From positions 62,001-126,000 of the forward strand of contig JABXII010000016.1 in assembly GCA_013373175.1 (NCBI GenBank): a DNA stretch of 64,000 bases. The letters run 5' to 3'. Positions 1 to 64,000 of the stretch are shown piece by piece. Under the pieces are notes generated by a model. That model ran no database searches. It had not been told where the DNA came from and saw nothing but the letters and a program-made list of their open reading frames with translations. Within the stretch, counting starts at the first letter, position 1. Every line of letters starts with the position of its first letter. This stretch comes from Campylobacteraceae bacterium. Its GTDB lineage: Bacteria; Campylobacterota; Campylobacteria; Campylobacterales; Arcobacteraceae. The translations under genes and the position numbers were made by a program.

Positions 1-1
1 G

Positions 2-169
2 AGACTTATAGGAGAAAAAGTAATTAAAAATAATGGTAAAAAAGTAAAGATTAAAAAATATATCTTTGAGAGCAATGAAAAGGATTATCCTATTTTTAAT
101 TTAAAAAACCCTAAAGGGCCTATATATAAATCTATAAAATTAGAAAAAGTAGTAGAAGAAAAAATTTAA
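2..169 (+). CDS. C-terminal end of an unrecognised protein (partial)
   Basis: An open frame runs from the window edge to a TAA at 167-169 and gives about 55 residues, lysine-rich and ending in VEEKI. The 5' part lies outside the window, so no start can be chosen. I see no motif, membrane segment or family signature in this tail. It reads like normal local coding sequence (AT-rich, lysine and isoleucine heavy) with no in-frame stop. A 13-bp hairpin just after the stop fits the end of a transcription unit. It could be the tail of any soluble protein. Confidence 0.55.
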   Translation, partial: RLIGEKVIKNNGKKVKIKKYIFESNEKDYPIFNLKNPKGPIYKSIKLEKVVEEKI

Positions 170-177
170 CTAAAAGA

Positions 178-216
178 ATTTAAACCTAATTATATTTATA
201 TATATTAGGTTTAAAT
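178..216. terminator. 13-bp stem-loop after the first partial gene
   Basis: Arms 178-190 (ATTTAAACCTAAT) and 204-216 are perfectly complementary around a 13-nt AT loop. It lies 9 bases after the stop of the upstream partial gene. There is no immediate T tract, so intrinsic termination is plausible but not certain. Confidence 0.5.
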
Positions 217-347
217 CAAAGTATTATTAGTTTTTTTAAACTATTAACTTATAAAAATTTCAAAAAGTTTCAATAAATTGCACAAAAGTCACAAGTTTAT
301 TTAAATTAGTTTTTGATAGAATCTTTGCTTTGATTAAGGAGATACTA

Positions 348-1694
348 TTGATTAGTTCAAGATTTAGTAAACTAGGATTTATTTTAGCTGCTGTTGGTTC
401 TGCAGTTGGTTTAGGGAATATTTGGAAATTCCCATATGTAACAGGTGAGTATGGTGGTGGGGCTTTTGTTCTTGTATATTTAATTACAGCACTTTTTATT
501 GGTGTATTTGTTCTTATTTCTGAGTTAGTAATTGGTAAACTTGGAAGAAGTGATGCTGTAACTATGTTTGAAACTTTAGCAACAAAGCATAAAAACTTAT
601 GGAAATATGCAGGGTTTATTGTAATTGTTCCATTAATTATTCTTTCTTATTACTCAGTTGTAATAGGTTGGATTTTCCACTATATAGCAATATCTGTTCA
701 AGGATTACCTGAAACAGTTGAACAATCTAAAGAAATTTTTATGTCTTTATTGACAACTGATATTCAAACTCAACTTATGTATCACACTGTTGTATTTGTA
801 TTAGTAACTGCAATTATTTTAAGAGGTATTAAAGATGGTATTGAAAAAATCAATAAGATTTTAATGCCATTATTAGGTATTATTTTAGCAATTTTACTTG
901 TTTACTCAATCAATGTTGATAGTTTTTCTCAAGCATTTACTTTTATGTTTAACCCTGATTTTTCAAAGTTATCATCTGAAGCAGTTGTTGTTGCAATTGG
1001 ACAAGCATTTTATACTCTATCTTTAGGTATGGGTATTATTCTTACATATGCAGCTTCATTACCAAAGGATAGTAATGTTGTTAAATCTTCAATTCTAATC
1101 TCAATCATTGATACTTTAGTCGCAATCGTTGCAGGTCTTATTATCTTTACTTTATTATTTGATAAAGGTGCTGAGTCAACAAAAGGTGCTGGATTAGTAT
1201 TTATCTCATTACCATCAGTATTCTATGAGTTTGGTTCAATTGGTTCATTCTTAGCATTATTATTCTTTATTGCTATTGCTTTTGCAGGTGTTACTTCTGC
1301 TATTTCAATGTTAGAACCAACGGTTGAGTATTTTGAAAATAGATTTAAATATTCAAGAATGAAAGCAGCAGTTATTTGTAGTATCTTCTTTTATGTATTA
1401 GGTATTGCTGCATTATTCTCAAATATTGAAGGATATTCAGAGGTTCTAAAAATTGGAGAAAAAGGTCTATTTGATTGGTTAGATTTTGTTTGTTCTACAA
1501 TTTTAGTTCCAATTGGTGGAATTTTAGTTGTTGTTTTCATTGGACACTTTATGGATAAAGAAGACGTTGAAAATGAACTTGTTCCTTTAATGGGAGAATT
1601 TTTAACTAAAGTATGGTTCTTTATGGTTAGATTTGTTATTCCTATTGCTTTAATTATTGTTATCTTAAATGAGACAGGAATTTTTAAATTCTAA
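348..1694 (+). CDS. NSS-family sodium-dependent transporter
   Basis: Inner-membrane Na+-coupled symporter of the neurotransmitter:sodium symporter (SNF) family, LeuT fold, probably importing an amino acid or related small amine; the substrate cannot be read from sequence. TM1 carries the family signature around residues 17-30 (GSAVGLGNIWKFPY), which includes the unwound sodium/substrate segment. About 11-12 hydrophobic segments fill the 448 residues, a usual length for bacterial members (MhsT/TnaT-like). The start is TTG at 348: AAGGAG lies at 336-341, six bases upstream. An earlier in-frame TTG at 330 precedes that ribosome site and is unlikely. Single-gene unit followed by a strong terminator. 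Confidence 0.93.
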   Translation: MISSRFSKLGFILAAVGSAVGLGNIWKFPYVTGEYGGGAFVLVYLITALFIGVFVLISELVIGKLGRSDAVTMFETLATKHKNLWKYAGFIVIVPLIILSYYSVVIGWIFHYIAISVQGLPETVEQSKEIFMSLLTTDIQTQLMYHTVVFVLVTAIILRGIKDGIEKINKILMPLLGIILAILLVYSINVDSFSQAFTFMFNPDFSKLSSEAVVVAIGQAFYTLSLGMGIILTYAASLPKDSNVVKSSILISIIDTLVAIVAGLIIFTLLFDKGAESTKGAGLVFISLPSVFYEFGSIGSFLALLFFIAIAFAGVTSAISMLEPTVEYFENRFKYSRMKAAVICSIFFYVLGIAALFSNIEGYSEVLKIGEKGLFDWLDFVCSTILVPIGGILVVVFIGHFMDKEDVENELVPLMGEFLTKVWFFMVRFVIPIALIIVILNETGIFKF

Positions 1695-1721
1695 TCTAAA
1701 AGAATGTACAATAACAAAAAT

Positions 1722-1754
1722 AAAAAGCAGAGGCTTAGGTCTCTGCTTTTTTTA
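1722..1754 (+). terminator. Rho-independent terminator of the NSS transporter gene
   Basis: Stem AAAAAGCAGAG (1722-1732) pairs with CTCTGCTTTTT (1741-1751) over an 8-nt loop and runs into a T tract. It ends the symporter unit 28 bases after its stop and lies before the ribosome site of the next gene. Confidence 0.9.
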
Positions 1755-1774
1755 TAAGTAAAGTAGGAAATAAA

Positions 1775-2191
1775 ATGATAAAAACAACAAATGAAATCTC
1801 AAAAGAAGATGGATACTCAAGATATAACTTTTTTGAAATTCATCCAGATTTAGAAGCAATTATTCACAAAGATTATCAAAAATATGGAACTAAAGAGTTT
1901 GATAGAAAAGAGTATTGTGAAAATATGTATAAACAAAATTTTTATGATAAGTATGATGAAACAGTTTATAAAGAGGTTTATGACAAGTATATAAACAATG
2001 AGAAGTTTAAAGAAAAAGCAATGTTTATATATGCAATTATTGATTTTGATAAATATAAAGAGTTTGTAAAGTTAAATGAGACAATAGAAAATCCTTCAGA
2101 ATTAATCATCTCATATAGTATTTTAGATAATACAGGTGTAAAAGTAAATATCTATAATATTTCAATTACAGATATCTCTTTTGTATTTTAA
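1775..2191 (+). CDS. Hypothetical protein, 138 aa
   Basis: Not recognised. A soluble, highly charged protein rich in Tyr, Lys, Asp and Glu, with no signal peptide or membrane segment. The N-terminal two thirds look helical, with many Tyr/Asp/Lys residues around 40-75. The last 45 residues look like beta strands (alternating Ile, Ser and Tyr). ATG at 1775 has a GGA-type ribosome site (AGTAGGAAA) just upstream. It is a monocistronic unit between two terminators, convergent with the chemoreceptor gene. Coding reality is supported by uninterrupted frame, ribosome site and terminator placement; function is unknown. Confidence 0.75.
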   Translation: MIKTTNEISKEDGYSRYNFFEIHPDLEAIIHKDYQKYGTKEFDRKEYCENMYKQNFYDKYDETVYKEVYDKYINNEKFKEKAMFIYAIIDFDKYKEFVKLNETIENPSELIISYSILDNTGVKVNIYNISITDISFVF

Positions 2192-2223
2192 TATAAATAG
2201 TTAGAATTTCTAACTATTTATAT
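2191..2223. terminator. Bidirectional terminator between convergent genes
   Basis: Near-perfect palindrome with 16-bp arms at 2191-2206 and 2208-2223, core TAGTTAGAA/TTCTAACTA. The left arm begins in the stop codon of the 138-aa gene and the right arm contains the stop codon (2210-2212) of the minus-strand chemoreceptor, so one structure serves both. CTTTTT follows on the plus side. Confidence 0.75.
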
Positions 2224-4414
2224 CTTTTTGTACATCTTTTTCTATCTCTTCTTTCCCTTCAAACTCTTTTTCATTTGCATTTTTAACTATTGTACTTGCA
2301 ATACTTGAAGTCTTTAAAGCTACTTCTTCTGTTTTATTAGCAATTGAAGCATTTTTTTGTGTTTGTTCATCTAAAGAGTTAATTGCTTCATTTATTTGAA
2401 CAATACCTGTTTGCTGTTCCTTTGAGGCATTCGAAATATCATCAATAAGTTCTATAGTTTGAGTAATATTGCCTTTTAGGTTTATATAACCATTTTGCAT
2501 TTTATTTGAAATATCTTTACCTTCATTTGCTTTTAATGTTGCAGTTTCAACTAATTCTTTAATCTGTTTTGCTGCTTCAGCAGATCTATTTGCTAAGTTT
2601 CTAACTTCCCCTGCAACTACTGCAAAACCTTTTCCAGCTTCACCAGCAGTTGCTGCTTCAACAGCTGCATTTAGAGAAAGAATATTTGTTTGGAATGCAA
2701 TTTGATCAATAACTGTAATTGCTTCATTAATAGAGTTTACTTGGTTATCTATTTCATTCATAGCTTCATTTGTTTTTAATGCTAATCTTTCACCTTCATT
2801 TGCAGATGCCGTTACATCTGTAGTTAATTCACTCATTTGAGTTATTTTATTTGTTGTAAGTGTAATATTACTTGTGATTTCTTCTAAAGCAGCAGCTGTT
2901 TCTTCTAAAGATGCAGCAGCTTCATTTGAGTTAATATTTAATATATTAACATTTTCTAAAAGAGAATCAGAATTATGATTTAAAACAAGCCCATTTTTTT
3001 TGTTTTCAATTAACATTTTAGTAATAGAAATACCTAAATTATTTACACCATTAGCAAGTTTTTCTAAGTGCTCTTTTATTCCATTTGTATCTATTTTATT
3101 TAAATAGTTGTAATTTGAGAACTCTTCTAATACCTCTAAAATATTTTCAATATTTCTTTCAAAATTATTACCCATATTATTTAACACATCTTTTAGTTTA
3201 TTTAAAGATGGATTTGAAACCTCAGTAGTAATTCTTTGACATAAGTCTCCTTGTTCAAACTCACTTAATACTTCTACTGTTTCTTGAATAATAGCTCTAT
3301 CTTCATCAATAGATTTTTTTGTTTTTACAATATTCTCATTTACAACTTTTGCCATAGTTCCTATTTCAGATTTAGTGTTATTTTTTATTGGTTCAGTATC
3401 TTGAATCTCTCTATTTATGTATCTAAAGAAGCTTATTAAACCTTTTTGGAACTCAGTAATTTCTTCAGTAATTGATTTTGGTATAAATATTGATAATAAA
3501 ACAACTAAAGCAAGAATAACTAGTGAAATAATAATAGTCAATGTCTTTAAAAGATCATTGTTTTGGGCAACTTCTGGTCCAATTTTAGCTTGTTCTTCTT
3601 TTATTGAAGTTTTGATTTTTTCTGCAATGTTAGCAATTTCTGGTCCCATTTTATTAATTTCATCTATATGTAGGTCTCTTTTTGAAATAGCCTCACTCAT
3701 CTGTTTTAAATCATTTAAATAAAGATTAATAAGTTTTGTAACTTCTTTAAGTTCACTTCTAGTTTTATTATTCGTAATAAGTGATTCAGTTGAGTTTATA
3801 TTCTTTTTTAAATCATCAAACTCTAAATAAGCTTTTTCTATATCTTCTTTATTACTATTTATATAAAATTTTGTACCACTAAGTCTTATAAGTAATAGTG
3901 TTCTAATAGCTTTTGCTGTTTGAAGTGAAGCATATGTTTCTTTGTTTTTGTAGCTATCATTCATTATTGTTGTAAGGAGTGATTCAATATTGTTTCCATA
4001 TTTGCCAAGTTTTGTAAAAAATTCATTTCTAAAACTAACATAGACAATTATTTCTTTAAACTCTTTATCATAATCAATAAGGTTTTTATCTAACTGTTTA
4101 ATTAATTTTTCCCTAGCTGGGGTTTTAATATTTTTTTTAGCTTCTTCCAATAGCTCTAATGTTTTTTGAAAATAATGTGAATATTCTTCTATATCTTTCT
4201 TTGATGAAGTATTCAAATAATCTTTTACATTCATTCTTACCATTAACATATTTGATTGAATTTGACTTGCAAGAATGTTGTGTCTTGCCATTTCTCTATA
4301 GTGTGTAAAACCTTCTGCTGACTTATCTATTCCTACCATACTGTATATAGACATAATAGATAATAATGCAATTATTGTTCCAAATGAAATTAAAAGTTTA
4401 TTTTTAATTGTCAT
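2210..4414 (-). CDS. Methyl-accepting chemotaxis protein, 4HB-type sensor
   Basis: Transmembrane chemoreceptor feeding CheA/CheW. TM1 is at about 6-27; a mostly helical periplasmic region (about 30-288) resembles a four-helix-bundle ligand domain; TM2 is at about 290-312. A long cytoplasmic linker with a GLISFFRYINRE stretch follows, then the MCP signalling hairpin, whose conserved tip ([18 protein letters not shown]) is at about 568-590. There is no obvious CheR-docking pentapeptide at the C-terminus. The start is ATG at 4414, with AAGGAG six bases upstream (4421-4426 on the complement). An upstream in-frame start at 4456 would put the ribosome site inside the gene and was rejected. Ligand unknown. 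Confidence 0.93.
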   Translation of the reverse strand: MTIKNKLLISFGTIIALLSIMSIYSMVGIDKSAEGFTHYREMARHNILASQIQSNMLMVRMNVKDYLNTSSKKDIEEYSHYFQKTLELLEEAKKNIKTPAREKLIKQLDKNLIDYDKEFKEIIVYVSFRNEFFTKLGKYGNNIESLLTTIMNDSYKNKETYASLQTAKAIRTLLLIRLSGTKFYINSNKEDIEKAYLEFDDLKKNINSTESLITNNKTRSELKEVTKLINLYLNDLKQMSEAISKRDLHIDEINKMGPEIANIAEKIKTSIKEEQAKIGPEVAQNNDLLKTLTIIISLVILALVVLLSIFIPKSITEEITEFQKGLISFFRYINREIQDTEPIKNNTKSEIGTMAKVVNENIVKTKKSIDEDRAIIQETVEVLSEFEQGDLCQRITTEVSNPSLNKLKDVLNNMGNNFERNIENILEVLEEFSNYNYLNKIDTNGIKEHLEKLANGVNNLGISITKMLIENKKNGLVLNHNSDSLLENVNILNINSNEAAASLEETAAALEEITSNITLTTNKITQMSELTTDVTASANEGERLALKTNEAMNEIDNQVNSINEAITVIDQIAFQTNILSLNAAVEAATAGEAGKGFAVVAGEVRNLANRSAEAAKQIKELVETATLKANEGKDISNKMQNGYINLKGNITQTIELIDDISNASKEQQTGIVQINEAINSLDEQTQKNASIANKTEEVALKTSSIASTIVKNANEKEFEGKEEIEKDVQKDINS

Positions 4415-4538
4415 GATATACTCCTTAATATTTATAACTTTGATAGTGGATATCAAAAATACAATTGTAGTGAATGAGTATTTACTTTTGCTTAAAATAA
4501 AATAATTAATAAAATTTTATAATTTTCAAAAAAGAGAT

Positions 4539-4564
4539 ATAAGCCCAATAAAAATTGGACTTAT
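4539..4564 (-). terminator. Terminator of the DUF3817 gene
   Basis: Arms 4539-4549 and 4554-4564 form an 11-bp stem (one G-T pair) with an AAAA loop. On the minus strand it is followed by CTCTTTTTTG, a usable U tract, and it begins about 10 bases past the stop of the 4575-4871 gene. Confidence 0.75.
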
Positions 4565-4574
4565 TTTAACTTAT

Positions 4575-4871
4575 TTATATAAGGACAGTTTTTTTAACTT
4601 TTCTTTCAATTAAAATTGCACCAAAAGGTATTAATGATAAAACAAATAGTTGAAATACAAATCCTGTATCCCATTCTTGTTTTATTTTTGCTTCAAAAAG
4701 TGAAATCATAAAAATAATAAATAATACTCCATGAGTCATACCTACAATTTTTACAGGAATTGGATCACCACCAATATATTTTATAGGCATTGCTATAAAA
4801 ATCAGAATTAAATAAGAGATACCTTCAATAGCAGAAATTGTTCTAAATCGACCTAATGCACTACTAAGCAT
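4575..4871 (-). CDS. DUF3817-family integral membrane protein
   Basis: Small (98 aa) inner-membrane protein with three hydrophobic segments. It matches the DUF3817 pattern: an N-terminal LGRFRTISAIEGISYL stretch, then MPIKYIGGDP and a histidine in MTHGVLF. Members are widespread in bacteria and sometimes sit near MFS transporters, but no biochemical role is established. The ribosome site AAGGA lies about 8 bases before ATG 4871. It stands alone between the chemoreceptor and the transposase-like gene, transcribed in the same direction as both, with its own terminator downstream. Confidence 0.85.
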   Translation of the reverse strand: MLSSALGRFRTISAIEGISYLILIFIAMPIKYIGGDPIPVKIVGMTHGVLFIIFMISLFEAKIKQEWDTGFVFQLFVLSLIPFGAILIERKVKKTVLI

Positions 4872-4945
4872 TTATTTTCCTTTTTTATTTTGTAAAATTA
4901 TATAGTTTTATGATTATACTTTGTTTATAGTGGAAATTAAGTGTA

Positions 4946-5596
4946 CTAATTAAAATATAGATTTCTTAAGATTTTAATTTGCTCATTTTGTAAGTAGTTG
5001 AATTTAAACTCACACTCTTTTAAATAGTAGAAAAAGTTTTTTTCATTTACTCCTTTATATTTTCGTAAGTTTTTTTCGAGGTATTTCCAAAATATATTTA
5101 GTGGAGTAGAGTAGGAATCCTTTGAAAAGATTCTATGCCATCTTAAGTAATTTTCAAAGGTTTTATTGTCATCTTCATTATTGTAAATAGGCAGCTTAGG
5201 CATAAGTAGGGTATAAATTCTATCATTTGAATAAAAACCAATGATGTTAACAGCACTATATAAAGATTTCTGTTTATCTTTTTTTTGTTTATCTGTAAAG
5301 TAATAAAACTCTTCATAGGAGCTATTATCTTTGATTGAAGATTGATAAACATCTTCAAGATGTGTTGCAATTAGTTGTCTAAAAAGATTGTATCTATTTT
5401 TAATTGTTCTATAATTTACATTTAAAAGTTTAGCACATCTATTAGCACTAACTTGGTTACAAAAAAACTCAATTACAGTTATATCTGTTTGAAGTTTTTT
5501 TAGGGAAAACTTTCTTTTACAAGAAGAGCATTTCTTGTAATTATCTTGTAAATCATATAAATGTTTGTTGTTGCAATATGGGCATCTTTTTATCAT
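4946..5596 (-). CDS. Exapted IS1595-like transposase: zinc ribbon + HTH, catalytically dead
   Basis: Residues 1-30 hold a zinc ribbon (CPYC then CSSC). Residues 45-70 form a helix-turn-helix (SANRCAKLLNVNYRTIKNRY) as in IS1595/ISXO2-type transposases. The C-terminus (about 165-205) keeps the family's FWKYLEKNLRKYKG and YLKECEFKFNY blocks, but the acidic residue expected just before FW is replaced (TPLNIFW), the middle segment is shortened and the first acidic position reads YEEFYYF. The protein is intact (216 aa) and I see no terminal inverted repeats, so it looks like a domesticated DNA-binding protein rather than a mobile element. No good ribosome site precedes ATG 5596. It is divergent from hypB across 126 bp. 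The regulatory role is inference. Confidence 0.65.
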   Translation of the reverse strand: MIKRCPYCNNKHLYDLQDNYKKCSSCKRKFSLKKLQTDITVIEFFCNQVSANRCAKLLNVNYRTIKNRYNLFRQLIATHLEDVYQSSIKDNSSYEEFYYFTDKQKKDKQKSLYSAVNIIGFYSNDRIYTLLMPKLPIYNNEDDNKTFENYLRWHRIFSKDSYSTPLNIFWKYLEKNLRKYKGVNEKNFFYYLKECEFKFNYLQNEQIKILRNLYFN

Positions 5597-5667
5597 GGTA
5601 ACAATTCTACTATTTTTGTCCTAAAAGTACATAAGTGATCATACTCATTAGCTAAATTTCAGTTTCC

Positions 5668-5673
5668 TATAAA
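5668..5673 (+). promoter_or_regulatory. Possible -10 element for the hyp operon
   Basis: TATAAA lies 55 bp before the hypB start in an AT-rich region shared with the divergent transposase-like gene. No -35 box is visible. A palindrome sits about 20 bp downstream, where a repressor could block elongation. Weak evidence. Confidence 0.3.
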
Positions 5674-5694
5674 TAAACTGCTAAAAGAATAATA

Positions 5695-5708
5695 AATGAA
5701 CGTTCATT
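5695..5708. promoter_or_regulatory. 14-bp perfect palindrome upstream of hypB, candidate operator
   Basis: AATGAACGTTCATT is a perfect dyad ending 14 bp before hypB and close to its ribosome site (AAGGA, 5712-5716). Its shape resembles operators bound by dimeric HTH repressors. The cognate regulator is unknown; the divergent zinc-ribbon/HTH protein is one candidate. Confidence 0.5.
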
Positions 5709-5722
5709 AAAAAGGAATAAAA

Positions 5723-6514
5723 ATGTGTACAGATTGCGGATGTAGCATAACAGACCACCACCATCATCATGACCATGATCATTCACATGATCATCACCAA
5801 CATTCAGACTCAGCTTCTCACCAAGCTGCCCATGATACTTTACATCATAATCCACAGTTGAATGATAGTAAAACAGTTGCAGTTATAAAAAAGATTTTAG
5901 ACAAAAATGACCATGAAGCAGCTCATAATAGAGCACACTTTGATAAACAAAATGTTCTAGGTATCAATCTTATGTCAAGTCCAGGAAGTGGTAAAACAAC
6001 TTTACTTGAACATTTAGCCCCACTTGCAGACTTTAATTTTGCTGTTGTTGAAGGTGATTTAGAGACAAATAAAGATGCTGATAGATTAGAAGCAAAAGGA
6101 ATTAAAGCAGTACAAATTCAAACTGGTAGTGCTTGTCACTTAGATGCTTTTATGGTTCACAAAGGTTTACATGATATGCCTTTAGATAATTTAGACGTAT
6201 GTTTTGTAGAAAACGTAGGTAATCTAGTTTGTCCAGCATCTTATGATGTAGGAACACACTTAAATATAGTATTAGTATCAATACCAGAAGGTGAAGATAA
6301 AATTGCAAAATATCCAGTGATGTTTAGAGCTGCTGATTTAATCCTTTTCACAAAAGTAGATTTACTTCCTTATTTTGAGTATGACTTAGAAAAAGAGAAA
6401 GAAGTTGCTAGAAAACTTAAACCAAATGTTGATATTTTAGAAGTTTCTACAAAAGATGAAGATAGCTTGAAAGCTGTAGTTGAGTGGATTAACTTTAAAA
6501 GAAAGATGAGATAA
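5723..6514 (+). CDS. hypB: HypB, [NiFe]-hydrogenase nickel-insertion GTPase
   Basis: Cytoplasmic SIMIBI-class GTPase that works with HypA to load nickel into the hydrogenase large subunit. It starts with the CxxCGC high-affinity metal motif (residues 2-7), followed by a long histidine/aspartate-rich tract (about 12-35) that may store nickel. The P-loop SSPGSGKTT is at about 84-92, and an ACHLD segment in the G domain supplies the second metal site at the dimer interface. The 263-aa length is normal for the His-rich type. Ribosome site AAGGA, ATG at 5723. First gene of hypBCDEXA; its TAA overlaps the hypC ATG by one base (TAATG), implying translational coupling. Confidence 0.97.
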   Translation: MCTDCGCSITDHHHHHDHDHSHDHHQHSDSASHQAAHDTLHHNPQLNDSKTVAVIKKILDKNDHEAAHNRAHFDKQNVLGINLMSSPGSGKTTLLEHLAPLADFNFAVVEGDLETNKDADRLEAKGIKAVQIQTGSACHLDAFMVHKGLHDMPLDNLDVCFVENVGNLVCPASYDVGTHLNIVLVSIPEGEDKIAKYPVMFRAADLILFTKVDLLPYFEYDLEKEKEVARKLKPNVDILEVSTKDEDSLKAVVEWINFKRKMR

Positions 6515-6798
6515 TGTGCCTTTCAATACCATCAAAAATCACAAAGATTGATAAAGAGAATAATGTAGCAACTGTAGATACTATGGGTGTTGAAAGACAA
6601 GCTTCTTTAGAATTAGTAGACCAAGAAGTTGAAGTTGGAGATTATGTATTAATTCATATTGGTTTTGCAATGAATAAAATCGATGAAGAAGATGCTTTAG
6701 CTTCCTTGGAAGTTTATAAAGAGATAATTGAAAAAATGGAAGAAGAAGAGCGTAGGCAAGCAATTTTAGAAGATGATGCCTGTCCAAATAGAGGCTAA
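6514..6798 (+). CDS. hypC: HypC, hydrogenase maturation chaperone
   Basis: Small OB-fold chaperone that carries the Fe(CN)2CO precursor with HypD and escorts the hydrogenase large-subunit precursor. The defining N-terminal MCLSIP is present; Cys2 is the iron-binding residue once Met is removed. Length is 94 aa, slightly longer than typical, because of an acidic/charged helix near the C-terminus (about 65-85). Coupled to hypB by a one-base overlap and followed one base later by hypD. Confidence 0.97.
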   Translation: MCLSIPSKITKIDKENNVATVDTMGVERQASLELVDQEVEVGDYVLIHIGFAMNKIDEEDALASLEVYKEIIEKMEEEERRQAILEDDACPNRG

Positions 6799-6799
6799 A

Positions 6800-7945
6800 A
6801 TGAGTGAATTAAAGCTAAAAGATTTATATGATGGGTTTAGAGACCCTGATACAATAAAAGCTTATAAAAAAATCATTGAAGAAGATGCAAAAAAACTTGA
6901 AAAGCCAATAAATATAATGGAAGTATGTGGTGGACATACTCATACAATAATGAAGTATGGAATTCCTCAATTACTTCCAGAAAATATTAACTTTATTCAT
7001 GGTCCAGGTTGTCCTGTTTGTATTATGCCAAAGGAAAGAATAGACCATGCATATATTTTATCACTACAAGAAGATGTTATTTTAGTAACTTTAGGTGATA
7101 TGATAAAAGTTCCCGGAAGTAATGGAAGCTTACAAGATGCAAGAAGTAAAGGTGCTGATGTAAGATTTGTATATTCACCAATGGAGTGTATAAAAATAGC
7201 ACAAGAAAACCCTAGTAAAAGAATCATATTTTTTGCAATAGGTTTTGAAACAACTACTCCTATGACTGCTGCTTTAATTGATACAGTAGTAAAACAAGAT
7301 ATTAAGAATATATTCTTTCATATAAATCATGTAACAGTTCCTGAAGTAATGAAAGAGTTAATTGATAGCAGAGATGAGCATGTTGATTCATACAATCATC
7401 AAATTGATGCTTTCTTAGGACCTTCTCATGTAAGTGTTATTAGTGGAAGTAAGATTTATGAAGAGTTTCCAAGAGATTATAATAAGCCAGTAGTAGTTGC
7501 AGGTTTTGAACCAGTGGATGTTATGCAGTCTATCTCTATGATTGTTAAGCAGTTTATTGAAAAAAGATGTGAGCTTGAAATTGAGTATAAAAGATTGGTT
7601 TCTTATGATGGAAACATCAAAGCTCAAGAGTTAATCAATAAATATTTTGAAAAGATAAGTCTTTTTAAATGGAGAGGTTTAGGAAATATAAAAGATTCTG
7701 GACTTAAATTAAGAGATGATTACTCTAAATATGATGCAGAAGTTATTTATAAAGATATCTTGCCTATAACAGAAATAGAAGACCATAAACTTTGTATTTG
7801 TGGAGATATTTTAAGGGGTATGGCTAGTCCTCCTGAGTGTACTATCTTTGGTACTGCCTGTAAACCAAGTACTCCAATTGGTTCTTGTATGGTGAGTAGT
7901 GAAGGCGCATGTGCGGCATACTACAAATATGGTAATCTCTTATAA
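6800..7945 (+). CDS. hypD: HypD, Fe-S scaffold for Fe(CN)2CO assembly
   Basis: HypD binds a [4Fe-4S] cluster and, with HypC, is the scaffold on which iron receives two cyanides and one CO. Conserved motifs are present: EVCGGHTH around residues 40-47, GPGCPVC at about 67-73, the C-terminal CICGDI at about 332-337, and further cysteines in a CTIFGTAC segment. I chose ATG 6800, one base after the hypC stop, with GAGG at 6791-6794; it gives 381 aa. An earlier in-frame ATG at 6773 lies within hypC and lacks a ribosome site. The stop codon falls inside the left arm of an inverted-repeat element. Confidence 0.96.
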   Translation: MSELKLKDLYDGFRDPDTIKAYKKIIEEDAKKLEKPINIMEVCGGHTHTIMKYGIPQLLPENINFIHGPGCPVCIMPKERIDHAYILSLQEDVILVTLGDMIKVPGSNGSLQDARSKGADVRFVYSPMECIKIAQENPSKRIIFFAIGFETTTPMTAALIDTVVKQDIKNIFFHINHVTVPEVMKELIDSRDEHVDSYNHQIDAFLGPSHVSVISGSKIYEEFPRDYNKPVVVAGFEPVDVMQSISMIVKQFIEKRCELEIEYKRLVSYDGNIKAQELINKYFEKISLFKWRGLGNIKDSGLKLRDDYSKYDAEVIYKDILPITEIEDHKLCICGDILRGMASPPECTIFGTACKPSTPIGSCMVSSEGACAAYYKYGNLL

Positions 7946-8090
7946 AAGGATATTAGACTTCATCTTTATATATTATTTCATCGTTGAATCTAAAAATTTA
8001 AATAGTCATTTACTAAAAGTAAACTCTTACTTAAATTTTTAGCTCCGCCTTGAACTAGAAATAAAATATAAAATCTACTATCCTTTTATA
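7941..8090. repeat. Nested inverted-repeat element between hypD and hypE (MITE- or RNA-structure-like)
   Basis: Outer arms 7941-7957 and 8074-8090 are 17 bp with one mismatch (TATAAAAGGATATTAGA against its complement). Inside them, arms 7990-8001 and 8031-8042 (CTAAAAATTTAA) are perfect over 12 bp, and the innermost arms TTTACT/AGTAAA (8009-8014, 8018-8023) form a hairpin with an AAA loop. No ORF. The ~150-bp symmetric structure interrupts an otherwise tightly packed operon and supplies the hypD stop codon, so insertion of a small non-autonomous element is plausible; an RNA processing or attenuation structure is the alternative. Confidence 0.55.
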
Positions 8091-8129
8091 TAAGAAGAAT
8101 AATTAAGAATAAATAGTTAAAGAGAAAAA

Positions 8130-9119
8130 ATGAAGACAATAACTTTAGCCCATGGAAATGGTGGACAAGAAAACAATGAACTTATTTCAAAAGTTTTTTA
8201 TAAAGCCTTTAAAAATGATATTTTAGACAAAAGTGAAGATGCAGCAGTTATTGAAAATGGTAATTTAGCTTTTTCAACTGATTCTTTTACAGTAAGTCCA
8301 CTTTTTTTCAATGGAGCAGATATAGGAAAACTTGCAATTTGTGGAACATGCAATGACCTAGCTATGATGGGAGCAAAACCTAAATACTTAACTTGTTCTG
8401 TTATTATTGAAGAAGGTCTTGATAAAAGAACACTAGATAAGATAGTAAAAAGTATGAAAGAAGAGCTTGAAGTAAATGGTGCAGTAGTTGTAAGTGGTGA
8501 TACAAAGGTAGTTCCAAGAGGAAGTGTAGATAAAATCTTTATAAACACAACTGGTATTGGAGAAATACAATATAAAGGTATTAGCTCAAACAATATCACA
8601 AGTGAAGATACTATTTTAGTTAGTCGTGATATAGGAGCCCATGGCGCAACTATTTTTGCAAGCAGAGAGGGTATTGATATGAATACAAACCTAAAATCTG
8701 ATTGTGCTTCACTTTATCCACAAGTAAAAGCTTTAATTGATGCAGGTATTAAAATAACTGCTTTAAGAGATGCTACAAGAGGTGGAGTTAGTGCTGTTTT
8801 AAATGAATGGGCAAAACAATCAAATATCTGTATCGAAGTAGAAGAGGCTTCTATTCCTGTTTCTGATGAGGTAAATGGTATTTGTGAATTACTTGGTTTT
8901 GAAGCGATGGCTTTAGCAAATGAAGGAACATTTGTACTTGCTATTAAAAATGAAGATGCCCAAAAAGCTTTAGAGGTTTTAAAACAGACAAACGAAACTG
9001 CTTCAATTATAGGTTCTGTATCAGATGAACATATTGGTAAAGTTGTATTAAACTCTGCTTGGGGAACAAAAAGATTTTTAGAGTTGCCAACTGGTGAATT
9101 ACTACCAAGAATTTGCTAA
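8130..9119 (+). CDS. hypE: HypE, hydrogenase cyanide-ligand maturation protein
   Basis: ATP-dependent dehydratase that turns the C-terminal thiocarboxamide (made by HypF) into a thiocyanate and passes cyanide to HypCD iron. The AIRS/PurM-like fold is evident: an N-terminal HGNGGQ glycine-rich motif, the FSTDSF and GDTKVVPRG segments, and the essential C-terminal PRIC with Cys as the last residue (329). The ORF is full length. ATG 8130 follows an AAAGAG ribosome site. It is separated from hypD by a 184-bp gap holding the inverted-repeat element; hypX follows 8 bases after the stop. Confidence 0.97.
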   Translation: MKTITLAHGNGGQENNELISKVFYKAFKNDILDKSEDAAVIENGNLAFSTDSFTVSPLFFNGADIGKLAICGTCNDLAMMGAKPKYLTCSVIIEEGLDKRTLDKIVKSMKEELEVNGAVVVSGDTKVVPRGSVDKIFINTTGIGEIQYKGISSNNITSEDTILVSRDIGAHGATIFASREGIDMNTNLKSDCASLYPQVKALIDAGIKITALRDATRGGVSAVLNEWAKQSNICIEVEEASIPVSDEVNGICELLGFEAMALANEGTFVLAIKNEDAQKALEVLKQTNETASIIGSVSDEHIGKVVLNSAWGTKRFLELPTGELLPRIC

Positions 9120-9127
9120 GAGAATAA

Positions 9128-10771
9128 ATGAAAATACTACTTCTTATTAGCTCTTTTAATTCCTTATCTCAAAGAGTATATACTGAGTTAAAAGAGTTAA
9201 ACTATGAAGTAGCTATTTGTCTATCTACACAGGAAAACTTACAAGAAGAGATAAAAGAGTTTAATCCAACACTTATCTTTTCACCTTTTTTAAAAGAGTA
9301 TCTTCCAAATGATATAACTTCAAACTATCCTACTTTTATTTTACACCCTGGAATTATTGGAGATAGAGGTCATCAATCTTTAGACCATGCAATAAATGAT
9401 GAAAAAGAGAACTGGGGAGTAGTAATACTAAAAGCAAATGAAGAGTTAGATGCCGGAGATATTTATGCCCAAGCTAACTTTCCTATGAGAAAAGTAAGTA
9501 AGGGATCCCTTTATAGAAATGAAGTTTGCGATGCTACTTCAAAGGCTCTAAAAAACTTGCTTCAAAACTTCCCTAACAAAAACTTCAAAGCAACTGCTCA
9601 AATAAAAAATGAAATACATAAAAGACTAACTCAAAGCAATAGAAAAATAAACTGGCAAAAAGATAGTGTAGATGTAATAATCAAAAAAATTAACATGAGT
9701 GACTCTTATCCTGGAGTTGAAGAAGAGTTTTTTGGTATCACTTGTTATATGTATGGAGTTTGTAAAGAAGATACTCTAAGAGGTAAACCTAAAGAGATAA
9801 TAGCAAAAAGAGATGGAGCCATTTGTATAGGTGCTATTGATGGAGCTATTTGGGTGAGTCATTTAAAGCAAAAGGATAGTTTCAAACTTCCTGCCACATA
9901 TGTTTTAAAAGATAAAATCAAAGGTGTAAAAGAGCAAAGAATACCTCTTATTTTAGAAGCGAAAAGAGAGACTTTTTATGAAATCTTTGTAGAAAGAAAA
10001 GATGAAGTGGCATATTTACACTTTAATTTCCACAATGGAGCAATGAGTAGTGAGCAAGCAATAAGACTAAAATATGCTGTTGACTATTTAAAAGAAGAGT
10101 GCAAAGTCTTAGTTTTAATGGGTGGAAATGAATTCTTTTCAAATGGAATACACCTAAATATCCTTGAAGATAGTAAAAAACAAGGGGAAGATGGTTGGAG
10201 TAATATCAACGCCATGAATGATGTTGTAAAATCAATTCTTTTTGCAGAAGATATTATAACTATTGCTTCATTTTCAAAAAATGCAGGGGCAGGGGGAGTA
10301 TTTTTAGGTCTTGCTTGTGATTATACTATTGCAAGAGAAGGTGTGGTTTTAAATGCTCACTATAAAACTATGGGTTTAAGTGGAAGTGAATATCACACCT
10401 TTAGTTTTTATAAAAGAGTTGATAAAAGTATTGCAGATAATATTTTAGAAAAATGTATCCCTGTAGGAAGTAGAAAAGCAAAAAGTATTGGAATGCTTGA
10501 TGAGGTCTTTGACAGCGAAAACTATAGTGAAAAACTTGAAAGCTTTTGTGAGAACTTATTAAGTGATGAAGATAGTTTTGAAGAGTTTATTGATGAAAAA
10601 AAGGACTTTTTATATGAGAATAAATCAATAATAGAAAAGTTTAAAGAAGAAGAACTAAAAAGAATGTATCCTGAGTTTTGGGATAAAAAAAGCTCTTTTC
10701 ATAGTTTGAGAAAAGAGTTTATATATAAAAAAGAACATAAAGATAGTTTAAAAAGATTAAAGGAATTATAA
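9128..10771 (+). CDS. hypX: HypX/HoxX, CO-ligand-forming maturation enzyme
   Basis: Two-domain protein that makes the active-site CO of [NiFe] hydrogenase from N10-formyl-tetrahydrofolate under oxic conditions. The N-terminal half is a formyltransferase-like domain with the characteristic HPGIIGDRGHQSLDHA block at about 72-87. From about 287 on there is an enoyl-CoA hydratase/crotonase-like domain, with the FSNGIHLNIL oxyanion-type region and an AGAGGVFLGLACD segment. Length 547 aa is typical. It sits between hypE and hypA with 8-base and 2-base gaps. Its presence suggests that hydrogenase is assembled in the presence of oxygen. HypF is not in this window. Confidence 0.93.
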   Translation: MKILLLISSFNSLSQRVYTELKELNYEVAICLSTQENLQEEIKEFNPTLIFSPFLKEYLPNDITSNYPTFILHPGIIGDRGHQSLDHAINDEKENWGVVILKANEELDAGDIYAQANFPMRKVSKGSLYRNEVCDATSKALKNLLQNFPNKNFKATAQIKNEIHKRLTQSNRKINWQKDSVDVIIKKINMSDSYPGVEEEFFGITCYMYGVCKEDTLRGKPKEIIAKRDGAICIGAIDGAIWVSHLKQKDSFKLPATYVLKDKIKGVKEQRIPLILEAKRETFYEIFVERKDEVAYLHFNFHNGAMSSEQAIRLKYAVDYLKEECKVLVLMGGNEFFSNGIHLNILEDSKKQGEDGWSNINAMNDVVKSILFAEDIITIASFSKNAGAGGVFLGLACDYTIAREGVVLNAHYKTMGLSGSEYHTFSFYKRVDKSIADNILEKCIPVGSRKAKSIGMLDEVFDSENYSEKLESFCENLLSDEDSFEEFIDEKKDFLYENKSIIEKFKEEELKRMYPEFWDKKSSFHSLRKEFIYKKEHKDSLKRLKEL

Positions 10772-10773
10772 AA

Positions 10774-11115
10774 ATGCATGAGTATTCAATTGTTCAATCA
10801 CTATTAGAGTCTTGTGAAGAGCATGCAAGACAAAACGAGTCTGAAAACGTAACAAAAGTTGTAGTAAAAATTGGTGTTTTATCAGGAGTTGAGCCTGATT
10901 TGTTACAAACAGCTTTTGATACCTTTAAAGAGAAAACTGTTTGTCATAATGCACAGTTTATTATAAATCATCAAAAAGTAGTGATTGCTTGTTTATCCTG
11001 TGATGAAGAATCAACCCTAGAAAAACATGAATTTGCCTGTCCTAAATGCAACTCAACACAAGTAAAAGTGATAGATGGAGAAGATATGTACTTGATGAGT
11101 TTGGAAATGAGTTGA
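10774..11115 (+). CDS. hypA: HypA, nickel-delivery metallochaperone
   Basis: Nickel chaperone partner of HypB. The invariant N-terminal MHE (His2 is a nickel ligand) is present, and the structural zinc site is formed by Cys73, Cys76, Cys89 and Cys92 (CLSC, CPKC). Length 113 aa is standard. It starts 2 bases after the hypX stop and is the last gene of the operon. A short AT-rich hairpin (arms 11115-11121 and 11126-11132) follows directly and may end the transcript. Confidence 0.96.
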   Translation: MHEYSIVQSLLESCEEHARQNESENVTKVVVKIGVLSGVEPDLLQTAFDTFKEKTVCHNAQFIINHQKVVIACLSCDEESTLEKHEFACPKCNSTQVKVIDGEDMYLMSLEMS

Positions 11116-11143
11116 AAAATTTAGCAATTTTTATATAATTTAC

Positions 11144-11163
11144 ACACTTTATATACACTTTAT
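11144..11163. promoter_or_regulatory. Direct repeats one helical turn apart upstream of livJ
   Basis: ACACTTTAT occurs at 11144-11152 and again at 11155-11163, start to start 11 bp. This phasing is typical of sites for tandem-binding regulators such as OmpR-family proteins. They lie about 60-80 bp before the livJ start. No regulator can be assigned. Confidence 0.4.
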
Positions 11164-11221
11164 TAAAAACTTTTTTGTTTTTTTATGCTAAGGTAATAGA
11201 TAATTTTTTTAAGGAGAGTGT

Positions 11222-12337
11222 ATGAAAAAAGTAATTGGTTTAGCTCTTGCTACAGCTTTAACTGCTGGGGTTGCAATGGCAAAGGAGATTAAAGTTGGTG
11301 CAGTAATGCCTATGTCAGGTCCAATAGCTGCATATGGTCAAGTAGCAAATTTAGGTGTTGAATTAGCACATAAATTACAACCTAAATTAAAAAATGGGGA
11401 TACTATTAAAATAGTATTAATTGATAACAAAGGTGATAAGGTAGAAACTGCAAATGCTACTACTAGACTTATCTCTTCTGATAAAGTTGTTGCAATTTTA
11501 GGTGCATTAACTTCTACAAATACTGCTCAAACTATTGCAATTGCTGACAAGAAAAAAGTACCAGTTATTGCTTCTGTTGCTACAAGTGATAAACTAACTG
11601 CAAGAAGAGATTTTGCAAACAGAGTTTGTTTTACTGACTCTTTCCAAGGTGAAGTTGTTGCAAATTATGCAAAAGAACAAGGTTATAAAACAGCAGTAGT
11701 TATTGTTGACCAAGCACAAGTTTATTCTTTAGGTTTATCAAAAGCTTTCCAAAAAGCATTTAAAGAAAATGGTGGAAAACTACTTAAAAAAATCAGAGTT
11801 ACTTCAGGTGACAAAGATTTCAAAGCAGTAGTATCACAAATCAAGAGCTTAAATCCTGATTTTATGTTCTTACCTTTATACCACCCAGAAGCTTCAATGA
11901 TTGCAAGACAAGCTAAGCAATTAGGTTTAAATAAACCAATGTTTAGTGGTGATGGTGTTGCAAACCAAACGTTTATTGATTTAGGTGGAGATTCAGTAGA
12001 AGGTTATATGTTTACTGACTTCTTTGATTATACAAACCCTCCATCACAAACTTCAGCAGACTTTATCAAGTTCCATGAAAAAGAGACTGGTAAAAAAGAG
12101 GTTAACTCATTTACAGCTTTAGGTGCTGATACTTATAACATCTTAATTGATGCAATGAACAGATGTGAAGACCCAACTGATTCAATTTGTGTTAATAAAG
12201 AGATTAAAAAAACAACTAACTTTGATGGTGTATCAGGAAAAATCACTATTAATGGTCAAGGTAACGCTACAAGATCAGCAGTTATCAAAGAGATTAAAAA
12301 TGGACAAGCAAAGTTTAAAGCTACTGTAAATCCATAA
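11222..12337 (+). CDS. livJ: Periplasmic branched-chain amino-acid-type binding protein
   Basis: Substrate-binding protein of a HAAT-family ABC importer (type I periplasmic fold, LivJ/LivK-like). A Sec signal peptide covers residues 1-20 (MKKVIGLALATALTAGVAMA) and the mature protein begins KEIKVGAVMPMSGP, the typical first strand. The ligand-loop region ALTSTNTAQ (about 95-105) matches family members. Length 371 aa is normal. Strong ribosome site AAGGAG before ATG 11222. It heads the livJHMGF cluster; a terminator between it and livH would let the binding protein be made in excess. The specific ligand (Leu/Ile/Val or another amino acid or amide) cannot be told from sequence. Confidence 0.93.
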   Translation: MKKVIGLALATALTAGVAMAKEIKVGAVMPMSGPIAAYGQVANLGVELAHKLQPKLKNGDTIKIVLIDNKGDKVETANATTRLISSDKVVAILGALTSTNTAQTIAIADKKKVPVIASVATSDKLTARRDFANRVCFTDSFQGEVVANYAKEQGYKTAVVIVDQAQVYSLGLSKAFQKAFKENGGKLLKKIRVTSGDKDFKAVVSQIKSLNPDFMFLPLYHPEASMIARQAKQLGLNKPMFSGDGVANQTFIDLGGDSVEGYMFTDFFDYTNPPSQTSADFIKFHEKETGKKEVNSFTALGADTYNILIDAMNRCEDPTDSICVNKEIKKTTNFDGVSGKITINGQGNATRSAVIKEIKNGQAKFKATVNP

Positions 12338-12348
12338 GGAAAATAATT

Positions 12349-12380
12349 AAAAAGTCTAGCATATGCTAGGCTTTTTTTTT
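12349..12380 (+). terminator. Terminator/attenuator 1 between livJ and livH
   Basis: Arms 12349-12362 (AAAAAGTCTAGCAT) and 12363-12376 pair with one G-T wobble and end in a nine-T run. It sits 11 bases after the livJ stop, which would set a high binding protein to permease ratio. Confidence 0.88.
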
Positions 12381-12385
12381 AGAAT

Positions 12386-12423
12386 AAAAAAAGTAATCTA
12401 AAAGTAATAGGATTGCTTTTTTT
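12386..12423 (+). terminator. Second hairpin between livJ and livH
   Basis: AAAAAAAGTAATC (12386-12398) pairs with GATTGCTTTTTTT (12411-12423) with one G-T pair and a 12-nt loop, again with T-rich 3' arm. A tandem second terminator, or one state of an attenuator. Confidence 0.65.
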
Positions 12424-12455
12424 ATTGTATTTAATGAAAATCAATCGGGGAAAAA

Positions 12456-13352
12456 ATGGACATTACAACGTTTATACAGCAAATGGTAAACGGTTTCAGT
12501 TTGGGTAGTATGTATGCCCTTATTGCAATCGGATATACTATGGTTTATGGTGTGCTAAGACTTATCAACTTTGCACATGGAGATATTATGATGGTAGGTG
12601 CTTTTCTAGGTTATGCATGTATTGCAGTTTTAGGATTACCTTTTCCTGTAGCAGTACTACTTGCCGTTTGTTTATCTGCACTTGTAGGTATTTTAACAGA
12701 TAAAATTGCATATAAACCTCTAAGAGATGCACCAAGAATTTCATTACTTATTACAGCAATTGGTATTTCATTTTTCTTAGAAAATGCCTTTACTGTTTTT
12801 GTAGGTGGAGTAAGAAGAGCCTTTCCTGTTCCTGAATATATGGAGCATGTTTTTAATATATCTGAGGTTACTTTCACTGTTTCTTCTATCATGGTTCCTG
12901 TTGTAACTTTAGGTTTATTAATAGGAATACTTTTTGTTTTATATAAAACAAAGTATGGTATGGCAATTAGAGCTTTATCTTTTGATTTTAAAACAGTAAA
13001 CCTTATGGGTATTGATGCAAACATGATTATTTCTATTGTTTTTGCTTTAGGTTCAGCCTTAGCAGCAGTTGGAGGAATTTTCTGGGTTGTAAATTATCCT
13101 TCAGTTGAGCCTATGATGGGTGTTTTAGTCGGGCTTAAAGCCTTCGCAGCAGCAGTTGTTGGTGGTATTGGTTCAGTAACAGGTGCGGTACTTGGTGGAT
13201 TTATTATTGGATTTACAGAAGTTGTAGTAATTGCATTTTGGCCAGAATTAGGTGGATATAAAGATGCCTTTGCTTTTATCTTCTTAATTTTTGTACTTCT
13301 ATTTAAACCAACTGGTATTATGGGTGAAGATTTAGAAAAGAGTAGGTTTTAA
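12456..13352 (+). CDS. livH: LivH-type ABC permease
   Basis: Inner-membrane permease subunit of the branched-chain amino-acid-type importer. It has about 8 hydrophobic segments over 298 aa, with the family's N-terminal NGFSLGSMYALIAIGYTMVY and the mid-protein YKPLRDAPRISLLITAIG segments, and the ATPase-contacting region near GLKAFAAAVVGGIGS. GGGG about 5 bases before ATG 12456 serves as ribosome site. It starts a tight operon with livM (2-base gap), livG and livF, downstream of the two hairpins that follow livJ. Confidence 0.95.
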   Translation: MDITTFIQQMVNGFSLGSMYALIAIGYTMVYGVLRLINFAHGDIMMVGAFLGYACIAVLGLPFPVAVLLAVCLSALVGILTDKIAYKPLRDAPRISLLITAIGISFFLENAFTVFVGGVRRAFPVPEYMEHVFNISEVTFTVSSIMVPVVTLGLLIGILFVLYKTKYGMAIRALSFDFKTVNLMGIDANMIISIVFALGSALAAVGGIFWVVNYPSVEPMMGVLVGLKAFAAAVVGGIGSVTGAVLGGFIIGFTEVVVIAFWPELGGYKDAFAFIFLIFVLLFKPTGIMGEDLEKSRF

Positions 13353-13354
13353 TC

Positions 13355-14401
13355 ATGATGAACGATGCAATTTTTACAAAACAAAGATTAATAAATCTAG
13401 CAATTATTGTAACTGCAATCTGGTTCACATGGTTTGCACAAGTTACCTTTGATGAATATACAGTAAGAATTATAAACAATGTTGCAATTTTTGTTATCTT
13501 AGCAGTTTCATATAACTTAATTAATGGGGTGACAGGACAGTTATCATTAGAACCAAATGGATTTGTTGCAGTTGGTGCTTATGTTACAGCTATATTAACT
13601 CTTGATGCAGATGCAATGCTTTATCAATTTGATTTAGAAGACCCAGCCCAATGGGTTTTAGCATTACAAGCTGATTTTGTTTGGGCTTTACTTTTTGCGG
13701 GTATTGTTTCATCTTTACTTGCTTTAGCTCTTTCTTTCCCTGTATTTAGAGTAAGAGGTGATTATCTTGCAATTGTTACACTTGGTTTTGGTTTTATTAT
13801 TAAAATCTTAGCAATTAATAATCCTCATATTACAAATGGTTCTTTAGGATTAAATGATATTCCAGAGTTTTCAAATCTATATTGGACAGGTGGAATTGCA
13901 ATTTTAGCAGTTCTAGCGATATTGAATATTATCTATTCAAAATTTGGGCGAGCCATGAAAGCAGTAAGAGATGATGAAGATGCAGCTACTGCAATGGGTG
14001 TAAATACATTTAAAACAAAAACATTAGCATTTTGTACGTCAGCGTTCTTTGAAGGTGTTGGTGGTGGTTTATTAGCTGCTTTATTAACATCAATCAGCCC
14101 GGATTTATTTACATTCTTACTTACATTCCAACTTTTAATTATAATTATTTTAGGTGGTTTAGGCTCTACAACTGGAGCTATTATAGGAACTATTTTTGTA
14201 ATGGCTGGTTTAGAGTGGATGAGATTCTTAGACGAACCTATGAATATCTTTGGTTTCCAAACAGAAGGAACACCAGGAATGAGAATGGTTGTATTCTCTC
14301 TAATCTTAATCATAGTTATGCTATTTGCAAGAGAAGGATTAATGGGTAAAAAAGAGTTATTTGAATTAAAGTGGTTTAAAAAGAAAAAGGCAGACAAATG
14401 A
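13355..14401 (+). CDS. livM: LivM-type ABC permease
   Basis: Second membrane subunit that heterodimerises with LivH. About 9-10 hydrophobic segments in 348 aa, with the LivM signatures GQLSLEPNGFVAVGAYVTA (about 67-85) and RGDYLAIVTLGFGFI (about 138-152), and the cytoplasmic FGRAMKAVRDDEDAATAMG loop that docks to the ATPases. It begins 2 bases after livH and ends in an ATGA overlap with livG. The N-terminus is MMND; either of the two ATGs could be used. Confidence 0.95.
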   Translation: MMNDAIFTKQRLINLAIIVTAIWFTWFAQVTFDEYTVRIINNVAIFVILAVSYNLINGVTGQLSLEPNGFVAVGAYVTAILTLDADAMLYQFDLEDPAQWVLALQADFVWALLFAGIVSSLLALALSFPVFRVRGDYLAIVTLGFGFIIKILAINNPHITNGSLGLNDIPEFSNLYWTGGIAILAVLAILNIIYSKFGRAMKAVRDDEDAATAMGVNTFKTKTLAFCTSAFFEGVGGGLLAALLTSISPDLFTFLLTFQLLIIIILGGLGSTTGAIIGTIFVMAGLEWMRFLDEPMNIFGFQTEGTPGMRMVVFSLILIIVMLFAREGLMGKKELFELKWFKKKKADK

Positions 14402-15165
14402 TTTTAGAAGTACAAAATGTAACTAAAAAATTTGGTGGAGTTACTGCCATAAAAGATACAACTTTTCACGTAAAAGCAAAGGAAATCTATGGTCTTATTG
14501 GTCCTAATGGAGCTGGTAAAACTACGATGTTTAATGTTATTACTGGAAACTATGAACCAACAGAAGGTGCTGTTAAATTCCATGGACAAAGAATAGATGG
14601 AATAAAACCTTATAAAATTGTTCATCGTGGTATTGCAAGAACATTTCAAAATATTAGATTATTTACTTCTATGACTGTATTAGACAATATTTTAATTGGC
14701 TTTGACTATCAAGCAGAATATAGTTATCTAGAAGCAATTTTTAGATTACCAAGATTTTTCAAAGAAGAAAGAAGAGTAAGAAAAAGAGCTTTTGAGATTA
14801 TGGAAGTTCTTGGAATAGCTGAATATGCAGATGAAATGGCAACGTCATTATCTTATGGACAACAAAGAAAAGTTGAGATTGCAAGAGCCTTAGCAGCTTC
14901 TCCTCAACTTTTACTTTTAGATGAACCAGCAGCAGGTATGAACCCACAAGAAACAGATGAACTTGCAGAGTTATTCTTTAAAATTAGAGATGAGTTTGAT
15001 GTAACAATTTTATTAATAGAACATGATATGAAGTTTGTAAATAAGCTTTGTGATAGAGTTATGGTATTAGACTATGGAAAAACAATCTTTGAGGGACATA
15101 TTAAAGATGCAATTAAAGATGAAGAAGTAATTAAAGCTTACCTTGGAGATTTTAAACATGCTTAA
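14398..15165 (+). CDS. livG: LivG-type ABC ATPase
   Basis: Nucleotide-binding subunit of the HAAT importer. Walker A GPNGAGKTT is at about 36-44, the signature LSYGQQRKVEIARAL at about 158-172, Walker B LLLLDEPAAGMNP at about 176-188 and the switch histidine in LLIEHDM. The ARTFQNIRLF segment after Walker A is typical of LivG. The 255-aa length is standard. The ATG overlaps the livM stop (ATGA), and livF begins inside its last codons. Confidence 0.96.
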   Translation: MILEVQNVTKKFGGVTAIKDTTFHVKAKEIYGLIGPNGAGKTTMFNVITGNYEPTEGAVKFHGQRIDGIKPYKIVHRGIARTFQNIRLFTSMTVLDNILIGFDYQAEYSYLEAIFRLPRFFKEERRVRKRAFEIMEVLGIAEYADEMATSLSYGQQRKVEIARALAASPQLLLLDEPAAGMNPQETDELAELFFKIRDEFDVTILLIEHDMKFVNKLCDRVMVLDYGKTIFEGHIKDAIKDEEVIKAYLGDFKHA

Positions 15166-15853
15166 AGTAAAAGATTTAAAAGTTTATTATGGATTAATTA
15201 ACGCTGTTAAAGGTGTTGAATTTGAAGTACAACAGGGGCAAATTGTTTCATTAATTGGAAGTAATGGTGCTGGAAAAACTTCAACTTTACAATCAATTGT
15301 AAATGATGTTAAGAAAACTGGTGAAATAGTTTTCAAAGGAAATAATATCTCTAAAATGAAAACACATAAGATAATCAAGAGCAATATTGCTTTAGTTCCT
15401 GAAGGAAGAAGGTGTTTTCAGAACTTAACAATTGAAGAAAATCTTAGAATGGGTGCTTTTAATAATGATGATAACTATGAAAGACTTCAAGAGCATATGT
15501 TTGAACTGTTTCCTAGACTTGTTGCAAAAAAAGGTCAGTTAGCAGGAACTATGTCAGGGGGTGAACAACAAATGCTTGCAATTGCAAGAGCTTTAATGAG
15601 TTCGCCCAAACTTCTTATGCTTGATGAACCCTCACTTGGTCTTGCTCCAAAGATAGTAGGAGAACTTTTCAAAACAATTGAGAGGTTAAGAGATGAAGGA
15701 ATTACTATTTTATTAGTAGAACAAAATGCTTTTGCAGCATTAGAAATCTCTGATTATGCCTATGTTTTAGAAAATGGAAAAATAGCTTTAGAAGGTACTG
15801 GAGCTGAACTTATCGACTCCGATGAAATTAGAGAGAAGTACTTAGGTGGGTAA
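15158..15853 (+). CDS. livF: LivF-type ABC ATPase
   Basis: Second ATPase of the importer. Walker A GSNGAGKTS at about 35-43, signature MSGGEQQMLAIARAL at about 135-149, Walker B LLMLDEPSLGLAP, and the VPEGRRCFQNLTIEENL stretch typical of LivF. I chose ATG 15158, which overlaps the 3' end of livG by 8 bases and has GGAG at 15145-15148; an in-frame ATG at 15143 lies upstream of good spacing to any ribosome site. Length from 15158 is 231 aa, the usual size. Last gene of the operon; a GC-richer hairpin (GTGGGT/ACCCAC) follows the stop. Confidence 0.95.
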   Translation: MLKVKDLKVYYGLINAVKGVEFEVQQGQIVSLIGSNGAGKTSTLQSIVNDVKKTGEIVFKGNNISKMKTHKIIKSNIALVPEGRRCFQNLTIEENLRMGAFNNDDNYERLQEHMFELFPRLVAKKGQLAGTMSGGEQQMLAIARALMSSPKLLMLDEPSLGLAPKIVGELFKTIERLRDEGITILLVEQNAFAALEISDYAYVLENGKIALEGTGAELIDSDEIREKYLGG

Positions 15854-15861
15854 AACCCACT
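15845..15861 (+). terminator. Short hairpin at the end of the liv operon
   Basis: GTGGGT (15846-15851) pairs with ACCCAC (15855-15860) over an AAA loop and covers the livF stop codon. It is followed by TTAAAG and a second small palindrome AAAGTATACTTT. The U tract is poor, so confidence is moderate. Confidence 0.5.
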
Positions 15862-15949
15862 TAAAGTATACTTTATTTAACTATTATTAACTTTTATTTA
15901 CTACAATTGCTTTTAAATTATAAATACAAATATTTTTATTAGGATTACA

Positions 15950-16348
15950 ATGCTATTAATGAAATTAGAAACAAAAGAGAAATTCTCATTTTTACAACTT
16001 GCACACTATTTAGCAAGAGTTGACAATGATTATGGTGAAAAAGAACAAGAAGTTATTTTAGAATATTGTGCAGAAATGGGAATTGAAAATGATGAAGATT
16101 TTGATTTAGAAAATTTTGATTTACATGATATTTTAAAAGATTTCAAGAGTTTAAAGAGTAAAAAAATAGTTATTTTGGAATTAATGATTTTAATTCATGC
16201 AGATGATAAGTTTGATTTTGAGGAAAGAAACCTTATTTTTCAAATAAATGAAATATTTAATTTATCTCAAAAAGACATAGAGTTTTATTCACAGTGGGGG
16301 AAAGCAACAGCAGCATTATATACCCAAGGTAAGCTGTTTATAGAGTAG
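15950..16348 (+). CDS. TerB-like helical protein
   Basis: 132-aa soluble all-helical protein resembling the tellurite-resistance TerB/DnaJ-associated fold: a repeated pattern of hydrophobic helices with LAHYLARVDNDYGEKEQEVI near residue 18 and a second acidic segment IHADDKFDFEERNLI near 83. The two Asp-rich turns between helices match the metal-binding loops known in TerB-fold proteins. No membrane segment. ATG 15950 follows TAGGA. It precedes the small coiled-coil gene but is separated from it by a likely promoter. Exact function unknown; tellurite resistance should not be assumed. Confidence 0.6.
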   Translation: MLLMKLETKEKFSFLQLAHYLARVDNDYGEKEQEVILEYCAEMGIENDEDFDLENFDLHDILKDFKSLKSKKIVILELMILIHADDKFDFEERNLIFQINEIFNLSQKDIEFYSQWGKATAALYTQGKLFIE

Positions 16349-16386
16349 TGAGAATGAATTTAAATAATTTAATTGGTTTATTTGGA

Positions 16387-16392
16387 TAAAAT
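16387..16392 (+). promoter_or_regulatory. Possible -10 element for the ZapB-like/priA cluster
   Basis: TAAAAT lies seven bases before ATG 16400, in the same GATAAAATAATC-type context as other promoters here. Transcription would start at or just before the ATG, which would give a nearly leaderless mRNA. Confidence 0.35.
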
Positions 16393-16399
16393 AATCGCT

Positions 16400-16603
16400 A
16401 TGGATATCATCAGTACATTAAATAATAAAATAGAAAAACTTATACATGAATATGAACTTCTTAAAAAAGAGAATGAATTATTAAAACGTGACCTTGATGA
16501 TTTAAAAAATGAGAATGATGAATTAGAAAGAAACAACCAAGATATGCTTTTAAAGATCGATAGTACATTAACTTTCGTTGAGGCAAAGAGTAGTGGAAAA
16601 TAA
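16400..16603 (+). CDS. Small coiled-coil protein, ZapB-like
   Basis: 67-aa protein that is almost entirely one coiled coil (heptads of Leu/Ile with KKENELLKRDLDDLKNENDEL around 24-44). In size and heptad pattern it resembles the cell-division factor ZapB, but low complexity makes homology uncertain. ATG 16400 is preferred over an in-frame TTG at 16373, which overlaps the likely promoter. No strong ribosome site is present. The next gene overlaps its 3' end, and a ZapA-like product there supports a division-related pair. Confidence 0.6.
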   Translation: MDIISTLNNKIEKLIHEYELLKKENELLKRDLDDLKNENDELERNNQDMLLKIDSTLTFVEAKSSGK

Positions 16604-16802
16604 AGTGACATTTCATATAAACAATATGGCTTATACCATCACTGTAGATGATAAACTTAAAGATGAGATTACAAGATATCTATCTACAGATAAAAATTTA
16701 GATACAAAAGAGTTGCTAGCAGCTTATATAAGAGTTTCTCAGCAGTATATACGACTAAAAGATGATGTTGAGGCCGTAACAGAAAAATTACCAAATCTAT
16801 AA
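16593..16802 (+). CDS. Small ZapA-like protein
   Basis: About 69 aa. The N-terminal half has a beta pattern (KVTFHINNMAYTITVDD), followed by helices ending in YIRLKDDVEAVTEKL; this order (strand-strand then helix/coil) fits ZapA, the FtsZ-ring stabiliser. Start choice is open: GTG 16593 overlaps the previous gene by 11 bases, while GTG 16605 would sit just after its stop with GGA 8 bases upstream. An in-frame TTG at 16578 is less likely. Six bases separate it from the pseudopilin gene. Homology is suggestive only. Confidence 0.6.
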   Translation: MENKVTFHINNMAYTITVDDKLKDEITRYLSTDKNLDTKELLAAYIRVSQQYIRLKDDVEAVTEKLPNL

Positions 16803-16807
16803 ATCTT

Positions 16808-17239
16808 ATGAAAAAGGCATTTTCACTTATTGAGATTATTGTTGTAATTGTAGTTATTTCTATTATTGCAAGTTTTCTAATAAGTAAATATGCCACTTCA
16901 ATAAATAGTACAGTAAAAACTACTGTAAAAGCAGATATAGCATTAATTAATAGTGCTATAACAAAGAAAAACACAAAGAATATATTACTAAATAAATCAA
17001 AAATCACTTATTTAGATAATGCAATGACAAATCAAAAAGGATTAGAAATTTTTGATAATATCTTACAAGTACCAATGATTTCAACAAGTTCATCTCAAAA
17101 AGAGCTTGGTAAATGGATTAAAATTTCTAATAATAAATATAGAGTTTATCTTTCAAAGCTAGAGTTTTTAGAGTATAGATTTAAAAATGATTCATTTTCT
17201 TGTGTTAGTGATTTAAAACTTTGTAAAGAGTTTGAATAA
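16808..17239 (+). CDS. Type II/IV pseudopilin-like protein
   Basis: 143-aa protein with a class III prepilin N-terminus: short basic leader MKKA, then FSLIEIIVVIVVISIIASF, in which the Glu at mature position 5 is kept. Cleavage and methylation by a prepilin peptidase are therefore expected. The globular part contains two cysteines near the C-terminus (CVSDLKLC) that could form a disulfide. Related single pseudopilins in Campylobacterota take part in DNA uptake or secretion, but here no other pilus gene is adjacent. The stop overlaps priA's ATG by one base. Confidence 0.8.
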   Translation: MKKAFSLIEIIVVIVVISIIASFLISKYATSINSTVKTTVKADIALINSAITKKNTKNILLNKSKITYLDNAMTNQKGLEIFDNILQVPMISTSSSQKELGKWIKISNNKYRVYLSKLEFLEYRFKNDSFSCVSDLKLCKEFE

Positions 17240-19086
17240 TGAATTATTACGAAGTATCTTTACTAAAATCCCCACTTGAGCCTTTAACTTTTCAATATGA
17301 AGGAGAGTTAGAACTTGGAACTAAAGTGGAAGTTCCCTTAAGAAATAGAAAAAATAATAGTGATGCAGTGGTTGTAAAAAAAGTTGAAAAACCTAGCTTT
17401 AAATGTAGTGATATAAATATTATTACAGAGTTTTTTTATAATACAAAAACTTTAGAAATAGCAAAGTTTATTTCTCAATATTATGTATGTTCTTTAGGAG
17501 AAGCACTTTCAATATTTATTCCTTTTAATAAAGAGTTTGAAAATAAAGATGACTCTTTAACCTTTGATTCAAAAATAGAGTTATCATCTAAACAACAAGA
17601 GGCATATGTCTTTTGTAAAGAAAAAAAACAAGCCTTACTTTTTGCAAATACAGGAAGTGGTAAAACAGAAGTTTATATAAAAAGTATTGAAGAGGTTTTA
17701 AATAAAGGTTCTCAAGCAGTTTTACTTATGCCTGAGATTTCATTAACCCCTCAAATGCAAAAAAGACTAGAAAAGGTTTTTTCTACTTCTGTTGCAATTT
17801 GGCATTCAAAAATTACAAAAAAGAAAAAAGAAACAATCCTTCAAGGCCTACAAGAAGGAAGTATCAAACTTGTAGCAGGAGCTAGGTCAGCACTTTTTTT
17901 ACCCTTTAAAGATTTACAATTAATAGTTGTAGATGAAGAACATGATGAGTCTTATAAAAGTGATTCAAAACCAAGATATCATGCAAAAGATTTAAGTATT
18001 TATATTGCAAAGAAATATGACATAAGACTTATTTTAGGAAGCGCAACAGCCTCTATCTCTTCTTTTTCAAAGTTGCCTTTTTATAGATTAAAAGAGACTT
18101 TTTTTGATACAAGAAAGAAAATAGAGTTTGATGATTCTTCTTTAGATATCTCTTTAAAAGTATTAAATAAAATAAAACAGACTTTAGATAATGAAAATCA
18201 AGTAATTGTATTTTTGCCAACTAGGGCAAACTACAAATATCAAATTTGTACTTCATGTGGAAAGTCAGTTGAGTGTCCTTATTGTTCTGTTTCTATGAGT
18301 TTACACAAAAATGATTTAGCCTTAAAGTGCCATTATTGTGGATATGCTCAAAAAATCCCAGAAACATGTCCTTCTTGTAATAATGGAGTAATTCATAACC
18401 TAAGAGTTGGAACTGCTCAAATTGAAGAACAATTAAATGAGATGTTTCCTGAAAAAGTCGTAAAAAGATTTGATAGAGATGAAATCAAAACTGATAATAA
18501 GCTAAAAAAGATTTTAAATGATTTCAATAACAATAAAATTGATATTTTAGTTGGAACACAAATGCTTTCAAAAGGGCATGACTATCATAATGTAAAGCTT
18601 GCAGTAGTTCTTGGAATTGATTCAATTTTAAATATGAACTCTTATAAAGCTAGAGAAAAAGCTTTATCTTTACTTATTCAAATAGCAGGAAGAAGTGGAA
18701 GAAAAGGCGATGGAGAAGTAATTGTTCAAACTCAAAATCAAGACTTCTTCTCAGAATATTTGCAAGAGTATGATTATGCAGAGTTTTTAAAAGAAGAATT
18801 AGAGTTTAGAGAAGGTCTTTATCCTCCATTTTTGAAAATGGCTAAAGTTATATTTGCACATGCAAATGGTCTTAAAGTAAAAGATGAGCTTGATAGATAC
18901 GTAAAACTTTTAAAACAAAAAGAGAATATTCAAGTAGTTGGTTTTGGACAGTGTGCAATATTTAAAGTTGCAAATAAATATAGATATGAAATAATTCTAC
19001 GTTCCTCAAATGTCAAAGCCTTGCTACAAGCCCTACATAGTATTGATTCTACTATGGCTACAATTGATATGGATACAATCTATTAA
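17239..19086 (+). CDS. priA: PriA, primosomal replication restart helicase
   Basis: Superfamily 2 3'-5' DNA helicase that reloads the replisome at stalled forks. Walker A (ANTGSGKTE) is at about 135-143, the DEEH box at about 232-235, and the zinc-binding cysteines occur as CTSCG, CPYC, CHYCG and CPSC between about 336 and 385. Helicase motifs V-VI (GTQMLSKGHDY, QIAGRSGRKG) follow. At 615 aa it is shorter than the E. coli enzyme, as in other Campylobacterota, with a reduced N-terminal 3'-end-binding domain. Translationally coupled to the pseudopilin gene by TAATG. Confidence 0.95.
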   Translation: MNYYEVSLLKSPLEPLTFQYEGELELGTKVEVPLRNRKNNSDAVVVKKVEKPSFKCSDINIITEFFYNTKTLEIAKFISQYYVCSLGEALSIFIPFNKEFENKDDSLTFDSKIELSSKQQEAYVFCKEKKQALLFANTGSGKTEVYIKSIEEVLNKGSQAVLLMPEISLTPQMQKRLEKVFSTSVAIWHSKITKKKKETILQGLQEGSIKLVAGARSALFLPFKDLQLIVVDEEHDESYKSDSKPRYHAKDLSIYIAKKYDIRLILGSATASISSFSKLPFYRLKETFFDTRKKIEFDDSSLDISLKVLNKIKQTLDNENQVIVFLPTRANYKYQICTSCGKSVECPYCSVSMSLHKNDLALKCHYCGYAQKIPETCPSCNNGVIHNLRVGTAQIEEQLNEMFPEKVVKRFDRDEIKTDNKLKKILNDFNNNKIDILVGTQMLSKGHDYHNVKLAVVLGIDSILNMNSYKAREKALSLLIQIAGRSGRKGDGEVIVQTQNQDFFSEYLQEYDYAEFLKEELEFREGLYPPFLKMAKVIFAHANGLKVKDELDRYVKLLKQKENIQVVGFGQCAIFKVANKYRYEIILRSSNVKALLQALHSIDSTMATIDMDTIY

Positions 19087-19108
19087 TTAATCTTTAGTCT
19101 TCTTATTG

Positions 19109-19114
19109 TATAAT
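19109..19114 (+). promoter_or_regulatory. -10 box of dapD
   Basis: TATAAT preceded by TTG and followed by CGAGCC, 27 bp before the dapD start. No canonical -35; the upstream region is T-rich, as is usual for sigma-70 promoters in this group. Confidence 0.75.
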
Positions 19115-19141
19115 CGAGCCTAAAAATAATAAGGAAAAATA

Positions 19142-20329
19142 ATGGCTTTTACAAAAGATGATTTTAAAGAATTAGTATCAAATATCCAATCTCAAGACTG
19201 GTACAAAAACCCAATTGGTTTTGGTATCGCAAAAGTAGATAGAGGACAATTAAACCCTGAAAAAATTTTACAAGCATCATATCCTGTAGTAAACTGGGAA
19301 GAAAACTATGGTAGTGCTGCAATTTTTTTAAATGCATTAAAAGAAGCAGGTGAAGAAATTGATACTTCTAAATCAGAATTAGTATTTAATATTAGTGACA
19401 AATTTTTAACAACTTGTATTGAGTCTTTTAGACCGTACATTCCTGAAGCAAAAGGACAAGAGCACAAAAATGTTCAAGTTATTTCTACTTTAGCTTCTTT
19501 ACCAATTGATTCAGGTCTTACTGCTGCTGATTATAAAGTTGTATTTATTTTTGAAGATACAAATCCAGCAAGTGCAGAATCTGTATATTTAAAACTTTAT
19601 GCTTTATCAACTGGAAAAGCAGCTTTAAGAAGCTTAAACCTTGATGGTGCATTTGGTCAATTACACAATAGTGCTTGGGTTGGAAATCAACCAATTGAAT
19701 TAGACTGGTTAAGAGAAAATGAAATTTCATTAAAACTATCTGGTAAATTCCCAAGTATCACAAAAGTTGATAAATTCCCTCAATTCTTAGACCATGTAAT
19801 CCCTGCTGATAACACAAGAATCTTAGATACAAACAAAGTAAGATTTGGTGCTCAATTAGCAGCTGGAACTACTGTAATGCCTGGTGCTGCATATGTTAAC
19901 TTCAATGCAGGTACTGAAGGTGCTGTAATGGTTGAAGGTAGAATTTCTTCAAGTGCTAAAGTTGGTGCTGGTTCTGATGTTGGTGGTGGAGCTTCAATTC
20001 TTGGTGTTCTTTCTGGTACTGACGGTGTTCCTGTAACTATTGGTGATAACACATTATTAGGTGCTAACTCTTGTACAGGTACTGCAATTGGTGATTCTTG
20101 TATCTTAGATGCAGGTGTAACAATTTTACCAGGTACTAAAATTACTCTTTCAGAAAAAGCTGTTGAGCAATTAAAAGAGATTAACCCAGATAAAGAGATT
20201 TCTACTGTTATGAAAGGTATGGATTTCTTAGGTGTTAATGGAGTACACTTTAGAGTTAATTCTCAAACTGGTCAAACTGTTGCAATGAGATCAACTAGAG
20301 AAGTTAAATTAAACGCTGACTTACACTAA
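19142..20329 (+). CDS. dapD: DapD, tetrahydrodipicolinate N-succinyltransferase
   Basis: Cytoplasmic enzyme of the succinylase branch of lysine/meso-diaminopimelate synthesis: it transfers succinyl from succinyl-CoA to tetrahydrodipicolinate. The 395-aa protein belongs to the longer DapD type. It has an N-terminal domain (about 1-220) and a C-terminal left-handed beta-helix with hexapeptide repeats (about 235-345, GA/GG-rich with VMPGAAYVNFNAGTEG and GGGASILGVLSG). AAGGA ribosome site and a clear -10 box precede ATG 19142. Monocistronic, ended by a bidirectional hairpin shared with copA. Confidence 0.94.
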   Translation: MAFTKDDFKELVSNIQSQDWYKNPIGFGIAKVDRGQLNPEKILQASYPVVNWEENYGSAAIFLNALKEAGEEIDTSKSELVFNISDKFLTTCIESFRPYIPEAKGQEHKNVQVISTLASLPIDSGLTAADYKVVFIFEDTNPASAESVYLKLYALSTGKAALRSLNLDGAFGQLHNSAWVGNQPIELDWLRENEISLKLSGKFPSITKVDKFPQFLDHVIPADNTRILDTNKVRFGAQLAAGTTVMPGAAYVNFNAGTEGAVMVEGRISSSAKVGAGSDVGGGASILGVLSGTDGVPVTIGDNTLLGANSCTGTAIGDSCILDAGVTILPGTKITLSEKAVEQLKEINPDKEISTVMKGMDFLGVNGVHFRVNSQTGQTVAMRSTREVKLNADLH

Positions 20330-20339
20330 GTCAAAATAG

Positions 20340-20369
20340 AATAAAAGAGAAGTTTTCTTCTCTTTTATT
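20340..20369. terminator. Bidirectional terminator between dapD and copA
   Basis: AATAAAAGAGAAG (20340-20352) pairs perfectly with 20357-20369 over a TTTT loop. It lies between convergent stops at 20329 and 20381; T-rich on one side and A-rich on the other, so usable in both directions. Confidence 0.8.
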
Positions 20370-20380
20370 TGAACTACTAA

Positions 20381-22555
20381 CTAAAGCTTTTTTAGTTTTA
20401 ATCTAAGAGAGTTTAGAACAACTGTTACTGAACTAAAACTCATAGCTATTCCTGCATATACTGGTGATAACATAAGTCCAAAGAATGGATATAAAATTCC
20501 TGCTGCTAGTGGAATACCAATTGCATTGTAAATAAATGCCCAGAAAAGATTTTGTTTTATAATTTTCATTGTTTCAATTGAAAGGTTAATACTTTTAGTA
20601 ATAGAGTTAAGCTCGTTGTTTACTAAGATTATATCCCCTGCATCTTTACTAATATCAGCTCCTGAGTTTAATGTTACTCCAATGTTTGCTTGTTTGATTG
20701 AAGGAGCATCATTTATTCCATCTCCTACAAACATAACTTTTCCTTTTTCTTGAACTTCTTTAATTACATCATATTTTTGCGTTGGAATAACTTCACTATA
20801 AACTTCATCAATACCAATTTTAGCTGCTATTTTTGAAGCTGTGATTTTATTATCACCTGTTAATAAAATAGGTTTTATATTTTGTTTTTTTAGATTTTCA
20901 ATTAACTCTTTTGCATTATCTTTTAGTTGATCTTCTAAAGCAAAAGAACCAATACTTTCTTTATCAATTGAAGCTAAGATAACACCATTTGCTAACTCTA
21001 ATCTTTCATTGTAAAACTCTAGATGAGAAGTTTTGATTTCAATATTGTTCTCTTCTAAAAGTTGTTTGTTCCCAAGTAAAATTAGTTGATTTTCTATTTT
21101 TGCTTTTATTCCTCTTCCTGCAATTATCTCTAAATCTTCTATCTCATAGTTTTGTTTTTCTATATCTTTTAAATAGTTTACAATTGCTTTAGAAATAGGG
21201 TGCTCACTTAAGCTTTCAACAGCTAATATCTGTGAGAAATACTGTTTATCTATATCTGTTTTTGTTACTGCAATTTCACCTTTTGTTAGTGTTCCTGTTT
21301 TATCAAATATTGCGTATTTTATATCTTTGATAACTTCTAGTACTTCAGGATTTTTGATTAAAATCCCTTCATTTGCACCTTTACTTACAGAACTTACAAT
21401 TGCAATTGGAGTTGCAAGTCCTAAAGCACAAGGACAAGAGATAATAAGTACAGAAATACTTGCTAAAATAGCATTTTGCATCTCTCCTACAAATGCCCAA
21501 ATAATAAAAGTAATAATAGCTATAATAATAACTGAAGGCACAAAGATATTTGCAATTTTATCTGCAAATCTACTAATAGGTATTTGTTTACTTTGAGCAG
21601 ATTTTAAAAGGTTAATTATCTTTGATAGTGTTGTATCACTTGCTAATTTTTTAACCCTTACAGTGATTACACCATTTGTGTTTAAAGTTCCGGATAATAC
21701 TTCATCTCCTATTTCTTTAAATGCTGGCAGTGACTCCCCTGTAATCATAGAAGTATCAATATCTGCATGACCTTTTATAATTTCTCCATCTGCTGGTATT
21801 TTTTCTCCTGTTTTAACTATTATCTTGTCATCTATTTTTAGTTCATTAGCAAGTACTTCTTTTGTACTATTATCATCTTTAAGTAAGTTTGCAAGTTGGG
21901 GAGCTAAAGTCATTAATTTTTTTAAAAAATCACTTGCTTTTTGTTTTGAACGTTCTTCTAAAAATCTTCCTAATAAAACAAATGAGATAATTACAGCTGC
22001 TCCATCAAAATATAAGAACCTTAAATGTTCTGGAAATAAAGAAGGGAAGAAAACTACAAAAGTAGAATAAAAATATGCAGCACTAGTTCCTAGGGCAACT
22101 AAAACATTCATATCGTAGTTTTTGTTACTTAAAGCTTTATATGCTAATTTATAAAATCTAGCTGCACAAAAGAACTGTACAACAGTAGCAAGAGCAAAGA
22201 TAGCATATTTTTTAACTGATGCATCAACTATACTGGAAAACATAATTACAAACATAAAAGCAGTTATTGTCATTGAAATAGAAAAAAGCTTTTTAAGGTT
22301 TTTAAACTCTTTTTCTTGGGCTTTTTCTAGGTGGGAAAAATCTTCCTCTACTTTATATCCTAAAAGTTCAATTTTTTTAATAAGAGTATCTTTTGACATA
22401 GTTTCATTATCAATTGTAAATTCTCCTTCACTAGAAGCAAAACTTACTTTTGTCTCTTCTATACCTTTTTGTTTATTTAAAAACTTTTCAATTCCATTTG
22501 AGCAGTTAACGCAAGTCATTCCTGAGATATTTAGATTTATTTTCTCTTTTGACAT
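20381..22555 (-). CDS. copA: CopA-type Cu(I)-exporting P1B ATPase
   Basis: Inner-membrane ATPase that pumps Cu+ out of the cytoplasm. One N-terminal HMA domain has GMTCVNC (Cys15, Cys18). The transport motif SCPCALG is at about 371-377, the phosphorylation site DKTGT at about 418-422 and GDGINDAP near 607-614. Copper class (P1B-1) is indicated by YN in the seventh helix (AFIYNAIGIP) and MSFSS in the eighth, not only by CPC. Length 724 aa is usual. It is the last gene of an operon with the ArsR regulator (4-base gap) and a CopZ-like chaperone. Confidence 0.95.
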   Translation of the reverse strand: MSKEKINLNISGMTCVNCSNGIEKFLNKQKGIEETKVSFASSEGEFTIDNETMSKDTLIKKIELLGYKVEEDFSHLEKAQEKEFKNLKKLFSISMTITAFMFVIMFSSIVDASVKKYAIFALATVVQFFCAARFYKLAYKALSNKNYDMNVLVALGTSAAYFYSTFVVFFPSLFPEHLRFLYFDGAAVIISFVLLGRFLEERSKQKASDFLKKLMTLAPQLANLLKDDNSTKEVLANELKIDDKIIVKTGEKIPADGEIIKGHADIDTSMITGESLPAFKEIGDEVLSGTLNTNGVITVRVKKLASDTTLSKIINLLKSAQSKQIPISRFADKIANIFVPSVIIIAIITFIIWAFVGEMQNAILASISVLIISCPCALGLATPIAIVSSVSKGANEGILIKNPEVLEVIKDIKYAIFDKTGTLTKGEIAVTKTDIDKQYFSQILAVESLSEHPISKAIVNYLKDIEKQNYEIEDLEIIAGRGIKAKIENQLILLGNKQLLEENNIEIKTSHLEFYNERLELANGVILASIDKESIGSFALEDQLKDNAKELIENLKKQNIKPILLTGDNKITASKIAAKIGIDEVYSEVIPTQKYDVIKEVQEKGKVMFVGDGINDAPSIKQANIGVTLNSGADISKDAGDIILVNNELNSITKSINLSIETMKIIKQNLFWAFIYNAIGIPLAAGILYPFFGLMLSPVYAGIAMSFSSVTVVLNSLRLKLKKL

Positions 22556-22559
22556 AGAG

Positions 22560-22919
22560 TTACACCTTTTCTTTTAAGATTAGTTTCAGTAAATTTTTTA
22601 TGTATTTATCTTTAATAAAATAAAAAGACATCTTTTTGTCTTTTTTAAAATCAACTATTCCATATTTTTTAAGAGTTCTTAATTGATGAGAAACATGGGA
22701 TTGTGGTATTTCAAGTAGATTAGTCATTTCTCCTACACATATCTCATAATCAATTAATGCATATAGCATTTTGGCTCTAGTTGGGTCAGCAAGAGCTTTA
22801 AATACATTTGATATTTCCACTAATTTATCTTGTGAGGGAAGAACTTTGTTTATATCAGAAATATAACTAATATCTTCGCAACAAGACCTAATTAGCTTTT
22901 TTTCTTCACAAGCACACAT
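22560..22919 (-). CDS. ArsR/SmtB-family metal-responsive repressor
   Basis: 119-aa winged-helix repressor. The DNA-recognition helices are at about 67-87 (NLLEIPQSHVSHQLRTLKKYG), preceded by the family's ALADPTRAKMLYAL. Metal ligands are suggested by EICVGEM in helix 3 (Cys61) and by four N-terminal cysteines (2, 4, 13, 14); this resembles CadC-type alpha3N sites for thiophilic metals. It sits between the CopZ-like gene (1-base gap) and copA (4-base gap), so it very likely autoregulates the operon through the upstream dyad. Known copper sensors of such operons are more often CueR, CsoR or CopY, which makes this arrangement notable. Confidence 0.88.
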   Translation of the reverse strand: MCACEEKKLIRSCCEDISYISDINKVLPSQDKLVEISNVFKALADPTRAKMLYALIDYEICVGEMTNLLEIPQSHVSHQLRTLKKYGIVDFKKDKKMSFYFIKDKYIKNLLKLILKEKV

Positions 22920-22920
22920 T

Positions 22921-23127
22921 TTACTCTTCTATAATTTCAAACCCAAGATCTTTCATTTCTTCTTTGAATTTTGCTTCATTTGCCTCATCTGCTATTTCTA
23001 CTGTTACTTCTTTTGGGTCTTTATTTAAATTTACAGTTATTTCTCCAAACTCTTCTTCTAAAGAACCTTTAATTAAGTTTGAACAATTTCCACAAGCTAT
23101 ATTTTGAGCTTTAAATGTTTTTTTCAT
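22921..23127 (-). CDS. copZ: CopZ-like HMA copper chaperone
   Basis: 68-aa heavy-metal-associated domain with one metal site ACGNCS (Cys12, Cys15), beta-alpha-beta-beta-alpha-beta in pattern. It should carry Cu(I) in the cytoplasm and hand it to the N-terminal domain of CopA. First gene of the operon, starting about 30 bp downstream of the dyad operator; the stop is one base from the ArsR start. Symbol assigned by domain and context; the GNC site differs slightly from the common GMTCxxC. Confidence 0.8.
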   Translation of the reverse strand: MKKTFKAQNIACGNCSNLIKGSLEEEFGEITVNLNKDPKEVTVEIADEANEAKFKEEMKDLGFEIIEE

Positions 23128-23140
23128 TTTAAATCCTTTT

Positions 23141-23176
23141 ATATGATAAATATTTCATATGATGATAACATCATAT
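23141..23176. promoter_or_regulatory. Dyad operator upstream of the copper operon
   Basis: ATATGATGataaCATCATAT at 23157-23176 is a perfect 8-bp inverted repeat with a 4-bp spacer. A second, weaker half-match (ATATGA...TCATAT) spans 23141-23160 and shares bases with the first. Spacing and AT-rich TGA/TCA halves suit an ArsR/SmtB dimer. It lies 14-50 bp upstream of the copZ-like start, where it would cover the promoter. Confidence 0.7.
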
Positions 23177-23193
23177 AATAGGAAAGTCAATAG

Positions 23194-23673
23194 CTATTGT
23201 GAAAATATTTCATTTAAAATTTCACTTTCTAATATCACTGAAATAAGAAATATTATCTCAAATTTAAAAAGAATTAATCTACTTGCTTTTGCATTTAAGA
23301 AGTTGAAATCTTTTTTAAAAATATCATAAGAGTGCATAGATAAGCTATGCTTGACATTTTGTTTATACCAGTGTATATAAGCTTCTCTTTTAGTAATATC
23401 TTTTTTTGAAATTATTTCATAAAGAAAAAAGGTATGTAAAACTGCAATAAAAAAAGAACTAAATAAAAATATATTTTCAGACAAAAAATATATTAAAATA
23501 ATAAAAAAAGGATAGAGTATAATTAAACAACTGATTCTTTTGTTGTGGTGATATATATAATTAATTAAAAAATATTTAGAGCCTAAATTATTTGATAATT
23601 CTTTACTAAATATGAGCATATTAAAAAAAATGATAGTAAAAGCAAGGATATGTAAGTGAAGTAATGAATCCAT
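23194..23673 (-). CDS. Hypothetical integral membrane protein, 159 aa
   Basis: Not recognised. Four hydrophobic segments (about 5-24, 48-66, 68-88 and 134-152) flank a charged cytoplasmic or periplasmic loop rich in His, Lys and Tyr (HWYKQNVKHSLSMHSYDIFKKDF, about 100-123). Histidines near the first helix (LHLHIL) and in the loop might bind metal or haem; this is only a suggestion. The ribosome site AAGGAG lies five bases before ATG 23673. It sits downstream of aat on the same strand and just upstream of the copper operon, but an intergenic dyad separates it from the latter. Confidence 0.65.
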   Translation of the reverse strand: MDSLLHLHILAFTIIFFNMLIFSKELSNNLGSKYFLINYIYHHNKRISCLIILYPFFIILIYFLSENIFLFSSFFIAVLHTFFLYEIISKKDITKREAYIHWYKQNVKHSLSMHSYDIFKKDFNFLNAKASRLILFKFEIIFLISVILESEILNEIFSQ

Positions 23674-23777
23674 AATAACTCCTTATTATGTCAAAAAAAT
23701 CATCCTTCTTCAATAATTTATCATATGTTTATTAAGTAAAAATTAAGACTAAAAGATAAAGTATAAAAATTAATCTA

Positions 23778-24452
23778 CTATAAAGTTTCTTTTTTTAGTA
23801 ACTTAAAATATTCTTCTCTTGGAATCTCTTTTGCTCCTAGACTTTCCAAGTGTTCATTATGTACTTGGCAATCAATTAGATTTATGCCATTGTCTTTTGC
23901 TTGTTTACAAAGGTGATAAAACGCAACTTTTGAAGCATCACTAACTTTAGCAAACATACTTTCTCCACAAAAAACATCATCTATAAGTACTCCATAAAGA
24001 CCACCAACAAGTTCATTTTCTAAGTAAGTTTCTATTGAATAAGCATATCCTAGCTTATGAAGGTTTGTGTATGCTTGAATAAAGTAATCATTTATCCAAG
24101 TATCATCTTCGTGTTTTCTTTTTATACTTGCACAGTTCTTCATAACTTCTTCAAAGTTTTCATTTGTCTTTACTACAAAGCCTTTGTTTTTGATTGTTTT
24201 TTTAAGACTTTTTGATACTTTCATTTCCTCTGGGTATAAAACCATTCTTTGTTGTGGTGAAAACCAATGAATATGATTATACTCATCCATGAACCAAGGG
24301 AATAAACCATTTTTATAGGCATTTAAAAGTCTTTGGGGATGAAAATCTCCTCCTACTGCAACTAAATCATTATTCATCATATCTAAAGTAGGGAAGTCAA
24401 AGTTGTCTTCATCAAGTAAGTATATTTTTTCAATTGGTTCTAAAAGTCTCAT
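23778..24452 (-). CDS. aat: Aat, leucyl/phenylalanyl-tRNA-protein transferase
   Basis: N-end-rule enzyme that attaches Leu or Phe from aminoacyl-tRNA to proteins with N-terminal Arg or Lys, marking them for ClpAP/ClpS. The GNAT-like family motifs are present: GLFPWF at about 49-54, FSPQQRMVL at about 64-72, WINDYF near 119, and GGLYGVLIDDVFCGESMF at about 151-168, followed by LIDCQVHNEHLESLGA. Length 224 aa is typical. No clear operon partner. Confidence 0.95.
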   Translation of the reverse strand: MRLLEPIEKIYLLDEDNFDFPTLDMMNNDLVAVGGDFHPQRLLNAYKNGLFPWFMDEYNHIHWFSPQQRMVLYPEEMKVSKSLKKTIKNKGFVVKTNENFEEVMKNCASIKRKHEDDTWINDYFIQAYTNLHKLGYAYSIETYLENELVGGLYGVLIDDVFCGESMFAKVSDASKVAFYHLCKQAKDNGINLIDCQVHNEHLESLGAKEIPREEYFKLLKKETL

Positions 24453-24541
24453 GAATGAATATTATCTAAAAAAAACTAAAGAGTCTTAAGTTTTTGAAAT
24501 AACTTTTATGCTATTGTAAATTTAAATAAAAGGAGTGTTTT

Positions 24542-25534
24542 TTGCAAAATAATAACGAAAAAAAAGAGATTGAAACTCAACTAAAATTTTTTAATGATAG
24601 TTTGAAGTCAAATAACTCTTTTTTACAAATGTTATTTGATACAGTTCCTAATCCAATGTTTTATAAGGATAGAAGCGGTAAATATCTTTATTGTAATAAT
24701 GCTTTTTCGAAAACAATACTTGGAATTACTAAAGAACAAATAGAAGGTAAAACACTTTTCGAACTTCCAGAAGTGATTCCTAAAGAGTATGCAGAAATAT
24801 ATAAACAAAAAGATGAAGAACTATTTGATAATCCAGGCATCCAAAACTATGAAACAAAAGTAAAATGTGCTGATAATGAAGTAAGACATTACAATTTTTA
24901 TAAAGCAACATTTCAAGAAGATGGAGTAGCTTTAGGAATTGTAGGAATTATGCTTGATATTACTTCTTATAAAAAGACTTTAGAAGAATTAGACAGAAAA
25001 AATAAAATGCTAAGCGGACTTAGTAATACTGATTTCTTAACAAACTTAGGAAATAGAAGATATTTTGAAACAACATTTTCAAAAAAATTAGCATATTTAA
25101 ATAGGTCTAATCAAGAGTTTTCTTTTGCATTAATAGATATTGATTTTTTTAAAGATTACAATGATAAATTTGGTCATCAAAAAGGCGATAAAGTTTTAAA
25201 AAAAGTTGCTAAAGCTATAAGAAATACACTTAATAGAGAAAATGATTTTTGTTTTAGATTAGGAGGAGAGGAGTTTGGTTTATTGTTTAATACAAACTCT
25301 ACTGAAGACTCTTATGCTTTAATGGAAAAGTTAAGAATGAATATTATCTCAAAAGAAATAACTGCTGCTAATACTTCTATTTATCCATATTTAACTGTTT
25401 CAATAGGTTTAGGAAATATTTTAAAATCTAACAAAAATTTCACTGTAAGTTATTTGTATAATAATGTAGATAAGCTTTTATATGAGTCTAAAGAGAAAGG
25501 AAGAAATCAAACTAGAATGAAAAACTTCATCTAG
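24542..25534 (+). CDS. PAS-GGDEF diguanylate cyclase
   Basis: Predicted cytoplasmic c-di-GMP synthase. A PAS domain covers about residues 25-140 (NPMFYKDRSGKYLYCNNAF), followed by a short helix and a GGDEF domain (about 165-325). The active-site loop is GGEEF near 241-245, an active variant. RxxD (REND) five residues before it is an intact product-inhibition I-site. No membrane segment, so input is cytosolic or redox/small-ligand based. The start is TTG 24542, supported by AGGAG six bases upstream. The transcript ends in a terminator that overlaps its last codons. Confidence 0.92.
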   Translation: MQNNNEKKEIETQLKFFNDSLKSNNSFLQMLFDTVPNPMFYKDRSGKYLYCNNAFSKTILGITKEQIEGKTLFELPEVIPKEYAEIYKQKDEELFDNPGIQNYETKVKCADNEVRHYNFYKATFQEDGVALGIVGIMLDITSYKKTLEELDRKNKMLSGLSNTDFLTNLGNRRYFETTFSKKLAYLNRSNQEFSFALIDIDFFKDYNDKFGHQKGDKVLKKVAKAIRNTLNRENDFCFRLGGEEFGLLFNTNSTEDSYALMEKLRMNIISKEITAANTSIYPYLTVSIGLGNILKSNKNFTVSYLYNNVDKLLYESKEKGRNQTRMKNFI

Positions 25535-25550
25535 TTTGATATTTTTTATT
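25506..25550 (+). terminator. Terminator embedded in the end of the diguanylate cyclase gene
   Basis: ATCAAACTAG (25506-25515) pairs with CTAGTTTGAT (25531-25540), extended inside by ATGAA/TTCAT past a single bulged A and closed by an AAAC loop. ATTTTTTATTTTT follows. The 5' arm is coding sequence and the 3' arm contains the stop codon. Confidence 0.82.
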
Positions 25551-27900
25551 TTTGTTGGAATTTATTTTTATTAGTTGCTTCTACAATATCATTTGCAATT
25601 GAATTTGTTTCTTGTGAGATATAATTCGTTTTATCAGCAATAGAAGCATTTTCTTGTGTAAATCTATCAAGTTGATTTACTGCATCACTAATTTGGTTCA
25701 TTCCTGAACTTTGCTCTCTAGCTGCACTTGTAACGTCATTAATTAGATTGTTAGTTTGTTTAATATTGTCTTCTAATTCTTGGAAACCATTAATCATCTC
25801 AGAACTAATATTTTTGCCATCATTTGCTTTTATTGTTGCATCTTCAACTAAATTCTTAATCTCTTTAGCTGCCTCAGCAGACCTAGCTGCTAAGTTTCTT
25901 ACTTCTTGAGCAACTACGGCAAATCCTTTACCTGCTTCTCCTGCCGTTGCTGCTTCAACAGCTGCGTTTAGTGATAGAATATTTGTTTGGAAAGCAATTT
26001 GATCAATAACTGTGATTGCTTCATTAATCATAGTAACTTTCTCATTTATCTCTTCCATAGAAACAGAAGTTCTAGTTGCTAAATCTTTACCTTTATGCGC
26101 AGAATTTTGAGTTTCTGAAGAGATTTTTAACATTTCTTGTGCTTTTTCATTTGTTTGTCTAATGTTACCTGTAATCTCTTCAATTGAAGCTGCGGTCTCT
26201 TCTAAAGAGGCAGCTTGACTTGTAGCATTTTCACTTAATGTTTTAACATTAGTTGTTAACTCTAAAGATTTTTCTTGTAAAGTTTCACCATCTTCTTTAT
26301 TGTCTTGAAGAATAGTAGTTATCATTTTGTTTAAGTCTAGAATATCTTTTCCTATCTTACCACTATTTGCAACATCTAAAGATTGTGTAAAGTCTCTATT
26401 TGAATAATGCTCTAATGTATCACTTAGGTTATTGATATTTTTACCAACAAGTTTCTCTAAGTTGTCAAGCATATTATTTAGTAAGTTTTTTAACTCTTCT
26501 AGTGATTCATTGTTTGTTGAAGTTAAGATTCTTTCATCTAATAACCCATCACTAACTTTGTTTACAATAACTTTTACATCATTTATTACTTTGTTATCTT
26601 GTTCAATAATTGTTTTTGTTTTGTCTATATTTTCATTAATAAGTGATGCCATTTTCCCAATTTCATCATTTGCAGTAATCTTAATTGGATTAATATCTTT
26701 TTTCTCTTTATTTACATATTTAAAAAAGTCAAGTAAGCCATGTTGGAAATACTCTAGTGGATTAAATACAACTTTATTTAAAATAACTACAACTGCAACT
26801 GTTAAAATTATGATTAAAATTAAAACTGCAATAATAGAACTAGTAATTGAAGATGTAATATTTTCATTAGTTAATTGATTTAGTTTTGCAATCTCTTTTT
26901 CAGCATCAACTATATAAGCACCAGTTCCAATAATCATGTCCCATGGCTCAAATTTTTGTACATATGAGAATTTTTCAAAATCACCAGTTTTTCCAGGGAT
27001 TGTCCAGAAATATTTAACTAAGCCACCATCTTTTGAAGCATTTGCAGTCTTTACAATCTCTTGGTAAAGATATGTACCTCTTTTATCTTGTAAATTTGTC
27101 ATATCCTTTCCAACTAAAGATGCTTTAGCTCCATGGGATAAAACAATGTGATTAGAGTCATTTACCCAAAAATAACCAGTCTTTCCATATTTCATCTTTT
27201 CAATTGCTTTAAGTGCTTCTGCTTTCATCTTTTCATTTATATCATCAATATAAGCACCAGTACCTATAATCCAATTATATGGCTTAAATACTTTTACAAT
27301 AGAAGCTTTAAATACAGTTTTTTTGCTACTTGGGTTATAAAATGAGTATTCAATAAATGCTTTATCTTTTTTATTTTTATTCAATGCTTCAACACCAAGT
27401 TCTACAAAGGGAACTTTAGGAGTGTTTTTAAAATATTGTCCAGTTAATTCTTTTTTGATTGGATGCATTATCATTTTATAGTTAAAATCATTTATCCAAA
27501 AATATCCTGAAGTTCCATATCTTGTATCTTCGATAATTGATTTGATTCTTTCTTTTAGTGCTTGTTCACTTAAAATATTTTTATTCTTTTCATATTCAGC
27601 TTCAATAATAGAAAACAAAAATCCTGATTGTTCTGTAATATAATCTTCAACTTCACTTTTTACTTTATCTTTAGAAGTTCTTTCGTAGTATGATTCAACT
27701 GTTTTAAAAGCCAGCGAGACATAGTGTTTTAACTCTTTTTCTTTATTTGCATAGGCTGTTTTTTCAGTTTGATTTACAACTAGAGTAGATGCGTTTTTTA
27801 AAGATGAAACAACTTCAAATAGCATATAGAGTGCTACTATTAAAATAGCAATAATCACTGTAGATAAAAGTTTTACTTTTATAGAAGCATTTTTTATCAT
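25546..27900 (-). CDS. Methyl-accepting chemotaxis protein with tandem Cache domains
   Basis: 784-aa chemoreceptor. TM1 is at about 8-28. The periplasmic part holds two Cache-type modules, each with a YG-x-x-GYFWxND signature (about 125 and 242) and each ending in WxIGTGAYIxD, so the sensor is a double Cache likely to bind small organic acids or amino acids. TM2 is at about 345-372. The cytoplasmic region shares the linker ([12 protein letters not shown]) and signalling tip ([18 protein letters not shown]) with the receptor at 2210-4414. No C-terminal pentapeptide. AAGGA precedes ATG 27900; a TATAAT box lies about 35 bp further upstream. Confidence 0.94.
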
Positions 27901-27927
27901 TATTTATCCTTTACTTTATTCTTTGGT

Positions 27928-27948
27928 CACTAATATTATACTTTAGTG
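27928..27948 (-). promoter_or_regulatory. Promoter of the Cache chemoreceptor with flanking dyad
   Basis: On the minus strand TATAAT occupies 27940-27935. CACTAA (27928-27933) and TTAGTG (27943-27948) form an inverted repeat around it, so a bound regulator would occlude the -10 box. I find no sigma-28-type motif here. Confidence 0.5.
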
Positions 27949-28043
27949 TTGATATATTTTAGATAAAGTAATTTTTTGTAAAGCCCTTATTTTGGGTTCT
28001 GATACTCATTATTAATTATTACAAACATGACTTATGTGACATA

Positions 28044-28904
28044 TTAATATATCACTTTTATTGGAAGAAAAAAATCTAATTCAAAAAAATCCTCTTCTTC
28101 AAGAAAATGATTCTTTTTGTATATAGAATAAGAGGGAATAGTTTTTGCTTCATAACCTGAGTTTGGAAGCCATTCATTATATATGTATGCCATATATTTT
28201 AGTACATCTCCATATTTGCCTTTTAAAGTAAATACAGCACATATACTACTTGGAAGTTCTAAAATAGGAAGGTTAGGGAACTTCTCTTCATCTACTTTTA
28301 TACAAGCTATATATGAAGCTTCTTCTTTTAAAGTAATAGTTGGATTGTCATGTTGTATTCCGATTTGAACTGGGTCTTTTATTCCTAATTCAAAACTTAA
28401 AGATAAAAGTCTTTGCCAAGTATTTGTAATGTTTTTACCATAACCTTTATGTCTTATGTAAAGGCACTTTATTGTTTCACAAAATTTAATTTTTGGTTCT
28501 ACTTTTTCTTTTATTTCTAGGCTTTCATAACTTTTAATAATCTCTTGAGAAAACTTTTTATAGCCATCTTTTTTCCACTCTTTAGGAGTATATTTAAATT
28601 TCTTCTTAAAAGCTTTTATAAATGAAGAGTGTGAGTTAAAGCCACAAGCATTTGCAATTTCACTAATAGTAGAGTATTTGTTTACAATAATAAGGTTAGC
28701 AGCTTTTTGAAGTCTTATTGAAGTAATCATTTCAAAAAGGTTCATTCCTGTCTCTTCTTTAAAAATTCTATGGAAATGATATTTACTTACAGAGTTGTTT
28801 TTTGCTAACTCCTCTAAAGTGATATTTAGCTCAATATTTTTATTAATATAAAAAATTGTGTCATTAACAATTTTAGATCGAATCATTTTTGTATCTTTTT
28901 TCAT
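28044..28904 (-). CDS. AraC-family regulator with GyrI-like effector domain
   Basis: 286-aa transcription factor of the Rob/SoxS-plus-GyrI-like type. The N-terminal 110 residues contain the two AraC helix-turn-helix units (LEELAKNNSVSKYHFHRIFK; ISEIANACGFNSHSSFIKAF). Residues about 125-286 form a GyrI/BmrR-C-like small-molecule-binding domain (CLYIRHKGYGKNITNTW, ending FFLPIKVIY). It is divergent from the PLP aminotransferase gene across 111 bp and may regulate it. Start ATG 28904; a second in-frame Met at residue 7 is also possible. Confidence 0.9.
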   Translation of the reverse strand: MKKDTKMIRSKIVNDTIFYINKNIELNITLEELAKNNSVSKYHFHRIFKEETGMNLFEMITSIRLQKAANLIIVNKYSTISEIANACGFNSHSSFIKAFKKKFKYTPKEWKKDGYKKFSQEIIKSYESLEIKEKVEPKIKFCETIKCLYIRHKGYGKNITNTWQRLLSLSFELGIKDPVQIGIQHDNPTITLKEEASYIACIKVDEEKFPNLPILELPSSICAVFTLKGKYGDVLKYMAYIYNEWLPNSGYEAKTIPSYSIYKKNHFLEEEDFFELDFFLPIKVIY

Positions 28905-29015
28905 AATTTGATTATATCAAAAATAGCAACATAGAACAAGAAAAATGAAATTTAGGATAAAGAATAAAATCTAAAAAAAGAGTAAAGTTCTAATAATAAA
29001 ATAAAAGGGAAGAAA

Positions 29016-30116
29016 ATGAATAAGTTAAAACGTTCATATATAAGGGAAATATTAGACGCAACAAATGAAGAAACAATCTCTTTTGCTGGTGGTTTACCAA
29101 ATGAAAAACTATTTCCCTTAACACAACTAAAGAAAGCTACAAACAAAGTTTTAAAAAGTGCCGATGCTTTACAATATAGTAAATCAATTGGAGATGAGTC
29201 TTTAAGAAAGAAGATTGCAAAAATATATAATGAAAAGTTTGATTTTCCTACAAATGAAAATGAAATTTTAATAACAACAGGTTCTCAACAATCCTTTGAC
29301 ATGATAAGTAAGACATTTATTCATAAAGAGTTGTTTGTACAAAAACCTACTTATATAGGAGCATTGGGAGCTTTTAAAATCTTAAATAAAAGTTTAAATG
29401 ATTTTAGTGATGTACAAAGTTTAAAAACAAAAATCTCTACGGATGATACTTTATACTTAATGAGTGATTTTTCTAATCCTACTTCAATAAGTATGTCTCA
29501 AAAAGAGAGATTAATCTTTGCAAGTTTATTAAAACAAAGTGATTCATATTTGATTGAAGATGGAGCATATAGCTTATTAAGTTTCAATGGAAAAATAAAA
29601 AAACCAATCTCTTCATTATATGAAAAGAGTTTTCATTTAGGGTCTTTTTCAAAAATAGTAGCACCTGGTCTTAGAGTAGGATGGATTAGAACATCAAAAG
29701 AGAATATCGAAAAGCTATTAATTGCAAAGGAGTCTTTAGATTTACATACTTCTACATTAAATCAGATGATAATAAACCAATATTTAGAAGATAATGATTT
29801 ATTTGAACATATAAAACTTATTAGAAAAGATTACAAATCTAAGATGCAATATATGGCTTCTTGTATGAAAAAGTATTTACCATCTTTTAAATTTGAAAAA
29901 TCTAAAGGTGGAATGTTTATTTATGGTAAATTTGAAGTTGATAGTTTAGAATTAGCAAAAAAAGCATTAGAAAAAAATGTTGCATTTGTACCTTCATGTG
30001 TTTTTGATGTGAATGAAGAAAAATCTACTTATGCAAGGTTTAACTTTACTAACAGTTCTAAATCACAGATAAAAGCAGGGATTAAGACAATAGCAAAAAT
30101 TTTAAATAAAGAGTAA
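29016..30116 (+). CDS. PLP-dependent aminotransferase, class I/II (MocR/LysN-like catalytic type)
   Basis: 366-aa fold-type I aminotransferase related to 2-aminoadipate/aromatic aminotransferases and to the catalytic half of MocR regulators, but without the GntR DNA-binding part. Typical segments are SFAGGLPNEKLFP near 23-35, the Asp-containing YLMSDFSNPTS (about 147-157) and the PLP lysine in GSFSKIVAPGLRVGW (Lys at about 213), with arginine near the end (YARFNF) for the substrate carboxylate. AGGGAAG ribosome site. Divergent from the AraC/GyrI-like regulator. Substrate not deducible. Confidence 0.88.
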   Translation: MNKLKRSYIREILDATNEETISFAGGLPNEKLFPLTQLKKATNKVLKSADALQYSKSIGDESLRKKIAKIYNEKFDFPTNENEILITTGSQQSFDMISKTFIHKELFVQKPTYIGALGAFKILNKSLNDFSDVQSLKTKISTDDTLYLMSDFSNPTSISMSQKERLIFASLLKQSDSYLIEDGAYSLLSFNGKIKKPISSLYEKSFHLGSFSKIVAPGLRVGWIRTSKENIEKLLIAKESLDLHTSTLNQMIINQYLEDNDLFEHIKLIRKDYKSKMQYMASCMKKYLPSFKFEKSKGGMFIYGKFEVDSLELAKKALEKNVAFVPSCVFDVNEEKSTYARFNFTNSSKSQIKAGIKTIAKILNKE

Positions 30117-30183
30117 TATTATTTTATATAGAAAAGTTGCATATTTTATATATTTTTTTAGTAGAAATAGAGCTAAAATTTTG

Positions 30184-30189
30184 TATAAT
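30184..30189 (+). promoter_or_regulatory. -10 box of the purine permease operon
   Basis: TTG-TATAAT-CGTCCC, 33 bp before ATG 30223. An in-frame TTG at 30181 overlaps this box, which shows that the longer reading frame cannot be the true start. Confidence 0.75.
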
Positions 30190-30222
30190 CGTCCCTTAAT
30201 TTTAAAATTTAAGGACATATTT

Positions 30223-31509
30223 ATGTTTAAGCTAAACGAACATAAAACAAATGTTTTTACTGAATTCTCTGCTGGATTTACAACATTTTTAACAATGATG
30301 TATATTGTTCCTGTAAATGGTTTTATTTTAGCCGATGCAGGACTTCCAATGGAAGCAGTAATAACAGCAACAGCGTTAATTACTATTTTAGCAACACTAT
30401 TTAGTGGTTTATGGGCTAATACTCCAATTGCAATGTCAGTTGGAATGGGATTAAATGCATATTTCTCTTATGGCTTAGTATTAGGAATGAAAATACCTTG
30501 GCAAACAGCACTTGGAATAGTGTTTCTTTCTGGTATTTTATTTGTAATTCTATCTTTCACAAACTTTAGAGTTTGGATTATGACTTCTATTCCTATGAAT
30601 TTAAGACGTGCAATCTCTGCAGGTATTGGAACTTTTATTGCCTTCATTGGTTTAAAACAGATGGGAATGATTGTAGATAACCAAGCAACATTAGTTTCAC
30701 TTGGTAATTTTTCTGATTCTAATGTTTTACTTGGAGTGTTAGGATTAGTATTAGCCTTTGCTTTTTATTCATATAGAGTAAAAGGGGCATTTGTACTTTC
30801 TATTGCAATTACATCAATTGTTGCATGGACAACTGGATTAGGTAGCTTACCTACAGAACTTTTTAGTGCTCCTGCCTCTATTGCACCAATTGCACTTGAA
30901 CTTGATATTACTAGTGCTTTAACTTTATCTTTACTTCCTGTAATTATCACATTCTTAATTACTGATATGTTTGATACATTAGGAACTTTAACTGGTGTTG
31001 GTACAAGAGCAAACTTATTCCAAGAAAATAATAAAGATGACAAATCTTTACAAAAAACTTTAGAAGCAGATGCAATGGCAACTACTGCTGGTTCTTTACT
31101 TGGTGTATCTACTACAACAGCATTTATTGAAAGTGCTTCTGGAGTTGAAGCAGGTGGAAGAACAGGTTTAACTGCTGTATTTACAGCTGCATTTTTTGTT
31201 TGTACACTTTTTATGTTACCATTATTTAAATCAATTCCAGGAAATGCAATTTATCCTGTTTTAGTTGTTGTTGGGGTATTAATGTTTACTGAGTTAGGAA
31301 AAATTAACTTTGAAGAAACAGATTTAGCAACAAGTGCAGGTGCATTTTTTATTGTAGTTTTAATGCCATTAACTTTTTCTATTACAAATGGTATTGCTGC
31401 AGGATTCTTAGTATATACAATTATTAAATTAGCTAAGAATCAATACAAAGACTTAAACTTAGGGATTTTGGTAATTACATTCATAAGTTTATTAGCATTT
31501 ATTTTATAA
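30223..31509 (+). CDS. AzgA-type purine permease (NCS2 superfamily)
   Basis: Inner-membrane nucleobase:cation symporter of the AzgA/GhxP group, taking up adenine, guanine or hypoxanthine. 428 aa with about 12-14 hydrophobic segments. The conserved TEFSAGFTTFLTMMYIVPVN start and the NCS2 signature region TDMFDTLGTLTGVGTRANL near residue 245-265 are present, as is the TTAFIESASGVEAGGRTGLTA block. Start ATG 30223 with AAGGA at 30211-30215. It is followed 9 bases later by a purine phosphoribosyltransferase, forming a purine-salvage pair. Confidence 0.92.
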   Translation: MFKLNEHKTNVFTEFSAGFTTFLTMMYIVPVNGFILADAGLPMEAVITATALITILATLFSGLWANTPIAMSVGMGLNAYFSYGLVLGMKIPWQTALGIVFLSGILFVILSFTNFRVWIMTSIPMNLRRAISAGIGTFIAFIGLKQMGMIVDNQATLVSLGNFSDSNVLLGVLGLVLAFAFYSYRVKGAFVLSIAITSIVAWTTGLGSLPTELFSAPASIAPIALELDITSALTLSLLPVIITFLITDMFDTLGTLTGVGTRANLFQENNKDDKSLQKTLEADAMATTAGSLLGVSTTTAFIESASGVEAGGRTGLTAVFTAAFFVCTLFMLPLFKSIPGNAIYPVLVVVGVLMFTELGKINFEETDLATSAGAFFIVVLMPLTFSITNGIAAGFLVYTIIKLAKNQYKDLNLGILVITFISLLAFIL

Positions 31510-31518
31510 GGGTTTTTT

Positions 31519-31965
31519 TTGGAAAAATATTATTACGGTTACGAAGAGTTTAGAGATGACACGCAAGCTTTAGTTGATAAGTGTAGAGGTTTCGAACCTG
31601 ATATTCTTTTAGCAATAGCAAGAGGTGGATTAACTTTAGCACATTTAATGGCACAAGCTATGGATATGAGAAATTTATATGCATTAAATTCTATTCACTA
31701 TGAAGGTGAATTAAAACTTGATACATTTAATATTTTCAATATTCCTGATGTGTCTCATGCAAAAAGAGTATTAATCATTGATGATATTGTTGATTCTGGT
31801 GAAACTATGAGAGAAATTTTAAAAGTATTACACGAAAAATTTCCTGAAGTAGAGTTCAAATTAGCAACAATCTTTAGAAAAGAAACAGCTGTTTTACAAC
31901 CTGATTACTCTGTAAAAGAAGCTGACAAATGGATTGACTTCTTCTGGGAAGTTGACGTTAAATAA
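31519..31965 (+). CDS. Purine (xanthine/guanine-type) phosphoribosyltransferase
   Basis: 148-aa type I phosphoribosyltransferase. It converts an imported purine base and PRPP to the nucleotide. The PRPP loop VLIIDDIVDSGET is at about 83-95, and ILLAIARGGLTLAHLMA near 29-45 forms the pyrophosphate loop. Short length and C-terminal WIDFFWEV fit the Gpt/XGPRT-like group better than Apt or Hpt. Start TTG 31519 with AAGGG at 31508-31512, overlapping the permease stop region. A hairpin covering the stop codon closes the operon. Confidence 0.88.
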   Translation: MEKYYYGYEEFRDDTQALVDKCRGFEPDILLAIARGGLTLAHLMAQAMDMRNLYALNSIHYEGELKLDTFNIFNIPDVSHAKRVLIIDDIVDSGETMREILKVLHEKFPEVEFKLATIFRKETAVLQPDYSVKEADKWIDFFWEVDVK

Positions 31966-31992
31966 CAGTTTAGATTTTTCTAAACTGTTATT
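31961..31992 (+). terminator. Stem-loop over the stop of the phosphoribosyltransferase gene
   Basis: 14-bp perfect arms 31961-31974 (AATAACAGTTTAGA) and 31979-31992 with a TTTT loop; the stop codon 31963-31965 lies in the left arm. The T tract is weak (CTCTATAA). Confidence 0.65.
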
Positions 31993-32059
31993 CTCTATAA
32001 ATTATGTACTTTCTATATAAATATTTACTATTTTAGATAAATTCAAAGAGATTTTATTG

Positions 32060-32065
32060 TATAAT
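32060..32065 (+). promoter_or_regulatory. -10 box upstream of the small HTH-like gene
   Basis: TATAAT in a TTG-TATAAT-G context, 34 bp before ATG 32100; T-rich upstream, no -35 box. Confidence 0.7.
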
Positions 32066-32099
32066 GTTTCCACAAATTTAAATTATGGAATAGGATGAC

Positions 32100-32381
32100 A
32101 TGACTTTTATTGAATTTAAAAAACTTTTACTGGATGCAGAACTTACAATACCAAAATTTACAGCTTTAATTAAAGTTAGTGAAAAAAACATTCAATCTTA
32201 TAAGAAAAAAGAGCAAGTTCCAAATGCAATTGCCGCAGTAGCAGCATGTTTTGCAAAAATGAATCAAGAGGGAATGGATTATAAAACTTTAATCAATGAC
32301 CTTGATTTAATTAAAAAAGAGAAAAAAGGTGCAGGTTTTTCTTCAAAAAAGAAAGATAAAAAAAATAAAGAAAACGATTAA
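32100..32381 (+). CDS. Small HTH-like protein with basic tail
   Basis: 93 aa. Residues about 1-70 are helical and read like a XRE-type helix-turn-helix (FKKLLLDAELTIPKFTALIK, then SEKNIQSYKKKEQVPNAIA), as in proteins that choose between recognition helices by 'VSEKNIQSYKK'. The last 20 residues are a lysine-rich tail (KKKDKKNKEND) that would bind nucleic acid or acidic partners. It has its own promoter and ribosome site (AGGATG) and precedes the DUF423 gene. No specific function can be named. Confidence 0.7.
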   Translation: MTFIEFKKLLLDAELTIPKFTALIKVSEKNIQSYKKKEQVPNAIAAVAACFAKMNQEGMDYKTLINDLDLIKKEKKGAGFSSKKKDKKNKEND

Positions 32382-32397
32382 TCTTTTTTAGCTATAC

Positions 32398-32416
32398 TTC
32401 CCAAAAAATTTGGGAA
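32398..32416 (+). promoter_or_regulatory. Hairpin that sequesters a ribosome site upstream of DUF423
   Basis: TTCCCAAA (32398-32405) and TTTGGGAA (32409-32416) pair over AAA. The GGGAA arm is the ribosome site for ATG 32423, so folding would lower translation; alternatively it is a DNA-binding site. TATACT just upstream could be the -10. Confidence 0.4.
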
Positions 32417-32422
32417 AAGCAA

Positions 32423-32812
32423 ATGACAATAAATAAAAATGTTAGATTTTTTCTAACGGTTTCTTCTATTATGATGGCACTTGCCATTGCAATTGGAGCT
32501 TTTGGAGCTCATGGTCTAAAAGCAGTTGTTTCAGCACAGTTATTAGTAACTTATAATACTGGTGTTGAATATCATTTCTATAATACCTTGGGGCTTTTTG
32601 CAGCAACATTTATGATGTATTTAAAGCCTGATTCAAAAGGTGTTAAAATAGCAGCTTGGCTTATTTTAATAGGAATGATAATCTTTTCATTTTCATTATA
32701 TGCATTAGTTTTATTAAACATGCCAATTTTAGGTGCAATTACTCCTATTGGGGGAACACTTCTAATTATTGCATGGATTACTTTAGCAATTTCATTTTAC
32801 AAGGAAAAGTAA
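32423..32812 (+). CDS. DUF423-family membrane protein (YgdD-like)
   Basis: 129-aa inner-membrane protein with four hydrophobic segments and the family motif AIGAFGAHGLK at about 21-31, then YNTGVEYHFYNTLGL and a C-terminal PIGGTLLIIAW. The family is widespread and its function is unknown. A small dyad (TTCCCAAA/TTTGGGAA, 32398-32416) lies just upstream and contains the GGGAA ribosome site in its right arm. It heads a tight group with the channel gene (3-base gap) and the Rossmann protein (4-base gap). Confidence 0.88.
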   Translation: MTINKNVRFFLTVSSIMMALAIAIGAFGAHGLKAVVSAQLLVTYNTGVEYHFYNTLGLFAATFMMYLKPDSKGVKIAAWLILIGMIIFSFSLYALVLLNMPILGAITPIGGTLLIIAWITLAISFYKEK

Positions 32813-32815
32813 TAG

Positions 32816-33616
32816 ATGAACATAATTGAGAGAATTGAGCACATAAGAGATGCAAGATGGTTTTCTAACCTTACAACTTTTATTATTTTAGCGTATGCTT
32901 CAGTTTTAGGATTTAAAACAATTGATGAAGTAGAGACTAATTATGCGATATTTTTACAGTTTGCAGATATTTTTGTAACTATCTATTTTATATTTGAAAT
33001 AGCTATTAAAATGGCGGCAGAAAAAAAGTTTATTAACTTTTTTAAATCAGGATGGAATCTTTTTGATTTTACAATCGTTGTAATTACTCTTTTACCACTT
33101 GAACAATCAGGTTTTGCTGCAATTGCAAGAACACTAAGAGTATTTAGAGTTTTAAGATTATTTACAGCACGTCCAGAATTAAAAGCTATTATTGATATGT
33201 TGATTAAAGCTATTCCTTCAATTATTGATATTGTGATTTTGATGTTTATAATTTTCTATATTTATGCAATTATAGGAAATTTCTATTTTCAAGATTTACC
33301 ATCAGGATTATGGAAAGACTTCTTAGTATCAATGCTTACATTGTTTAGGGTTTTAACCTTTGAAGACTGGACAGATGTTATGTATGAAGCTATGGAAGTA
33401 TATCCAATGGCTTGGATTTACTTTGTATCTTTTGTAATTATTGCAGCCTTTGTATTCTTTAATCTTTTTGTTGCAGTTATTATTGGTGAAATGCAAAAAA
33501 TTCAAGAAGCAGACTTCCATGAGGAAGCACATGAAGATAGTAAAAAATTAGATATTTTATTAGAAGAGATTAAAACATTAAGACAAGAGGTTCAAGACCT
33601 AAAGAAGAAAGAGTAA
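32816..33616 (+). CDS. NavBac-type six-TM voltage-gated cation channel with acidic filter
   Basis: 266-aa single-repeat voltage-gated channel, assembling as a tetramer. The voltage-sensor helix S4 has arginines every third residue (Arg105, 108, 111, 114). The pore runs from about 140 to 225, and the selectivity filter is TFEDWTD at 181-187. Bacterial sodium channels such as NaChBac or NavAb have TLESWSM; here there are acidic residues at the Glu position, the next position and the last, as in calcium-selective filters. S6 ends in FFNLFVAVIIGEMQ, and a C-terminal coiled coil (about 244-266) should hold the tetramer. Operon with DUF423 and a Rossmann protein. Confidence 0.9.
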   Translation: MNIIERIEHIRDARWFSNLTTFIILAYASVLGFKTIDEVETNYAIFLQFADIFVTIYFIFEIAIKMAAEKKFINFFKSGWNLFDFTIVVITLLPLEQSGFAAIARTLRVFRVLRLFTARPELKAIIDMLIKAIPSIIDIVILMFIIFYIYAIIGNFYFQDLPSGLWKDFLVSMLTLFRVLTFEDWTDVMYEAMEVYPMAWIYFVSFVIIAAFVFFNLFVAVIIGEMQKIQEADFHEEAHEDSKKLDILLEEIKTLRQEVQDLKKKE

Positions 33617-33620
33617 AACA

Positions 33621-34391
33621 ATGAAGAAAACAGTTTCAATATTAGGAGCAGGGTGGCTAGGTCATCCTTTAGCTCTAAGTTTAAAAGAAAACTATGAGGT
33701 AAAAGTTTCTGTTAGAATAGAAGAGAAAAAAGAAACTTTTGAAAATGAAGGTTTAAAAGCATATGTTTTAAATGAAACTTCTTATGAAAGCTTAGATAAT
33801 CTTTTAGATACAAACTATCTTTTTATAAATTTTCCTCCCTCTAAGTTTGAAGATTTTAAAGCTTTTTTAGAAAAAATATATTCCCACAAAAATATAAAAA
33901 ACATAGAAAAAATCATATTTATTAGTTCAACTTCTATCTATCCAGATGAAGAAAAAACTTTTAGTGAAGATGAAGTATTTACAAATGCTAAATCCCAAAA
34001 GATTTATGATATAGAAAAGTTAATTGAAGATAAAACACATCTTATTTTTAGATGTGCAGGACTTATGGGAGCTAATAGAGTTTCAGGGAAATATTTTGCT
34101 GGAAAAGAGCTTGATAGTGAAGATGTAAAAGTAAACTATGTTCATCTTGATGATGTAATAGGTGCAACTAAATTTGCTCTTTTAAATGATTTAGAAGGAA
34201 TATACAATCTTTGTAGCAAGGAACATCCAACTAGAAAAGAGATATATTTTAAAAATGCTTTAAGATTTGGATTTGATAAACCTATTTTTAAAAATAAAAA
34301 AGAGTATAAACAAAGACTGATTGATGGAAGTAAAATTGAAAGAGAAGGATTTAGATATAAGTATCCAAACCCTTTAGAATATGAGTATTAA
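33621..34391 (+). CDS. NAD(P)-dependent epimerase/dehydratase-like protein (YeeZ type)
   Basis: 256-aa Rossmann-fold protein of the extended SDR group. The nucleotide-binding loop is ILGAGWLGHPLA (about 7-18) in place of the usual GxxGxxG, as in YeeZ-like proteins. Serine-rich IIFISSTSIYP (about 98-108) corresponds to the catalytic Ser/Tyr region, followed by the conserved IFRCAGLMG. Substrate unknown. Its last four bases overlap the convergent upp stop, so the two genes share a 3' end. Confidence 0.82.
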   Translation: MKKTVSILGAGWLGHPLALSLKENYEVKVSVRIEEKKETFENEGLKAYVLNETSYESLDNLLDTNYLFINFPPSKFEDFKAFLEKIYSHKNIKNIEKIIFISSTSIYPDEEKTFSEDEVFTNAKSQKIYDIEKLIEDKTHLIFRCAGLMGANRVSGKYFAGKELDSEDVKVNYVHLDDVIGATKFALLNDLEGIYNLCSKEHPTRKEIYFKNALRFGFDKPIFKNKKEYKQRLIDGSKIEREGFRYKYPNPLEYEY

Positions 34392-35011
34392 CCGTTAGTG
34401 TTAAATGCTCTGTCTCCAGCGTCTCCAAGACCTGGTCTGATATATTTATTTTCATCAAGTCTTTCATCAATTTGAGCAATATAAATATTTACATCAGGAT
34501 GAGCTTTTTGAACAGCTTCAATACCTTCAGGAGCTCCTAATATATTTAATGAAATGATTTTTTGAGCACCTTTTTCTTTTAAGTAATCAATTCCATCAAT
34601 TAAAGAACCACCAGTTGCAATCATTGGGTCTAGTAATAAAACAGTTCTTCCCTCTAAATTTGGGATATTTTCATAAAATAGTTTAGATAAAGCAGTCTCT
34701 TCATCTCTTTTCATTGCTAAAAAACCACTTTTTGCATATGGTAAAGTTCTTAAAATTCCAGTTAACATAGGTTCACCAGCTCTTAAAATTGGAACTAAAA
34801 CAAGTTTTTGAACTTCTAACATTTGTACGTCTAATGGTCCTTGCCAAGTTTCAATATTCGTTGTGATAGTTTCAAAATCTTCTAAAACTTCTGCCGCTAT
34901 AATTCTTGAGATTTCTTCTATTGTAAGTCTAAATTCATTTGATGCAGTTCTAACATCTCTTAGTCTATTTACCAAGTGTTTAACAACTACGTTTGAGCTT
35001 TCTTTATACAT
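34388..35011 (-). CDS. upp: Upp, uracil phosphoribosyltransferase
   Basis: Pyrimidine-salvage enzyme: uracil + PRPP to UMP. All typical blocks are present: LVPILRAGEPML (about 71-82), the PRPP-binding VLLLDPMIATGGS (about 125-137), and the uracil-binding C-terminus GLGDAGDRAFNT. Length 207 aa is standard. AGGAA ribosome site before ATG 35011. Divergent from uraA across 136 bp; together they import and trap uracil. Confidence 0.97.
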   Translation of the reverse strand: MYKESSNVVVKHLVNRLRDVRTASNEFRLTIEEISRIIAAEVLEDFETITTNIETWQGPLDVQMLEVQKLVLVPILRAGEPMLTGILRTLPYAKSGFLAMKRDEETALSKLFYENIPNLEGRTVLLLDPMIATGGSLIDGIDYLKEKGAQKIISLNILGAPEGIEAVQKAHPDVNIYIAQIDERLDENKYIRPGLGDAGDRAFNTNG

Positions 35012-35113
35012 AATATAATTCCTGATTATTTTTGTTTTCCAATTTAAATAATAGCTAAAAATTACTTATAAGTTGCAGATAAGTTTACTGAAAATTAACC
35101 TATTCTTAGATAA

Positions 35114-35119
35114 TATAAT
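35114..35119 (+). promoter_or_regulatory. -10 box of uraA
   Basis: TATAAT 29 bp before ATG 35148, in the upp-uraA divergent region; AAAGAGGA ribosome site follows. Confidence 0.65.
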
Positions 35120-35147
35120 TAACTTAATTTTCTACTAAAGAGGACTT

Positions 35148-36398
35148 ATGAAACCCACGGATTATAACTTTCGAATAAAAGACTCAGTCTTAGGTATTCA
35201 ATTTCTGTTTGTTGCATTTGGTGCACTTGTATTAGTTCCTATTTTAACTGGACTTGACCCAAATGTTGCACTATTTACAGCAGGTATTGGTACTTTAGTT
35301 TTTCAATTTGTAAATAGAGGTGCAATTCCTCCTATTTTCTTAGCATCATCATTTGCATTTATTGCTCCAATCGCACATGGTGTAAAAACTTGGGGTATTG
35401 CAGCAACTATGTCAGGACTTGTAGCAGCAGGTTTATTATATATTGTTCTAAGTTTTTTAATTAGACTAAAAGGTGATGAGTTTTTACATAAACTTTTACC
35501 TCCTGTAGTTGTAGGACCTGTTATTATGTCTATTGGTCTTATTCTTTCTCCTGTTGCAGTAAACATGGCAATGGGAAAAACAGGTGATGGAGCAATTGAA
35601 TTAATTGCCTTTGATAAAGCAATAGTTATTTCAATGATAGCGCTTTTTACAATGGTATTCATTTCTCTTTTAGGAAAAGGAATTTTTAAACTTATTCCTA
35701 TTTTAGGTGGTATTATTGCAGGTTATATTGCAGCACTTTTTTATGGAGTAATTGATTTTTCTTCAGTGGAAAAAGCAGCTTGGTTTGCAGTTCCTAGTTT
35801 TACTGCACCAGAGTTTAATTGGCAAGCTATTTTATTTATTTTACCAATTGCAATTGCACCTGCTATTGAGCACATTGGTGATATGTTAGCAATTTCAAAT
35901 GTTACAAAACAAGATTATTTAAAAAAGCCAGGACTTAAAAATACACTTTTAGGTGATGGTTTAGCAACTTCAGTTGCTTCACTTTTTGGTGGACCACCAA
36001 ATACTACTTATTCAGAAGTTACAGGTGCAGTTACTGTTACAAAAGCATATAATCCAGCAATTATGACTTGGGCTGCGATAACAGCTATTTTATTAGCTTT
36101 TATTGGTAAACTTGGTGGTTTATTAGCAACTATTCCAGTTCCAGTTATGGGTGGTATTATGCTTTTATTATTTGGTATTATTGCAAGTATTGGTATTTCT
36201 ACACTAACAAGAGCAAATATTGATTTCAATTGTCCTAGAAATTTAATCATTGTATCAATGATTTTAGTATTTTCAATTGGTGGAATGACATTTAATTTTG
36301 GTGGAGTTCCATTCTCTGGAATCGGTCTTGGTGCAATTACAGGTATTTTCTTAAATCTTGTTTTACCGCAACCACGAAAAGAAGATCACATTATATAG
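35148..36398 (+). CDS. uraA: UraA-type uracil:H+ symporter
   Basis: Inner-membrane nucleobase transporter of the NCS2 (NAT) family, about 14 TM segments in 416 aa. The N-terminal GIQFLFVAFGALVLVPILTG and the signature AIEHIGDMLAISNVT (about 243-257; His and Glu for substrate and proton binding) are present, then a GLATSVASLFGGPPNTTYSE block typical of uracil/xanthine permeases. Divergent from upp, which confirms uracil as the most likely substrate. A 13-bp hairpin with a GAAA loop covers its stop. Confidence 0.93.
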   Translation: MKPTDYNFRIKDSVLGIQFLFVAFGALVLVPILTGLDPNVALFTAGIGTLVFQFVNRGAIPPIFLASSFAFIAPIAHGVKTWGIAATMSGLVAAGLLYIVLSFLIRLKGDEFLHKLLPPVVVGPVIMSIGLILSPVAVNMAMGKTGDGAIELIAFDKAIVISMIALFTMVFISLLGKGIFKLIPILGGIIAGYIAALFYGVIDFSSVEKAAWFAVPSFTAPEFNWQAILFILPIAIAPAIEHIGDMLAISNVTKQDYLKKPGLKNTLLGDGLATSVASLFGGPPNTTYSEVTGAVTVTKAYNPAIMTWAAITAILLAFIGKLGGLLATIPVPVMGGIMLLLFGIIASIGISTLTRANIDFNCPRNLIIVSMILVFSIGGMTFNFGGVPFSGIGLGAITGIFLNLVLPQPRKEDHII

Positions 36399-36420
36399 TT
36401 AGAGAAATCTAACTATATAA
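36391..36420 (+). terminator. Stem-loop over the uraA stop codon
   Basis: TTATATAGTTAGA (36391-36403) pairs with 36408-36420 around a GAAA tetraloop; TAG stop 36396-36398 lies in the left arm. Same TAGTTAGA core as the hairpin at 2191-2223. T tract poor (CAATTTTT). Confidence 0.65.
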
Positions 36421-36453
36421 CAATTTTTAATTATTTCTACATCAAAAATTTCT

Positions 36454-36459
36454 TATAAT
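36454..36459 (+). promoter_or_regulatory. -10 box of the YajQ-family gene
   Basis: TATAAT in a TTCT-TATAAT-AAAA context, 34 bp before ATG 36494. Confidence 0.6.
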
Positions 36460-36493
36460 AAAACATAAAATAAAATAATAGGAGTTCTTACAT

Positions 36494-36991
36494 ATGGCAA
36501 AAGAACATAGTTTTGATATCTCTGCTAAATTAGATATGCAAGAGATGAAAAATGCTGTAATTCAAGCACAAAAAGAGATAGATAATAGATATGACTTTAA
36601 AGGTATTGAAAAAGAAATCGATTTTAATCAAGGTGCAAAAACTTTAACACTTGTTAGTTCAAGTGATAATAAGATTGATGCAATGTATGACATCTTAATC
36701 TCTAAAATGAATAAAAGAGGTTTATCAATTAACTCTTTAGAAGAACTAAAAAAAGAGGATAGTTCAGGTGCTAATAGAAGATATGTATATTCAATTGTAG
36801 ATTCTATTAAAGCTGATGAAGCAAAACAAATTCAAGTTGAAATAAAAAAACTAAAGCTAAAAGTGAAAGCAGTAAATCAAGGTGACGAAATTAGAGTTAC
36901 AGCAAAAAATATTGATGATTTACAAACAATTATGAAACATTTAAAATCATTAGAGCTAAAGTCTCCTTTAGTTTTTGATAACTTCAAATAG
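36494..36991 (+). CDS. YajQ-family (DUF520) nucleotide-binding protein
   Basis: 165-aa cytoplasmic protein of two ferredoxin-like subdomains. The N-terminus MAKEHSFDISAKLDMQEMKNA and IDNRYDFKG match the family closely, as does the C-terminal LKSLELKSPLVFDNFK. Homologues bind RNA/GTP, and some bind c-di-GMP as effectors; which applies here is not visible. GGAG ribosome site before ATG 36494. Monocistronic; a short hairpin (36988-37009, ATAGTACTC with TTTT loop) covers the stop. Confidence 0.93.
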   Translation: MAKEHSFDISAKLDMQEMKNAVIQAQKEIDNRYDFKGIEKEIDFNQGAKTLTLVSSSDNKIDAMYDILISKMNKRGLSINSLEELKKEDSSGANRRYVYSIVDSIKADEAKQIQVEIKKLKLKVKAVNQGDEIRVTAKNIDDLQTIMKHLKSLELKSPLVFDNFK

Positions 36992-37009
36992 TACTCTTTT
37001 GAGTACTAT
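36988..37009 (+). terminator. Stem-loop over the yajQ-family stop
   Basis: ATAGTACTC (36988-36996) and GAGTACTAT (37001-37009) with a TTTT loop; the stop codon lies in the left arm. No long T tract follows. Confidence 0.55.
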
Positions 37010-37148
37010 AATTAATAATCTCTACAATTGCTATTTTAAAGCTATTTTCAAATAAAAAAACTTTTAAAATCTATCATTTTATTACTAAAAAGTATAAAAA
37101 ATTCAAGAAAATCTGTTACAATAAAAAATAAAAAAATTTGGGAAAAGA

Positions 37149-38954
37149 GTGAAGAATTTAAATTTAGAATCTTTGAAGCAAATTACAATATTATATGCAG
37201 AAGATGACCTTGTAATTCAGCAACAAACAGTAGGAATATTAAAAAACTTAGTAAAAAAAGTTTATGTGGCAAACTGTGGACAAGAAGCAGTTAATATTTA
37301 TGATAATAATAAAGTTGATATTGTTATTACAGATATTACTATGCCAAATATGACTGGAATAGAGTTTTCCAAATACATAAGAAAAAGCAATGATGAAATA
37401 CCTATTATAGTAATAAGTGCCCACAATGATAGTAATATTTTAATTGAGGCAATTGAAGTAGGTATTACGAGATTTTTATTAAAACCATTAAATATATCTG
37501 ATTTGATGCAAATAATAACAGAGTTTGCAGAAAATATTTGTAATAAAAATGAAAAAGATAGTGTCACAAATTTATTAGAACAATACAAAAGTATTGTTGA
37601 TGTTGATTCAATTGTTTCAAAAACTGATAAAGATGGAATAATTACTTACGTTAATGATAGATTTATTGATATTTCTGGTTATTCACGAGAAGAATTAATA
37701 GGTCAACCCCATAATATTATCAGACATCCAGATACTCCAGAAAAACTTTTTAGAAAAATGTGGACAACAATTTCAGAAAAGAAAAAAGTTTGGCAAGGAG
37801 TTGTTTTAAACCTTTCTAAGCAAGGTAAATCTTATTATGTTCGTTCTACTATAAAACCTATTTTAGATGTAAATGGTGAGATTATTGAGTATATTGCAAT
37901 AAGACAAGATATTACTCCTCAAGAAAGAACAAGAAAATTCTTACAAAAACAAAATGTTCAAAAGATTTCAAATTTAAATGATGCCTTGAAAAATCAAGAA
38001 CAATATGAAAATGTAATTAATCAAATAAACATTGTTTCAAGATTTGATTTATCTGGGAAAATTACTTATGTAAATGATAGATTCTGTAAGTTAATTGAGT
38101 TTACAAAAGATGAACTTATTGGTGAAACTTTCAAAAAAATAAGGCATGAGAAAACAAATATTGAAATCTCAAGGCAGATGTGGAAAACTATAAAAAGTGG
38201 TAAAACTTGGAGTGGAAAACTAATGAATAAGTCAAAAACAGGGAAGACTTTTCATTTAGATGCAGTGATTTCTCCAATTTTTAATCAAAATAATGAGATT
38301 GCAGAGTTTATCTCTGTATGTCATAATATTACTTCTATTATGGAACTTCATAAAGAATTAGAAGATACCCAAAGAGAGATTATTTATAGAATGGGTGAGA
38401 TTGGTGAAACTAGATCAAAAGAGACAGGAAACCATGTAAAAAGAGTAGCAGAGTACTCAAAACTTCTAGGAAAACTTTGTGGCTTACCACAAGAAGATAT
38501 TGACATTATTTTTATGGCTTCTCCTATGCATGATATTGGAAAAGTTGGTATTCCTGATAGGGTTTTAAATAAACCAGGGAAACTAAATGCAGAAGAATGG
38601 GAAATTATGAAAGAGCATAGTGAGCTTGGATATAATATCCTTAAAAACTCTAAAAGAGAAATTTTAAAAGCTGCTGCAATAATCTCTTATCATCACCATG
38701 AAAAATGGGATGGTGGTGGTTATCCACAAGCTTTAAAAGAAGAAGAAATACATATTTTTGGAAGAATAACTGCAATTGCAGATGTTTTTGATGCCCTTGG
38801 AAGTGATAGGTGTTATAAAAGAGCTTGGGAGCTTGATAAAATACTTGAACTATTTAGAGAACAAAAAGGTAAACACTTTGATCCTGTATTAGTTGATTTA
38901 TTCTTTGATAACTTAGATGATTTTTTAAAAATTAGAGATAGATACGTAGACTAG
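37149..38954 (+). CDS. REC-PAS-PAS-HD-GYP c-di-GMP phosphodiesterase
   Basis: 601-aa response regulator. The receiver domain (about 12-130) has phospho-acceptor Asp62 (ITDITMP) and the conserved Lys near 112. Two PAS domains (about 150-255 and 285-395) share the TYVNDRF motif. The C-terminal HD-GYP domain (about 405-590) has HDIGK at about 460 and HHEKWDGGGYP at about 515-525, so it is expected to hydrolyse c-di-GMP. No kinase is adjacent. Start GTG 37149 with GGAAAAG just upstream. It precedes the two-component pair but has a separate promoter. Confidence 0.93.
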   Translation: MKNLNLESLKQITILYAEDDLVIQQQTVGILKNLVKKVYVANCGQEAVNIYDNNKVDIVITDITMPNMTGIEFSKYIRKSNDEIPIIVISAHNDSNILIEAIEVGITRFLLKPLNISDLMQIITEFAENICNKNEKDSVTNLLEQYKSIVDVDSIVSKTDKDGIITYVNDRFIDISGYSREELIGQPHNIIRHPDTPEKLFRKMWTTISEKKKVWQGVVLNLSKQGKSYYVRSTIKPILDVNGEIIEYIAIRQDITPQERTRKFLQKQNVQKISNLNDALKNQEQYENVINQINIVSRFDLSGKITYVNDRFCKLIEFTKDELIGETFKKIRHEKTNIEISRQMWKTIKSGKTWSGKLMNKSKTGKTFHLDAVISPIFNQNNEIAEFISVCHNITSIMELHKELEDTQREIIYRMGEIGETRSKETGNHVKRVAEYSKLLGKLCGLPQEDIDIIFMASPMHDIGKVGIPDRVLNKPGKLNAEEWEIMKEHSELGYNILKNSKREILKAAAIISYHHHEKWDGGGYPQALKEEEIHIFGRITAIADVFDALGSDRCYKRAWELDKILELFREQKGKHFDPVLVDLFFDNLDDFLKIRDRYVD

Positions 38955-38982
38955 CCTTTACACTTAATAAACAAACTTACAG

Positions 38983-38988
38983 TATAAT
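38983..38988 (+). promoter_or_regulatory. -10 box of the two-component operon
   Basis: CAG-TATAAT-TTTTT, 26 bp before TTG 39015. Confidence 0.65.
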
Positions 38989-39014
38989 TTTTTAACATTA
39001 AAAAAGGATACTGT

Positions 39015-39674
39015 TTGAAAGTTTTACTTCTAGAAGATGACCCCTCATTAAATTATTTATTAAATGAACACTTACATGACCAAGGTTTTGAAGTAACTTC
39101 ATGTACAAATGGCCAAGAAGCTTTAGAGTATTTAATAGATGAAGTATTTGCCTTTGCCTTACTTGATATAAATACTCCTATTATGAGTGGGATTGAAGTT
39201 TTAAAAACAATTAGAACTGATTATAAAAATCAAACTCCTGTGATAATCCTAACAGCTTTTCAAGATATGAAGCATTTAAAAGAGTCTTTTGAAAGTGGAG
39301 TTGATGATTATATAAAAAAACCTTTTGATTTAGAAGAATTAGACCAAAGAATAAAAAAACTATGTAAACAGTTTAATTTAGGAAATGAAAGTGAAGTTAA
39401 AATTAGTGAAGAGATACTATTTTTACCAGAACTTTGCCAGATTATTCTAAATGGAGAGACAAAACATCTTGCACAAAAAGAGAGAGATATTTTAAGTTAT
39501 TTCTGTAAGCATAGAAATAGAGTTGTTTCAAGTGAAGAGTTACTTCAAAATATTTGGGCATATGAAGAGATGCCTACTGATGCAACAATTAGAGTTTATA
39601 TAAAAAATCTAAGAGAGTCTTTGGGAAAAGATAGAATTCAAACAATTAGAGGAATAGGGTATAAATTTGAATAA
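39015..39674 (+). CDS. OmpR/PhoB-family response regulator
   Basis: 219-aa DNA-binding response regulator. Receiver domain about 1-115 with acidic pair Glu6/Asp7 region (LLEDDPS), phospho-acceptor Asp51 (LLDINTP), and Lys near 101 (DYIKKPF). The winged-helix output domain (about 125-217) ends RTIRGIGYKFE as in the family. Start is TTG 39015 (AAGGA upstream). It overlaps the sensor kinase gene by 8 bases. Targets unknown; phased direct repeats elsewhere in the window are the kind of site such proteins bind. Confidence 0.95.
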   Translation: MKVLLLEDDPSLNYLLNEHLHDQGFEVTSCTNGQEALEYLIDEVFAFALLDINTPIMSGIEVLKTIRTDYKNQTPVIILTAFQDMKHLKESFESGVDDYIKKPFDLEELDQRIKKLCKQFNLGNESEVKISEEILFLPELCQIILNGETKHLAQKERDILSYFCKHRNRVVSSEELLQNIWAYEEMPTDATIRVYIKNLRESLGKDRIQTIRGIGYKFE

Positions 39675-40836
39675 AAATGAGAGAAATGCATTAATTAGTT
39701 TCTTATCAATATATGTTGGTTCTGCAATGCTTCTTCTAGCTGTATTGTTTTATTTTTATTACCAAGAGCAATATAAATCTCTACAAAAAAGTTGTAGTAT
39801 GGAGTTAATTAATGCTTCAATGGAAATAAAAACCGATATTTTAAATGCATATATGAATAAAAAAGAGTATATGCCTAAACCCTTAAAAGAAAGAAAAATC
39901 AAGTTTGCTTTATATGACGTAAATAAAAAACTTTTATTCTCAAATTTAGATGAAAAACAAGCAGTTGATTTTAAACAAAGTTTTTATCAAAAATCAAATC
40001 AGCACTTTTATATTCAAAAAATCAAAGAAGAGAATATTCCTATTAAGTATATTGTAATGGAGACTTGCAGAGGTGTTGATAGCATAAATAAGTTAAAGAT
40101 ATATCTAACTTTAACTTTTATACTAAGTTCTGTTTTCATAGGTTTTATAGCCTATTTTCTTGCGAAACTTTTACTAAAGCCTGTAAGAGAAAAAGTTATT
40201 GATATGGACAACTTTATTAAAGATTCAGCCCATGAATTAAATACTCCTGTTTCAGTATTAATGACTTCGGTTACGATGTTGAAAAATGGTAAAAGTCCAG
40301 AAAAAATGATGAAATATATATTAAGTAGTTCAAAACAGATTTCTCAAATATATAATGATATTCACTTCTCTGCTTTTAATGATATAAATGAAAGTATGGA
40401 AGAGAAATTTTATTTAAATAGTTTAATAGAAGATAGTGTTGAGTTTTTTAATGATATTTCTATTACAAAAAATATTGATATAGAAGCAAAAATTGAAGCT
40501 CTTGAAGTTTATATGGATAGAACAAAGGCTCAAAAAGTTGTTAATAATCTTTTATCAAATGCAATTAAATACAGTAAGAACAATTCTGTAATTAAAGTAT
40601 CCTTACAGAATAATATATTTAAAGTAGAAGACTTTGGTATAGGAATAAGTGAGAAAGAACAAAAAGAGATATTTAAACGTTTTAAACGAGGGAAAAATAT
40701 AGAAGGTGGCTTTGGAATAGGTTTAGATATAGTAAATAGAATTTGTAAGTCTTATAATCTAAAGATAAACCTAGATTCTAAAAAGAATAAAGGTTCAACC
40801 TTTAGTATTGATTTTTCTTCTGTTATTTGCCAATAG
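39667..40836 (+). CDS. Membrane sensor histidine kinase
   Basis: 389-aa kinase for the preceding regulator. TM1 at about 9-29, a periplasmic sensor of about 110 residues with two cysteines (CSMEL, ETCRG), TM2 at about 142-165. The H box is DSAHELNTPVSV with His189, followed by the ATPase domain with NLLSNAIKYS (N box), VEDFGIGI (G1) and GGFGIGLDIV (G2). The space between TM2 and the H box is very short, so a full HAMP domain appears to be missing. Start TTG 39667 overlaps the regulator by 8 bases. Confidence 0.93.
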   Translation: MNKNERNALISFLSIYVGSAMLLLAVLFYFYYQEQYKSLQKSCSMELINASMEIKTDILNAYMNKKEYMPKPLKERKIKFALYDVNKKLLFSNLDEKQAVDFKQSFYQKSNQHFYIQKIKEENIPIKYIVMETCRGVDSINKLKIYLTLTFILSSVFIGFIAYFLAKLLLKPVREKVIDMDNFIKDSAHELNTPVSVLMTSVTMLKNGKSPEKMMKYILSSSKQISQIYNDIHFSAFNDINESMEEKFYLNSLIEDSVEFFNDISITKNIDIEAKIEALEVYMDRTKAQKVVNNLLSNAIKYSKNNSVIKVSLQNNIFKVEDFGIGISEKEQKEIFKRFKRGKNIEGGFGIGLDIVNRICKSYNLKINLDSKKNKGSTFSIDFSSVICQ

Positions 40837-41428
40837 AGTTTATTTTAAGTGTGATTACTATAGGTTCAGTCTTTGTTGTATCAAGAGTCGAACCTATAGA
40901 TCTTTTTTCATGATGAGATAATTCACCTTGAATAGTTTGTAATACATGCCAAAATTTTTCATTAAATGGTGCACTAATTTGTTTTAATTTGTGTTCAAAT
41001 ATTTCATCAACAATTAATTCTATAATTTGTTGATATATTACTTTGTTTGTTTCTCTTTGAAGTCTATAATCTTTCATAATGATTAAATTGTTTTTATATG
41101 CTGTTAATTCTTCTGGTACTAACTCGGTATGCTCTTTAACTGTTTGTATTTCATTATCTAGTTCTTCTTCTAAATCAGAAATCTTTTTTCTACAATTTTC
41201 TTCAAAGTCTGGTTTTAAAGAACAAACTTTATTTAAAATATGAGAATCTTCTAAAAGTTCTTTGTCTATAGTATGAGTATAGATTCTATCTTTTTCATAT
41301 TCATGGTGAATTGCATAAAATATTTGCATTGCATAAGAGATGTATACATATTTGTCTTCTTTCCCATCTTTAAAATCAACTCCATGGGGAGAGATAATCT
41401 CTTTGGGACCAGTATACTTAAGTTTCAT
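40823..41428 (-). CDS. Hypothetical protein, 201 aa
   Basis: Not recognised. Soluble protein; the N-terminus (MKLKYTGPKEIISPHGVDFKDGKEDKYVYI) looks like beta strands, the middle (about 55-150) is strongly helical and coiled-coil-like with many Glu/Lys, and the C-terminal 40 residues return to strands (PIVITLKINSIG). AAAGG ribosome site before ATG 41428. Its last 14 bases overlap the 3' end of the sensor kinase gene on the other strand. Codon use matches neighbours. Confidence 0.7.
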   Translation of the reverse strand: MKLKYTGPKEIISPHGVDFKDGKEDKYVYISYAMQIFYAIHHEYEKDRIYTHTIDKELLEDSHILNKVCSLKPDFEENCRKKISDLEEELDNEIQTVKEHTELVPEELTAYKNNLIIMKDYRLQRETNKVIYQQIIELIVDEIFEHKLKQISAPFNEKFWHVLQTIQGELSHHEKRSIGSTLDTTKTEPIVITLKINSIGK

Positions 41429-41520
41429 AACAGACCTTTAATAATTATATTATATATAATTAAACTAATTTACTAGTATTTTATTTAAATCTATATAAAA
41501 TTAGAGTACAAAGGCTAAAA

Positions 41521-42090
41521 ATGAATAATAAAATAGAAAATTTTAAAACAGAACCTTTAAGTGAACCAGAATATGTTCATCCGGTAAAAATAAAATATAC
41601 TCAAAATGGAAAAGATAAAACATGGGAAGCAGTTAGAAACTTTGATTCAGTAGCAATTTTGTTATATCATGAAGAAAAAGACTCTTTTGTTTTGGTTAAA
41701 CAATTTAGACCAGCTGTTTATCTAAATGATGAAAATAAAAAATTCACCTATGAACTTTGTGCAGGACTTGTAGATAAAGATACTACTTTGGTTCAAATAG
41801 CAAAAGAAGAGATAGACGAAGAGTGTGGTTTTGATGTTCCTGTAGGAAATATTGAAAAAATCACTTCTTTTTATACAAATGTTGGTGTAAGTGGTGGCTG
41901 TCAGCATCTTTATTATGCAAAAATAAATGATAGTATGAAAGTTCATGATGGAGGAGGAATACATGATGAACAAATTGAACTCATGTATTTACCTTTAAAT
42001 GAGTATAAAGAGTTTATTTATGATGAATCTAAAGCAAAAACTCCTGGTTTAATGTTTGCATTTATGTGGTTTATGGAAAATTATAGATAA
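41521..42090 (+). CDS. Nudix hydrolase, NUDT14/ADP-ribose-sugar pyrophosphatase-like
   Basis: 189-aa hydrolase of nucleoside-diphosphate-linked substrates, likely UDP-glucose or ADP-ribose. The Nudix box is at about 80-102 (GLVDKDTTLVQIAKEEIDEE): the catalytic EExxEE core is kept, but the first conserved Glu of the consensus is Thr and the Arg is Glu, as in NUDT14-type enzymes. The upstream VKQFRPAVY matches ADP-sugar pyrophosphatases. Its stop is directly followed by the ATG of the potassium channel gene, so the two are co-translated. Confidence 0.88.
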   Translation: MNNKIENFKTEPLSEPEYVHPVKIKYTQNGKDKTWEAVRNFDSVAILLYHEEKDSFVLVKQFRPAVYLNDENKKFTYELCAGLVDKDTTLVQIAKEEIDEECGFDVPVGNIEKITSFYTNVGVSGGCQHLYYAKINDSMKVHDGGGIHDEQIELMYLPLNEYKEFIYDESKAKTPGLMFAFMWFMENYR

Positions 42091-42825
42091 ATGAAGTTAT
42101 CTCAAGAATTATATGTAATCTTTGAAAATCCATCAAAACATAAATATGGATACTATATTCAGTTTTTAATCCATCTAAATATTCTAGTTAGTATAGTAGT
42201 GATGTTTTTAGAAACAGAAAAGTCTTTAAGTGAGTATCTTGAACTTTTTAGAACAATCAATATGATTAATATATTTTTATTTACTATTGAATATCTTTTA
42301 AGAATTTATTCTAAACCTAGAAATAAGATAAAGTTTATGCTTACACCTTTAATGATTATTGATTTAGTGGTACTTATTCCTTTTTATCTATCTTTTTTAA
42401 ATATTGATTTAGGCTTCTTAAGAGGATTAAGAATACTTAGAATATTCAAGCTTTTTAGATTGGCTAAGTTTCATGAGTTTGATAAAATGATTATGGACAT
42501 TTTAAGTGAAAAAAAAGAGGAACTTTTTTATATTTTTGTGGTTTTATCTATCTTACTTTTTACAATAACACCTTTAGTTTATTTTGCTGAATCAAAAGTA
42601 CAACCAGAAGTTTTTTCAAGTATGTCAACTACACTTTGGTGGGCTGTAATAACTTTTACTACAGTAGGTTATGGGGATATGTATCCTATTACTACCTTAG
42701 GAAGAATTTTAACAACTATAGTTAGTATATTAGGAATCGCATTTTATGCAATACCTGGAAGTATTTTTACAAGTAGTTTACTAGATAAAATCCATCAAAG
42801 ACGAAATAAAAAGAGAAGGCGTTAA
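42091..42825 (+). CDS. Voltage-gated potassium channel, 6 TM
   Basis: 244-aa channel subunit with six hydrophobic helices. The S4 region RGLRILRIFKLFRLAKF (about 111-127) has regularly spaced basic residues. The pore carries the K+ filter TTVGYGD at about 190-196, preceded by the pore helix LWWAVITF. S6 ends in a glycine-hinge segment and a basic C-terminal tail (HQRRNKKRRR). No RCK or cNMP domain. Starts at the base after the Nudix stop. It is followed by a bidirectional hairpin. Confidence 0.94.
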   Translation: MKLSQELYVIFENPSKHKYGYYIQFLIHLNILVSIVVMFLETEKSLSEYLELFRTINMINIFLFTIEYLLRIYSKPRNKIKFMLTPLMIIDLVVLIPFYLSFLNIDLGFLRGLRILRIFKLFRLAKFHEFDKMIMDILSEKKEELFYIFVVLSILLFTITPLVYFAESKVQPEVFSSMSTTLWWAVITFTTVGYGDMYPITTLGRILTTIVSILGIAFYAIPGSIFTSSLLDKIHQRRNKKRRR

Positions 42826-42853
42826 TAAAAGCTTAAAAAAATTAAGCTTTTAT
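42825..42853. terminator. Bidirectional terminator after the K+ channel gene
   Basis: ATAAAAGCTTAA (42825-42836) pairs with TTAAGCTTTTAT (42842-42853) over AAAAA; it touches the stop codons of both convergent genes (42825 and 42842). Confidence 0.75.
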
Positions 42854-43231
42854 ATAGTTTGAAAGTTCGATAAGGTTTTTATCTGGATCTCTTAGGTAAA
42901 TTGATTCAATTTCCCCTAAAGCTCCAGTTCTTTTTATGATATCTTGTTCTAATTCTATATCTAAGTTTGCAAGATGTTTTTTTGCTTCTTCTAAAGAAGT
43001 TTCAATAATAAAACATAAATCAGCACTTCCTTCTTTTACATTGAAAGCTTTTGGTTCAAACTCTTTTCCTAACTCATGTAAGTTTATTTTAGAATTTCCA
43101 AACTTTAGTGCAACTCTTGTACCTTTGAAAGTCTCTTTTTCCATACCTAAAGCTTTTGTATAAAATTCTACTGTTTTATCTAAATCTTTTACTGTTAAAA
43201 CAAAATGGTCTAAATTTTTTATTTTTACCAT
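42842..43231 (-). CDS. VOC-superfamily (glyoxalase/dioxygenase-like) protein
   Basis: 129-aa vicinal-oxygen-chelate fold: two beta-alpha-beta-beta-beta modules. LDHFVLTVKDLDKTVEFYTKALGME at the N-terminus and the C-terminal YLRDPDKNLIELSNY are typical. Metal ligands likely include His8, His53 (INLHE) and Glu near 123. It resembles the small stand-alone VOC proteins annotated as virulence-associated STM3117-like; substrate unknown. It stands 9 bases from the pldA stop on the same strand, so it may be the distal gene's neighbour in one transcript with pldA upstream. Confidence 0.85.
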   Translation of the reverse strand: MVKIKNLDHFVLTVKDLDKTVEFYTKALGMEKETFKGTRVALKFGNSKINLHELGKEFEPKAFNVKEGSADLCFIIETSLEEAKKHLANLDIELEQDIIKRTGALGEIESIYLRDPDKNLIELSNYIKA

Positions 43232-43240
43232 TTTTTTATC

Positions 43241-44236
43241 CTATCTTGATAAAGAAATACCAAAGTTTATTCTTGTGATATCTTCATTATAATCAATTAA
43301 ACTTTCTCCATAACCACTTGAAACTTGTATATGTCCAAAAGTATTTTTTGAACCAAAGAAAGGGAAAGTCCAATCAAGTTGTCCATAACTTCTGTTATTA
43401 CTTGATTTTAGGTTATTTCTAAGAAGAAGTTTAAAGCTATGTTCTTTATACGGATAAACTAAAGTTAAATCCCCATAACCTAAGTAATCATCAATATCAT
43501 GGTTATCATCACTGTTTCTATCTTCTTCTAATCTATACCACACTTTAGGAATTATAAATAAGTTTTCATATTGTAAGTAAGTTTCTAAATAAACTCTATT
43601 CCATGACCTTGATTTCTCTTCACTTTGTCCATTTGATTCATGTAGAAAACCTGTTTTAAAACCTTTTATAAGAGATTCATCTTTCTTCCCATAAGGAACT
43701 GTAACAAAGAATTCAGGTTTATAATTAGTCTCTCTAAAAGGAGATGAATCATTATATAATTGCCACCAAGAAGTTTGTGTATAACCAAAATAAAAAGTTT
43801 CATCAAAACCAAAGAAGTCATGAATTATAGGCTTTTTTATACTTAATTGGAATTTTGCTTCATTTCTTTTTCTATCTTTTTTTGATTTTGTATCATATGA
43901 GATAGGGAAGAAGTAGTTTTCCTGATATGGATATATATCAAAAGAGGATTCCAACATTTGTTCTATTGTTGATTTTGTCTCTTTATCATCAAAACTATTT
44001 AGTTTCTTTTTTAAAGGTGCTACATCTTTATTCTCTACAACTTTCTTTTCTACTACTACAACTTTCTCTTCTTTTGGAAACTCTACTTTTTGTGTATTTG
44101 CTATTTTTTTGTATATAAGCATAGCATTTTTGTAGTCATTTGCTTTCTCATACTCTTGTGCTTGTTTTAAAAGTTCTTCTGTATCTTGGGCATTTAATAA
44201 AATGCAAACAAATAATACTGATAAAATTTTTTTCAT
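43241..44236 (-). CDS. pldA: PldA, outer-membrane phospholipase A
   Basis: 331-aa outer-membrane beta-barrel phospholipase A. Signal peptide at 1-16 (ends LLNA). The N-terminal extension (about 20-95) is helical and TPR-like, then charged. The barrel starts near 120. The catalytic triad is clear: His199, Ser201 (HESNG) and Asn213 (SRSWNR), with the same spacing as His142/Ser144/Asn156 in E. coli. Calcium-dependent dimerisation on membrane damage is known in the family. AGGA ribosome site before ATG 44236. Divergent from the pqiA-like operon. Confidence 0.93.
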   Translation of the reverse strand: MKKILSVLFVCILLNAQDTEELLKQAQEYEKANDYKNAMLIYKKIANTQKVEFPKEEKVVVVEKKVVENKDVAPLKKKLNSFDDKETKSTIEQMLESSFDIYPYQENYFFPISYDTKSKKDRKRNEAKFQLSIKKPIIHDFFGFDETFYFGYTQTSWWQLYNDSSPFRETNYKPEFFVTVPYGKKDESLIKGFKTGFLHESNGQSEEKSRSWNRVYLETYLQYENLFIIPKVWYRLEEDRNSDDNHDIDDYLGYGDLTLVYPYKEHSFKLLLRNNLKSSNNRSYGQLDWTFPFFGSKNTFGHIQVSSGYGESLIDYNEDITRINFGISLSR

Positions 44237-44307
44237 GTAAAAGGTCCTAATAAATGATTTGATTTTATATTATGTTTCAAGTCATAATTTAATTATTTTT
44301 AATATAC

Positions 44308-44313
44308 TATAAT
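44308..44313 (+). promoter_or_regulatory. -10 box of the Pqi/Let-like operon
   Basis: TATAAT 27 bp before TTG 44341, with an AAGGAAA ribosome site between them. Confidence 0.65.
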
Positions 44314-44340
44314 ATAGTTTTAATAAAAGAAGGAAATAAA

Positions 44341-44946
44341 TTGCCCAAAAGCTTCAAAAATTTAACTATTTGTAAGGATTGTGGTTTAGTTTTAAATAAA
44401 CCAGAGCTAGATTATAGTCATGAATTTCATTGTCCAAGGTGCAATAGTTTGATATATAAGTTTGGGCAAGATTATTTAACAGTATTATTATTTGCTTTTA
44501 CATCTATTATTCTTTTTATTCCTGCAGTATCTTTACCTTTAATGAGTCTTGAAATATTGGACTTAAAACAAACAACAACTCTAGTTGAGACCTTATTGAT
44601 TTTTTTTAAGAATGGATATACTGCTATTTCTATATTAATTACTTTTATTGGGATTGTAGTGCCTTTATTTATGTTAATACTTATTCTTATTATTTTGATT
44701 CCTTTAAGAATAGGTAAAAAGGCAAAATATGTTTCAGCACCATTAAAACTGTATGAAAAACTGTTAGAGTGGCAAATGGGTGAAATATATATGATTAGTA
44801 TTGTTGTTGCAATTATAAAGTTACAGAAAATGGCTACTTTAGATATAGGCTTAGGGTTTTACTTCTTTTTTGCATTTTTAGTAATGATGTCTTTTACTAT
44901 GGCATTATTTAATCCTTACGATATTTGGAATGATGATGAGTTATAA
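44341..44946 (+). CDS. PqiA/LetA-like membrane protein, half 1
   Basis: 201-aa inner-membrane protein with an N-terminal zinc-ribbon (CKDCG at 12-16, then CPRC near 32-35) and four hydrophobic helices, the PqiA domain. E. coli PqiA and LetA carry two such domains in one chain; here they are encoded by two adjacent genes. It should form the inner-membrane part of an MCE lipid-transport system. Start TTG 44341 with AAGGA upstream. Its 3' end overlaps the next gene by 17 bases. Confidence 0.9.
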   Translation: MPKSFKNLTICKDCGLVLNKPELDYSHEFHCPRCNSLIYKFGQDYLTVLLFAFTSIILFIPAVSLPLMSLEILDLKQTTTLVETLLIFFKNGYTAISILITFIGIVVPLFMLILILIILIPLRIGKKAKYVSAPLKLYEKLLEWQMGEIYMISIVVAIIKLQKMATLDIGLGFYFFFAFLVMMSFTMALFNPYDIWNDDEL

Positions 44947-45535
44947 AAGTGATAAAGATTTAGGTTTAGTTCTTTGTACTCACTGTAATAGTGTTTTTAA
45001 AGTAGAAGAAAAGATTTGTACTAAATGTAATAGTGAATTAAAACAAAGAGAAGAGTACTCTTTAGTAAAAACTTTAAGTTTTACTATTGTAGCAATGATA
45101 TTTTTATTCCCTGCAAATATTTTAACTATGATGGATGTTACAACTTTAGGTGTATCTGAAAAGAGTACTATTTTAGACGGAATAGTTTACTTCTTTGAAA
45201 CAAAATCATATTTAATAGCAATAGTTATTTTCTTTGCAAGTATTATTGTTCCTATTTTTAAGCTACTTGTACTAGTATATCTTTTATATACAACAAAATA
45301 TAATAAAACCTATTTAGCAAAAAATGCAACAAAATATTATAGAATAATTAAATTTATTGGTAAATGGTCAATGATAGATATATTTGTAGTTGCTTTAATG
45401 ATTGTAATGGTTCAGTTTGGGAACCTTTCAAATATAACTGCAGGACCTGCTGCAATTGCATTTACAGTTGTAGTTGTATCAACTATGTTAGCAACAGAGA
45501 GTTTTGATACAAGATTATTATGGGATAAGGATTAA
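44930..45535 (+). CDS. PqiA/LetA-like membrane protein, half 2
   Basis: 201-aa second PqiA domain: zinc ribbon CTHC / CTKC near 17-35 and four TM helices, with FPANILTMM and a PIFKLLVLVYLLY segment that parallel the first half (FIPAVSLPLMSL and PLFMLILILIILI). Three ATGs in a row (44930, 44933, 44936) are possible starts; TTGGA lies just before them, so 44936 has the better spacing. Followed 3 bases later by the MCE protein. Confidence 0.9.
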   Translation: MMMSYKSDKDLGLVLCTHCNSVFKVEEKICTKCNSELKQREEYSLVKTLSFTIVAMIFLFPANILTMMDVTTLGVSEKSTILDGIVYFFETKSYLIAIVIFFASIIVPIFKLLVLVYLLYTTKYNKTYLAKNATKYYRIIKFIGKWSMIDIFVVALMIVMVQFGNLSNITAGPAAIAFTVVVVSTMLATESFDTRLLWDKD

Positions 45536-45538
45536 TAA

Positions 45539-47884
45539 ATGGATGAAAAGATAGAACATGAAAGTGTAAGGAAGAGTAAAAAAATAGTATTTTTAATTTG
45601 GCTTTTACCTTTTATTGCATTACTTATCTCTACATCAATGTTATATAATCATTTTGAAAAGCAAGGTGAAGAAATTGAGATTTACTTTAACAATGCGGAA
45701 GGCTTTGTCGTAGATAAAACACCTTTGAAATATAAGGGAATAAAAATTGGTATAGTATCTAATATTGAAGTTGATGAAAAAAATATAAATAGATTTTTAG
45801 TAAAAGTTGAAGTTGATAACAAAGCTTTATCTTTAGTAGCAAAAAAAGGTACTAAATTTTGGAAAGTTGAACCAAAGGCTACACTTACTGAAATATCAGG
45901 ATTAAATACAATTTTTAGTGGTATATATATTGAAGCAATGCCTAGTGCTCAAAATATTGAAGAGATCAAAAAGCTAGAAGAACAGTTCTCTTTTGATGCA
46001 GTATCTGAAAAACCTATAAACTATTTACAAGATGGTCTGTTTTTAGATTTAAAATCTTCAAATGGAACTCTAGAAGTAGGCGCACCTATTTTATACAAAA
46101 GTTTCTTAGTAGGAAAAATTGTTAAAAAGAATTTAAAAGATAATAATATTTTATACACAATATTTATAGAAGAAGAGTATAAAGGTTTAGTTAAAGAAGA
46201 TAGCTCTTTTTGGAATATAAGTGCAATAGATTTAAAAGCTTCTTTAAGTGGAATAAAATTTAAAGTTAATACCTTAGCCTCTCTTATTGCAGGTGGAATT
46301 GAATTTGATTCAGATAGTTTAAAAGAACCGTTAAGAAATACTTCAAAAGTGTTCAATCTATATTCTAGTAAAGAAGATATTGCTTATTTAAGTGATTATG
46401 TGGTTTTACAAACAAATGTTGAGCATGGATTAGAAAAAGAGTTTAGTAAAGTTCTTTATAATGGAATAGAAATAGGGTATGTTGATGATTTAAGTTTTGT
46501 GTTAGAAGATAAACAGAGTTTTATTTTTATAAAAATTAAAAAAGAGTTTGCATCTTTATTGAAAAACAATCCATATTTTGAACTTAAAAAACCTACCATC
46601 TCATTAGAAAAGCTAGAAGAACTGCCTAATATAGTAAAAGGGACATATATCAACCTTACTAAAAGAAGTAAAAAAGAAGGCAAAATAAAAGATATATATA
46701 CTTTACATGATAGTTCAATAAAAAGAGAAACATTAGAAATAGTTTTAAAAAGTGATGATACTTTAAAAATAGAAAAAAACTCACCAGTATTTTTTAAAGA
46801 TATAAAAGTAGGGCAAGTAAAAAGTAAAAAGCTTCACACTAAATCTGACGAGTTAAGAGTTGAGGTAGAAATATTTAAAGAGTATTCATATTTAGTAAAC
46901 AGTACTTCAATCTTTTATATTCAATCTCCAGTAGAAATAAATGCTAGTTTAGAGAATATCTCGTTTAAAACTGCTCCTTTAAGTAGTTTTATAAACTCAT
47001 CAATAGCCTTTGAAACTAAAGATTTAAGAGCAAAAAGAACAATAAATAGATTTTATTTATTTCCTAGTTATGAAAAGATGTTAGAGCAAAAATACTTCTT
47101 ACAAAAGGGGAAAAGATATACTCTATCACTTGACAATGCAAACAATGTATTAAAGTCTAACTCTATATATTATAAAGGGATAGAAGCTGGAAAAGTAGTA
47201 AGTAAAAAGTATAATGAAAAAACAAAAAAAGTAGATGCACAAATTTTTGTATTTGATAAATATGCAAAATATATCAATGAAAGTACAAAGTTCTATTCTA
47301 TAAGTGGTTTTGATATGGACTTTTCCCTAGAAAAAGTAAATATAAAAACACAATCTTTAAATACTTTAGTAAAAGGTGGTATCTCTTTTATTTCATTAGA
47401 TGAAAATGCAAGAGAAGTAAAGAGTTTCCATAAGTTTGATTTTTATAAAAGTTTAGATGAGGTTTTAAAAGAACAAAGATTTGATGAAAACGGTCTAAGA
47501 GTAGTAGTTCTTGCAAAAAGTAAAAGTTCATTAAAAAAGAATTCTCCTGTATTTTATAGACAACTTCAAATAGGTGTTGTAGAAGATTATAGTTTAGCTA
47601 AAGATGGAACTTCTGTTAAACTTCAACTTTATATAGATGAAAAGTTCAAACATCTTGTTAGAGAAAATTCAATTTTTTATAATGCTACAGCTTTTGGTAT
47701 GGAGATTAGTCTTTTAGGAGTTAAAGTTACAACAGAGACTTTAGAAACACTTCTTACAGGTGGAATTTCTTTGGTTACTCCTACAGAATATAAAGAAAAA
47801 GCAAAACCTATGATGAGCTTCCCTTTATATGATGATGTAGAGGAAGAGTGGTTGCAGTGGAATCCTAAGTTTAAAAATCTATAG
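45539..47884 (+). CDS. PqiB/LetB-like protein with six MCE domains
   Basis: 781-aa protein anchored by one N-terminal TM helix (about 17-36) with the rest in the periplasm. I count six MCE (MlaD-like) repeats beginning near residues 46, 167, 288, 399, 526 and 653, each with a 'YKGIxIGxV' type motif (for example YKGIKIGIV, YKGIEAGKV, FKDIKVGQV, YRQLQIGVV). E. coli PqiB has three and LetB seven. Such proteins form hexameric tubes that carry phospholipids between inner and outer membranes. Third gene of the operon; no PqiC follows. Confidence 0.92.
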   Translation: MDEKIEHESVRKSKKIVFLIWLLPFIALLISTSMLYNHFEKQGEEIEIYFNNAEGFVVDKTPLKYKGIKIGIVSNIEVDEKNINRFLVKVEVDNKALSLVAKKGTKFWKVEPKATLTEISGLNTIFSGIYIEAMPSAQNIEEIKKLEEQFSFDAVSEKPINYLQDGLFLDLKSSNGTLEVGAPILYKSFLVGKIVKKNLKDNNILYTIFIEEEYKGLVKEDSSFWNISAIDLKASLSGIKFKVNTLASLIAGGIEFDSDSLKEPLRNTSKVFNLYSSKEDIAYLSDYVVLQTNVEHGLEKEFSKVLYNGIEIGYVDDLSFVLEDKQSFIFIKIKKEFASLLKNNPYFELKKPTISLEKLEELPNIVKGTYINLTKRSKKEGKIKDIYTLHDSSIKRETLEIVLKSDDTLKIEKNSPVFFKDIKVGQVKSKKLHTKSDELRVEVEIFKEYSYLVNSTSIFYIQSPVEINASLENISFKTAPLSSFINSSIAFETKDLRAKRTINRFYLFPSYEKMLEQKYFLQKGKRYTLSLDNANNVLKSNSIYYKGIEAGKVVSKKYNEKTKKVDAQIFVFDKYAKYINESTKFYSISGFDMDFSLEKVNIKTQSLNTLVKGGISFISLDENAREVKSFHKFDFYKSLDEVLKEQRFDENGLRVVVLAKSKSSLKKNSPVFYRQLQIGVVEDYSLAKDGTSVKLQLYIDEKFKHLVRENSIFYNATAFGMEISLLGVKVTTETLETLLTGGISLVTPTEYKEKAKPMMSFPLYDDVEEEWLQWNPKFKNL

Positions 47885-47918
47885 GAATTTTAAAATATTT
47901 TTGCAAGAAAAACAATGG

Positions 47919-47924
47919 TATAAT
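47919..47924 (+). promoter_or_regulatory. -10 box of the rpe operon
   Basis: TGG-TATAAT-CCCGC, 30 bp before ATG 47955. Confidence 0.7.
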
Positions 47925-47954
47925 CCCGCAATTATTTAAAAAAGGTTATTATTT

Positions 47955-48596
47955 ATGCTTGTAGCACCTTCGATTTTATCGGCAGATTTTGGAAAACTAA
48001 ATGAAGAAATTACAGCTATTTGTGATGGTGGTTGTGACTATATTCATGTTGATGTGATGGATGGACACTTTGTTCCAAATATGACAATTGGACCAGTTGT
48101 AGTTAATCCTGTTGCAAAGGTTGCAACAAAACCTTTAGATGTACACTTAATGGTTGAAAACAATACTTTTTTCGTAGAGCTTTTTGCTCCTTTAAAACCA
48201 GAGTTTATATCTTTTCATATAGAGAGTGAAAAACACCCTCATAGACTTATTCAAAAAATTAGATCTTATGGAATAAGACCTGCAATAGTTTTAAATCCAC
48301 ATACTCCTCCTGAATCAATTGAATATTTAATTGAAGATTTAGATATGGTTTTACTAATGTCAGTAAATCCAGGTTTTGGTGGTCAAAAGTTTATTTCAAG
48401 TGTTGTTGAAAAAACTAAAAAGTTAAAAGAACTTATCAATAAAAGAAATCCTGCCTGTTTAATACAAGTAGATGGTGGAGTAAATGATAAAAATATTCAT
48501 GAATTAAAAGAAGCTGGTGTAGATATGGTTGTTGCTGGGTCATATGTTTTTGGAAATGAAGACTACTCAAAAGCAATAAAGAGCCTGCAGGTTTAA
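47955..48596 (+). CDS. rpe: Rpe, ribulose-phosphate 3-epimerase
   Basis: Pentose-phosphate/Calvin-type TIM-barrel epimerase interconverting ribulose-5-P and xylulose-5-P. Metal and catalytic residues are in SILSAD (Asp11), HVDVMDGHFVPN (His33, Asp35), HLMV (His66) and DGGV (Asp174 region); MSVNPGFGGQKF is the phosphate/mobile loop. Length 213 aa is standard. AAAGG ribosome site. First gene of a five-gene unit with trpF, dnaQ-like, HD and gdx-like genes. Confidence 0.97.
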   Translation: MLVAPSILSADFGKLNEEITAICDGGCDYIHVDVMDGHFVPNMTIGPVVVNPVAKVATKPLDVHLMVENNTFFVELFAPLKPEFISFHIESEKHPHRLIQKIRSYGIRPAIVLNPHTPPESIEYLIEDLDMVLLMSVNPGFGGQKFISSVVEKTKKLKELINKRNPACLIQVDGGVNDKNIHELKEAGVDMVVAGSYVFGNEDYSKAIKSLQV

Positions 48597-48599
48597 TAT

Positions 48600-49193
48600 A
48601 TGAAAATTAAGATTTGTGGAATAACAAATTTAGAAGATGCCCTAGCAGCTATTGAAGCAGGTGCTGATGCTTTAGGATTTGTTTTTTATGATAAAAGTCC
48701 AAGATTTATCGAACCTTTTGAAGCTAGAAAAATAGTAGATGAAATACCTCCATTTATTCAAACAGTAGGTCTATTTGTAAATGAAAACAGTGGTTTTATA
48801 AACCAAGTTTGTACAAATGCAAAAATGCAACTTGCACAGATAATTGATGATGATAGTTTTACTGATTTTGATGCTTTAAAATTTAAATCAATGAGAGTAA
48901 TAAGAGCAAAAAGTGAAAAAGATATTATTGAAAATATGAATAACTATATTTTAGTAGATGCTTTTGTTGACTCTTTTGGTGGAGCTGGTAAAAGAGTTGC
49001 CTTGGAGTGGTTTAAAAAAGTTGATTGTTCTAAAATTGTTCTTGCTGGTGGATTAACTCAAGATAACATCTGTGAATTAAAAGGTTATAGCTTTTATGGA
49101 GTTGATGTAAGTTCTGGTGTGGAAGAAAGCAAGGGTAAAAAAGACAAACAAAAAATGATAAATTTTGTAAAAGCTGTAAATGAAATCAAATAA
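48600..49193 (+). CDS. trpF: TrpF, phosphoribosylanthranilate isomerase
   Basis: TIM-barrel Amadori-rearrangement enzyme of tryptophan synthesis. The N-terminal MKIKICGIT contains catalytic Cys6, the catalytic Asp is in ILVDAFVD (near 121), and the phosphate loops are LAGGLTQDN and VDVSSGVE. Length 197 aa is standard. It is 3 bases after rpe and overlaps the next gene by 14 bases. It is away from other trp genes, except trpC at 56.4 kb, which lies in another unit. Confidence 0.96.
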   Translation: MKIKICGITNLEDALAAIEAGADALGFVFYDKSPRFIEPFEARKIVDEIPPFIQTVGLFVNENSGFINQVCTNAKMQLAQIIDDDSFTDFDALKFKSMRVIRAKSEKDIIENMNNYILVDAFVDSFGGAGKRVALEWFKKVDCSKIVLAGGLTQDNICELKGYSFYGVDVSSGVEESKGKKDKQKMINFVKAVNEIK

Positions 49194-50010
49194 AAATTTC
49201 TATTCTAGTCTTGTAGATAAACTAAAAAAATCTCCTATTTTATTTGATGATTTTTTAGATATTCTAAAAAGGCATAAAGAGAAGTTTTTTGATAATCCAG
49301 AGTTAGAGTTTGAACTACTGCTTTCAAATGGATTTTCTATTGATATTGAAGATGATAAAGTTTTTTTAAAAACAACAAAAACAAAAATTAGTGAACAAAC
49401 TTTCTGTATAGTTGATATTGAGACAAATGGTGGTCATGTAAATAAAGGTCATCAAATAATAGAAATAGGTGCAGTAAAATATAAAAATGGAGAAATCTTA
49501 GACTCTTTTGAGTCTTTAGTATATGCTAAAGATATTCCAGAATATATTCAAGGTGTTACAAATATTACACCAGATATGTTAGAAGATGCTCCTTTATTAA
49601 AAAAAGTATTAGAAGAGTTTAAAGTCTTTTTAGAAGATGATGTTTTTGTGGCCCATGATATAAAGTTTGATTATAACTTTATTTCAAACTCTTTAGAGAA
49701 GTGTAATTTAGGAAAACTTCTTAATAGAAAGCTTTGCACTATTGATTTAGCTAGAAGAACAATAAAAGCAGAGAAATATGGTTTAAAATCGTTAAAAGAA
49801 CTACTTCAAATAGATATAGATAATCATCATAGAGCTTACAGTGATGCATTAAGTACAACTTATATTTTGAAAGAAGCTATAAAGCATGTAGATAAAAGTG
49901 TTGTTACAGTAGAAGATTTGATTTCTTATTCAAAAAATGCAAAACCTGTTATGCCAAAGATGAAAGTTAATCATGGAAAAAAAGAAGAAAAACAAAAGGT
50001 GGAAAAGTAA
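49180..50010 (+). CDS. DnaQ-like 3'-5' exonuclease
   Basis: 276-aa DEDDh exonuclease. The exonuclease domain spans about 75-235: Exo I VDIETNG (Asp78, Glu80), Exo II HDIKFDYNFI (about 157-166) and Exo III HHRAYSDA (His225/Asp230 region). The first 70 residues are an added helical domain (SLVDKLKKSPILFDDFLDIL) found in Campylobacterota homologues, and the last 20 are lysine-rich. It could be the replicative proofreading subunit or a separate exonuclease; there is no clear clamp-binding motif. Embedded in the rpe-trpF operon. Confidence 0.88.
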   Translation: MKSNKNFYSSLVDKLKKSPILFDDFLDILKRHKEKFFDNPELEFELLLSNGFSIDIEDDKVFLKTTKTKISEQTFCIVDIETNGGHVNKGHQIIEIGAVKYKNGEILDSFESLVYAKDIPEYIQGVTNITPDMLEDAPLLKKVLEEFKVFLEDDVFVAHDIKFDYNFISNSLEKCNLGKLLNRKLCTIDLARRTIKAEKYGLKSLKELLQIDIDNHHRAYSDALSTTYILKEAIKHVDKSVVTVEDLISYSKNAKPVMPKMKVNHGKKEEKQKVEK

Positions 50011-50555
50011 TGTTTACACAAGATAAATATCAAAAAGCAATGAACTTTGCTGCAAAAGCTCATGGTGAACAAAAAACACCAACAGGCGTTTCTTATATAA
50101 GTCATTTAGCTTCAGTTGCTATGGAAGTAATGTATGCTTGTGCAAAGAGTGAATTAAAGTTAGAACAAACAGATTTAGCAATTACAGTTGCATTATTACA
50201 TGATACTATTGAAGATACTGATGTAACATATGATGATATTTATAAAGAGTTTGGAGGAGATGTTGCCGAAGCTGTAGATGCTTTAACAAAAGATAAAACA
50301 TTAGAGTCTAAAAAAGAGCAAATGGCAGCTAGTATTAATAATCTTCTAACACAGCCTTATGAAATTCAAATGGTAAAACTTGCAGATAGAATTGTAAATA
50401 TGCAAGAGCCACCAAAGTCTTGGGATAATCTAAAAATATTAAACTATCACAAAGAAGCGAAATTTATATTATCTTGCCTAAAGAATTCTAATGCCCATCT
50501 TTCAAAAAGATTAGAAGATAAAATAAATCAATATATAATTTATATAAACAGATAA
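50010..50555 (+). CDS. Small HD-domain (p)ppGpp hydrolase-like protein
   Basis: 181-aa stand-alone HD domain of the RelA/SpoT hydrolase type (Mesh1-like small alarmone hydrolase). Metal ligands are His32 (YISHL), His64-Asp65 (LLHDTIEDTD) and the Asp of VKLADRIVNM. It has no synthetase, TGS or ACT domain. Likely removes pyrophosphate from (p)ppGpp or a related nucleotide; not proven. Its ATG overlaps the previous stop (TAATG) and its own stop overlaps the next ATG in the same way. Confidence 0.85.
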   Translation: MFTQDKYQKAMNFAAKAHGEQKTPTGVSYISHLASVAMEVMYACAKSELKLEQTDLAITVALLHDTIEDTDVTYDDIYKEFGGDVAEAVDALTKDKTLESKKEQMAASINNLLTQPYEIQMVKLADRIVNMQEPPKSWDNLKILNYHKEAKFILSCLKNSNAHLSKRLEDKINQYIIYINR

Positions 50556-50875
50556 TGTCTGCTTGGTTTTATTTAGTTTTAGCAGGACTTTTAGAAGTAG
50601 GCTTTGCTTCAATGTTAAAACTTACTGATAATTTTACAAAGCTTATTCCTACTATTATATTTTTAGTTTTTGCAAGTGGGAGTTTTTATTTTCTTACAAA
50701 AGCAGTTGAAGAAATACCTATGGGAACAGCATATGCTGTTTGGACTGGAATAGGAGCTTTTGGTACGATAATTATAGGAATATTTTTGTATAAAGAGCCT
50801 GCAAGTGCCTTGAGACTATTTTTCTTATTTACTTTAATAGCTTCAATTATAGGACTTAAGTTAGTTAGTAAATAG
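50555..50875 (+). CDS. SMR-family exporter, Gdx/SugE type
   Basis: 106-aa four-helix small multidrug resistance protein. The essential Glu14 (GLLEVGFA) is present, and the WTGIGAFGTIIIGIFLYKEPAS block together with MGTAYAVW matches the Gdx (guanidinium exporter, formerly SugE) subgroup more than EmrE/QacE. It acts as an antiparallel dimer exchanging guanidinium for protons. Single gene; no guanidine riboswitch is seen upstream because it is translationally coupled to the HD gene. Confidence 0.9.
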   Translation: MSAWFYLVLAGLLEVGFASMLKLTDNFTKLIPTIIFLVFASGSFYFLTKAVEEIPMGTAYAVWTGIGAFGTIIIGIFLYKEPASALRLFFLFTLIASIIGLKLVSK

Positions 50876-50899
50876 TTTAGAAAAATTTCTAAACTATTT
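50870..50899. terminator. Bidirectional terminator between gdx-like and oorC
   Basis: AAATAGTTTAGAAA (50870-50883) pairs perfectly with 50886-50899. It covers the stop codon of the exporter (50873-50875) and that of oorC (50894-50896). Core TAGTTTAGA belongs to the same AT-rich hairpin type seen elsewhere in the window. Confidence 0.75.
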
Positions 50900-51448
50900 T
50901 ACTTTTTTTGCGTATTCTAAACCTAAATCAAAAGCTTTATTATTTATATCATGAACTTTTTCAGGAACTTTAGAAAGCATTGTTTGTCTTAAAGTATCAT
51001 TGTCAACTGTATATCCAGTCATATGATTTGCAATAGATAAAGCAAGAACTGATTGAGTAATTACATTTCCTACTTCCTCTTTTGCAATAGTGATGATAGG
51101 AATCTCATAAATATTCCATTTATCTCTATCTTCTTGTGTTGGTTTAACTAAGTTTGGTTCTACAACAATAGTTCCACCAGGTTTTACACCACTTTTAAAT
51201 TGGTCATATGAAATTTGTGCAACTGATAACATAAAATCAATTTCCCCATCATTTGCATATGGGTATAAAATTTCTTCATCTTCTAAAGTAATATCTACCA
51301 CTGTTGGACCACCTCTTACTTGAGAAGTATAAGTTGCAGTTTTTAGTCCATATCCGCCAGCTTTGATTTTAGCAGCTGCAAAAATTGCACCTGCAAGAAG
51401 TACACCTTGTCCACCAACACCAGTAAATCTCATTAATGTTTTAGCCAT
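50894..51448 (-). CDS. oorC: OorC, 2-oxoglutarate:acceptor oxidoreductase gamma subunit
   Basis: 184-aa gamma subunit of the CoA-acylating 2-oxoacid:ferredoxin/flavodoxin oxidoreductase that converts 2-oxoglutarate to succinyl-CoA in Campylobacterota. The N-terminal RFTGVGGQGVLLAG and the SQVRGGPT motif are typical of the gamma domain. Last gene of oorDABC, 9 bases after oorB. Confidence 0.95.
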   Translation of the reverse strand: MAKTLMRFTGVGGQGVLLAGAIFAAAKIKAGGYGLKTATYTSQVRGGPTVVDITLEDEEILYPYANDGEIDFMLSVAQISYDQFKSGVKPGGTIVVEPNLVKPTQEDRDKWNIYEIPIITIAKEEVGNVITQSVLALSIANHMTGYTVDNDTLRQTMLSKVPEKVHDINNKAFDLGLEYAKKVK

Positions 51449-51457
51449 GATGTCTCC

Positions 51458-52294
51458 TTAAATTTCAACTTTAGTATTATTTTGATGTGCTTCTTGAACC
51501 AGTTTATACATATCTGTATATTCTTTTGCTTCTTTATCTTGTTTTAAAATACCTGTAGGGAAAAGTTTCTCTTTCTCTTCATTTTCTTCAAGTTTTTCAA
51601 ACTTAGGTTTTGCCATTGTGATTTCATCAATCCACTTTAAGTTTTCCATTGCAGTTGCCATTTTATTTTTTCTACCAAGATTAACATGACAGTTTGAGAA
51701 AATATCAAAGAAAGAATAACCATTATGCTCAAAACCTTTTACAAATATTCTTTCAAGTTTTTTAGGGTCTAACATAGTCTCTCTTGCTACAAATGAAGCA
51801 CCAGCTCCAATGGCTAAATCACAGGCATTAAAAGTAGGGTCTATATTTCCTCTTTTTGCTGTAACTGTCCACATTCCTTGAGGAGTAGTTGGAGAAGTTT
51901 GAGAGTTAGTTAATCCATAAATAAAGTTATTAATAACAATATGGTTAATATCTATATTTCTTCTACAACCATGGATTGTATGGTTTCCCCCAATTGCTAA
52001 ACCATCACCATCCCCAGTTACACAAATAACTTTTTTATCTGGGTTAGCTAGTTTGATACCAGTTGCATAAGCAATTGCTCTACCATGAGTTGTATGTACT
52101 GTATTACAGTTGATATATGATGAAAATCTTCCAGAACATCCAATTCCTGAAACAACACAAACATCGTCCATGTCCCATCCAAGTTTATCAATTGCTCTAA
52201 TAAGTGCTTTTAAAATAACACCATCTCCACAACCCCAACACCATAAAGTTGGCATTTTGTTTGTTCTTAAATAGTTATCATAATTAAATGCCAT
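51458..52294 (-). CDS. oorB: OorB, 2-oxoglutarate:acceptor oxidoreductase beta subunit
   Basis: 278-aa thiamine-diphosphate-binding subunit. WCWGCGDG (about 18-25; Cys ligands of the Fe-S cluster), the TPP/Mg motif GDGDGLAIGGNHTIH (about 95-110) with a following NNxxYGLTxxQTSPTT block (residues near 122-136) are clear. Length is normal for KorB-type subunits. Directly follows oorA (1-base gap). Confidence 0.96.
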   Translation of the reverse strand: MAFNYDNYLRTNKMPTLWCWGCGDGVILKALIRAIDKLGWDMDDVCVVSGIGCSGRFSSYINCNTVHTTHGRAIAYATGIKLANPDKKVICVTGDGDGLAIGGNHTIHGCRRNIDINHIVINNFIYGLTNSQTSPTTPQGMWTVTAKRGNIDPTFNACDLAIGAGASFVARETMLDPKKLERIFVKGFEHNGYSFFDIFSNCHVNLGRKNKMATAMENLKWIDEITMAKPKFEKLEENEEKEKLFPTGILKQDKEAKEYTDMYKLVQEAHQNNTKVEI

Positions 52295-52295
52295 T

Positions 52296-53426
52296 TTATA
52301 ATCCTTTTACTTTCTCAATGATTTCTAAAGGAGCAATAGGTCTACCATTTGATTTAAATAAGGTTGCAAAATCTCTTCTTCCACTTGCTCTTTCAATCTC
52401 TTGAATGTATTGACCCATATTTAACTCAATAACTAGTGTCTTTTCAATTTTATTACACCATTCATTGATTTTTTTGTCTGGACTTGGCCAAAGTGTAATT
52501 GGTCTAAACATTCCAATTTTAATACCTTCTTTTCTTAGTCTATGAATAGCTTCTCTAGCTGAAAGTGCTACAGAACCATATGCAATAATCATAATCTCTG
52601 CATCATCAAGCATATACTCTTCATAAGACTCAACTTCATCAAGGTGTGCATCAATTTTATTAAAAAGTCTATCCATTAGATTTTGACAAATATCAGCATC
52701 TTCTGTTGGGTGACCTGTTGCATCATGATGAAGACCTGTATAGTGATATCTATAACCTTTAAACATTGGGTTTAAGATTGCTGCTTCATCTTTTGGAACA
52801 TCATATGGTCTATAATCTTGTGGATCACCTTCAAATACTCTTCTTGAAAGAATAGAGTCTTTAACTTCTTCTAAATCAGGAAGAGTTGCTTTTCCACTCA
52901 TATGTCCAATTGTTTCATCAAGTAATACAAATACAGGTTGCATAAATCTATCTGCTAAGTTAAATGCTCTTACTGTTTCAGTATAACACTCTTCAAGTGT
53001 AGAAGCACAAACTGTAATTGATTTAAAGTCCCCATGTGTTGGAGCTTTTACTTGATTGATATCACCTTGTTGTACTCTTGTAGGAAGGCCAGTTGATGGT
53101 CCACCTCTCATAACATCTATAATAACTAGTGGAACTTCAGCAATATATCCTAATCCAATATTTTCTGCTTTTAATGAAATACCAGGTCCACTTGTTGCAG
53201 TAAGTGATCTTTTACCACTCATTGCTGCACCTAAAGCAGCACAGATTCCTGCAATTTCATCTTCCATTTGAATTGCAGCTCCTCCATTTTTTGGTAAAAG
53301 GTCTGAAATAGTATGCATAACTTCACTTGATGGTGTAATAGGGTATCCACCAAAGAATTCACACCCTGCATCAACTGCTGCAATTGCTGCTAAGTCGTTA
53401 CCAGTTGAAATTAATTCTCTTGCCAT
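52296..53426 (-). CDS. oorA: OorA, 2-oxoglutarate:acceptor oxidoreductase alpha subunit
   Basis: 376-aa alpha subunit carrying the pyrimidine half of the ThDP site. Signatures: GNDLAAIAAVDAGCEFFGGYPITPSSE split as NDLAAIAA and GYPITPSSE (about 24-32), MEDEIAGICAALGAAMSG (about 55-72), TATSGPGISLKAE (about 77-89) and the PTRVQQGD loop (about 114-121). GGAGA ribosome site before ATG 53426. Second gene of oorDABC. It belongs with the delta ferredoxin subunit upstream. Confidence 0.96.
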   Translation of the reverse strand: MARELISTGNDLAAIAAVDAGCEFFGGYPITPSSEVMHTISDLLPKNGGAAIQMEDEIAGICAALGAAMSGKRSLTATSGPGISLKAENIGLGYIAEVPLVIIDVMRGGPSTGLPTRVQQGDINQVKAPTHGDFKSITVCASTLEECYTETVRAFNLADRFMQPVFVLLDETIGHMSGKATLPDLEEVKDSILSRRVFEGDPQDYRPYDVPKDEAAILNPMFKGYRYHYTGLHHDATGHPTEDADICQNLMDRLFNKIDAHLDEVESYEEYMLDDAEIMIIAYGSVALSAREAIHRLRKEGIKIGMFRPITLWPSPDKKINEWCNKIEKTLVIELNMGQYIQEIERASGRRDFATLFKSNGRPIAPLEIIEKVKGL

Positions 53427-53442
53427 TATTTCTCCTTAAAGG

Positions 53443-53754
53443 CTACAGTTTTCTATAATTGTTCTTTTTAATTGATTCGCCTCTTTGCCTTGCTTCATCA
53501 GTTAGTTTTGCAAATTTAAACTCTTTTTTATCAGCTACATAAATGGCAAAGTCCGGACATGACAATTCACAGTCCGTACATCCAATACATGAATCTTTTT
53601 CAATAATCTCTACCATTGCACCTAATGTTGAATGAGGTTCTTGTCTCATAGCAAGGACTCCCGCAGGACAAACTGAAACACAAACATCACATGCTTTGCA
53701 TCTACTTTCATCTACCCAAACAGGAGTATTTTCAGGAGCTTTCATTATTGACAT
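53443..53754 (-). CDS. oorD: OorD, ferredoxin-like delta subunit
   Basis: 103-aa 2[4Fe-4S] electron-transfer subunit: CKACDVCVSVCPAG (about 19-32) and CIGCTDCELSCPD (about 56-68). It accepts electrons from the alpha/beta catalytic centre. First gene of the operon; AAGGAG precedes ATG 53754. A second in-frame ATG four codons in (53742) is less likely given spacing. Confidence 0.96.
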   Translation of the reverse strand: MSIMKAPENTPVWVDESRCKACDVCVSVCPAGVLAMRQEPHSTLGAMVEIIEKDSCIGCTDCELSCPDFAIYVADKKEFKFAKLTDEARQRGESIKKNNYRKL

Positions 53755-53874
53755 GTGCTCTCCTTTAAATTTTTTGTAAATATAATTAGTTAACCTAAAT
53801 TAATATTAAAGCATAATAACTAAAGTTCATATATAAAAAAGAATTAAAGTTTCAATAAAAACCTTATTTTATGG

Positions 53875-53914
53875 GCTTGTTACTATATGTTACAAGCTAA
53901 AAAGTAAAAGTTAC
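53875..53914. promoter_or_regulatory. Phased GTTAC repeats in the oorD-methyltransferase gap
   Basis: GTTAC occurs at 53879, 53889 and 53910, spacings 10 and 21 bp, i.e. one and two helical turns. The first two also form an imperfect dyad GCTTGTTAC-TATAT-GTTACAAGC (53875-53897, one mismatch). The 219-bp divergent region has no ORF. It is about 120 bp from oorD and 70 bp from the -10 box of the divergent gene. Confidence 0.45.
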
Positions 53915-53978
53915 ATTTAATTTTTAAATCATTTTTTTATTTAGTAGATATATCACTAAAGTTAAATCTATTATTGGG

Positions 53979-53984
53979 TATAAT
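53979..53984 (+). promoter_or_regulatory. -10 box of the methyltransferase operon
   Basis: GGG-TATAAT-CTC, 25 bp before TTG 54010. The longer frame beginning at TTG 53974 would run through this box and was rejected. Confidence 0.7.
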
Positions 53985-54009
53985 CTCACAAAAATCTATA
54001 GGGGTAAGT

Positions 54010-54720
54010 TTGCTTTTATATCAGCCTAGTAATGGTTATTGTTACAATAGTGATACACACTTTTTATATAATTTTATTTCAATAAATTTAGAAAAATTTA
54101 AAAACATAAAAGGTGAGTTACTTGATATAGGAAGTGGAAGTGGTATTTTAGGACTCTTAGTTTCAAGGGATTATGAAAAATTAAACTTAAATCAGTGCGA
54201 AATACAAAGTATCTTTCAAGAGTTTTCTTCAAGAAATGCACTTTGTAATAAAATAGAAGCTAAAATGCATAAGGGTTCATTTCTAGAGCTAGATTTTGAA
54301 AAACAGTTTGATATTTGTGTTTCTAACCCTCCTTTTTATCATAGTAGTGTAATAAAAAGTGAAAATGAAATTAAAAAAATTGCAAGATATAATGATAATA
54401 TGCCTTTAAAAGATTTCATTAGAAAAGTTTCAAAAGTTTTAAAAAGTAATGGTAAGTTCTTTTTTTGCTATGATGTTAAGCAATTAAATGAGATTATCTT
54501 TTATTTAAAAGAGTATAAGTTAAATATAGAAGCATTACAGTTTGTTCATCCAAAGAAAGACAAAGATGCTACTTTAGTTTTAGTTTATGCTAGAAAAAAC
54601 TCTAAGTCATTACTTAGTGTTTTAAAACCCGTAGTAGTTTTTGAAAATGAAGATTTTACGCAAGAAGTACAAAAAATATATGAAAAGTCTTCAACACATA
54701 GTATAAAAGTAGAAATATGA
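54010..54720 (+). CDS. tRNA1(Val) m6A37-methyltransferase-like (TrmN6 family)
   Basis: 236-aa Rossmann-fold N6-adenine methyltransferase. The SAM-binding loop LLDIGSGSGILGLL is at about 36-49 and the catalytic NPPF starts at Asn106, typical of TrmN6/YfiC-like tRNA or small RNA methylases. Substrate not proven. I chose TTG 54010 (AGGGG five bases upstream; consistent with the -10 box at 53979). The gene ends with ATGA overlap with the cysteine-cluster gene. Confidence 0.85.
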   Translation: MLLYQPSNGYCYNSDTHFLYNFISINLEKFKNIKGELLDIGSGSGILGLLVSRDYEKLNLNQCEIQSIFQEFSSRNALCNKIEAKMHKGSFLELDFEKQFDICVSNPPFYHSSVIKSENEIKKIARYNDNMPLKDFIRKVSKVLKSNGKFFFCYDVKQLNEIIFYLKEYKLNIEALQFVHPKKDKDATLVLVYARKNSKSLLSVLKPVVVFENEDFTQEVQKIYEKSSTHSIKVEI

Positions 54721-55097
54721 GTTTAATAAAAAAAGATGGCTATGACTTTGCATTTAATCCAAAAGGTTGTGAATCCTGTGAGGGAAACTGCTGTATTGGA
54801 GAGAGTGGGAATATTTGGATTTCTAGACAAGAAATTGAGTATTTAAAAAATCATCTAAATATTTCAATAGAGGAATTAGCTTCAAAGTATATTGAAAAAA
54901 GAGGGTATAGATATAGTATAAAAGAGCGAAAGCTTGCAGAGAATAACTATGCATGTATCTTTTTTGACTTAGAAAAGAAACAGTGTGGCATCTATGAAGC
55001 TAGGCCTACACAATGTAGAACATTTCCTTTTTGGGAATATTTTAAAACAAATAAAGAAGAGGTTATAAAAGAGTGTCCAGCTATAAAAGAACTTTAA
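54717..55097 (+). CDS. YkgJ-family cysteine-cluster protein
   Basis: 126-aa protein of the YkgJ (CxCx) family, predicted to bind zinc or an Fe-S cluster: CESCEGNCC near 18-26, CIFFD near 80, CGIYEARPTQCRTFPFW (about 90-106) and a late Cys. Function unknown in all known members. ATGA overlap with the methyltransferase upstream, and its 3' end overlaps the TPR lipoprotein gene by 25 bases, so the three are co-translated. Confidence 0.88.
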   Translation: MSLIKKDGYDFAFNPKGCESCEGNCCIGESGNIWISRQEIEYLKNHLNISIEELASKYIEKRGYRYSIKERKLAENNYACIFFDLEKKQCGIYEARPTQCRTFPFWEYFKTNKEEVIKECPAIKEL

Positions 55098-56368
55098 TTC
55101 TATTACCAATTATATTTATTTTCTTTGGTTGTGTACCTCAAACAAACAATTTAGTAAAGTATGATTATAAATATAAAGCATATGAAAATGAAAATGAACT
55201 AATTTTATATGCTTTAGAGTATATGAAACAAGGAAATAGAATAAAATCAAGTAAATTGTTTTTGAAACTATTTAATAAAACATTAAATGATGAGTATTTA
55301 TTTGAGTATTCAAGATTAGCTTTTTCTATTAAAAAATATGATGAAATTATTACTGTTATTGAGACAAATAAAGAGCATATCAAAAAAAATGAAGATAAAG
55401 TTTTAAAATTATATATTTTATCTTTGATGCAAACAAATCAAGTAGATAAAGCAAAACTTGTACTTGATGATTTATTGAAAAAATATGATACTGATAGTAA
55501 TAAAGAGTTATTAGCAAATATTTATTTACTTAAAAAAGATTATGAAAAAGCAAAAGATGTTTTTGAAGAAGTTTATAAATCAACTTTAACTTCAAATACT
55601 TTACTTAATCTTGTAGATGTGATGTACACATATTTAAATGAAAAAAAAGCTGCAATAAATTATTTAGAATCACATATTAATATCTATGGATGTAATAATT
55701 TATTATGTTCAAAATTACTTGGTTTTTATCAAGAACAAAAAGATATTAATGGAGTTATTTCTGTTTTAAAGAAAACATATAAAAACTTTGATGATGACAT
55801 TAAAAATAAATATACAAAAGAAAAAGTTTATAAACTTTTAATGTATTACTTAGAAAAGAAAGATATCAAAGAAGCAATTGCTTTTTTAGAAGATACTAAT
55901 GCAAATGATGAAAAACTTTTAGCACTTTATCAAAATGCAAAAATGTCAAATAAAGCCTATGAATTAGTAAAAAAACTATATAAAAAAACTGGCAATTTAG
56001 ACTATCTAGCACAAGTTGCAATGTTAGAATTTGAAGTTGCAAAGGATAGAAAAAAAGTTTTAAAAAGTGTAATCAAAAAATTTGAAGATGTTTTAGCAGT
56101 ATTGGATAATCATATTTATCAGAACTATTTAGGATATATTTTAATTGATTTTGATGTTGATGTGAAAAAAGGGCTTAAATTAGTTAAAAAAGCTTTAGAA
56201 AAAGCACCAAACAATTTAGCATATATTGATTCCTTAGCATGGGGACAGTATAAATTAAAAGATTGTAAGAATGCAAAAATTAATATGCAAAAAGTTGTAG
56301 ATAGTGCAGGATTAAAAGATGATGAGATTAGAACTCATTGGGAAAAAATAAAGGAGTGTAGTAAGTGA
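55073..56368 (+). CDS. TPR-repeat lipoprotein
   Basis: 431-aa predicted lipoprotein. The N-terminal signal ends IFFGC, with Cys20 as the lipidated residue. After it come tandem helical repeats of the tetratricopeptide type (for example [21 protein letters not shown] and [19 protein letters not shown], ending with [18 protein letters not shown], a typical PEP-CTERM/BamD-like last TPR). Likely a periplasmic scaffold. Start GTG 55073 lies within the previous gene; no later start keeps the signal peptide. The stop overlaps trpC's GTG (GTGA). Confidence 0.85.
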
Positions 56369-57156
56369 TATTAGATGAAATTAATAAAAGAACATTAGAA
56401 GATGTTGAGAGAAGAAAAAAAGAGTATTCCCTTGATTGGTTAGGAAGAAGTCTAAGTGCAAATCCTTTTCCTCCAAGAGATGTAAAACCATATCTTACAT
56501 CTACAAAAGAAGAACCAATTAGAATAATTGCAGAAGTAAAAAAAGCAAGCCCTAGTAAAGGTGTTATAAAAGAAGATTTCGATCCTTTAGCTATTGCGCA
56601 AGAGTATTCAGCAAATGGAGCAAATGCAATTTCTGTACTAACAGAACCTCACTATTTTCAAGGTAATTTAGAGTATTTAACTCAAATAAGAAGATACGTT
56701 CCAACACCAGTTCTTAGAAAAGATTTTATTTTAGATAAGTATCAAATTGTAGAAGCTTTAGTTTATGGAGCTGATTTTATCTTACTTATTGCAAAAAGTT
56801 TAAGTACAAAAGAGTTGAAAGAACTTTATGAATATGCAATTCACTTAGGCTTAGAAGTATTAGTTGAAATACATGATAAAGAAGACTTAAAAAAAGCAAT
56901 GCATTGTGGTGCAAATATTATAGGAATAAACCATAGAAATCTTGAAACATTTGAGATGGATATGAATCTTTGTGATGAATTAATTCCAATGATTCCAAAT
57001 GGAAAAATAATTGTAGCAGAATCAGGGGTTTCAAATATTGAGACTATCAAAAGATTAAGCTCAATTGGAGCAGATGCCTTTTTAATTGGGGAACACTTTA
57101 TGAGAGTTCCATCAATAGAAGAGGAACTAAAGAGCTTCAAAAATGCTTTAGCGTAA
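56365..57156 (+). CDS. trpC: TrpC, indole-3-glycerol-phosphate synthase
   Basis: 263-aa TIM-barrel enzyme of tryptophan synthesis, closing the indole ring. Catalytic Lys is in [12 protein letters not shown] (about 54-65), LRKDFI (Lys near 112), and Glu in VAESGVS; GINHRNL and [12 protein letters not shown] are typical. Start GTG 56365 with AAGGAG at 56351-56356, overlapping the TPR gene's stop. It is monofunctional (not fused to TrpF). A 16-bp terminator covers its stop. Confidence 0.96.
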
Positions 57157-57175
57157 GATTACGCTAAGGCATTTT
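57140..57175. terminator. Bidirectional terminator between trpC and the lipoprotein gene
   Basis: AAAATGCTTTAGCGTA (57140-57155) pairs with 57160-57175 with one G-T pair and an AGAT loop. The trpC stop (57154-57156) is in the stem, and the minus-strand gene's stop at 57164 is in the right arm. TTTT on the plus side. Confidence 0.85.
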
Positions 57176-57820
57176 GTCTATTTTTGTTTTAACTTCTTCT
57201 ATATGCATTTTTAATGCAGTTTTTATAACTTTTACATAGTTACTTTCTGTACCTACTGAATAATAATCTTTTGTAAAGACATTTATTTCTTCTTTATTTA
57301 TTGTATTTATTTTTAAGTTTGTAGATATTTCTGTACTTAAAGTAATAGCCCAAAAACCAGGTGTCATCCAACTCCAGAATTTATTTATATCCACATTTAC
57401 AATCTTAGTATCAGTAGTTATATTTTTTTCATCTTTAATAACTTTATATCCTAATTCTTTAAAAGCTATTTCTATATTTTCTTTCATTAAAGAACTAACA
57501 GTTTGACCCTTTTTTAATAAAATATCACCTAAACCTTTGCCATAAGCATTTCTTTTTCTTGCAATTGCTCTTGTTTTTACTTCATTAGTGTTTATTTCAT
57601 CTGGGCTTAAAGATGGAATATTAGGGTCAATTGGATTGAATTCAAAAGTTCTGTTGTCTTTTACTTCTTTTATATAAACACTTAATTGTGAGTTAGTATT
57701 TACTTTTGTTTCTTTTGCCTCTTGCTTGATAGTTACTTCACCACGCTTGATTGCACAACCACTTAGAATAAATACTAAAGAGATTGGAATTAATGCTAAT
57801 AATAAATTTTTTATTTTCAT
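57164..57820 (-). CDS. YajG-like lipoprotein
   Basis: 218-aa predicted lipoprotein: signal ends LSGC (Cys22). The mature part has a VYIKEVKDNRTF strand near the start, typical of the YajG family, and a central IEIAFKELGYKVI helix-strand. Family function is unknown. AAAGG ribosome site. It follows the duplicated lipoprotein by 10 bases on the same strand, forming an operon. Confidence 0.78.
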   Translation of the reverse strand: MKIKNLLLALIPISLVFILSGCAIKRGEVTIKQEAKETKVNTNSQLSVYIKEVKDNRTFEFNPIDPNIPSLSPDEINTNEVKTRAIARKRNAYGKGLGDILLKKGQTVSSLMKENIEIAFKELGYKVIKDEKNITTDTKIVNVDINKFWSWMTPGFWAITLSTEISTNLKINTINKEEINVFTKDYYSVGTESNYVKVIKTALKMHIEEVKTKIDKMP

Positions 57821-57830
57821 GTTTTACCTT

Positions 57831-58616
57831 TTATTGTAAAGAGAAGTCTATTTCTTCTTCTAGTTCTTTAACCCAGATATTGTAGTTATTATGAATGTTA
57901 TAATGAGTATCTGCACCTAAGTTTTCACTTGTAATATAAGTGATACTATAACTATCTAAATTATAATCAATTCTAACAAATGCAGTGTGAACTCTTCTTA
58001 CAATTTTTGCTAAGATAAATCCATCTTTTTGTTTGCTCATAACCCAACTAATCTTTTCTCCTGCATTTAGGATTTTTTCTTCTATTTGAGATAATGAATC
58101 ATAGTTTTTATTTATTTTTTTATTTTCAACATTATAAATAGGCTTATATTTACTGTTTCCAGCTTCCAATGGATTTTTCTTATATTCATTAGATAATTTT
58201 TCTGCTTCAACTAAATTAGGAGTCATTTTTAAAGGAGTTAATCTTGCATCAATTTGATTTTCTAAATTTCTTATCCAACCATTATAATTTTTGTGGATTG
58301 TATTTTTTGAACTATTATAATTAAGATTTTCAGCTTCTAAAAGTTTTATCGAATAAGAGTTTTCATCAAAGTAAATAGATACTTTTGCAAGATGCTTTCT
58401 AATTACAAGTTTACCAATAATTGTATTATTTCCTGTTTGTTTCATACTCCATCCAAGAAACTTTCCTGATTGGATAATTGCATTATAAACAGTTTGGTTT
58501 TGTGGTTTAATTAAGAAGCTTTTAGGCTCAACATTATAAACTTTATTTACTCCACAACCAACAAATGCAAAGGCAATGATGCTTAAAAGTAAGAAGTGAA
58601 TAAGATTTTTTTTCAT
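57831..58616 (-). CDS. Lipoprotein built of two tandem homologous domains
   Basis: 261-aa predicted lipoprotein, Cys21 in FVGC. Residues 43-126 and 178-260 are clear duplicates: both have an (I/L)xxxG(E/K)xxxW(S/V)M start (Trp56, Trp191), a basic xRRxH/RKH turn (73-75, 207-210), (D/E)xxSYSI, and (I)HxNYNxW (107-114, 241-248). Each would form a small beta-rich domain. No known family recognised. A charged linker (127-177) joins them. Transcribed with the YajG-like gene and possibly with the LRR gene. Confidence 0.78.
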   Translation of the reverse strand: MKKNLIHFLLLSIIAFAFVGCGVNKVYNVEPKSFLIKPQNQTVYNAIIQSGKFLGWSMKQTGNNTIIGKLVIRKHLAKVSIYFDENSYSIKLLEAENLNYNSSKNTIHKNYNGWIRNLENQIDARLTPLKMTPNLVEAEKLSNEYKKNPLEAGNSKYKPIYNVENKKINKNYDSLSQIEEKILNAGEKISWVMSKQKDGFILAKIVRRVHTAFVRIDYNLDSYSITYITSENLGADTHYNIHNNYNIWVKELEEEIDFSLQ

Positions 58617-58711
58617 TAGTTTCCTTTTATATTATTTAGAAAATTATTTTATCTAAAAGAAACTATGAAATATATTTATTTTAGTTATATTTAAAAAGAA
58701 AAGAAGAACTA

Positions 58712-60211
58712 TTAAAGTTCTTCTTCAAATACTTTACTTAGAATCTCACTTTCACTAAGTTCTTTTTTAACCTCTGTTTTAGGAGGATTTTTAATAAGAA
58801 GAACCATCTCTTTTAAATCATCTAAGTTATATTTTGTAAGGTTGTTTATTAAAGTGTCATTAATCATCTCTTTTTTAAGAGTATCGTTATTTATCATTTT
58901 TCCAATAACAGTTTGAAGATTTTTTCTTGTTCTTTCAAATACTTGTTCTTCTTCTGTTAATACTTTGAACTCTTTTTCAATATAAGCAATAAGGCTATCA
59001 CCTTTATATTTATAAGTTTTAACAGTGTTATAAACAAACTCTTGAGACTTTACATCTTCAACATAAACATTTGTAAATACATATCCACCAACAGCTACTA
59101 ATCCAACTAATGATTTAACAGGGTTATGAGAACAAATAAAATCTTCTTTTACTCTAACAGGTGCATACTCTAAAGACGTAATATTATTTCTTAGTACTAT
59201 GAAGTTTTTATTTACTTCAATTGGTCCACCTTTTAGTGAAACTAATTCATTTTTAAATGCTAAAAAGTCTCCATCAACTCTTTTAGGACTTCCTTCAAGT
59301 GTTGTAAGTTCATTATCACTAACATCAAAATCACCTTCAACTTCATGAAATCTTAGTGGAAGTTTTGATAGATTTTCTAACTTTCCTGCTAATCTTACGT
59401 CTCCATGAACTCTAACCGAGTTATCTGGTAAAATATTGTATTTTTTTATTCCCATTCTATGAAGCCATCTTTCTACTTCATCTCTTGAAGTTAAAGCAAG
59501 AAGTGGTTTATAAATGTGACCAATAACTTCTTCACCTTTATATTTCCACATTTTCTTTTCATCGTCGAAGTTTCTAGAAATATGATTTAAAGAGATATCT
59601 GTAAATAAGTTCCATGAGATTTCATCTGCAATGTCATTTAGATTTTTAAGTTGGTTCCAATAACATATATAGTCTTGACCAACTGTAATAGGTCCACCTC
59701 TTAAAAGTTCAAGTCTATTTTTAGAACAATCAAAAGTACCCTCTACATATTTAGGTCCACCTTCTAAAGAAGTAATTACATTGTTTGAACAGTTAAAATA
59801 GCTTACAATACTTCGTGGTGCACCTTCAATAGATTCTAATCTATTATTTGAACAGTTATAATATCCACCAACTTCTTTAGGTCCATAAGATAAGTTATTT
59901 TTGATTTCATTGTTTGAACAGTCAAAGTCTCCTACTTCATTAGGAGCTCCAAAAAGAGATGTTAGTTGATTATGTGAGCAGTTGAAGTCTCTTACTACTT
60001 TCTTAGGAGAGCCTTTTAAACTTGTAAGGTTATTATTTGAAACATTAAAATATCCATCTACAACATCAAATTTTACAGGAAGCTCATTTCCATCAATTTT
60101 CCCTTCAAGATTAACACTGCCATGTACAGTAATATACAAATCTTCAGAGATAGTAAAGTTTTCTACACCCTTTTTTGTCAACCATTTTTTAACATCAACT
60201 ACATTATCCAT
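58712..60211 (-). CDS. Leucine-rich-repeat-like protein with two repeated modules
   Basis: 499-aa protein without signal peptide. Module 1 (about 1-230) and module 2 (about 245-390) each start with a WLxxxGIxxYxI-DxxVxVHGxVxLxGK header (KKWLTKKGVENFTI; ERWLHRMGIKKYNI), followed by ~20-residue repeats of the type FxCSxNxLTSLxGxPxxVxG. Module 1 has at least six repeats and module 2 about four. The C-terminal 100 residues are helical and charged (ILSKVFEEEL end). Repeats of this kind occur in bacteriophage and bacterial LRR proteins; a protein-interaction role is likely, but the partner is unknown. Confidence 0.8.
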   Translation of the reverse strand: MDNVVDVKKWLTKKGVENFTISEDLYITVHGSVNLEGKIDGNELPVKFDVVDGYFNVSNNNLTSLKGSPKKVVRDFNCSHNQLTSLFGAPNEVGDFDCSNNEIKNNLSYGPKEVGGYYNCSNNRLESIEGAPRSIVSYFNCSNNVITSLEGGPKYVEGTFDCSKNRLELLRGGPITVGQDYICYWNQLKNLNDIADEISWNLFTDISLNHISRNFDDEKKMWKYKGEEVIGHIYKPLLALTSRDEVERWLHRMGIKKYNILPDNSVRVHGDVRLAGKLENLSKLPLRFHEVEGDFDVSDNELTTLEGSPKRVDGDFLAFKNELVSLKGGPIEVNKNFIVLRNNITSLEYAPVRVKEDFICSHNPVKSLVGLVAVGGYVFTNVYVEDVKSQEFVYNTVKTYKYKGDSLIAYIEKEFKVLTEEEQVFERTRKNLQTVIGKMINNDTLKKEMINDTLINNLTKYNLDDLKEMVLLIKNPPKTEVKKELSESEILSKVFEEEL

Positions 60212-60393
60212 TAAGTGCCTTTAAAATATGTATAAATATTTTTAAAATTGAAAGATTGTACCATAATTTATTTTACACTTTTATTTACAATTAATAAGTT
60301 TTTAGAGATAAAATTAAAGAACTTTGAAAAGTACCAATAAAAGGCTTGTTGTAAGAGTTTTTTTAAGTAAAAAAATTAAGAATAAGGAGTAGA

Positions 60394-60433
60394 ATTCAAA
60401 GTCATAAAAATAATTATTTTTATGACTTTGAAT
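60394..60433. terminator. 40-bp perfect palindrome after the NikL-like gene
   Basis: Arms 60394-60413 and 60414-60433 are perfectly complementary (20 bp each, no loop) and begin 12 bases past the stop at 60445 on the minus strand. It is the longest perfect palindrome I found in the window. The 233-bp gap it lies in contains no ORF. Most likely a strong terminator for the minus-strand pair; a cruciform or protein-binding site is possible. Confidence 0.65.
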
Positions 60434-60444
60434 AAAGATAAGAA

Positions 60445-60882
60445 TTAATCTGTATCTTTTTTTCTTGATTTAAATAAAGTTATTATTCCAAATATACCGA
60501 ATAAAAAACCAAGGGCAGAAACCATATTTATATATCTATCATAAGGAGTTTTTTCAAACTCTTTTACGTTTTTATTTTCATCAACTGTGATATGAAAACT
60601 CTTTAAATGAGAACCATGATCACTAGGAACATCAATATCAACTTTCCATTTTCCATGAGCATCAGGAATAAATGCAAAGTTTCCATTTAAGTCTGTTTTC
60701 CCTTTTGTAAAAGGAAGTGAACTTTCAGGAGCATAAATAGTTATCTTTGCATTATCAATGGCAATATTATTTGGTGCAGTTACTCTAATTCCAATTGCCC
60801 CATCAACAATATTATAAAATACTCCATGGGCAAACAGCGAAATATTTAAGATAAGAGTAAATAAAAAAGTTTTAAATAACAT
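60445..60882 (-). CDS. NikL-like periplasmic, membrane-anchored protein
   Basis: 145-aa protein: signal peptide 1-18 (ends LFA), an IgG-like carboxypeptidase-regulatory domain (GIRVTAPNNIAID ... GKTDLNGNFAFIPDAHGKW, about 31-80), and a C-terminal TM anchor at about 118-137. This layout matches NikL, an accessory part of NikMQO/ECF-type nickel uptake systems. If signal peptidase cuts after Ala18, the mature protein begins with His19, which could bind metal. It starts 2 bases after the NikK-like gene. NikM, Q and O are not in the window, so nickel transport is an inference. Confidence 0.6.
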   Translation of the reverse strand: MLFKTFLFTLILNISLFAHGVFYNIVDGAIGIRVTAPNNIAIDNAKITIYAPESSLPFTKGKTDLNGNFAFIPDAHGKWKVDIDVPSDHGSHLKSFHITVDENKNVKEFEKTPYDRYINMVSALGFLFGIFGIITLFKSRKKDTD

Positions 60883-60884
60883 AT

Positions 60885-61577
60885 CTATTTAACTTCAAAA
60901 GAGATACTACTTTGAATAGTAATATGACTTACTTTTGGATCACTTAATTCACTTGTATAATATTGTGCTGCAATAATTTGTAAACCTTTTGATTTTACAG
61001 GAATATTTGCAATACCATATTTATTTGTTTTTATATTTAAATCCTCATAGTCTGATGTTTCAAAACCTGCACCTTCTAAGGCTTTACCATCTTTTATTAC
61101 AAGTACTGGTAACTTTTCTCCTGCTTTAATTGTAAGAGGGTTAACTAAAGGAACAACCTCAAGTGGTAAACCAGATGGTTTTAAAAAGTTTTCATTCCAA
61201 GAGAAAAATCTTTTTCCATATTTAATACTTTTTAGAGTATTGTAAACTATACCATCATATTTTGCTGGATCAACATTTTCATATCCATTTTCACCTTTTA
61301 CCCAATATCCAGCATCAAAAACTAAACTCATCATTGCAGGTTTTTTAGCAGTTAATAAAACAGGTTGTTTTTTAGAATAGTCAATTCCTGTTTTTATCTC
61401 TTTGTTGTTATTGTCATATGCCAAAGCACCTTTTAATTGAGTAGGTTTATACTCTTGATACTTTCCATGAGCCCAGAAACTTGCTTTATATGTATTGTTT
61501 TGAGCTTTTTGAGCTGTAATTTGATGTGCAAATAAAGTTGCCGTCGATAATAGTATTGAGATTGTAAGTTTTTTCAT
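60885..61577 (-). CDS. NikK/DUF4198-like periplasmic protein
   Basis: 230-aa periplasmic protein. Signal peptide 1-17 (ends TLFA); the mature protein would begin His18-Gln. The DUF4198 core has KPAMMSLVFDAGYWVKGENGYENVD and LPLEVVPLVNPLTIKAGEKLPVLV segments, then NKYGIANIPV. NikK proteins of this family accompany nickel transporters, others accompany haem or cobalt uptake. GGAATATA ribosome region before ATG 61577. Operon with the NikL-like gene. Confidence 0.62.
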   Translation of the reverse strand: MKKLTISILLSTATLFAHQITAQKAQNNTYKASFWAHGKYQEYKPTQLKGALAYDNNNKEIKTGIDYSKKQPVLLTAKKPAMMSLVFDAGYWVKGENGYENVDPAKYDGIVYNTLKSIKYGKRFFSWNENFLKPSGLPLEVVPLVNPLTIKAGEKLPVLVIKDGKALEGAGFETSDYEDLNIKTNKYGIANIPVKSKGLQIIAAQYYTSELSDPKVSHITIQSSISFEVK

Positions 61578-61678
61578 TATATTCCTTCAAATGTAATTTT
61601 GATAAATTTTATTTGAAAAAAATTAAATAAGCAATAGAATTTAAAATAAGTTATGTATTTTTAGAACAAAGAGAGAAT

Positions 61679-61710
61679 TTTAAATAAAAGAATTTCTTCT
61701 TTTATTTAAA
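61679..61710 (-). terminator. Terminator at the yggS stop
   Basis: TTTAAATAAAAGAA (61679-61692) pairs perfectly with 61697-61710 over TTTC. The yggS stop codon (61702-61704 on the complement) is inside the stem. On the minus strand AAAATTCTCTC follows, so the U tract is weak. Confidence 0.65.
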
Positions 61711-62379
61711 AAGGGTAGAGCCAACTCTAATCATATTTGAACCACATGAAATAGCAAGTTCAAAATCAGAGCTCATTCCCATAGAACAATATTTTGCTCC
61801 ATGTTTTTTTAATTCATCAAAAATAGACTTTGTTGTCATAAAAGATTCTTTGATGATATTTCTATCTTCAACATGTGCACCAATACTCATAACACCTTTA
61901 AGTTTTATATTTGGACACTCTTTTAAAATCTTTTCATATATTTCAATAGCATCTTCTGGCATAACACCAGTTTTACTATCCTCTTTTGCAGAGTTAATTT
62001 GAAGTAAACATGACATCTTTTTATTTTTAGCTTCAAGTTTATTATTTAACTCTTGTGCTAATTCTAATGAATCAAGTGATTGCATTAAAGTAGGGTTTAA
62101 ATCAATTAGATTATTGATTTTATTTTTTTGTAATCTTCCTACAAAATGCCACTCAAGAGGTAACTCTTCTAAATCAGATGACTTTTGCTTTAAATCTTGT
62201 ACTTTATTTTCTCCAAAAGCTCTTTGCCCAGCACTATATAAAGTTTTAACATCTTCAGAAGTTGAGTATTTTGAAATACCAATAATTTTTACAATGTGAT
62301 GTTCTGATACTCTAAGTCTAGAAGCTTCAACTTGTGAAATAACTTTATCTAAGTTTTCTACAGCTTTAGTTTTATCCAT
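61702..62379 (-). CDS. YggS/PLPBP-family PLP homeostasis protein
   Basis: 225-aa alanine-racemase-fold protein that binds pyridoxal phosphate without known catalysis and takes part in PLP and amino-acid homeostasis. PLP-binding Lys37 is in IIGISKYST. Family blocks FGENKVQDL (about 74-82), WHFVGRLQKNK (about 95-105) and the C-terminal SMGMSSDFELAISCGSNMIRVG are present. AGGA ribosome site. Follows rseP by 4 bases. Confidence 0.94.
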   Translation of the reverse strand: MDKTKAVENLDKVISQVEASRLRVSEHHIVKIIGISKYSTSEDVKTLYSAGQRAFGENKVQDLKQKSSDLEELPLEWHFVGRLQKNKINNLIDLNPTLMQSLDSLELAQELNNKLEAKNKKMSCLLQINSAKEDSKTGVMPEDAIEIYEKILKECPNIKLKGVMSIGAHVEDRNIIKESFMTTKSIFDELKKHGAKYCSMGMSSDFELAISCGSNMIRVGSTLFK

Positions 62380-62383
62380 TTAT

Positions 62384-63439
62384 TTATCCTAAAAATAATC
62401 TATTAATATCATTATAAATTCCTAGAAGCATAAGTGAAGCTAAAATAACCCATCCAGCAATAGTTAAGTACATAAATACTTTATCACTGGGCTTTCTTCT
62501 AGTAATAATCTCATAAAGGTTAAACATAATATGTCCACCATCAAGTGCTGGAATAGGAAGTAAGTTTAACACTCCTAAGTTAACAGAAATAAGTGCAGTA
62601 ATAGCAAGTAAGGCAATTATTGATGATTCACTTGCATCTGAAATAACTTTTCCTATTGTAATAACTCCACCAATTTCACTACTTGGAATTATCCCTTGGA
62701 TTAGTTTTTGAACTCCTTGAAAAATCATTTTTGATGATTCAAGTGTTTTATCCCATGCAAAAGAGATAGCACTTATTGGATCATGGTAAATAGTTACTAC
62801 TTTAGGAGCAGGTGAAATACCAATCATTCTTTTTTTGATATTCTCTCTAAACATATTTTGTGCATCTGAAATATGAGGATTAATAACTTTGGAAATAAGT
62901 TGACCATCTCTTTTTATATAAAATTGTAATGCACCATTTGTAGAAGTAATAGTTTCACCTATTTGCTCCCAAGTTTTAACTTCAGTGTCATTAATTCTTA
63001 CAATCTCATCACCAGCTTTAATCCCAGCTTTAAGAGCAGGAGAATTCTCTTGAACTTTTCCAACAGTAGGACTTAATGAGTTTGCACCAGCAAGAGCAAT
63101 AACAAAATATAAAATAGCAGCAAGAATAAAGTTTGCAAAAGGACCTGCAAAAAGTATAATTATTCTTTGCCAAGGTTTTTTGTTGTTGTATGAATCGTTT
63201 CCATCTTCTTGAAGACCAGGTTTTGTATCATCTTGACCTTTCATTTGAACATATCCACCAAGAGGAACTAAAGCTATTTGCCATCTAGTTCCTCTCCATA
63301 CTTTAGAGTAAATTTGTTTTCCAAATCCAATTGAAAAAACATTTACAGTTACTCCAAAGTATCTTGCAGCTAGAAAATGTCCTAACTCATGAAAGAATAC
63401 TAAAAATGAAAGTACAAGTAAAAAAGTTATAGTACCCAA
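62384..63439 (-). CDS. rseP: RseP-type site-2 intramembrane zinc protease
   Basis: 351-aa inner-membrane metalloprotease. Zinc site HELGH is at 17-21 in TM1 and LLPIPALDGGH (about 296-306) provides the third ligand. One PDZ domain (about 110-185; GKVQENSPALKAGIKAGDEI) lies between. It is shorter than the E. coli enzyme, which has two PDZ domains; single-PDZ forms are usual in this group. It cleaves signal-peptide remnants or anti-sigma-like substrates; which one is unknown here. Between pgsA (16-base gap) and yggS. Confidence 0.94.
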   Translation of the reverse strand: MGTITFLLVLSFLVFFHELGHFLAARYFGVTVNVFSIGFGKQIYSKVWRGTRWQIALVPLGGYVQMKGQDDTKPGLQEDGNDSYNNKKPWQRIIILFAGPFANFILAAILYFVIALAGANSLSPTVGKVQENSPALKAGIKAGDEIVRINDTEVKTWEQIGETITSTNGALQFYIKRDGQLISKVINPHISDAQNMFRENIKKRMIGISPAPKVVTIYHDPISAISFAWDKTLESSKMIFQGVQKLIQGIIPSSEIGGVITIGKVISDASESSIIALLAITALISVNLGVLNLLPIPALDGGHIMFNLYEIITRRKPSDKVFMYLTIAGWVILASLMLLGIYNDINRLFLG

Positions 63440-63455
63440 TTATTTTCCTTATGGT

Positions 63456-63998
63456 TTATATCTTATAGTAATCTCTTAAATATTCATAACCAGAATATAA
63501 AGTTAAAATTACTGCAATCCATAAAAGTGTAGTTGCAAATGGCCAATTCATAATAAGAAATCCTATAGCAATCATTTGAACAACAGTTTTAATTTTTCCT
63601 GCCATTGTTGAAGCAACACTTTTACCTTCACTTACAGCAACAACACGAAGTCCTGTGATAAAAAACTCCCTTGAAAGTATCAAAAATACTGCCCAGGCTG
63701 AAGCTCTATCAATCATTACAAGACCCAAAAATCCTGCAAGCATTAGCATTTTGTCTGCAAGTGGGTCTAATATTGCACCAAGTTTTGTCATTTGATCCCA
63801 TTTTCTGGCAATAAAACCATCAAAAAAATCAGTAACAGATGCGATAACAAAAATTAAACCAGCAAAGTAATCAAACCAAGAAGGATGCCACGAAGCAAAA
63901 AGAGAAAAGTCTCTTTCCACTAAGAACCATAGCATTAGCGGTGCTAATGCTATTCTGAAAAGAGCCAAGGTATTTGGTAAGTTTAAGGCTTTTGACAT
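63456..63998 (-). CDS. pgsA: PgsA, phosphatidylglycerophosphate synthase
   Basis: 180-aa CDP-alcohol phosphatidyltransferase making phosphatidylglycerol phosphate from CDP-diacylglycerol and glycerol-3-phosphate. The catalytic pattern DG-x2-AR-x8-G-x3-D-x3-D is complete (Asp60, Gly61, Ala64, Arg65, Gly74, Asp78, Asp82). About five TM helices. Begins MSKALNLPNTLALFRI, typical of PgsA; ATG 63998 is only two bases from the window edge, so the ribosome site cannot be judged. First visible gene of pgsA-rseP-yggS. Confidence 0.94.
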   Translation of the reverse strand: MSKALNLPNTLALFRIALAPLMLWFLVERDFSLFASWHPSWFDYFAGLIFVIASVTDFFDGFIARKWDQMTKLGAILDPLADKMLMLAGFLGLVMIDRASAWAVFLILSREFFITGLRVVAVSEGKSVASTMAGKIKTVVQMIAIGFLIMNWPFATTLLWIAVILTLYSGYEYLRDYYKI

Positions 63999-64000
63999 TA

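Follow-up and report, generated by a model that had tools for sequence, protein, structure and literature searches.

A probable ancestor-like voltage-gated channel with an acidic filter in Arcobacteraceae, and apparent exchange of the pore segment among its relatives

The window, that is, the whole stretch of 64,000 nt that was analysed, contains a gene for a single-domain voltage-gated cation channel, closely flanked by genes of the same orientation. The genes and the parts of the channel are as follows (positions in the window, strand, evidence):

32100..32381, +, gene of a 93-aa protein without Pfam match, upstream of the channel and part of a local synteny block (Pfam search, locus comparison)
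32423..32812, +, gene of a DUF423 membrane protein, 3 bp upstream of the channel gene; a conserved neighbour in close relatives only (Pfam, locus comparison)
32816..33616, +, gene of the single-domain voltage-gated cation channel, 266 aa (ORF, Pfam Ion_trans, AlphaFold2 model, Z of 19.6 to NavAb)
33128..33157, +, S4 segment, R105 to R114, with arginine at every third residue, four in all (sequence, alignment of 45)
33347..33349, +, R178 in pore helix 1, three residues N-terminal of the filter, where canonical BacNavs have Gln (alignment of relatives)
33356..33376, +, selectivity filter T181-F-E-D-W-T-D187 (sequence; identical in all 51 family members read)
33368..33415, +, W185 to W200 in pore helix 2, a spacing of 15 versus 16 in NavAb-type channels and NaChBac (sequence comparison)
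33410..33610, +, S6 and long C-terminal helix, presumably forming neck and coiled coil (single helix in the model)
33621..34391, +, gene of a Rossmann-like protein, 4 bp downstream and missing beside some close relatives (weak Epimerase match, 23.3 bits versus a cut-off of 20.9)

The channel ORF is complete, with 266 codons and an ATG start, and its product matches Pfam Ion_trans with an E-value of 1.5e-44. All four S4 arginines (R105, R108, R111 and R114) show no variation across an alignment of 45 sequences, which comprises the window channel and 44 of 80 retained relative loci and which was also the input for the AlphaFold2 model; D51, E61 and D84 are likewise invariant and are, going by work on NaChBac, presumably the acids of the voltage sensor. 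The model (mean pLDDT 82.7, pTM 0.62) has six helices, forming a voltage sensor, two pore helices and one S6/C-terminal helix (199-265). Among solved structures NavAb matches it best (Z 19.6, 227 residues, rmsd 3.5); NaChBac (Z 19.3, 224 residues, rmsd 2.8), CavAb (Z 18.8) and further entries for NavAb and CavAb differ from this by no more than the tie margin. The structural marks of the BacNav superfamily, namely six transmembrane helices, the S4 arginines, a re-entrant pore with T-x-E/D-x-W and a C-terminal helix, were all found; the full NavBac architecture with four S4 arginines claimed in the initial annotation is therefore confirmed by ORF, Ion_trans match, predicted fold and the arginines themselves, and the filter residues Glu183, Asp184 and Asp187 had been read correctly. 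Its statement that NavAb and NaChBac both have TLESWSM holds for NavAb but not for NaChBac, whose filter is TLESWAS. In sequence, the window channel reaches about 150 bits at most against single-domain channels of known structure (among the 60 of 139 solved sequences listed); a NavAb-type gene of Arcobacteraceae reaches about 470 bits against NavAb.

The gaps of 3 bp and 4 bp to the adjoining genes fit a single transcript, and the block of hpt, the 93-aa protein, DUF423, the channel, where present the Rossmann-like gene, and upp is largely kept in close relatives. When the 80 retained loci were compared (several of them are one gene read from two collections), DUF423 lay next to the channel in all 55 loci with at least 77% identity, three of which print as "down" owing to an over-long ORF start, and the Rossmann-like gene did so in 41 of these 55. 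No DUF423 gene was found in the fetched flanks, some of them short, of the 25 loci at 60–75% identity, and the flanks fetched for more distant relatives showed neither gene. Because DUF423 adjoins all the close loci and was found at none of the distant ones, its pattern reads as local synteny, and the operon was dropped as a clue to channel function. A promoter scan was uninformative (17 found versus a mean of 17.7 in shuffled sequence, no excess). The host genome (2.76 Mb, 38 contigs) holds three Ion_trans matches: the window channel; a potassium-type channel with the pore motif TVGYGD at 42091-42825 (+), about 8.5 kb downstream; and a match within a 528-residue frame on another contig. A search of that genome with the window channel revealed no NavAb-type gene. 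Three NhaA matches are present; an NQR Na+ pump was considered and rejected, the sole NqrA match falling below the cut-off.

The channel had been described as rare, which is not borne out. Its type occurs in 51 of the 104 Arcobacteraceae genomes searched, at 67–100% identity, and the filter reads TFEDWTD in all 51 copies, or in 53 of 53 distinct proteins once two from another family of the order are added; the window's own genus carries it in 16 of 16 genomes, genus g2 in 2 of 31, and the nearest named relatives are from Arcobacter and Halarcobacter. A NavAb-like type (32–40% identity to the window channel) was found in 39 of the 104 genomes, one further genome having a fragment only; its filters, counted over family and phylum, are TLESWSM in 60 cases and TGESWSG in one (n = 61). 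Beyond the family, a scan of contigs gave at least 595 pattern matches, at least 580 of them relatives. The 80 loci retained from it belong mostly to Campylobacterota and Gammaproteobacteria, and filter counts from them are biased because TFEDWTD was one of the two search patterns. Whole-protein searches (E ≤0.001) of one class (321 genomes) and one phylum (249 genomes) gave 91 and 93 genomes with a match, respectively, although some of these matches are weak and likely to other ion channels.

A phylogeny with NavAb and NaChBac had been proposed as a check. The tree was calculated by a quick method from 92 chosen rows with the filter columns left out and without CavMr or NavPp rows; SH-aLRT support was used and long branches were flagged. 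The NavAb-like rows, NaChBac and 4bgn fall on one side of a branch with a support of 93 (not starred), and the window channel on the other. It is nested, within a Campylobacterota clade (support 99), in a TFEDWTD-rich clade (support 99) that takes in 42 of the 43 TFEDWTD rows as well as two TLEDWTD rows. A second clade (support 98) consists of 15 of the 18 TLEDWTD rows, one TFEDWTD row and one TLESWTS row; row L287 is weakly placed. Halomonadaceae rows lie inside the same TFEDWTD-rich clade as the window channel, and a channel of Halomonas elongata has been classified as an AnclNav (PMC7041947). The position outside the NavAb-like and Bacillus groups and a filter one residue off that of the predicted ancestor, TLE(D/S)WTD, suggest that the window channel is probably an "ancestor-like" BacNav (AnclNav), its closeness to NavPp being drawn from the filter and from the published grouping. 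The canonical NavAb-like marks, read off relatives as TLESW, Gln at position -3 and a Trp-Trp spacing of 16, are replaced by TFEDW, Arg and 15, and where native Cav channels of the CavMr type have Gly at filter position 4 there is Asp184.

In a survey of 407 distinct channel proteins, mostly best matches and whole families rather than a random sample, all 238 proteins with (F/L)EDWTD have Arg at -3, and 236 of them have a Trp 15 residues after the filter Trp; proteins with TLESWSM have Gln at -3 in 85 of 85 and a spacing of 16 in 84 of 85 cases, and NaChBac likewise has Gln and 16. In BLAST alignments the one-residue gap falls on the residue following the filter Trp or beside it, the exact place being uncertain, and D187 is aligned with a Gly instead of position 7. 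Human Cav3 repeat I (E-G-W-V-D-I-M-Y) aligns gap-free along the filter and the first part of pore helix 2, one residue being inserted further on. As the post-filter stretch lacks one residue compared with NavAb-type channels and NaChBac, D187 is not simply the counterpart of Asp7 in CavAb; this, together with Glu instead of Asp at position 3, renders unsafe the original comparison with CavAb, which had assumed acidic residues at equivalent positions.

The window channel may best be explained as a homotetrameric, depolarisation-activated channel of the AnclNav type that modestly prefers Na+ and is blocked by Ca2+ from outside, a reading to which we assign a probability of roughly 0.55. Four subunits would be held together by the C-terminal helix; upon depolarisation S4 would move outward and S6 would open; the rings of E183, D184 and D187 would admit Na+ with modest preference, as in NavPp, and would also bind external Ca2+ at millimolar level, block outweighing permeation as measured for NavPp. 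Na+ would enter the cell on depolarisation and be exported by the three NhaA-type antiporters, with external Ca2+ acting as a brake. The full voltage sensor, the pore with its filter, the distinct pore-helix signature and the strict conservation of the filter were observed; the explanation is supported by fold and sequence, by the position in the tree, by a filter one residue from TLEDWTD, by the result with NavAb L176F (below) and by the three NhaA matches. It should probably be regarded as a sodium channel, rather than as a rare calcium channel, because the measured channel with the most similar pore, NavPp (TLEDWTD), passes Na+ and is blocked by Ca2+ (PMC7041947), with a threefold preference for Na+ over Ca2+ (PMC7041941). 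Against it stands the dependence of filter selectivity on the scaffold: the NavPp filter put into CavMr (native filter TLEGWVD, PCa/PNa 218) results in a PCa/PNa of 13.8 with little discrimination among monovalents, and certain mutants of NavAb and NaChBac are called Ca2+-selective (PMC7041947). The same chimera, along with CavMr G4D (PCa/PNa 7.7, permeant to K+ and Cs+; PMC7041947) and the NaChBac mutants LEDWAS and LEDWAD, which PMC8002053 describes as non-selective, would be in keeping with a weakly selective channel for both Na+ and Ca2+ (PCa/PNa roughly 2–15), the mixed current of which would include a Ca2+ signal; native NavPp, Na+-preferring and Ca2+-blocked with nearly the same filter, makes this doubtful.

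A strongly Ca2+-selective channel, as suggested initially, would agree with three acidic residues per subunit and with the resemblance of W-T-D-V-M-Y to W-V-D-I-M-Y of human Cav3 repeat I. In a canonical scaffold such charges can favour Ca2+, since NavAb-TLEDWSD and NaChBac-TLEDWAD are called Ca2+-selective mutants (PMC7041947), although PMC8002053 calls NaChBac LEDWAD non-selective and states that charge counts no longer predict selectivity. A review holds that Asp at position 4 favours Ca2+ and reports that this residue alone (NavAb mutant TLEDWSM) raises the permeability of Ca2+ over Na+ about 100-fold (PMC10120453). However, in CavMr and NavPp it was Gly, not Asp, at position 4 that determined high Ca2+ selectivity, and NavPp remained Ca2+-impermeable with two such filters, being still Ca2+-blocked as TLEDWSD and giving no inward current with divalents as TLEDWAD (PMC7041947); moreover, position 3 is Glu where CavAb has Asp, and the post-filter length differs. 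As NavPp, with almost the same filter, prefers Na+, a calcium channel by charge count is not the main reading, and strong Ca2+ selectivity appears improbable. What stands of the proposed calcium- or mixed-divalent channel is a channel of the BacNav type whose filter is acidic by nature and resembles that of Cav channels, and which is of use, as had been argued, for studying filter evolution; its Ca2+ permeability is doubtful. Regarding the Phe at position 2, NavAb L176F was without Ca2+ block, and Phe is said to occur there in some BacNavs and AnclNavs (PMC10349818). A further point against the preferred reading is that the AnclNavs of Halomonas elongata and Teredinibacter turnerae, the filters of which are described as similar to that of NavPp, gave no current (PMC7041947). 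Neither TFEDWTD nor FEDWTD appeared in the body text of the papers searched.

Of the 273 proteins with Arg at -3 (rows with Gln there do not enter this count), 271 have either both filter aspartates, at positions 4 and 7, or neither of them: both positions are Asp in 238, neither in 33 (TFESWTS in 32, TLESWTS in one), and in two (TFDDWNN) position 4 only. Without the pattern-seeded loci the numbers are 187, 32 and 2 (n = 221). As nearly all 32 TFESWTS proteins come from one family, protein counts overstate events; starred branches require two or more changes for TFESWTS, and TLESWTS is nested within the clade of TLEDWTD rows. L288 (Gln at -3, filter TFDNWAH), a member of the TFEDWTD-rich clade, has lost both aspartates. 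Ancestor-like scaffolds with both Asp replaced by Ser are found at loci L202, L329, L314, L407, L408, L410-L428 and L444-L452; in the two TFDDWNN proteins (L406, L409), also with an ancestor-like scaffold, Asp is at positions 3 and 4 and not at 7.

A further pattern was found in the family of the L167 genome (Aidingimonas lacisalsi), which we take to be Halomonadaceae. Full-length matches occur in 71 of its 151 genomes, and all 71 were read: 42 have TFESWAT and 29 TFEDWTD. Among 73 distinct proteins (42 TFESWAT, 31 TFEDWTD) the filter type is without exception linked to Gln or Arg before the filter, to the extra post-filter residue and to further pore-helix residues. The tree calculated from the 53 cassette columns, a small number given the many rows, separates the types once, with a support of 98; that of the remaining columns needs 11 type changes, starred branches forcing at least three of them, and these remaining columns reject a single origin of TFESWAT (AU p 5e-67, group and cassette borders having been chosen after the pattern was seen). 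With only the filter columns removed, a 95-row set including three serine-type rows from outside the family forces at least six changes. Synonymous differences between unlike pairs are higher inside the cassette than outside, most clearly in closer pairs, and are about equal in like pairs; with rising divergence, the mean fractions inside and outside for unlike pairs are 0.29/0.14 (1 pair), 0.55/0.26 (3 pairs), 0.61/0.38 (12 pairs) and 0.60/0.52 (20 pairs), the pairs not being independent because they share branches. As synonymous differences, too, are raised inside the cassette, convergent point mutation is disfavoured. Thus, a pore cassette of about 50 codons appears to have been exchanged between TFEDWTD and TFESWAT forms in Halomonadaceae, for which recombination would be the simplest cause. 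The pattern is found at L331-L398, L246, L255 and L211, the closest pairs being L382/L380, with TFEDWTD and TFESWAT in nearly identical bodies, and L340/L336. The TFESWAT cassette has its best identity to ancestor-like pores (75%, versus 60% to canonical ones), yet its Gln, length and Pro are those of the canonical ones. The papers listed in a literature search on channels and gene transfer contained nothing on pore exchange.

Some other channels noticed may be of interest in their own right. L302 (genome G673) has Gly at position 4 of the filter TLEGWSE in a canonical scaffold and is, judged by the glycine rule of CavMr, a candidate for a natural channel selective for Ca2+; L123 (Nonomuraea gerenzanensis, NZ_LT559118.1) is an actinobacterial channel with the filter TGDDWGN. 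Genomes G732, G769, G790 and G877 each have two adjacent BacNav-like matches on a single contig, possibly tandem or heteromeric pairs. On Roseobacter plasmids (L122, L125) a NavAb-like gene directly precedes a putative sheath-protein gene, presumably of a type VI secretion system, and on plasmid pVa1 of Vibrio alfacsensis (L120) the channel match is in two pieces without an annotated gene and looks broken.

Taken together, the data incline us, by a narrow balance, to regard the acidic ancestor-like pore as an exchangeable module: the aspartates of E-D-W-T-D would be a coupled pair; in Halomonadaceae the segment of pore helix 1, filter and pore helix 2 would have been swapped repeatedly by recombination between TFEDWTD and a TFESWAT form with marks of canonical BacNavs; and the window channel, its filter unchanged in the 51 Arcobacteraceae copies, would represent the frozen, unswapped state. 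The channel itself belongs to a known and widespread group; the joint retention or loss of the aspartates and the apparent pore cassette are more novel. Natural pore swaps in Halomonadaceae would amount to ready-made chimeras, two pores in nearly identical bodies, with which the shares of filter and scaffold in selectivity can be tested.

Among known channels, NavPp of Plesiocystis pacifica, an AnclNav from another phylum compared here by filter only, is likewise single-domain and voltage-gated and differs in having Leu instead of Phe at position 2. CavMr of Meiothermus ruber, also an AnclNav, shares the single-domain form and a filter ending in Asp, but its Gly4 and Val6, reported to be necessary for Ca2+ selectivity, are absent from the window channel. 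The engineered, man-made CavAb is similarly acidic at positions 3, 4 and 7, although with Asp at position 3 and on the NavAb scaffold. NaChBac of Bacillus halodurans is identical at 91 of 261 aligned positions and differs in its filter and post-filter spacing. NavAb of Arcobacter butzleri, which we take to belong to the Arcobacteraceae as does the window channel, has the same fold, but TLESWSM, Gln before the filter and one residue more after it; a NavAb-type relative, L045, is 35% identical to the window channel. The model for Na+ selectivity is thus from the very same family, in which 23 of the 104 genomes carry both channel types, and this pair lets one lineage show how a Ca2+-like acidic filter can serve Na+.
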